The notes under the pieces are model-generated. The model had not been told where the DNA came from, did no database searches, and saw only the letters and a list, made by a program, of their open reading frames with translations. 22,918 nucleotides of DNA from a virus: the IMG/VR virus record IMGVR_UViG_3300020430_000099, positions 1-22,918 of that record; one strand, given 5' to 3'. Both the position numbers and the translations under genes were made by a program. Shown here piece by piece: positions 1 through 22,918 of the stretch; position 1 is the first letter of the stretch, and each line of letters begins with the position of its first letter.

Positions 1-57
1 ATGGGAGTTCTGCTTTGGACAATGCAGAATGTAATTGAATATATAATCAAGTGGTAA
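1..57 (+). other. possible 3' end of a truncated upstream gene
   Basis: One forward frame is open from the first base and ends with TAA at 55-57, encoding 18 residues ending in a hydrophobic and basic stretch (VIEYIIKW). The window edge prevents seeing whether the ATG at position 1 is a start or an internal codon. The other two forward frames also close within about 40 bases, so the frame choice is weak. Gene family cannot be judged. Confidence 0.25.
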
Positions 58-63
58 GCAATT

Positions 64-124
64 AGTATCTCTTACGTTACGTTAAGTCTTTACGTAGTGA
101 AGACTTAACTAACTTAGAGATACT
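64..124 (+). repeat. covarying intergenic hairpin, copy 1
   Basis: An RNA-type hairpin in the leader of the gene at 138. The outer helix AGTATCTC (64-71) pairs with GAGATACT (117-124). The inner helix GTTAAGTCTT (81-90) pairs with AAGACTTAAC (100-109), extended by GTTA (76-79) with TAAC (110-113). The apical loop 91-99 is TACGTAGTG. The stem sequences differ from the other four copies but stay paired, while the loop and the TTA of the internal loop are kept. Seen directly in the sequence; function is inferred (processing or translation control). Confidence 0.85.
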
Positions 125-137
125 TAGGAAGATGAGA

Positions 138-398
138 ATGAAAAAGTTTAGCCAAAAAGATGTGGAACATTACATAAAAGATATGAACAAGGGTATTGAT
201 AACCATTTTGGAATTTGTGAGGAGTATCCTACTTATAATGATCAGGTTAATGGATTCTTAATTGATGAGTTATATGGGGACACTACAGCAAGAACATTAG
301 TTCTACAGGTATTAGAGTTTTTAAAGATTGATATGTCTCCTTCTCTAGCTTATGCAATGGGCTGGAGCTGGAAAATGGATCAACGGCAACGCAGTTAG
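138..398 (+). CDS. small early phage protein, unknown function
   Basis: This 86-residue protein begins MKKFSQKDVEHYIKD. I chose ATG 138 over the in-frame ATG at 132 because AGGAAG (126-131) touches the 132 codon but sits six bases before 138. The protein is mixed-charge with no signal peptide or membrane segment. Its C-terminal part (SPSLAYAMGWSWKMDQRQRS) is tryptophan-rich and basic. It lies just behind hairpin copy 1, and its stop codon (396-398) overlaps the first bases of hairpin copy 2, so a terminating ribosome would sit on that structure. I do not recognise the family. Position suggests an early host-takeover gene, which is inference only. Confidence 0.7.
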   Translation: MKKFSQKDVEHYIKDMNKGIDNHFGICEEYPTYNDQVNGFLIDELYGDTTARTLVLQVLEFLKIDMSPSLAYAMGWSWKMDQRQRS

Positions 399-455
399 TC
401 TTTCACGTTTTAAAGCCCTTTACGTAGTGAAGGGCATTTAAAACTTAGAAAGACT
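397..455 (+). repeat. covarying intergenic hairpin, copy 2
   Basis: The outer helix AGTCTTTC (397-404) pairs with GAAAGACT (448-455). The middle helix GTTTTAAA (407-414) pairs with TTTAAAAC (437-444). The inner helix GCCCTT (415-420) pairs with AAGGGC (430-435), with A436 bulged. The apical loop 421-429 is TACGTAGTG. The outer helix differs from copies 1 and 3 at paired positions on both sides. It precedes the 45-aa gene at 490. Confidence 0.88.
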
Positions 456-489
456 TAGAGAGTTTTCAACAAAACTAAAGGAGAGCAAC

Positions 490-627
490 ATGAGTTATCA
501 AGAAATAGAAAGTGAGATATTTACAGCAGGTTCTGTGGATCTATTCGATCCATCTATATCTATAGTTGATCACCCTGATCAAGCTGTAGGGATCGGTGAG
601 ATAGATATAGATTATTCTGAAGAATAG
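490..627 (+). CDS. 45-aa acidic small protein, unknown
   Basis: A short open frame (ATG 490, TAG 625-627) encoding 45 residues, MSYQEIESEIFTAGSVDLFD through GEIDIDYSEE. An AAGGAG Shine-Dalgarno element (478-483) lies at normal spacing, and hairpin copy 2 lies just upstream, so the unit hairpin, ribosome site, gene matches its neighbours. The product is strongly acidic (many D and E, no K or R), with no membrane segment. Small acidic phage early proteins often bind host enzymes or mimic DNA, but nothing in this sequence specifies a target. It is easy to miss because of its length. Family unknown. Confidence 0.65.
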   Translation: MSYQEIESEIFTAGSVDLFDPSISIVDHPDQAVGIGEIDIDYSEE

Positions 628-684
628 TTCTAAGTCCTGGGTAAGACTATAAAGTGCCTCTAATCAATAAATAAGGAGATTACC

Positions 685-1101
685 ATGCGTAAAATTGAAG
701 AAAAAATGAATAAAGCAATACGTTCTAGAGAAAACTTTAAGCTAGATAATACTGAAGTCTTTATAAGTGATACTGGTACAGCTCATGTATATCTACATGA
801 TAACTTGATAGCTTCATTTACTTCTAGTGATATGACCTTTCATAGTGATTGTGTTTCATGTGGAACTTGGAAAACTAGAACTACTAAAAGTAGATTAAAC
901 GCTATGCTATCTGAGTTTCATAATGAGCTAAGGATCTTTCAGAGAAAAGGAGAATGGTATATAGACACTCCTTATGGCTGGATAGCTTGGGACTTACATT
1001 CTATTAGAGTCTTTAATCATCCTACAGTAGGTAAGGTTATTTATTACTACGATACTCAAGCTGGTAGGGTATTTACTCAAACAATCGGCAATGCCGCTTA
1101 G
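685..1101 (+). CDS. conserved phage hypothetical with TTKSRLNAML motif
   Basis: This 138-residue protein begins MRKIEEKMNKAIRS. The pattern NTEVF, then VYLHDNLIASF, then TWKTRTTKSRLNAML, is one I associate with a widespread family of small phage and bacterial proteins of unknown function. I cannot confirm the family name without a search. It appears to be a soluble alpha/beta protein: a helical start, a strand-rich centre around residues 20-50, and a second strand-rich half ending VIYYYDTQAGRVFTQTIG. AAGGAG precedes the ATG. The stop codon (1099-1101) overlaps the outer stem of hairpin copy 3, the same arrangement as for the gene ending at 398. Confidence 0.8.
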   Translation: MRKIEEKMNKAIRSRENFKLDNTEVFISDTGTAHVYLHDNLIASFTSSDMTFHSDCVSCGTWKTRTTKSRLNAMLSEFHNELRIFQRKGEWYIDTPYGWIAWDLHSIRVFNHPTVGKVIYYYDTQAGRVFTQTIGNAA

Positions 1102-1156
1102 TATTACTTACGTTAAAGCCCTTTACGTAGTGAAGGGCATTTAACTTAGTAATACT
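1100..1156 (+). repeat. covarying intergenic hairpin, copy 3
   Basis: The outer helix AGTATTAC (1100-1107) pairs with GTAATACT (1149-1156). The middle helix GTTAAA (1112-1117) pairs with TTTAAC (1140-1145). The inner helix GCCCTT (1118-1123) pairs with AAGGGC (1133-1138). The loop 1124-1132 is TACGTAGTG. Relative to copy 2 the middle helix has a compensatory change (GTTTTAAA/TTTAAAAC to GTTAAA/TTTAAC), and the outer helix differs at several pairs. It lies just upstream of the AAGGAG site (1159-1164) of the gene at 1173. Confidence 0.88.
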
Positions 1157-1172
1157 TAAAGGAGAAAGTTTT

Positions 1173-1358
1173 ATGGCACATTTAGTTTCCCCAATAGATG
1201 AGGATACAACAGACGATAATTTAGAAGTCTTTTGTTCTGATTACTGCGCTCAAACAAGTTCAAACTACAATGGGTGGAATGGCTGTCATGAGGTTTCTCA
1301 TGATCAACCCTGCAAGAACTGTAATCAGATTATAAAAGGTATAGAAGAGGAAAAGTAA
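1173..1358 (+). CDS. small cysteine-rich protein, possible zinc binder
   Basis: This 61-residue protein has five cysteines and several histidines, including CSDYC near residues 21-25 and CKNC near residues 47-50, each a CxnC pair of the kind that holds zinc. The pairs flank an aromatic stretch (SSNYNGWNGCHEVSHD). AAGGAG lies eight bases before the ATG, and hairpin copy 3 lies immediately upstream. The family is not recognised. A small zinc-ribbon-like host-interaction protein is plausible but is inference from the cysteine spacing alone. Confidence 0.65.
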   Translation: MAHLVSPIDEDTTDDNLEVFCSDYCAQTSSNYNGWNGCHEVSHDQPCKNCNQIIKGIEEEK

Positions 1359-1386
1359 CAACCAACACTAAATTAAGGAGAAACAA

Positions 1387-1605
1387 ATGGATAATGTATT
1401 AGTATTAGAACACTTTGTATCTTTTGGAAATAATCATTTCTATCCTAAAAATGATGTAGCAGAAAATATATGTAAGTTTAAAAATCAAAAGTCTTTAACT
1501 ATGGATAATGTTTTAGAGTTAAAAAAACAAATGGGCTATGAAGTTCAAATGTATGCAAAGTCTTTTGAAGAAATTTGCAATGCTCCGCATCCTTATCGTC
1601 CATAA
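1387..1605 (+). CDS. small phage protein, unknown function
   Basis: This 72-residue protein begins MDNVLVLEHFVSFGNNHFYP. TTAAGGAG lies seven bases before the ATG. It follows the previous gene after only 28 bases and probably shares its mRNA. The second half, from the repeated MDNVLEL onward, looks helical. No signal peptide, membrane segment or known motif. The words MDNVLVLEHF and MDNVLELKKQ at the two ends hint at an internal duplication, but the similarity is short. Function unknown. Confidence 0.6.
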   Translation: MDNVLVLEHFVSFGNNHFYPKNDVAENICKFKNQKSLTMDNVLELKKQMGYEVQMYAKSFEEICNAPHPYRP

Positions 1606-1666
1606 TATCTCTGATATATCTCCATTATATATCCATAATATTAGCATAAGATGTGCTATAAAGATT

Positions 1667-1753
1667 AAGAGTTTCTATCTCCCAAGGGGTGAGGGTAGCA
1701 TCCTATAAGTATTATCTAATAGAAACTCTTTTTGTTCATGGATTAGATAATAC
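1667..1753 (+). ncRNA. H-type pseudoknot in the leader of the gene at 1790
   Basis: AAGAGTTTCTAT (1667-1678) is the perfect complement of ATAGAAACTCTT (1719-1730). GTATTATCTAAT (1709-1720), inside that loop, is the perfect complement of ATTAGATAATAC (1742-1753) beyond it. The two 12-bp helices share only two bases (1719-1720), so about 11 bp of each can form together and stack with no linker. The loops are about 31 and 11 nt. A small hairpin TAGCAT/GTGCTA (1642-1647/1653-1658) precedes it. The first stem is followed by five T, so a weak intrinsic terminator is an alternative reading. Not a family I recognise. Confidence 0.7.
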
Positions 1754-1789
1754 ATCTACCCACTTTCAACTAAATTAGGAGTCTTATAT

Positions 1790-2143
1790 ATGTCTGAAAA
1801 GAAATACTGGTTAAAAGAAGATGAGTTCGAGAAAGAAGATGGTAGTGCAATCATAGTTGAATATGACTATGAGATAGAGTCTTGCCAGGATTATCATGGT
1901 GATCAGTGGGCCGAAGCTCATCTAAATCCCCATAGATATTGGCTAACTAATTGGGACAGTGGAGCCAAAGATAGTGATCCTATAGATTGTAAAGGTAAGA
2001 CCTTTAAAGATCTAGGAGTAACAGATGAAGCTGTAAATGATATTGCAGAACAGATTGTAGCTGAAGGTAAAGCTATGGCTATGGAAGAGAAAGCTGACCT
2101 AGCTTATGAAGATCAACTAACTAATGAGGAGAAACCATTTTGA
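1790..2143 (+). CDS. conserved-looking acidic phage protein, unknown
   Basis: This 117-residue acidic protein begins MSEKKYWLKEDEFEKEDGS. The first 70 residues look strand-rich (IIVEYDYEIES, HRYWLTNWDSG), and the tail from GKTFKDLG onward is helical and acidic, ending TNEEKPF. A TTAGGAG site precedes the ATG, and the pseudoknot at 1667-1753 lies in its leader. It starts a three-gene unit with 4-base overlaps to the next two genes. The acidic C-terminus with final Phe recalls protein-docking tails of phage replication proteins, but that resemblance is weak. Function unknown. Confidence 0.7.
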   Translation: MSEKKYWLKEDEFEKEDGSAIIVEYDYEIESCQDYHGDQWAEAHLNPHRYWLTNWDSGAKDSDPIDCKGKTFKDLGVTDEAVNDIAEQIVAEGKAMAMEEKADLAYEDQLTNEEKPF

Positions 2144-2352
2144 ATGAAGTAATGATACAAATGTCTAAAGCTCTAGGTATGAGAGAGATCCAGAATAGAG
2201 TTCTAAAGTTTATAGAAGATAGATCGGATCATTTTACTAGATCGGAGATCATACTATTTCAAGATCTTAATAATATTATAGAAGATATGTGTGATACTCA
2301 GTTAAAGAAAGCAGAAAAGCTACAAAAGAAATCAAAAGGAGATATTAAATGA
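2140..2352 (+). CDS. small helical protein with TTG start, unknown
   Basis: This is a 70-residue protein. I favour the TTG at 2140 as start because GAGGAG (2126-2131) lies eight bases before it and TTGA overlaps the stop of the previous gene, a usual coupling arrangement. The in-frame ATG at 2152 has no good ribosome site. The sequence is almost wholly predicted helix, with amphipathic repeats (KALGMREIQNRVLKFIEDR and the lysine-rich LKKAEKLQKKSKGD tail). No motif identifies a family. Confidence 0.6.
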   Translation: MNEVMIQMSKALGMREIQNRVLKFIEDRSDHFTRSEIILFQDLNNIIEDMCDTQLKKAEKLQKKSKGDIK

Positions 2353-2606
2353 TTAAATTATTATTAATAATATTACCTCTAACATCCATAGCTCATCATA
2401 ATGATGAAGCTATGGACATAAATAATGGTAAAGTATATGAAATAAATAAAGGTGTATTAGAGAATGAAGTAGAATTATATGACTATGAAACTAATACGTA
2501 TCAATACTACGAAATTAATGATACTAAAGAATGGGATAGTTATAAAGAATTAGAACTCTATAATACTAATGACAACTCTTATAAACATATTGAGATTGAA
2601 AAGTAA
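2349..2606 (+). CDS. small exported protein with signal peptide
   Basis: This 85-residue protein begins MIKLLLIILPLTSIAHHND, with a lysine, a leucine/isoleucine core and a small-residue end (TSIA), which reads as a Sec signal peptide cut near residue 15. The mature part is acidic and tyrosine-rich. It holds two similar beta-like segments, ELYDYETNTYQYYEIND and ELYNTNDNSYKHIEIE. ATGA overlap with the previous gene indicates translational coupling. A phage early protein sent to the periplasm or outer membrane could act in superinfection exclusion, but that role is inferred from location only. Confidence 0.65.
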   Translation: MIKLLLIILPLTSIAHHNDEAMDINNGKVYEINKGVLENEVELYDYETNTYQYYEINDTKEWDSYKELELYNTNDNSYKHIEIEK

Positions 2607-2609
2607 TTA

Positions 2610-2683
2610 CAGCTATAGGGCGTTAGCTGATTTAAGTCCTAGTGTATATTTTATCACCTTAGTATATGACTAGGACAACGCCC
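2610..2683 (+). ncRNA. H-type pseudoknot with inserted hairpin
   Basis: Hairpin CAGCTA (2610-2615) / TAGCTG (2624-2629) has an eight-base loop. Its GGGCGT (2618-2623, plus T2624) is the perfect complement of AACGCCC (2677-2683). Between them sits a second hairpin, GTCCTAGT (2636-2643) / ACTAGGAC (2669-2676), ending exactly where the AACGCCC strand begins. The two-base first loop and zero-base junction are standard H-type geometry for a 6-7 bp second stem. It begins a few bases after the stop at 2606 and precedes hairpin copy 4. It could serve as a transcript-end stabiliser or a leader element. Confidence 0.72.
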
Positions 2684-2696
2684 ACCACAACTAATT

Positions 2697-2755
2697 AGTC
2701 TTTCAAGTTTTAAACCCTTTAACGTAGTGAAAGGGATTTAAAACTTAGAAAGACT
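2697..2755 (+). repeat. covarying intergenic hairpin, copy 4
   Basis: The outer helix AGTCTTTC (2697-2704) pairs with GAAAGACT (2748-2755). The middle helix AAGTTTTAAA (2705-2714) pairs with TTTAAAACTT (2737-2746). The inner helix CCCTTT (2715-2720) pairs with AAAGGG (2730-2735). The loop 2721-2729 is AACGTAGTG. The first inner pair is C-G rather than the G-C of copies 2 and 3, and the last is T-A, again with both sides changed. It lies in the leader of the DUF932-like gene. Confidence 0.88.
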
Positions 2756-2787
2756 TAGAGAGAACCGAAACCAACAGGAGATACAAT

Positions 2788-3810
2788 ATGACTAAAATTA
2801 TTTTAGATTTTCCAAGCGGTACTAAAACTATAGATATACCTAGAGATAAACCTACTGAAGTACCTACTGATCTACAAGATATGGGTACTCCTAGTAGTCC
2901 TTATGAACATCTAGGCTATGGTGCTGCAGACTTTGATATAGCTAAGTCTGATCTAACGTATGTAGATCGTGAGGGAAAAGTACATACCTCTAGTAAACAT
3001 ACTATATATAGAACTGATACTGGTGCAGAGCTTGGTGTTCATGGAAAGAACTATGCCAACATAGAAGAGCTTTCTTACAAAAGAATGATAGATAATCAGA
3101 GAAACATATTAGATTTCTGTGATCTAAATACTTTAGATATGAAAGAAGATATAGCCATTAGTGGTAATGGTAAGAGATTATTTCTTACTCATACACTACC
3201 TAATGAAGTTCTAAGAACACCCGATGGTGATACTGCAAATCTATCTTTTCTTACTGCAGCTTCACTTGATAGTACAGCACCTTTTACTATGACAGTAGGG
3301 GCAGAACAAAAGTTCTGTACCAATGGTCAACTATTTATAAATAATGCAGCTATGCTTTATAGAAACAAACACAATAAACAGTTGAGAATAGATGAAGGTG
3401 CTAGATTAATTCTAAATGCTACTGAGATATGCCAAAAGGAATTAGAAATGTGGCATACATGGCATAGCTTAGAAGTATCTAACATAGATGCTATGAAGAT
3501 ATTAGCTAAGGTAGCTAAACATAAAAGCCTGATGAGCGCCTTAAGTTCTAAAGGTATGGCAGCTTTATTTGAAGAAGAAGTAAAGTATGGCTCTGCTTTT
3601 GGTTACTTATTAAACAAGTGGAATAAAGACTATAGAGGTAGGTTAGGCCAAAATATGTGGGCTTTATATAACACTATTACAGATTGGATTACTCATGCTC
3701 CAGCCTCTAGAAAAGATTATGAATCTAATATATCTAAGATTCAATCTGATAGAAGAGAAGAAGCTAAGAAAGTAATTAAATCTGAGTTCCCTGTTGCTCT
3801 AGCAGCATAG
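2788..3810 (+). CDS. DUF932-like phage/plasmid protein
   Basis: This 340-residue protein carries the segment IYRTDTGAELGVHGKNY (about residues 73-89), the hallmark I know from the DUF932 family of phage and plasmid proteins, followed by a mixed alpha/beta core. The segment GAEQKFCTNGQLFINNAAM (about 172-190) fits the same family's mid-region (FVCTNG-like), and the C-terminal third is helical. DUF932 proteins are often abundant early products of phages and plasmids; their biochemical function is not established. AGGAG lies at normal spacing, and hairpin copy 4 and the 2610-2683 pseudoknot precede it. A 399-base gene-free structured region follows. Length is normal for the family. Confidence 0.8.
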   Translation: MTKIILDFPSGTKTIDIPRDKPTEVPTDLQDMGTPSSPYEHLGYGAADFDIAKSDLTYVDREGKVHTSSKHTIYRTDTGAELGVHGKNYANIEELSYKRMIDNQRNILDFCDLNTLDMKEDIAISGNGKRLFLTHTLPNEVLRTPDGDTANLSFLTAASLDSTAPFTMTVGAEQKFCTNGQLFINNAAMLYRNKHNKQLRIDEGARLILNATEICQKELEMWHTWHSLEVSNIDAMKILAKVAKHKSLMSALSSKGMAALFEEEVKYGSAFGYLLNKWNKDYRGRLGQNMWALYNTITDWITHAPASRKDYESNISKIQSDRREEAKKVIKSEFPVALAA

Positions 3811-3973
3811 GGATATGGTCAACTTATACATATTTAGTTTCAATATATTCTTGTTTGCTAGTTTTCCTGATATGGAAAGTTGTCTACAAACAAGAGAACT
3901 CTTGATGCTTAAAGAGTTCTATAGGCAAGACTTTGAACTGGTATGTATAAAAGTAGAACCAACTACAGTTTAT

Positions 3974-4090
3974 TGGGGTATGCCGTTTTAGTAATAGGAC
4001 GGCTCCACCAGATGCTTGAGATAGGCAATACTTATCACTCTGCCCCATTTATTTCTATTATGTGGAGCTGAAAACGCATAATAGAAATGA
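3974..4090 (+). ncRNA. pseudoknotted RNA domain
   Basis: TGGGGTA (3974-3980) pairs with TGCCCCA (4041-4047), one pair being G-U, and closes a branch holding GCCGT/ACGGC (3982-3986/3999-4003) and a short GATA/TATC stem (4020-4023/4033-4036). Next to it, ATTTCTATTATG (4051-4062) pairs with CATAATAGAAAT (4077-4088), 12 bp. The 14-base loop of this stem has TGGAGC (4063-4068), complementary to GCTCCA (4002-4007) inside the first branch. The result is a compact two-lobed fold locked by a loop contact, as in many riboswitches and ribozymes. GCTCCA overlaps the ACGGC strand by two bases, so fraying there is expected. Confidence 0.5.
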
Positions 4091-4100
4091 GCCAGGGCAT

Positions 4101-4179
4101 ATCTTTATTTGTATTATTCCTCCTTATAAAGATGTGTTGGTTGAGCCTTGACCCTAGCCAAGGTGGCTCAAAGCTAGGG
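4101..4179 (+). promoter_or_regulatory. anti-Shine-Dalgarno loop and competing hairpins
   Basis: An 8-bp stem (4101-4108/4126-4133) has a 17-base loop ending CCTCCTT (4119-4125); with the next base it matches the CCUCCUUA of the 16S rRNA 3' end. CTCCTT (4120-4125) can pair with AAGGAG (4197-4202) before the gene at 4210. Between them TTGAGCC (4141-4147)/GGCTCAA (4165-4171) and CCCTAGC (4152-4158)/GCTAGGG (4173-4179) interlock, but with only one base between their 3' strands they probably exclude each other. This arrangement suits a two-state translation switch. That role is inferred. Confidence 0.45.
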
Positions 4180-4209
4180 ATTTATTTATTAACTTAAAGG
4201 AGAACTATC

Positions 4210-4428
4210 ATGGCAGTAAAAAGAGCATTTATGGATCTAACTGAGTCTCAAGCAAAGGAGATAGAACTATATCAACAGCATTTAAAAGATCTTTATCCCC
4301 ACCAAGTAGTATCTAGGAGTTGGGCAATTAGAGAAGTTTTTGCAAGTGGTCTTAAAACAGTTCAATCAAGGAATGATTTTATTACATGGCGTAAAACTAA
4401 AGCTAACGTAGAATCTTCTAATGAATAA
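4210..4428 (+). CDS. possible ribbon-helix-helix-type small regulator
   Basis: This 72-residue protein begins MAVKRAFMDLTESQAKEIEL. A short basic strand (VKRAFMDL), a helix (ESQAKEIELYQQHLKDL), a turn, and a second helix VSRSWAIREVFASGLKTV resemble ribbon-helix-helix DNA-binding proteins, where the second helix usually reads SRSEAIREAI-x-GL. The linker is longer than normal, so this is a tentative call. AAGGAG lies seven bases before the ATG, behind the structured region 3811-4209. The next gene overlaps its last eight bases. If it binds nucleic acid, its own structured leader is a possible target (speculative). Confidence 0.5.
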   Translation: MAVKRAFMDLTESQAKEIELYQQHLKDLYPHQVVSRSWAIREVFASGLKTVQSRNDFITWRKTKANVESSNE

Positions 4429-4645
4429 AGATCACCTATGTTTAAACTGCAGAAAGCTCTGTGGAATAACTAAATATCACGATGACTATTGGGACTCAAA
4501 TGAAATCATAGGTCAGTATAGTCATGCTGATATCTGGTCAGATAATCTAGCAGGTTATAAGAGCTTATGCTGTAGAGATACTGCAGTTAAAGTAACTGCT
4601 GACCAACAAAAGCTGTTGATGAAAACAGGAAAGATGAGAGCTTAG
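4421..4645 (+). CDS. small cysteine-rich protein, unknown
   Basis: This 74-residue protein has CLNCRKLC near its start (C7, C10, C14) and a CC pair in LCCRDTA in the C-terminal third, a set that could bind one metal ion. The middle is rich in aromatic and acidic residues (YHDDYWDSNEIIGQYSHADIW). The ATG overlaps the end of the preceding gene by eight bases and has no strong ribosome site, so translation is probably coupled. The stop (4643-4645) overlaps the outer stem of hairpin copy 5. Family unknown. Confidence 0.6.
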   Translation: MNKDHLCLNCRKLCGITKYHDDYWDSNEIIGQYSHADIWSDNLAGYKSLCCRDTAVKVTADQQKLLMKTGKMRA

Positions 4646-4702
4646 TCTTTCAAGTTTTAAACCCTTTAACGTAGTGAAAGGGATTTAAAACTTAGAAAGA
4701 CT
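4644..4702 (+). repeat. covarying intergenic hairpin, copy 5
   Basis: The outer helix AGTCTTTC (4644-4651) pairs with GAAAGACT (4695-4702). The middle helix AAGTTTTAAA (4652-4661) pairs with TTTAAAACTT (4684-4693). The inner helix CCCTTT (4662-4667) pairs with AAAGGG (4677-4682). The loop 4668-4676 is AACGTAGTG. It is identical to copy 4 through the whole hairpin and so probably a recent duplicate, but its flanks differ. It precedes the AAGGAG of the gene at 4723. Confidence 0.88.
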
Positions 4703-4722
4703 TAACAGAAAAGGAGAACGCA

Positions 4723-4965
4723 ATGCAGATTCTTAATCTACGGATGCACGATGTAAACCATATAGACTTTAATACTATGCCTGATGAATCAGGAGAAAGT
4801 ACATACTTAAATATTACTATTCAATCTCCTGATGATTCGATTGATATATTGGTGTCAGCAGACAAGCATCTTAAGCTTACTGGTAAATATGTGCTGGAAT
4901 CATTCTTGGTAGAGAATGGAGTTGATATAAGTATTAAAGATGGGAGCGCACTTAATGGAAAGTAA
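4723..4965 (+). CDS. small acidic phage protein, unknown
   Basis: This 80-residue protein begins MQILNLRMHDVNHIDFNTMP. It looks like a small beta-rich fold: strands around YLNITIQS, SIDILVSAD, then a helix LKLTGKYVLESFLVENG. AAGGAG precedes the ATG, behind hairpin copy 5. Its last 11 bases overlap the next gene, whose ribosome site is inside this coding region. No recognised motif. Confidence 0.65.
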   Translation: MQILNLRMHDVNHIDFNTMPDESGESTYLNITIQSPDDSIDILVSADKHLKLTGKYVLESFLVENGVDISIKDGSALNGK

Positions 4966-5263
4966 AATCATAACCAATACATTTGAAGATATAGTATCCA
5001 AACGAGACTTCTTTCTAACACCTAAAAGATCAGATAAGTTTAAAGCTTTTATGTATGTAGATGGCTGGAGATATTGTTCTATAACAGTAGGTAGTAAAAG
5101 AGGAAAGATTAAACCCTTACATGGTAACTATACTACTAAGACTATGACTATTAATAAGCTTAAAGAAGAATTGTATTCGACTTATGAAAGAGCTGTCAAC
5201 TTTGTTGTAGGTAGATTAGATCGTAAACCCCGAAACTGGAGGAGACTTTATGGATTAAGATAA
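4955..5263 (+). CDS. small basic phage protein, unknown
   Basis: The 102-residue form begins MESKIITNTFEDIVSKRD. I prefer ATG 4955 to the in-frame ATG at 4940 because GGGAG (4942-4946) sits eight bases before 4955 and overlaps the 4940 codon. The protein is basic (TPKRSDKFKAF, GSKRGKIKP, GRLDRKPRNWRRLYGLR), consistent with nucleic-acid binding, with a central strand pair (FMYVDGWRYCSITVGSKRG) and a C-terminal helix. It precedes the SSB gene across a gap with a promoter-like sequence. Family unknown. Confidence 0.65.
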   Translation: MESKIITNTFEDIVSKRDFFLTPKRSDKFKAFMYVDGWRYCSITVGSKRGKIKPLHGNYTTKTMTINKLKEELYSTYERAVNFVVGRLDRKPRNWRRLYGLR

Positions 5264-5267
5264 GAAC

Positions 5268-5296
5268 TTGACACTGTATATTCATTGATGTAAATT
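5268..5296 (+). promoter_or_regulatory. sigma70-type promoter candidate before the SSB gene
   Basis: TTGACA (5268-5273) is a perfect -35 box. It is followed after exactly 17 bases by TAAATT (5291-5296), which matches four of six positions of the -10 consensus. The first transcribed base would be near 5303, giving a leader of about 23 bases to the ATG at 5326. It would start transcription of the replication operon with host RNA polymerase. No evidence beyond sequence match. Confidence 0.45.
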
Positions 5297-5325
5297 TTAT
5301 TTCTAACTTAATAAGGAGAAACAAT

Positions 5326-5781
5326 ATGGCTACTGTTACAGGTATAGCCTACTGGGCTTCAATTCGCCACCCTAATACTCGATTCGATCCTAAGTTCTGT
5401 TGTGACTTAGTAGTTGATGAAGAGGATGCTAAAGACTTTAGATCTAGAGGATTTGATGTTAAAGAGAAAGAGCATGGCCCTACTCTTATATTCAAGCGTA
5501 ACCAATTCAATAAGAAAACTGGACAACCAAACTCTATTCCTAAGCTGAAAGATAAGTATGGTAAAGATGTAGATGTTGAAGTTGGTAATGGTTCTAAGGT
5601 TAGAATCCAATACCAAGAATGGAATTCTAATTGGAATGGTCAAAACTTTCAGGGATTAGATCTTCAAGGTCTACAAATACTTGAGCTAGTAGAAGTTGAT
5701 AGAGTACCAGATGGTGAAGAGCTAGAAGCTTTGGTAGAACCTTCAGAGGGTGATGATGATGAGTTAGGAGCTGTAGTATGA
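5326..5781 (+). CDS. single-stranded DNA-binding protein, T7 gp2.5 type
   Basis: This 151-residue protein has the layout of T7-like SSBs: an N-terminal strand (ATVTGIAYWASIRHP), a central DLVVDEEDAKDFRSRGFDVKE block, then IPKLKDKYGKDVDVEVGNGSKVRIQYQEW, where GNGSKVRI is a strong family marker, and a short acidic tail (EPSEGDDDELGAVV). It coats ssDNA during replication and should contact the polymerase and primase-helicase encoded downstream. In T7 the acidic tail ends in an aromatic residue; here it ends AVV. It follows a promoter candidate and overlaps the next gene by ATGA. Confidence 0.85.
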   Translation: MATVTGIAYWASIRHPNTRFDPKFCCDLVVDEEDAKDFRSRGFDVKEKEHGPTLIFKRNQFNKKTGQPNSIPKLKDKYGKDVDVEVGNGSKVRIQYQEWNSNWNGQNFQGLDLQGLQILELVEVDRVPDGEELEALVEPSEGDDDELGAVV

Positions 5782-6008
5782 CCGATGTTAAAGTTGCATC
5801 TTACTTAGCTTCTACTGGTAAACGCTACGATATAAACAAGCTGCAAAATGAAAAAGCTGCTCTACTATATGTGGCGTTAGATACCTGTCAGAAGAGATAT
5901 AATCTCTCAGCTCAAGAGACTCTTATCTTAGGTGCTTCCAAAAGCCAACTTCAACATGACTTAGAAGTTTTATTAGACGATAAAGCTTTAATAGAAGAGT
6001 CTACTTAG
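5778..6008 (+). CDS. small helical protein, unknown
   Basis: This 76-residue protein begins MTDVKVASYLASTGKRYDIN. It is predicted mostly helical (EKAALLYVALDTCQKRYNLS, AQETLILGASKSQLQHDLEVLLDD). The ATGA overlap with the SSB gene suggests coupled translation and a replication-linked role, but no motif is recognised. Confidence 0.6.
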   Translation: MTDVKVASYLASTGKRYDINKLQNEKAALLYVALDTCQKRYNLSAQETLILGASKSQLQHDLEVLLDDKALIEEST

Positions 6009-6017
6009 TAGTCTTTT

Positions 6018-6117
6018 CTAGTTGTCCAAGGGTTTGAGTCCTTCGGTTCTCCTTTCCCTGTTGACCTGTTTGGCTAGTACAGGGGACACAACTAGCCACT
6101 TCAATTAAATAAAGGAG
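6018..6117 (+). ncRNA. pseudoknot leader of the primase-helicase gene
   Basis: CCCTGT (6056-6061) pairs with ACAGGG (6079-6084), and GGCTAGT (6072-6078) pairs with ACTAGCC (6091-6097): a textbook H-type pseudoknot with loops of 10, 0 and 6 bases. Just upstream, CTCCTTT (6049-6055) is complementary to the AAAGGAG ribosome site (6111-6117), so a 7-bp helix could enclose the pseudoknot and hide the start region of the gene at 6124. A competing helix is CTAGTTGT (6018-6025)/ACAACTAG (6088-6095), which would open the second stem. Alternative states would suit translational control. Confidence 0.65.
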
Positions 6118-6123
6118 ATTACT

Positions 6124-7833
6124 ATGGGATTTGTTTCAAGAAGGATGCCCTGTTGGGATGTAGGATGCGGTAGCTCAGATGGAGTTGCTGTTAATGAAGA
6201 TGGATCAGCTAAATGTTTTTCAGGTAATCATGCTACACATGGAACTACTAACTCTTATGTTAGGAACTATGAAGAAGCTATGGGTGGCGTGGCTCCTACT
6301 ATGAGAACAACACCAAGTTCTATTCCCAAAAGAAGTAACTACAGTAATGATTCCGATATACGTAATGCAGAATATTCTAGTCTTACAGATCGCAGTATTA
6401 GTTTAGAGACAGCTAAGTTATATGGAGTCAAAGTAACTAAAGATGCTGCAGGTTCTTTATGCAAACACTTCTATCCTTACTATCGTGGTAGTGAGGTAGT
6501 AGGTCATAAGATAAGAAAGATAAATGAAAAGCAGTTTAGCTGGAGTGGTGATGCTAAAGAACCACAACTATTCGGCCAGCATCTAGTTCAGAAAGGTAGT
6601 AAAGCATTGACCATTACAGAAGGTGAATGTGATGCCATGGCAGCTTATGAGCTGATGGGTAGAAGGTTTCCAGCAGTATCCTTACCCAATGGTATCGGAG
6701 CTGCTGAGAGAGATATACGTAACAATATAGAGTTTGTTGAGAGTTTTGAATCTATCTATCTATCATTTGATAGTGACCAGCAGGGCAAAGATAAAGCAAT
6801 CAAAGTAGCTAAGTTACTTACTCCAGGCAAAGTAAAGATACTTACTTATCCAGAAGGATATAAAGATGCTAACGATATGCTCAGGGCAGGGCAGCATAAG
6901 CAATATATTGATAACTGGTGGAACGCTATTACTTATACACCAGCAGGTGTTCTGAGTTTATCTGATAACTTTGATCAGCTCTTTCAAAGAGAGAAGAAAG
7001 AATCAGTCCCTTATCCTTGGCATGGTCTTAATCAAAAGCTATTAGGTCTTAGGCAGGGTGAGCTGGTTACGTTTACTGGTGGTACTGGACTAGGTAAGAC
7101 TTCCATAATTAGAGAACTAGAGCATTGGTTACTCAAAGAGACTAAAGATACTATCGGGATCATTGCACTAGAGGAAGATTGGACTAGGACTGCAGATGGC
7201 ATTATATCTATCGAGGCTAACAAACAACTCTATATCGACTCTATACGTGAAGACTTTGGGCAAGAAGCTTATGAAGAGGTAGCTCACAATATTATGGGTG
7301 GTGACAATAAAGACAGAGTTCTAGTTCACTCGCACTTTGGATCTAGTGATTTCGATGACATTCTATCCAAGATTAAATACATGGTAGTAGGTAGAGGATG
7401 TAAGTGGATTATCTTAGATCACTTACAGATGATAGTGTCTGCTTCAGAGCAAGGTAATGAGAGAGCTTTGATAGATAAGATTATGACTGACCTTAGAAAG
7501 CTAGTTGAAGAAACTAAGGTAGGTATGCTTTTGGTATCACACCTTAGAAGGCTAGAAGGTAATAAGGGGCATGAGAATGGTGCTGCAGTATCTCTTAGCC
7601 ACCTTAGAGGGTCTGGTGGTATAGCTCAGATATCAGATTGTGTTATCGCTATTGAAAGAGATCAACAATCAGAGGATGAATTAGAGGCCAGGACTACTCA
7701 CCTTAGAATACTTAAGTCTCGTTATACTGGTAATGTTGGTATGGCAGCTCACCTTAGATATGACGATAAGACAGGTAGACTACATGAGACAGAGTATGAG
7801 GAAGATGAGCTAACAGATGACATACCATTTTAA
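6124..7833 (+). CDS. DNA primase-helicase, T7 gp4-like
   Basis: This 569-residue bifunctional replication protein has an N-terminal zinc-binding primase domain (C10, C15, C31, H36). The TOPRIM domain has TEGECDA with E167 and FDSDQQG with D216 and D218. The RecA/DnaB-type helicase has Walker A GGTGLGKTS (319-327), E350 in ALEED, Walker B WIILDHLQM (428-436), the VSHL motif (471-474) and SLSHLRGSGGIAQISD (490-505). Length equals T7 gp4 (566). It unwinds DNA ahead of the polymerase and makes primers. The C-terminus EEDELTDDIPF is acidic and ends in Phe like T7 gp4, but its last five residues are those of bacterial SSB tails. AAAGGAG precedes the ATG, behind a pseudoknot leader. Confidence 0.93.
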   Translation: MGFVSRRMPCWDVGCGSSDGVAVNEDGSAKCFSGNHATHGTTNSYVRNYEEAMGGVAPTMRTTPSSIPKRSNYSNDSDIRNAEYSSLTDRSISLETAKLYGVKVTKDAAGSLCKHFYPYYRGSEVVGHKIRKINEKQFSWSGDAKEPQLFGQHLVQKGSKALTITEGECDAMAAYELMGRRFPAVSLPNGIGAAERDIRNNIEFVESFESIYLSFDSDQQGKDKAIKVAKLLTPGKVKILTYPEGYKDANDMLRAGQHKQYIDNWWNAITYTPAGVLSLSDNFDQLFQREKKESVPYPWHGLNQKLLGLRQGELVTFTGGTGLGKTSIIRELEHWLLKETKDTIGIIALEEDWTRTADGIISIEANKQLYIDSIREDFGQEAYEEVAHNIMGGDNKDRVLVHSHFGSSDFDDILSKIKYMVVGRGCKWIILDHLQMIVSASEQGNERALIDKIMTDLRKLVEETKVGMLLVSHLRRLEGNKGHENGAAVSLSHLRGSGGIAQISDCVIAIERDQQSEDELEARTTHLRILKSRYTGNVGMAAHLRYDDKTGRLHETEYEEDELTDDIPF

Positions 7834-7844
7834 AAGGAGAAAAG

Positions 7845-8120
7845 ATGACAGGAAAATATTATAAAACTAAAAAAGATATTCCCCCTACTGCACCTTCACA
7901 ATCTAATCTACTTTTTGAATTAGCAAATACAGATTACATATCTAAAAATATGTGGGAAAAGTTTGTAGCTAGTAAGTTTTATGCAGATATGTATAAAGAT
8001 AAATTAGGCTATACAACCAAGGAGGTAGATGACGATCATATATCAGTATTGTTTTTAACAAATGAAGGACTTAGAACATACACTAAATTCATAAATTCAA
8101 AAGTTTGGAGATCAAGTTAG
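7845..8120 (+). CDS. small protein between helicase and polymerase, unknown
   Basis: This 91-residue basic protein begins MTGKYYKTKKDIPPTAPSQS. AAAAGGAG stands before the ATG, 11 bases after the primase-helicase stop. The middle is helical and aromatic (NMWEKFVASKFYADMYKDKLGY), and the C-terminus is LRTYTKFINSKVWRSS. No known motif. Location in the replication operon suggests an accessory role, no more. Confidence 0.6.
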   Translation: MTGKYYKTKKDIPPTAPSQSNLLFELANTDYISKNMWEKFVASKFYADMYKDKLGYTTKEVDDDHISVLFLTNEGLRTYTKFINSKVWRSS

Positions 8121-8249
8121 ATGGGTAAATTAAAAGATTTAGAAGTTGAAAGGTTAGAAAACCTAACTGAAGAAGAACAACAGGAAGAGATGGAGGAACA
8201 AGCATTTCTAGATATGCAACTAGAAGAGCATGAATCTAAAAATAATTAG
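8121..8249 (+). CDS. 42-aa acidic helical protein before the polymerase gene
   Basis: A short frame (ATG 8121, TAG 8247-8249) that starts on the base after the preceding stop and ends nine bases before the polymerase ATG. The product runs MGKLKDLEVERLENLTEEE to EEHESKNN. It is about 40 percent Glu plus Asp, and leucines at regular spacing give a likely amphipathic or coiled-coil helix. Tight packing between two genes with codon use like its neighbours supports it as real. Function unknown; a polymerase partner is conceivable. Confidence 0.6.
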   Translation: MGKLKDLEVERLENLTEEEQQEEMEEQAFLDMQLEEHESKNN

Positions 8250-8258
8250 GTGGAGGCT

Positions 8259-10013
8259 ATGAGTAGTTATGTTTTTGACATTGAGACTGATGATATAGAT
8301 GCCAATAAGATTTGGTGTCTATCAATGATAGATACACATACTGGTGTTCAAACATCTTTTGATCCTTCTCAAGTTAAAGAAGGGCTAGAGATATTATCTA
8401 AAGCTGACAAGCTGATAGGGCATAACATCATTGGATTTGATATCCCTGTTATTAAAAAACTAACTGGTATTAATCTAAGTAATAAAAAAATAATAGATAC
8501 ATTGGTTCTATCTCGACTCTTTAATCCAGTTAGAGAAGGGGGTCATGGTTTAGAAAGATGGGGTCAGACCTTGAAATCTAACAAGATAGACTTTCATAAC
8601 TACTCTAGATATTCACTTGATATGCTGAAGTATTGTGAACAAGATGTTGCTTTAAATTTTAAAGTCTTCAAAAGACTTAGAAAAGAAGCTTCAGGGTTTA
8701 CTAAGCGCAGCATCTATCTAGAACATGAGACTGCTAAGATAGTAACTACTCAAAGAGAATATGGCTTCTTGTTTGATTTAGAAGCTGGTATGAAGCTGGT
8801 AGCTAAACTTAACAGCAGAAAGTTTGAGATAGATAAAGAGATAAAAGAATCTTTCTTACCTAAAAAGAATCATATCAAGATACTTCCTAGATATAACAAA
8901 GATGGCAAGCTATTAAAGACAGGTAGTGTTCAGGCCAAAGGAGAAATTATATCTGGAGTAAGATTAACTCAAAAAGAGTTTACTGAATTACAGACTAATA
9001 AATGTACTACAAGAGTAACTGAAACTGAATTCAATCCTAACTCTAGAAAACAAATAGGAGAGTACCTACAAGAGCTAGGCTGGAAGCCAAAAGAATTTAC
9101 TCCTAAAGGCCAGCCCAAGGTAGATGAAAAGATATTAAGCAGTATAAAAAATATCTCTCAAGCTCAATTATTATCTGAGTTCTTAATGCTGCAAAAGAGA
9201 ATAGCTCAAGTAGATTCTTGGCTAGATGATATGGAAAATGATAATCGAGTAAGAGGATTTGTAAATCATAACGGAACTATTACTGGTCGTATGACTCATA
9301 GAAATCCTAATATGGCTCAAATACCTAGCGTTTCCTCTGAGTATGGTGAGGAGTGTAGAGCCTGTTGGATAGTAAAGCCAGGGTATAAGCTAGTAGGAAT
9401 AGATGCCTCTGGGCTTGAACTAAGAATGTTAGCTCACTATATGGGTGATAAGGAGTATATTGATGAAGTCATTAATGGAGACATCCACTCTACTAACCAA
9501 GAACTTGCTGGACTTAAATCAAGAGATCAGGCAAAAACTTTCATCTATGCACTTTTGTACGGAGCAGGAGATGAAAAACTTGGAACTGTGGTGGGAGGAT
9601 CTAAACGAGATGGAAAAGAACTTAGAGAATCATTTATCACTAATCTCCCATCATTCAAAAATCTTAAAGGAAAGGTTGCAAGAGAAGCTAAAAAAGGTTT
9701 CATAAAAGGATTAGATGGACGTAAGCTTCTTATAAGAAGTGAACATTCTGCTTTAAATACTTTACTTCAGAGTGCTGGCTCTATTGTTATGAAACATGCT
9801 TTAGTGGTATTCAATAGTGCTTTAGGTCATAAAGATGCCCACTTTGTAGCTAACGTACATGATGAATGGCAGCTCGAAGTTAAAGAAGATATAGCCCCTA
9901 TGGTAGGTAGCTTAGGAATAAAGTCTATTATCTTAGCAGGAGAGGATTTAGAACTTAACTGTCCTTTAGATGGAGAGTATAAGATAGGAAATAACTGGAG
10001 TGAGACTCACTAA
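8259..10013 (+). CDS. DNA polymerase, family A (T7 gp5 type) with 3'-5' exonuclease
   Basis: A 584-residue replicative polymerase. Start: ATG 8259 fits the purine-rich AGGTGGAGG (8248-8256); the in-frame GTG at 8250 has no ribosome site. Proofreading domain: DIET (D7, E9), HNIIGFD (D61), YCEQD (D129). Polymerase domain: GRMTHRNPNMAQIP (343-356), motif A GIDASGLELRM (D382), motif B RDQAKTFIYALLYGAG (R422, K426, Y430), motif C NVHDE (H534, D535). All catalytic residues are present. The motif B residue equal to E. coli F762 is tyrosine, as in T7. It is shorter than T7 gp5 (704 aa). No DnaJ-like zinc insert is present. The next gene overlaps by one base (TAATG). Confidence 0.95.
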   Translation: MSSYVFDIETDDIDANKIWCLSMIDTHTGVQTSFDPSQVKEGLEILSKADKLIGHNIIGFDIPVIKKLTGINLSNKKIIDTLVLSRLFNPVREGGHGLERWGQTLKSNKIDFHNYSRYSLDMLKYCEQDVALNFKVFKRLRKEASGFTKRSIYLEHETAKIVTTQREYGFLFDLEAGMKLVAKLNSRKFEIDKEIKESFLPKKNHIKILPRYNKDGKLLKTGSVQAKGEIISGVRLTQKEFTELQTNKCTTRVTETEFNPNSRKQIGEYLQELGWKPKEFTPKGQPKVDEKILSSIKNISQAQLLSEFLMLQKRIAQVDSWLDDMENDNRVRGFVNHNGTITGRMTHRNPNMAQIPSVSSEYGEECRACWIVKPGYKLVGIDASGLELRMLAHYMGDKEYIDEVINGDIHSTNQELAGLKSRDQAKTFIYALLYGAGDEKLGTVVGGSKRDGKELRESFITNLPSFKNLKGKVAREAKKGFIKGLDGRKLLIRSEHSALNTLLQSAGSIVMKHALVVFNSALGHKDAHFVANVHDEWQLEVKEDIAPMVGSLGIKSIILAGEDLELNCPLDGEYKIGNNWSETH

Positions 10014-10252
10014 TGTTTGCTACTAATCCTTGTATTAACTGTGGTGCAACTTTATCTCTATCTTTTAATTTTAAAAAGAGTAGAAATATATGTCGTAAAT
10101 GTTTACAGACTATCAAGTATTCTCCTTTAGGTAGAGAGTATGTTCATGGAAAGATAAATCAGTTAATAGTAAATAAATATTGGAAGTCTTCTAATAAAAC
10201 AAAAATTAACTATGGTAAGCCTTATAGTGAAATGGAGATAACTAATGAGTAA
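10013..10252 (+). CDS. small zinc-ribbon-like protein, unknown
   Basis: This 79-residue protein has two CxxC pairs, CINC (residues 7-10) and CRKC (27-30), separated by a short basic loop (ATLSLSFNFKKSRNI). This is the spacing of a zinc ribbon. The remainder is basic. The start overlaps the polymerase stop (TAATG) and the end overlaps the exonuclease gene by eight bases. A nucleic-acid-binding accessory is plausible. Family not recognised. Confidence 0.65.
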   Translation: MFATNPCINCGATLSLSFNFKKSRNICRKCLQTIKYSPLGREYVHGKINQLIVNKYWKSSNKTKINYGKPYSEMEITNE

Positions 10253-11096
10253 TCAAGTTATTGCAGATATTTACAATAAGATTGAAAAGTTAAATACAGG
10301 AGAGTTAATGATCTCTGAAGAAATCATTGATACTTTTGTAGCAGACTTTAAAAACTCATTACTAGAATGGGCTACACCTAAGAAGAACTCAGGATTTCAA
10401 TTAAGGTTTTCTAACTTAGGTAAACCACCAAGACAACTATGGTTTGAGAAAAGAAACCCTAGCATTAGTTTACCTTCTCCTATACTTCATATTAAGTTTT
10501 TATATGGTCACTTACTAGAACAACTAATATTATTTTTAGTAAGACTTTCTGGCAATACTGTAGAAGATACTCAAAAAGAAGTAACCATAAATAATATTAA
10601 AGGACACATGGATTGTAAGATTAATGGAAAAGTAGTTGATATAAAGTCTGCTTCTAAGTATTCATTCCTTAAATTTAAGAATGGAACATTAAGAGAAGAT
10701 GATCCATTTGGATATATAACTCAACTAACTGCTTATGAACAAGCAGACAATAGTTCTGAAGATAGTTACTTTCTAGTTATAGATAAAGAAACAGGTGAGC
10801 TTTGTGCATATACTCCTGAGTTTATGGATAAACCACACATAGAAAGTTTAATAGATAACCTAACTAAAGTAGTAAATGCTAGTGAGCCTCCAGACTTTTG
10901 CTATCCAACAATAGCAGAAGGTAAGAAAGGTAACTATAAACTACATAAGAACTGTACTTTTTGCCCTCATAAAAAAGAATGTTATAAAGACTGTAACGAT
11001 GGTAAAGGACTTAGAGTATTTAGTTATGCTAAAGGTTTAATGTACTTAACAGATGTTCAATCAACTCCTAATGTAGAGGAAGTTTATGAGTGGTAA
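10245..11096 (+). CDS. PD-(D/E)XK nuclease, RecB/Cas4-like exonuclease
   Basis: This 283-residue protein has the core of the RecB-type PD-(D/E)XK fold: GHLLEQL with E92, then GHMD with D123, VDIKS with D132 and K134, and Q160xxxY164 in ITQLTAYEQA. A C-terminal cysteine cluster CTFCPHKKECYKDC (C237, C240, C246, C250) has the CxxC-x5-C spacing seen in the iron-sulfur cluster nucleases Cas4 and AddB, though those take their first cysteine from the N-terminal side. It probably replaces T7 gp6, degrading host DNA and processing phage ends, since it sits between polymerase and endonuclease I genes. Confidence 0.8.
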   Translation: MSNQVIADIYNKIEKLNTGELMISEEIIDTFVADFKNSLLEWATPKKNSGFQLRFSNLGKPPRQLWFEKRNPSISLPSPILHIKFLYGHLLEQLILFLVRLSGNTVEDTQKEVTINNIKGHMDCKINGKVVDIKSASKYSFLKFKNGTLREDDPFGYITQLTAYEQADNSSEDSYFLVIDKETGELCAYTPEFMDKPHIESLIDNLTKVVNASEPPDFCYPTIAEGKKGNYKLHKNCTFCPHKKECYKDCNDGKGLRVFSYAKGLMYLTDVQSTPNVEEVYEW

Positions 11097-11346
11097 AAAG
11101 TCTAAAGCTATTAGAAAACTAGCAAATGTTTTACTTCTTGATTGGTTAAATAGAAATTTACCAGAAGGTTCTGAAAACTTACCTCTTCAAAGTATAGATA
11201 ATTATCTTCCAAAAGATAAATACTTTGTAGATAGTGGTAACAGTAGAAGATGTAACTACTACACTAAGAAGTGGGCAGTTAACAAACTTAAAAGTTATTC
11301 TAGATCTAATCAACTATCTAGATTTTTACTTATAGAGAATCTATGA
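11086..11346 (+). CDS. small basic protein in the recombination operon, unknown
   Basis: This 86-residue protein begins MSGKKSKAIRKLANVLLLDW. Its basic N-terminal helix (SGKKSKAIRKLANVLLLDWLN) and C-terminal basic region (RRCNYYTKKWAVNKLKSYSRS) point to nucleic-acid contact. It overlaps the exonuclease gene by 11 bases and the endonuclease gene by 4. No motif recognised. Confidence 0.6.
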   Translation: MSGKKSKAIRKLANVLLLDWLNRNLPEGSENLPLQSIDNYLPKDKYFVDSGNSRRCNYYTKKWAVNKLKSYSRSNQLSRFLLIENL

Positions 11347-11834
11347 CAAAAGTAAAGTCGGGTATAAGAAAGAAGAGAATACTACGCCCTGTAGAAGAGA
11401 ATCTTGTTAAAGGTTATGACTCTAACTTTGAATACGAGCTACATACTACTTTACTAAAAGATTGGGACATACATACAGATACTTTAAATTATGTTGTAGA
11501 GCATGTTTATCATCCAGACTTTATTAAAAAGATAGGTAATAAAACAATATACTTAGAGGCTAAAGGTAGATTCTGGGACTACGCAGAGTTCAGTAAGTAT
11601 ATCTGGATACAGAAAGCTTTACCTAAAGATGTAGAGTTAGTATTTTTATTTGCTAATCCATCTGCACCTATGCCTCAAGCTAAAAGAAGAAAAGATGGAA
11701 CTAAAAGATCTCATGGTGAATGGGCTGAAGCCAATGGATTTAGATGGTTCAGTAGATTTTCATTACCTAAAGAGTGGATTGATACTACTGCATCAGTTCC
11801 TATAAATGAAAACTATCCAGAGGAATCTGAGTAA
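11343..11834 (+). CDS. endonuclease I (Holliday-junction resolvase), T7 gp3-like
   Basis: This 163-residue protein has the catalytic pattern of T7 endonuclease I: GYDSNFEYEL (E30), YHPDF (D59), IYLEAKGRF (E72, K74), followed by the conserved WIQKALPKDVELVFLFANP stretch. T7 uses E20, D55, E65 and K67 for metal-dependent cleavage of branched DNA. It resolves replication and recombination intermediates before packaging and helps degrade host DNA. Length is close to T7 gp3 (149). ATGA overlaps with the previous stop; TAATG overlaps with the next start. Confidence 0.88.
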   Translation: MTKVKSGIRKKRILRPVEENLVKGYDSNFEYELHTTLLKDWDIHTDTLNYVVEHVYHPDFIKKIGNKTIYLEAKGRFWDYAEFSKYIWIQKALPKDVELVFLFANPSAPMPQAKRRKDGTKRSHGEWAEANGFRWFSRFSLPKEWIDTTASVPINENYPEESE

Positions 11835-12157
11835 TGTCTATAGATAATGAATCACCTGAAGCTTGGGACAAAGCTTATAATGCAGATAAACGGAAAGAGG
11901 AAAAAGTGGCAAAGGTTTTTGATGGCTCAATAGTAGAGGATAAAATTAATCCTAGCCATTACAGGACAGATACCATTGAGTGTATAGATGCTATTGAAGC
12001 TATGCTAACTCCAGAAGAGTTTATTGGATTTTTGAGGGGAACAATTATGCAATATGATTGGAGATACCCTAATAAGAATGGGATAGAAGATCTTAATAAA
12101 AGTCAGTGGTATAGAGATAGATTAATATCTAAGTTAAAAGAAGGCAGATTCCCATGA
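11834..12157 (+). CDS. DUF3310 family protein
   Basis: This 107-residue protein contains INPSHYRTDTIECIDAIEAM, then LTPEEFIGFLRGTIMQYDWR, then NKNGIEDLNKSQWYRDRL. This is the DUF3310 signature found in many phages (NPSHY, a G-x-xRG motif, KNGxEDLxKAxWY). As far as I recall, the T7 nucleotide kinase gp1.7 belongs to this family, so a role in nucleotide metabolism is possible. No P-loop is visible. It is joined to its neighbours by TAATG and ATGA overlaps. Confidence 0.82.
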   Translation: MSIDNESPEAWDKAYNADKRKEEKVAKVFDGSIVEDKINPSHYRTDTIECIDAIEAMLTPEEFIGFLRGTIMQYDWRYPNKNGIEDLNKSQWYRDRLISKLKEGRFP

Positions 12158-12540
12158 GCAAAAAGAAATATATCTATGATGCTGATGTAGTCAGAATAAT
12201 TGATGGAGACAGTATTGTATTAAAAGCAGACCTTGGCTTTGATGTATGGATAAGTAAATCATTTAGGCTTAATGGTATTGATACTCCTGAATCTAGAATT
12301 AATATTAAAAAGTATCCTGAAAGAAAGAAAGAAAAAGAACTAGGTCTAAAAGCTAAACAAAGACTAAAAGTTCTTTGTGGTAAGAAAGTATTGATAGAGG
12401 TAGTAGATAAAGGTAAGTATGGTAGACCTTTAATTAATATTTTTACTGGTGAAACAGAAAGAAATATATGTAAGATTCTTATAGAAGAAGGACTTGCTAT
12501 TAAATACCAGGGAGAAAAGAAAACTTATATATGGAAATAA
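12154..12540 (+). CDS. staphylococcal nuclease-like (thermonuclease family) protein
   Basis: This 128-residue protein has an SNase fold with the active-site set: DGDS (D18, D20), RLNGIDTPE (R38, D43, E46) and KYGRP (R91). These correspond to D19, D21, R35, D40, E43 and R87 of staphylococcal nuclease, so it should be an active calcium-dependent nuclease of DNA or RNA. No signal peptide, so it works inside the cell, probably in host DNA breakdown alongside the RecB-like and T7 endonuclease I proteins. It ends the replication operon and precedes a structured non-coding stretch. Confidence 0.88.
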   Translation: MSKKKYIYDADVVRIIDGDSIVLKADLGFDVWISKSFRLNGIDTPESRINIKKYPERKKEKELGLKAKQRLKVLCGKKVLIEVVDKGKYGRPLINIFTGETERNICKILIEEGLAIKYQGEKKTYIWK

Positions 12541-12798
12541 AATAAAACCCCTACCTAACTCGCATATCGTGTTAGAACTCTTAATTAATAAAAGATAGGG
12601 GATTTATTTAGGGCGCAGAGTATAGCAGAACTGTTGCGAGATATCTAGTTAGTACATGGCTAGATAGTCTCCTTGTTCGGTGAGTGGCAGCATCGATGCA
12701 AAAGATAAGATGAAGTATGGCGCAACAGACCTTGTATGTAGGTTCATTAACCATCAATCTTATCAACTGTCACATCTATTAATTTAAAGGAGAAATAT
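12541..12798 (+). ncRNA. 258-base structured gap with pseudoknot, leader of the last + gene
   Basis: No gene found. First, CCCCTA (12548-12553)/TAGGGG (12596-12601) encloses CTAAC/GTTAG (12555-12559/12571-12575), which may mark the end of the operon. Next, CTGTTGCG (12631-12638) pairs with CGCAACAG (12721-12728), while GATAAGAT (12704-12711) pairs with ATCTTATC (12757-12764), crossing it: a pseudoknot of two perfect 8-bp helices. Inside the first lies GAGATATCTAG (12638-12648)/CTAGATAGTCTC (12660-12671), 11 bp with one bulge, and the palindrome GCATCGATGC (12690-12699). CTCCTT (12669-12674) can pair with the AAGGAG site (12787-12792). Not a family I recognise. Confidence 0.62.
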
Positions 12799-13011
12799 AT
12801 GTCGTTTTTTAGTTGGTTGAAAAGAATATTTACTGAACCTGCTATAAAAGAAAAAGCAGAAGCTGTTGTTAAAGAAGTAAAAGATACTGTCTCTGAAGGT
12901 GTAGATGAAATAAAATCTAGAAGAAAGAGAGCTAGAGATAATAAAGGTAGGTTTGTACCAGATGATCCTACTACAAAAGAAAATGAAGCATACGTTAAAG
13001 AAAAGAAATAG
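12799..13011 (+). CDS. small basic protein with GRFVPDDPTT motif
   Basis: This 70-residue protein begins MSFFSWLKRIFTEPAIKEK. It has an amphipathic N-terminal helix (FFSWLKRIF), a helical lysine/glutamate-rich centre (KEKAEAVVKEVKDTVSEGV), and the C-terminal motif RARDNKGRFVPDDPTTKENEAY. I know related tails (RARD-x-x-GRFVADDPST-x-x-x-NEAW) from many phage proteins of unknown role. It is the last gene of the + arm; its stop is one base from the stop of the converging - strand gene. AAGGAG precedes the ATG, behind a structured leader. Confidence 0.72.
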   Translation: MSFFSWLKRIFTEPAIKEKAEAVVKEVKDTVSEGVDEIKSRRKRARDNKGRFVPDDPTTKENEAYVKEKK

Positions 13012-13012
13012 A

Positions 13013-13228
13013 CTATTCAAATAAAGGCGTATTCTTACTTACCATTTTAGGAATACAATAAGATGTTACATTCTTTTGTCTATAGTATGGTCTATCATTA
13101 GGACTCCATTTACCCATCTCTATAGCACTAGCAAACTCCTGGCATCTATAAACATTCTTAAATACCATTCTGTTGTCTGATACTGTTTCTCCATCTACAA
13201 CTACAACTAAAAGAAACGCCATCAGCAT
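13013..13228 (-). CDS. small exported or membrane protein, unknown
   Basis: This 71-residue protein begins MLMAFLLVVVVDGETVSDNR. It has a short hydrophobic start and two cysteines (RCQEFA and SYCIP) that could form a disulfide if exported. The in-frame ATG at 13222 (MAFLLVV), overlapping the previous stop as TGATG, is an equally likely start. Last gene of the - strand arm, next to lysis genes. A Rz1-like role is possible by location, but no lipobox is visible, so I do not call it. Confidence 0.65.
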   Translation of the reverse strand: MLMAFLLVVVVDGETVSDNRMVFKNVYRCQEFASAIEMGKWSPNDRPYYRQKNVTSYCIPKMVSKNTPLFE

Positions 13229-13773
13229 TTATATCTACCGCATTTTCTCATGTTGCGTTGACGTTCTTTAGCTTGCTCTAATCTTTGTTTAGCTGAATCT
13301 AATCTTCTTTCTTGAACAGCTTCATAAACGTACCAACCTGCCCAGCCTACAAAGGCTATAGAAGAAATAATAAAAAGAACAGCAAGACGATCTTTCATTC
13401 TTTGTTGTCTTTCTTTACGTTTCTTCTGTATGTCTTTTAAATACTGTTGATGTTGTTTCTCTGACTCTTTACGTATACGTTCTGCGTCTTTCCAAACATC
13501 TGACATGCCCATCATCATTAGATGGTCTTTAATTTTATTCTCTACAGCTTTAATCTCTCTACGTTTAATAGAAAGATCCATTGCTTCTTTAGGGGTCAGA
13601 GGCCGTTTAAGTTTCTTCTTTCTTTCCCAATCATCTAGCCTTTGAGCAGTGTTACTGAACTTTCCTAAAAGTGCAGCAGCATCTTGAGCATTTGCTTTAC
13701 CTTCTTTAAATGTTGCAATAGTGCTATTTATAGCTGATAGAGCTGATGTAATAGCAGCAAGTTCTGCAAACAT
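13222..13773 (-). CDS. coiled-coil membrane protein of the lysis region
   Basis: A 183-residue protein. Residues 1-45 are a helical, small-residue-rich region (AAITSALSAINSTIA). Residues 65-128 are strongly charged helix or coiled coil. One membrane segment lies at about 130-150 (LAVLFIISSIAFVGWAGWYVY). The rest, residues 151-183, is a basic helix ending in RKCGRYKC. Similar proteins are common in marine phages but have no assigned function. Position after the holin suggests lysis or membrane attachment; a spanin normally has its membrane segment near the N-terminus, so this does not fit that class. Its ribosome site appears split by a hairpin (13784-13805). Confidence 0.72.
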   Translation of the reverse strand: MFAELAAITSALSAINSTIATFKEGKANAQDAAALLGKFSNTAQRLDDWERKKKLKRPLTPKEAMDLSIKRREIKAVENKIKDHLMMMGMSDVWKDAERIRKESEKQHQQYLKDIQKKRKERQQRMKDRLAVLFIISSIAFVGWAGWYVYEAVQERRLDSAKQRLEQAKERQRNMRKCGRYKC

Positions 13774-13783
13774 ATTTATTTTT

Positions 13784-13805
13784 TAGAGCCTAGCTCTACC
13801 CTCCT
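13784..13805 (-). promoter_or_regulatory. split ribosome-binding site with bridging hairpin
   Basis: On the - strand, AGGAGGG (13799-13805) lies 25 bases before the ATG at 13773, too far for direct use. A 6-bp hairpin TAGAGC/GCTCTA with loop TAG (13784-13798) lies between them. Folding it leaves a 10-base spacing, close to functional. T4 genes 25 and 38 are known to use such hairpin-bridged sites. AGGAGGG is also the end of the 19-aa gene, so ribosomes finishing that gene would melt the hairpin. Confidence 0.5.
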
Positions 13806-13855
13806 AATCTTCCTAAGAGGTAGCCAAGTATAAACATAATAGCTAACTCAATCAT
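13796..13855 (-). CDS. 19-aa membrane peptide in the lysis cassette
   Basis: A tiny frame, ATGA-coupled to the stop of the EF-hand protein gene, encoding MIELAIMFILGYLLGRLGG: one short hydrophobic helix with a single arginine near the end. Its own ribosome site is weak, so translation would come from termination-reinitiation. Its last codons contain the AGGAGGG serving the next gene. Membrane peptides this small occur near phage holins and may modulate them, but no homology can be claimed. It could instead be a leader frame whose translation controls the 183-aa gene. Confidence 0.5.
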   Translation of the reverse strand: MIELAIMFILGYLLGRLGG

Positions 13856-14169
13856 TTACGGAAGCTCTGAAAGCCAAAGAAGGCTGCTATAACACCTGCA
13901 GTAGATACAAAGTAGACGGAAGCTATATCTCCAAGTATAGATGCAGCCTGATCTAGTTTAAGAAAAGAAGTAATTACAATTAAAGCTGGATACAACAACA
14001 TACCAAATAGAGCAAACCAGCACATATTCTTTTGGGCATCAGCTTTTTCATTAGCTATCTCTAAAGCCTGTAGTTTTTCAGTGGTAGCCAACTCTTCATC
14101 AGTTACAATACCATCACCATCTGAATCATATTTATTATATTTACTATCAGGCTCTAACTCTTTATTCAT
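13852..14169 (-). CDS. EF-hand membrane protein, possible second holin
   Basis: A 105-residue protein. A canonical EF-hand loop DSDGDGIVTDEE lies at residues 15-26, with calcium ligands D15, D17, D19, T23 and E26. Then a short helix and two membrane segments (about 49-69 and 77-101), ending in the basic FRK. Calcium sensing joined to two membrane helices, next to a holin and an endolysin, suggests a holin or holin regulator. ATGA overlaps on both sides tie it to the 3TM holin and the 19-aa peptide. The function is inferred, not shown. Confidence 0.75.
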   Translation of the reverse strand: MNKELEPDSKYNKYDSDGDGIVTDEELATTEKLQALEIANEKADAQKNMCWFALFGMLLYPALIVITSFLKLDQAASILGDIASVYFVSTAGVIAAFFGFQSFRK

Positions 14170-14573
14170 TTCTCTCTACTTACTTTCTGAGTCTTCTCAA
14201 CTGTTCTCATAGCACCTAGTCCTAACATACCTAGTAATACAGGCATCATGGCTGACATATCAAGGCTAGGAACTTCAACTCCCATCTCAGCTAATAATAA
14301 ACCAAAGTTAGCCATAGGGATTAAAATATAATTTGAGAGTAAAGCAACACAACAAGTCCATCCTACTGCTGGCCTCCACCCTGCTACAAACATACTTTTA
14401 CTGGCAGCTTCAACTTTGTTTACTTCTAGTTGTCCTTTAGCTAACTCTTGAGCATGTCGCTCTGACATAGTTGCAATCTCATGTGCAAGAGCATTTTTCT
14501 GATCTTTGTCTTCGATAAACTTGTCTAGTAAACCAGTAACAGGGCCAACTAAAGAACTAAGTATTGCACTCAT
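14166..14573 (-). CDS. holin, 3TM (gene-transfer-agent) type
   Basis: A 135-residue protein. An amphipathic N-terminal helix (ILSSLVGPVTGLLDKFI), a charged helix with KNALAHEIATMSERHAQELAKGQ, then FVAGWRPAVGW (62-72), the GWRP signature of the holin family known as 3TM from gene transfer agents, followed by two to three membrane helices (about 70-94 and 108-121). It should oligomerise in the inner membrane and release the M15 endopeptidase encoded immediately upstream in the same operon (one base apart). Length is typical. Confidence 0.85.
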   Translation of the reverse strand: MSAILSSLVGPVTGLLDKFIEDKDQKNALAHEIATMSERHAQELAKGQLEVNKVEAASKSMFVAGWRPAVGWTCCVALLSNYILIPMANFGLLLAEMGVEVPSLDMSAMMPVLLGMLGLGAMRTVEKTQKVSREK

Positions 14574-14574
14574 A

Positions 14575-14955
14575 TTAATAACTCCATATCCAAGGTCTAG
14601 GGCTTTTCTCTTCGTTAGTTAAATCATCTAAGTGTATAAATCGTGTAGATACACTACCTTTCTGACTTACCCCTATCCCTTGCATACCTGCAGCTATACC
14701 AGCTTCAATTAACTTTATAGCTCGTTCACCATGTACTCTAATGTCTATTGCCCTACCTCTTTGATGCGCTCCTACAGAGTTTTTCTTCATCTCTATAGGA
14801 TGTTGAGGACATCTATAAGCACTTGATATTTTAAAAGGGAATCCTAGCAAGTCTCTAAGATCATCTATTTTTTTAATAAAAGTAGGATTAATGCCTACAG
14901 CTCCACAATGCTGACAGGTTAGTTCATCCGTTTTAAAGTATTTTAGTTCTACCAC
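14575..14955 (-). CDS. endolysin, peptidase M15 (D-Ala/L-Ala-D-Glu peptidase type)
   Basis: A 126-residue M15-fold zinc peptidase: KISSAYRCPQHP (42-53), the zinc motif GAHQRGRAIDI with H64 and D71, and FIHLD with H108 as the third ligand. It should cut peptide cross-links of the host cell wall at lysis. A CxxC pair (C14, C17) near the start is typical of this phage subgroup. No signal peptide, so it needs the holin. It overlaps the previous gene by seven bases and is followed by the holin gene. Short but complete for the family. Confidence 0.9.
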   Translation of the reverse strand: MVELKYFKTDELTCQHCGAVGINPTFIKKIDDLRDLLGFPFKISSAYRCPQHPIEMKKNSVGAHQRGRAIDIRVHGERAIKLIEAGIAAGMQGIGVSQKGSVSTRFIHLDDLTNEEKSPRPWIWSY

Positions 14956-15260
14956 TTTACTTTATGCGCCCAGTAACGAGCTGAAAGTTTAGATGGCTTG
15001 GCATCTTGAGCGTTATGCCTAGCATAGTAAGACTTTCTCCTGGCTTTATCTTTAGCTGTCTTAGGATTCTTACCTGCACCTCTAACGCCTTGTTGACCAA
15101 AACGTATGGTCTTTACCTTATCTCCTACTTTAGCTACAACTACATGACTTTTAGTTTTATGATTAGGAGTTCTTTTAGGTTTATTGTAGCCACTAACTCC
15201 TGCCCTAGCTAAACGAGGGTCACGTTTAGACTTACCACCTTTTTTATACTCTTCCCTCAT
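14949..15260 (-). CDS. strongly basic conserved marine-phage protein 1
   Basis: A 103-residue protein, about one third Lys plus Arg. Sequence blocks DPRLARAGVSGYNKPKRTP, then HVVVAKVGDKVKTIRFGQQG, then ARRKSYYARHNAQD, then LSARYWAHKVKW, are ones I associate with a conserved family of marine phage and bacterial proteins without assigned function. Likely nucleic-acid or RNA-polymerase-neighbour binding judged by charge only. ATGA overlap with the next basic gene. Confidence 0.75.
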   Translation of the reverse strand: MREEYKKGGKSKRDPRLARAGVSGYNKPKRTPNHKTKSHVVVAKVGDKVKTIRFGQQGVRGAGKNPKTAKDKARRKSYYARHNAQDAKPSKLSARYWAHKVKW

Positions 15261-15505
15261 CCTTTCTTCCTGTAGGCTCTAGTCTTCTTAGCAATCCGTT
15301 TAGGCTGTTTAGAATGTTGTTTACCCTTCTTGGTATCTTCTCTCTTCTTTCTAGTAGTAGCTGCATACTCTTTATCGCTTAATGCTTTAATAGCTTTCTC
15401 AGGTAAATACCTTTCTCCTGTCTTAGCACTAGGCTTACCAGACTTAGTACGCCATTTTTGTTTAGTCCAGTTCTTTAGAGATCGTTGAGATTTTTTAAGA
15501 GGCAT
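15257..15505 (-). CDS. strongly basic conserved marine-phage protein 2
   Basis: This 82-residue protein has 30 Lys plus Arg against 6 Asp plus Glu. It contains NWTKQKWRTKSGKPS and GERYLPEKAIKALSDKEYAA, patterns familiar to me from small marine phage proteins of unknown role. Mostly helical with a basic C-terminal tail (KQPKRIAKKTRAYRKKG). Second of four adjacent basic genes. It may coat or compact DNA or bind a nucleic-acid complex; not established. Confidence 0.75.
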   Translation of the reverse strand: MPLKKSQRSLKNWTKQKWRTKSGKPSAKTGERYLPEKAIKALSDKEYAATTRKKREDTKKGKQHSKQPKRIAKKTRAYRKKG

Positions 15506-15779
15506 TTTTACGTTTCCTTCTTAGGGCTTCTTTACCACGTTTAGCTATAGCTGCTTGTTGTTTCTTACCAGCTACCTTAGCTCTTTGTTCTAATACAGTG
15601 AGTATCTGTATCTTTCTAGCAAAGGGTTTACTTATGTTCTTAACTTTACGTACTGTATCTCTAGCATCTTGAACAGTAGCATATTTAATCCTGACTGTAT
15701 CTTTAGGGTTCTCATCAGTGTAAAGTCTACGTCCTGATCCTTTAGGCTTTTTACCTGTACCTTTCTTTGGATCAGCCAT
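15495..15779 (-). CDS. strongly basic conserved marine-phage protein 3 (DUF5824-like)
   Basis: This 94-residue protein has the block TGKKPKGSGRRLYTDENPKD, then TVRIKYATVQDARDTVRKV, then a helical basic tail (EALRRKRKNAS). The block KPKGSGRRLYTDENPKDTV is a marker of a family I recall as DUF5824, common in marine phages and large algal viruses; the number needs checking. 29 basic against 8 acidic residues. It overlaps the next basic gene by 11 bases. Function unknown. Confidence 0.75.
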   Translation of the reverse strand: MADPKKGTGKKPKGSGRRLYTDENPKDTVRIKYATVQDARDTVRKVKNISKPFARKIQILTVLEQRAKVAGKKQQAAIAKRGKEALRRKRKNAS

Positions 15780-15781
15780 TA

Positions 15782-15991
15782 TTATTTATAACCTCCACCT
15801 TTCTCTTTATATTGCCTCGCCAGCATTTGCGCTTTTCTCGCACTCCATTGTCCAGGCTTGCCTCCTTTTGAACCTGCTTTAATCTTATTAAATAGGTTTT
15901 TACGCATGGTAGGCTGAGTATAATTACCTGCTTTATTGACTGTGCTTTTCTTTTTAGCTTTAGGTTTAGATTTAGATTTAGCTCTAGGCAT
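15782..15991 (-). CDS. strongly basic conserved protein 4 (DUF5872-like)
   Basis: A 69-residue protein. An N-terminal lysine-rich tail (RAKSKSKPKAKKKSTVNKAG) is followed by YTQPTMRKNLFNKIKAGSKG and a C-terminal block GQWSARKAQMLARQYKEKGG ending GYK. That last block is the signature I recall for DUF5872, shared by phages and giant algal viruses. 21 basic residues and a single Glu. It overlaps the end of the 1134-aa gene by eight bases. Histone-like or packaged-protein roles are possible but unshown. Confidence 0.78.
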   Translation of the reverse strand: MPRAKSKSKPKAKKKSTVNKAGNYTQPTMRKNLFNKIKAGSKGGKPGQWSARKAQMLARQYKEKGGGYK

Positions 15992-18900
15992 TACTCCTCC
16001 TACCTAACAATCTGTTTATCGAATCTTGTTTAGCTAAAGATCCTCTAGCTAGCCCTAGTCTTTTAATAGGATCTTCTTCATCTCTAAAGGCTATACCTGC
16101 TTGGAAGTTATAGGGCAGCCCTGTCATTTTATCTATTCTCTCATCAGGTTCTTCAGGAGCGTTAGGAACATTTACTTCTCCACCTTTCTTATATTGTAAA
16201 GCTCTTTTACCTGCATCAACTCGTAAAGCTTCATTAATATCTTGTCTTAGTCCCTCTGTTGCAGTATCTATAGGTATACCTGTATCTCTTTCGATTGCTT
16301 TAAAAGCTGCAAATCCTGGTAATTTACTTTTAACAAATTGTCCAAAATCTCCAGTTCTTACTAGACGATATACATCGCTTCCGATTGGGCCAAGTGGCCC
16401 TAACGCTCCTGCCAAATTAGATTGCCATACCTCTCTAGCTTTAGCTCCTCGCTCAATGCCATCATAAAGAATTCCACCAAACCCAGCTCTAAGGAAAGCT
16501 TTTTTATTAGCTTCGTACTCTCCTTCTTCTTCACTTTTACCGCCAGATCTTACCCAGTTTGTAAATCTAGCTGTATACATCATAGCGGTAGCTGCCCCTA
16601 ATACTCCTGCTGTATTTCTCAGTGGGCTTTTAATTATATCTCTGGCTGCATTACCTAAGACTACTCTTGTAAAAGCAATAGGATAGCCTAGTAATTGAAA
16701 GAAGATTTGAGTTTTAGGGTTTCCTACAGCAGTAGGTTTTAAACCAGAAGCAGCACTAGGCTGAAGTATAACCTCACTAGAGAATCTAGCAGCTCCTTCT
16801 TTTACTTTCTTGTAAAATGGATCATCTGTCTTACCACCTCTATTAAGCCATTCAATACCTTCATCAACATCTATACCTAACTCTGCTAACTCTCTTCTTT
16901 CATCTCTAGTCTTAATAGAGTCTTTTAATCCTTGTCTTTTACTTAAAGATTTTAAGTTTCTTCTAATAACATTTTTACCTGTAGTAAAAGAACTTAATTG
17001 AACAAAGCGAGTCCATTGATCTAGAAAGTTAGCTTTAAAATACATATTATTAATTTTTTGATTAAACTTACCACCTTGAATATCTCCGCTTAATCTTTCT
17101 GCAGTATCCATTGCAGCACTTTCTAAAGCTAATCCTACCTCTTCTAGCTCTCTCCAAGCCTCTTGTTTTGTATAACCTCTATTAATTAATACCTGTAAAG
17201 TCTTATCAAAAGAACTTTTAGTAGCTGTTCCAAAAGCTGAAAAGAATCCTTTATAACCTGCTGTATTTAATACCCCTGCTTTAGCAAAAGGAATAAACAC
17301 CTCACTTATACTAGATACAGTTGCAAAGGGTAGCAAAGCCATTCTAGTAGCAGTAGAGTATGTATTTACTGCTGTTCCAGCTATAGTGCCTAGTTGATTA
17401 CCATCTGGATATTCGCCAGTAGTATATTGATAAAGATCTATAATATTTTGTCGATCTGTTTTATCAAAAGTAACACCTTCTGATGTTAGTTTTGTTTCAA
17501 TAGAATCAAGCCATCTTTTTTCAAATTCCTTTAGATTTCTTGCTTCAAATACTTCTACTTTAGCTAGCTGCTTACTTCCTTGAGATATATAATTAATTAG
17601 TGTAGTAGCTAAGTCTTCTTCAATTAAAAATTCTTTTGCCGCTAAATCATCAATCTTGGTAAAGTTTCTGTTATAAAAAAAAGAACTGCCTGCACTGTTT
17701 ACATCTACTCTATTTTGTACGTCAAGCATACTTTTAATTATTGCTTTAGCTTCATCCTCATCTTTAGCTTCTCCTGAACGTACTAATATTTTTCTAAATG
17801 CTGGTCTATTATTGAGTATTGCATCTCTATTCCAATATCTAGGAAGATAATTAGGCAATAACTGATCTATTATTCCTGCATCCTTTAGCTTTGTACCAAA
17901 GTCATCTAATATTTCTCTAAGACTTTTAACAGCTTGAGCTAAATCAGGATTATCTACTTTTGCACCACGTAGACCATTCATTATTATTTCGTGAGAAACT
18001 TCGTCTGTAAAACCTAATCTACCTTTTAAAGCACCAGTTGATCTAAAAGGTTCTAAAGCTAAACTAATAGCACTGGTATAACTTCCATTTAAGTTTCGCC
18101 ATGTTTCGTTAAAATCTTTTCTACCATCCTTTCTACTTCCTAAGTCATAACGAAATCTAGTTTGTAGATCTTTTACAATATCTCCTGCTTTTTTTAATGT
18201 AGGAGAACTTAGTATTTCTGCAGGTTTTAATACAAACCTAGTCCCTTGTCTTAAAGCAAATCTATTTATTCTTTGTAAAAAACTAGGATCTTTAGTTATA
18301 TCACTATCAGGTGGTAAATCTTTAACACTTTCATCTACTATATCTTGAATTGCTCTAGCAGTTATATCTCCACCTTCTATTTCTTTAGCTAATCTTTCTG
18401 CTGCTTCACTAGGAGGATCTGTTGGATTAGCATTAGGCTTTAAATCTTTAAGCTGTTCTGGTTTTAATACTTCTCTATCAATACCTTCAGGTATTTGAAT
18501 CTCACTATTATTATCAGCTTTAGTTTGAGCAATCTTAGAATATTTGTTCTTTATACTTTTGTAAGCTTCTGAGCCTACTTCAAAAGTTTTATCACCAGCT
18601 ACACCTATTATGTTTCCAAAAGCTGCCATTAATGCAACTTCAGATTTATCTATTCTTTCTTTTTCATCTACAGCAATATCTCTAGATTGCTCCGCAATAT
18701 TAACTAGCCCTTCATAAGCAGCAGCACCTAATGCTGTTTGGCTAGTTGCACGTTTTGCAAATCCTTTAACTCCTCTACCTACTTTAGATTTATCTAAATT
18801 TTTAGATAAACTTTTAGCTACTTGACTGACAGATGCTGTAGCTTTAGGAGATGCTGCTAAAGTTGTAGATAAAATCTTTTGTCTTGCAGCCTTAACTGCT

Positions 18901-19388
18901 GCTTGTCTCCCTATTACTCCTGGTAAACCTCCAGCAGCTATAGCTATATAAAGACTAGGATCAGTTGCTATATCAAATGCTCCTTGTCCAAAAAGCTTTA
19001 AGTTTTCTATTCCTTTAGCTTCTGTTTGATTATCAAATATATCTCGTAATTCTCTATAAGAAGCTTTAACTTTTTCAGGAGCATCTTTTAGTAAAAAAGC
19101 TCTATTTGTTAAGACAGTTAAATCTAGATCATCTAACATAGCTTCAGCTATATCTTTAGAATAGTCTTCAACATCAGGTAATAAATTATTAGAACTAAGA
19201 TAGCCAAAAACATTTTCACCTAACTGTTTAACTCTTTTATTTGAGTTAAACTCAGCTATAGACATTTTTCTGCCATCAGGCATAAGACTTTTAGTTTCAG
19301 CTATATCTGGTTCATAAGCAGGTGGAGGCTTAATTGACTTTGATTTTTCAATATCAGCTAAATACTTTTGATATTCTTCTTCGGTCAT
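15984..19388 (-). CDS. very large putative internal virion / DNA-ejection protein
   Basis: This 1134-residue protein begins MTEEEYQKYLADIEKSKSIK. It is mainly helical, with an early alanine/glycine-rich hydrophobic stretch (around 140-175, containing SLYIAIAAGGLPGVIGRQAA) and another near the C-terminal third (NTAGVLGAATAMMYTARFTN). The C-terminal tail has KKGGEVNVPNAPEEPDERID and MTGLPYNFQAGIAFRDEEDP, a tail that recurs in marine phage virion proteins. Size, position and helicity match T7 gp16-class ejection proteins; I see no lytic transglycosylase motif. ATGA overlap with the 649-aa gene. Confidence 0.7.
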   Translation of the reverse strand: MTEEEYQKYLADIEKSKSIKPPPAYEPDIAETKSLMPDGRKMSIAEFNSNKRVKQLGENVFGYLSSNNLLPDVEDYSKDIAEAMLDDLDLTVLTNRAFLLKDAPEKVKASYRELRDIFDNQTEAKGIENLKLFGQGAFDIATDPSLYIAIAAGGLPGVIGRQAAVKAARQKILSTTLAASPKATASVSQVAKSLSKNLDKSKVGRGVKGFAKRATSQTALGAAAYEGLVNIAEQSRDIAVDEKERIDKSEVALMAAFGNIIGVAGDKTFEVGSEAYKSIKNKYSKIAQTKADNNSEIQIPEGIDREVLKPEQLKDLKPNANPTDPPSEAAERLAKEIEGGDITARAIQDIVDESVKDLPPDSDITKDPSFLQRINRFALRQGTRFVLKPAEILSSPTLKKAGDIVKDLQTRFRYDLGSRKDGRKDFNETWRNLNGSYTSAISLALEPFRSTGALKGRLGFTDEVSHEIIMNGLRGAKVDNPDLAQAVKSLREILDDFGTKLKDAGIIDQLLPNYLPRYWNRDAILNNRPAFRKILVRSGEAKDEDEAKAIIKSMLDVQNRVDVNSAGSSFFYNRNFTKIDDLAAKEFLIEEDLATTLINYISQGSKQLAKVEVFEARNLKEFEKRWLDSIETKLTSEGVTFDKTDRQNIIDLYQYTTGEYPDGNQLGTIAGTAVNTYSTATRMALLPFATVSSISEVFIPFAKAGVLNTAGYKGFFSAFGTATKSSFDKTLQVLINRGYTKQEAWRELEEVGLALESAAMDTAERLSGDIQGGKFNQKINNMYFKANFLDQWTRFVQLSSFTTGKNVIRRNLKSLSKRQGLKDSIKTRDERRELAELGIDVDEGIEWLNRGGKTDDPFYKKVKEGAARFSSEVILQPSAASGLKPTAVGNPKTQIFFQLLGYPIAFTRVVLGNAARDIIKSPLRNTAGVLGAATAMMYTARFTNWVRSGGKSEEEGEYEANKKAFLRAGFGGILYDGIERGAKAREVWQSNLAGALGPLGPIGSDVYRLVRTGDFGQFVKSKLPGFAAFKAIERDTGIPIDTATEGLRQDINEALRVDAGKRALQYKKGGEVNVPNAPEEPDERIDKMTGLPYNFQAGIAFRDEEDPIKRLGLARGSLAKQDSINRLLGRRSNA

Positions 19389-21334
19389 AATATTTGAAGT
19401 GAAGGTTTACGTATATAATATGCTTCATCACCTAATAGTAGATAAGGTAATGTAATTGTATCTATTGTTAACTGTCCTGATTCTTCATTTCTTGTAACAT
19501 TTGTTCCAGCTTTCTCTAAATACTTTACATTTTCTTCTTTTACTATAATAGGAGTTGGAAGTTGTATTTGAATATTAAATATAGATTCATCATCTTTTCT
19601 AGTTTCTTTCATTTTAAGAAACATGTGATCTTTTTCATCATCAGAAAGATTTTTAAAGTTACTTTGTATTTGTTTTATGTTAGAAGGATCTTTAATAAAA
19701 GAAATATATAACTCTCCACCTATTTTCTTTGTATTAGAAGTGTCTATTGATGCTACTTTAAAATATCTATCTACTCCCATACCTACAACAAAAGGATTAA
19801 GATCTATATCAGAGTAATCTATATTAGCTCTTTCTTTGTTTGTAATACCTTGATGATATTTACGCAGTAACTTTCCTAGAGTGTCAGAGTCAGTTAATGC
19901 TCCCTCATCATATTCTTTAGCTGCAGCCAATATATTGAAAGCAAGTCCTACTTTTTCTGAATCACTTGGAGCATAATTATCTGCAAATCGTTTTGCATCA
20001 GTTAATAAATTACCTAGAGCTAAAGCTCGTACTTGTACGTTTTGTAAGGCTGCTTTAGATAATTGATTTTGTACTGTTGTAGATGTACTACGAGTAGCTG
20101 CTGGCATTAGTTGAGTTAATACAGCTTTGGTTTCAGGGGATTGATAAATAGATGAATCAGAAAATAAAGAAGCTGCTTTATTAATAATTTTAGAGCTTAC
20201 CTTAGCAGGGTCAATTTCTAGCTTTTTTAACTCTTTAGAAGTTATATATTCTTGCCCATCAATTCTAGTTCCAGTTAATTCAATAACTTCTCCCCAGATA
20301 TTTTTTCTATCTTCTTTAAATTGAACTGGAGTCGCATCCCCAAATGTATCAACATACTTTTTTGTTTCTGCATCACTTGTATCAAAAGTTTTATACTCTT
20401 TAGGAATACCATCTTTACCTACTTTGGTTTCAATCATGCTTCTGAGTGTAATAGTCTCTCCAGCCACTTCATGTTCTTTATCTTCATACCTTCTATTTAT
20501 TAGCCTCATTGCAGGTAAAGGATATTTTTTAAAGAAATCTTCTGACTTTTTAGCTACATTTAGTGCTGTATCAATATTAAGTCCTTGCCTAAATAACTCT
20601 AGTGCTTTATTTCTTTCTCTAAGAGTTGTTGTATTAGATTGAATAACTGCTTCACTACTAGATTGTCTATCTTCTTTAGTTAAACCACGTTCAGTAATTT
20701 TTCTAATTAAAGCATCACCTATGCTCTTTGCGTTAGGATTAGACTTTTTTATTTCATCAAATAAATCTTGAGAAGATTCAAAGTCTTCTCCTGGCTCCGC
20801 AGTCAACATACGTTTAGCCTTTAAGTAATTACCATAAATACCCTGAGTAGAATTTTCAGGATTAAAGTCTGCTTTAGCGTAGTCATCTCCGAATAATGTG
20901 TGATTAATTAAGTCTTGTCTTAATTTAATTTTGCTTTCGTCATTTATCCAAGGTACATTATTAGGGCCATATTTAGTATTCCAGTTAGGTATAATCTTAG
21001 AAAAGAAACCGTCATCAAACCTTTCTTCTGCCTTTTTTCTATAAAAATCAGCGACAGACATACCATTAGCTACAGCTTGATCTTCTATTCCTTGAAAACT
21101 TTTTCTTAATTCTGTGTTTCTTTTTGCTAGTCTTTCAGCAATTTTAACTGGCTCTTGCTTTAAGTAGTTTTCATACTTCTTTTCAAATATTTTATCGCCC
21201 AGCCTCATAGCTAGGCCAAGTCCAGTTTCTATTAATTGCGCTTTTCTATTACGCCTTCTTGCTCTTCGAAAGCCTTCATCTTGCCTATCAAGTAAGCTTT
21301 GTCCTAAACCTTCTATTCCAGTTACTTGTACCAT
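19385..21334 (-). CDS. large putative internal virion protein
   Basis: A 649-residue, largely helical, charged protein. The N-terminus is arginine-rich (FRRARRRNRKAQ) and followed by GLGLAMRLGDKIFEKKYENY. The C-terminus is strand-rich (IQIQLPTPIIVKEENVKYLE, TIDTITLPYLLLGDE). Long helical proteins of this kind next to a >1000-aa protein resemble the internal core and ejection protein set of podoviruses (T7 gp15-like position). No catalytic motif is visible. Its start follows the stop of the preceding gene directly, and its end overlaps the next gene by ATGA. Confidence 0.65.
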   Translation of the reverse strand: MVQVTGIEGLGQSLLDRQDEGFRRARRRNRKAQLIETGLGLAMRLGDKIFEKKYENYLKQEPVKIAERLAKRNTELRKSFQGIEDQAVANGMSVADFYRKKAEERFDDGFFSKIIPNWNTKYGPNNVPWINDESKIKLRQDLINHTLFGDDYAKADFNPENSTQGIYGNYLKAKRMLTAEPGEDFESSQDLFDEIKKSNPNAKSIGDALIRKITERGLTKEDRQSSSEAVIQSNTTTLRERNKALELFRQGLNIDTALNVAKKSEDFFKKYPLPAMRLINRRYEDKEHEVAGETITLRSMIETKVGKDGIPKEYKTFDTSDAETKKYVDTFGDATPVQFKEDRKNIWGEVIELTGTRIDGQEYITSKELKKLEIDPAKVSSKIINKAASLFSDSSIYQSPETKAVLTQLMPAATRSTSTTVQNQLSKAALQNVQVRALALGNLLTDAKRFADNYAPSDSEKVGLAFNILAAAKEYDEGALTDSDTLGKLLRKYHQGITNKERANIDYSDIDLNPFVVGMGVDRYFKVASIDTSNTKKIGGELYISFIKDPSNIKQIQSNFKNLSDDEKDHMFLKMKETRKDDESIFNIQIQLPTPIIVKEENVKYLEKAGTNVTRNEESGQLTIDTITLPYLLLGDEAYYIRKPSLQIL

Positions 21335-21862
21335 TTATGCTTCCCTCGCTAATAAAGAGCGACCTTCAGGAATTTGTTCTATCTGATCCTCTACACTTTT
21401 AGGTATTACACCTTCAGGTATCTTTTGAGTTTCTTTGAATTTATCAAAGCTTTCCATCTTACCAAAAATAACATCTTCTTCTTCTGCTGCATCATCTATA
21501 CTTTCATCATCGTAGATAACAGGATCTATTAATGCTCTTTCAGCTAGAGCTAATATCATGTAAGTAGTAGGTTCAATTAATCTTAAAAGTAAATCAGGAT
21601 TCCATAATCCTTCTGTAAATCCTTTAAATAATATAACTCTTGTTATATCCATAATAGGAACACCATCTTCTAGTGAATCCATCATAGAATCATAAAGATC
21701 TTCATCTACTAATTTACTAAAAATATGTTCTGAAGCAGTATGAACAGAACTAAACTGAGGGGCTTTCTCCCAAGGCCAAGGACTTTCAGGATCACTTGTA
21801 AGACTTTCCCCTGGAATAGGTCTATCCATATTAGCAAAATATTTTCTTTCTAGATCATCCAT
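21335..21862 (-). CDS. conserved acidic virion-region protein
   Basis: This 175-residue acidic protein begins MDDLERKYFANMDRPIPGES and contains LTSDPESPWPWEKAPQF, then GVPIMDITRVILFKGFTEGL, then WNPDLLLRLIEPTTYMILAL. I recognise this pattern (PIPGxSLTxDPExPxPWExPP, GFxEGxWNPDLxxxLIEPxxY) as a conserved protein in marine phage structural modules. Its function is unknown. It lies between the large virion proteins, suggesting a virion or assembly component. Confidence 0.75.
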   Translation of the reverse strand: MDDLERKYFANMDRPIPGESLTSDPESPWPWEKAPQFSSVHTASEHIFSKLVDEDLYDSMMDSLEDGVPIMDITRVILFKGFTEGLWNPDLLLRLIEPTTYMILALAERALIDPVIYDDESIDDAAEEEDVIFGKMESFDKFKETQKIPEGVIPKSVEDQIEQIPEGRSLLAREA

Positions 21863-21880
21863 TTAATTATTCTCAAGCCA

Positions 21881-22918
21881 TTAAGTTGCCATTAGGTTTT
21901 GATTCATAGCTGGCAGCACGTTGGGATAAAGAGGTTGCATAGCTTTAATTTGCTCCATGTTAGCTTGATTTAGGCCATAAGTAACTGCATCAAATGGATT
22001 CTGTTGTGATGAACCCATAGCCACCATTGTATTAAAGTCTACTTCATCTCGTTCAATTCTTTCATCTGGCGTTGTAACAGTATATGCAGTACCTCGCCCC
22101 TCATCTATCTCTTCTGGGCCAGTAAGTGCAGAATAAGCAGAAGCTATAGTGCTAACAGGTTTTTCTACTAGTTTAGCTCCAAAATCTTTTGCCATTCCTA
22201 TACCTTCTGATGTAACTGCAGAACCTGCTTTTTCTAATAAAGAAGGAGTCTTTTCTACAGCTATGTCTTGAATACCTATCCCTTTAAAGGCTTCTTTTTG
22301 AGCTTCATTAACTACTCTTGAACCTGCATCTAATATACTTTCTTTAGCAGCATCTTGAACTAATGTAGCATCTGCACTTCCTGCAAACTCAACATTACGT
22401 CTAGCTCCTCCAATACTTTTCTCTACATTTTGAAAAGGATTATTACTAACTGTAGATGTAGGATTAGTAATAACAGTTCCTTGCTTAGCAATCTCATTTA
22501 CTATAGTTCCTTCTTGAGCTGCAAGTGAGAATAAATCCGTATTAAGCTCAGTTCCAAAAGCAATTTTACTTCCAGTTATTTCTGGATTTAATTTAAGTAG
22601 ATTCTCTGGAGACATACCTAAATTATTTGCCATATCTTCAACAGATATACCTGCTTTACTTACAACTTTAATAGTCCCATCTCTAGCACCTGCCTTCCAA
22701 ACATTGCCTATATTTTTAAATGCTGCGCTAGTTCTACTAAAAGCAGAATTTTCAGGGCCAAAGAAAGTAGGAGCTGCACTTTTTATTTGAAACAAACCTG
22801 TGCTTGTTCCAAATTTATTTAAAGCTGTTTTACCAAATTCAGTTATAGCAGTAGTAATACTATTAAATCCTGCTTTAACTGCAGTTCCAAATCTATGCGC
22901 TCCTGCTAGTATTTTACT
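21881..22918 (-). CDS. LysM-like virion protein, 5' end beyond the window
   Basis: The frame stays open to the right edge, giving 345 visible residues; the TTG at 22795 is internal, since 41 more in-frame codons precede it within the window. A LysM-like domain lies at about visible residues 82-126: TIKVVSKAGISVEDMANNLG, then MSPENLLKLNPEITG, then IAFGTELN. It would bind peptidoglycan in the virion during entry. The rest is helical and Ala/Ser-rich. The last part (YGLNQANMEQIKAMQPLYPN) is unlike any domain I know. Probably one of the internal or tail virion proteins. Confidence 0.68.
   Translation of the reverse strand, partial: SKILAGAHRFGTAVKAGFNSITTAITEFGKTALNKFGTSTGLFQIKSAAPTFFGPENSAFSRTSAAFKNIGNVWKAGARDGTIKVVSKAGISVEDMANNLGMSPENLLKLNPEITGSKIAFGTELNTDLFSLAAQEGTIVNEIAKQGTVITNPTSTVSNNPFQNVEKSIGGARRNVEFAGSADATLVQDAAKESILDAGSRVVNEAQKEAFKGIGIQDIAVEKTPSLLEKAGSAVTSEGIGMAKDFGAKLVEKPVSTIASAYSALTGPEEIDEGRGTAYTVTTPDERIERDEVDFNTMVAMGSSQQNPFDAVTYGLNQANMEQIKAMQPLYPNVLPAMNQNLMAT

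Follow-up and report, generated by a model that had tools for sequence, protein, structure and literature searches.

The window analysed here, 22,918 bases long, comprises an IMG/VR virus record in full. On its + strand, an early operon of small ORFs (132..5263, +) lies upstream of the replication genes. It is followed by genes for an SSB/gp2.5-like protein (5326-5781, +), a primase-helicase (6124-7833, +) and PolA (8250-10013, +), then by a Cas4-type exonuclease and an endonuclease. The early ORF at 685-1101 (138 aa) has a Pfam match at 8e-27 to PF23790 (Kyanoviridae Gp96), whose name comes from a cyanophage protein. The operon also encodes a conserved 107-aa protein (4940-5263).

The early operon bears five leader hairpins, all on the + strand. 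Copy 1 (64..124) precedes an 88-aa ORF (132-398), copy 2 (397..455) a 45-aa ORF (490-627), copy 3 (1100..1156) the ORF 1173-1358, copy 4 (2697..2755) the DUF932 gene (2788-3810) and copy 5 (4644..4702) the ORF 4723-4965. As copies 4 and 5 are identical, the five represent four independent sequences. All of them were located where a preliminary description of this DNA had placed them, and what it said of their setting is borne out as well: three copies begin within a stop codon, namely copy 2 (397 in TAG 396-398, ORF 132-398), copy 3 (1100 in TAG 1099-1101, ORF 685-1101) and copy 5 (4644 in TAG 4643-4645, ORF 4421-4645), and each hairpin stands just before a ribosome site, with a Shine-Dalgarno sequence and ATG 7-34 nt past its end.

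Copy 1 is built from a 9-bp outer stem, AGTATCTCT, an internal loop, and stems of 4 and 10 bp split by one bulged C; its tip stacks U.G, A-U and C-G around a GUA loop. Fold prediction gives the same cap wherever the preceding base is T, with U.G, A-U and C-G closing a GUA triloop, and the true terminal loop is then 3 nt long. An asymmetric internal loop separates upper and lower stem in copies 1-3; copies 4-5, like most relatives, show no more than a 1-nt bulge or 1x1 mismatch there. In 5/5 window copies the outer 8 bp match perfectly, and the paired changes first noticed between copies are real: the outer stems AGTATCTC, AGTCTTTC and AGTATTAC are all complemented. The motif ACGTAGTG occurs five times in the window, always on the + strand, against 0.16 expected from shuffles, and the fold z-scores of the window copies range from -5.1 to -6.7, with no shuffle equally good. 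Plain long perfect stems are not rare in such an AT-rich window (two arms of at least 8 in the first 5.4 kb, versus 0-4 in random sequence); chance fails, rather, to account for a composite hairpin that recurs with an unchanged tip.

Relatives were traced via the DUF932 protein (2788-3810) and via DNA patterns. The element occurs in one group of uncultured tailed phages, with at most eight copies per genome among the carriers inspected; a stem-specific pattern alone gave matches in 29 contigs, part of them inspected individually. The low-GC carriers are one phage group, because terminase, primase-helicase, PolA or early genes are common to all of them. Two GC-rich records (G013 and G015) have one hairpin each, and only G015 showed shared genes such as PolA in this comparison. 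All copies in the carriers inspected are on the coding strand, and none lies beyond the first few kb of the early operon, whose start is opposite the terminase genes; matches to ACGTAGTG outside the early operon lie inside genes and form no hairpin. Relatives without the element exist. In most relatives the leader of the DUF932 gene lacks both the gap and the hairpin, and a diverged copy was found near this gene in the relative G002 (L208:16362-16441). As the 72-kb record of G002 (IMGVR_UViG_3300029448_000015) contains two genes each for DNA polymerase and primase-helicase, and structural-type genes are repeated in it, the assembly may have fused two related phages.

The element has no described counterpart in the sources searched. 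The preliminary description knew of no named RNA family with this loop, in agreement with an Rfam scan of the window, where no covariance model matched above its gathering score and a relaxed threshold gave chance-level matches only. Neither three hairpin queries nor the early region gave a real blastn match in GenBank phages. Literature searches on the loop sequence led only to unrelated microRNA, aptamer and similar matches, and those on phage hairpins found no paper describing the element.

For its anatomy, 52 full-helix copies were parsed and tip bases were counted over 53. The helix mostly comprises 17-27 Watson-Crick pairs, usually interrupted by a bulge, mismatch or small internal loop. 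In the parsed copies the tip reads N-A-C-(2-4 nt)-G-U-G, where N is T in 38 copies, A in 12, C in 2 and G in 1 (53 in all). Its centre is GTA in 37 cases, GTT in four, AAA in three, GGTA and TT in two each, and ATA, GAAA, GAA, GATA and GCTA once each. The loop, at first taken to be fixed, is thus constant only in the lineage of the window: in relatives the centre varies freely while A-C/G-U-G is kept, and the supposedly fixed sequence is simply the commonest tip. When the carriers were scanned without regard to the loop, 44 distinct long hairpins turned up ahead of ribosome sites; the AC...GTG core is present in 29 of them. The element, always on the mRNA strand, fills the gap from the stop of one small gene to the Shine-Dalgarno sequence of the next, and its end is 5-65 nt from the first ATG (median about 14; 50 copies with a measurable ATG).

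Downstream of the stem comes ACTTAG.. or the Shine-Dalgarno sequence. No U run follows, which makes intrinsic terminators or attenuators between early genes very improbable; the hairpins are strong and intergenic and one copy passes a loose terminator scan, but the scan gave only three terminator-like sites where chance would give 1.9. Promoters of the phage N4 kind, hairpins that serve a virion RNA polymerase, would suit the early-gene location and the GNA-type tip closed by C-G, but are extremely improbable here. They have a 5-7 bp stem and a 3-nt loop on the template strand; the present stems measure 17-27 bp, and their GNA lies on the non-template strand for the downstream gene. The N4 virion RNA polymerase has about 3500 aa, compared with at most 1852 aa for the largest ORF here, and carriers have no T7-type RNA polymerase (that of T7 itself was detected). 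A sigma-70 promoter scan of the early region gave fewer sites than its shuffles.

Covariation is strong and holds in distant relatives. In 22 diverse copies, 8 of the 11 inner pairs are changed on both sides and 97.9% of cells are paired. In the same 22 copies, cells with both sides changed number 52, versus 14 in shuffles, and the covariation score reaches 0.615, versus 0.194 for shuffled copies and at most 0.211 for slid pairings. The inner pairs are inflated in this set, since part of it came from searches with patterns that prescribe 3-4 stem pairs, and an arm length of at least 5-8 pairs was demanded of candidates. A covariance model, which the preliminary description had proposed together with a covariation check, recovered 53 copies at E<5e-5. 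Many of these have other loops and lie outside its training set, and they show the same covariation behaviour. Four versions of the hairpin are kept in the leaders of an orthologous protein whose identity is 61-97%, and their stem changes are compensated.

The paired changes had been read from the outset as selection on RNA structure and not on a DNA site. The second half of this claim stands, in that a simple double-stranded protein site is excluded by the free change of the stem sequence; the first was too strong as proof. No wobble was counted among the roughly 987 helix pairs that lie up to about 20 nt from the tip, and 2-3 copies allow an alternative alignment with one wobble, for at most about three in total. 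One G-U pair was seen at the tip of a sister hairpin in L059/L120. A strand test comparing G-U with A-C mispairs found both kinds almost absent. Since wobble pairs are practically absent, covariation alone is compatible with correction of the arms at the DNA level. Two accounts offer themselves: wobble pairs are not tolerated, or one arm is copied from the other at that level.

On the latter account, intrastrand template switching, or selection for a one-strand DNA hairpin or cruciform, would keep the arms complementary and leave the RNA structure as a by-product. It would fit the missing wobble, the two strands of the window hairpins folding about equally well, the many transversional pair changes and the C-GTA-G tip, which is of the type forming very stable DNA mini-hairpins. 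It sits badly with copies that are always on the coding strand, abut ribosome sites and keep to early genes, with tips changed to non-GNA loops such as AAA, GTT and TT, and with freely changing stems, for which a double-stranded protein site offers no explanation. We consider such a DNA-level origin unlikely. That the element is strand-specific, keeps a fixed position ahead of ribosome sites and is restricted to early genes speaks for RNA, though not decisively. Since its arms vary in concert and a short tip motif is retained, it has the look of a gene-control signal not yet described, one that probably acts in mRNA.

Several near-identical copies per genome, the identity of copies 4 and 5, the TTA on either side of the window copies and the relatives with no copy at the corresponding site could also suggest a small mobile or amplified palindromic repeat of REP or MITE type, surviving in the sole non-coding gaps. 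We regard this as quite improbable. The hairpin is kept at an orthologous leader with compensated changes, and the covariance-model search did not find it in the gaps among late genes of carriers. Ten carrier records, possibly incomplete, yielded no Y1/REP transposase (positive controls were detected), and 85k host genomes gave just two stem-loop pattern matches, neither a long hairpin. N4-type promoters, terminators and REP-like elements each fail on features tested.

The reading that we favour, with somewhat less than even confidence, is that of a cis-acting leader or processing hairpin of the mRNA that would insulate early cistrons, working like the RNase III sites of T7. It builds on predicted structure, covariation, strand, position and early-gene restriction; it supposes that the hairpins are expressed as RNA. 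In the early polycistronic mRNA, the hairpin would stand between one small cistron and the next ribosome site, as a helix of about 17-27 bp with, in most copies, a small bulge, mismatch or internal loop, capped by U.G/A-U/C-G and a loop of 2-4 nt. A host double-strand-specific RNase of the RNase III type would cut in or near the helix; alternatively, the helix may block exonucleases and upstream structure. Either way, each early gene would gain a stable, well-defined end and have its ribosome site kept clear. The carriers have no detectable RNase III of their own (positive controls were detected) and, as stated above, no T7-type RNA polymerase, so host enzymes would act.

The parallel with T7, already drawn in the preliminary description, holds in position and size. 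Like R0.3, R0.5, R1 and R1.3, the element is a hairpin of about 50-60 nt on the mRNA strand, in the gap before the Shine-Dalgarno sequence of an early gene; its helix, too, is split in two by a bulge or internal loop, the likeness in this last point being partial. Unlike these sites, it has its own sequence and tip, and it contains no G-U pairs, versus 18/95 in the four T7 RNase III leaders; many copies outside the window have just a 1-nt bulge or mismatch, and cleavage is predicted by analogy. The absence of wobble would be unusual for a structure kept only as RNA. Ordinary RNase III cutting does not explain the conserved tip, for which it has no obvious need; recognition of A-C/G-U-G would have a precedent in yeast Rnt1p, an RNase that reads a tetraloop.

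The tip is what gives weight to the main rival of the processing-hairpin reading, in which the element is a translational operator: an RNA-binding protein of phage or host would recognise the A-C/G-U-G tip on its helix and switch the translation of several early genes together. Conserved tip nucleotides with varying stems and loop centre would be expected of such a regulon, the hairpin sits just upstream of the Shine-Dalgarno sequence, and in some relatives this sequence lies in a second small hairpin whose arms change together. The operators of T4/RB69 gp43 and MS2 coat protein likewise combine a freely varying stem with a conserved tip near the ribosome site. Those operators overlap that site and their protein is known; the present helix is longer and lies upstream of the Shine-Dalgarno sequence, usually leaving it uncovered, and its partner protein is hypothetical. 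Post-transcriptional control in T4 is the subject of a review (PMC3014915). No RNA-binding protein can be named: the early proteins of the window operon have no informative Pfam or PHROG match, and none was demonstrated to be specific to carriers, the compared loci of non-carriers being short. We judge the operator possible but rather unlikely.

By position, the nearest described repeats are the SAS and ESAS, repeated cis elements directly upstream of the start codons of non-structural genes in cluster K mycobacteriophages (PMC3203893) and cluster EF Microbacterium phages (PMC7302621). The cluster K SAS has an inverted repeat just upstream (PMC3203893), and the function of SAS and ESAS is given as unknown (PMC3203893, PMC7302621). 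The ESAS keeps its 17-bp arms and varies the spacer, whereas the present element keeps the tip and varies the arms. In the window, the 13-bp SAS GGGATAGGAGCCC has only chance-level matches with three mismatches, none at the hairpins, and around the ESAS core of AnnaSerena no consistent hairpin was seen. Given the likeness in position to SAS/ESAS and the SAS-like Shine-Dalgarno hairpins of relatives, we file the element among the start-associated or intercistronic hairpins of phage early genes.

These Shine-Dalgarno hairpins, small and with co-varying arms, occur in the leaders of L081 (about 3717, reverse strand), L177, L204 and L052, with AAATC-GGA-GATTT and TATATC-GGA-GATATA versus TAAAATC-GGA-GATTTTA; the leaders of L047, L049 and L224 have AGCC-GUAGGA-GGC, AGCU-GUGG-AGGCU and AAAACU-GCAGG-AGUUUU. 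In kind they are like the mycobacteriophage SAS. Related phages also bear a sister leader hairpin, AACTCTC-AAGTTTCTTGA-GAGAGTT, seen in ten viral contig stretches (among them L007:1237-1261, L009, L010, L011, L016, L017 and L033, + strand). It mostly comes as a pair of copies spaced 360-620 bp apart within the early region, and here too a stem change is compensated (ATTA/TAAT versus ACTA/TAGT). Very long, near-perfect hairpins precede an ORF of 160-174 aa at L009:~3601, L011:~2405 and L017:~2418; their tips are AAC-ATT-GTG, AAC-TTT-GTG and CAC-TT-GTG, and they may belong, as remoter members, to the class of the main element.

More broadly, the leader hairpins of the early genes might form a regulon-like class of phage regulatory RNA not described before, with at least one sister class (AACTCTC-AAGTTTCTTGA-GAGAGTT), whose A-C/G-U-G tip would be read by a dedicated RNA-binding protein of phage or host or by a tip-sensing RNase III; we put this forward tentatively, as a possibility short of likely. 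Cis repeats at the starts of phage early genes, such as the T7 RNase III sites and SAS/ESAS, have come to light independently. Here, many copies, strong covariation and a short tip give defined nucleotides to mutate and a covariance model for searching, and the near-zero wobble makes the element a useful case for weighing covariation from RNA selection against palindrome correction at the DNA level.
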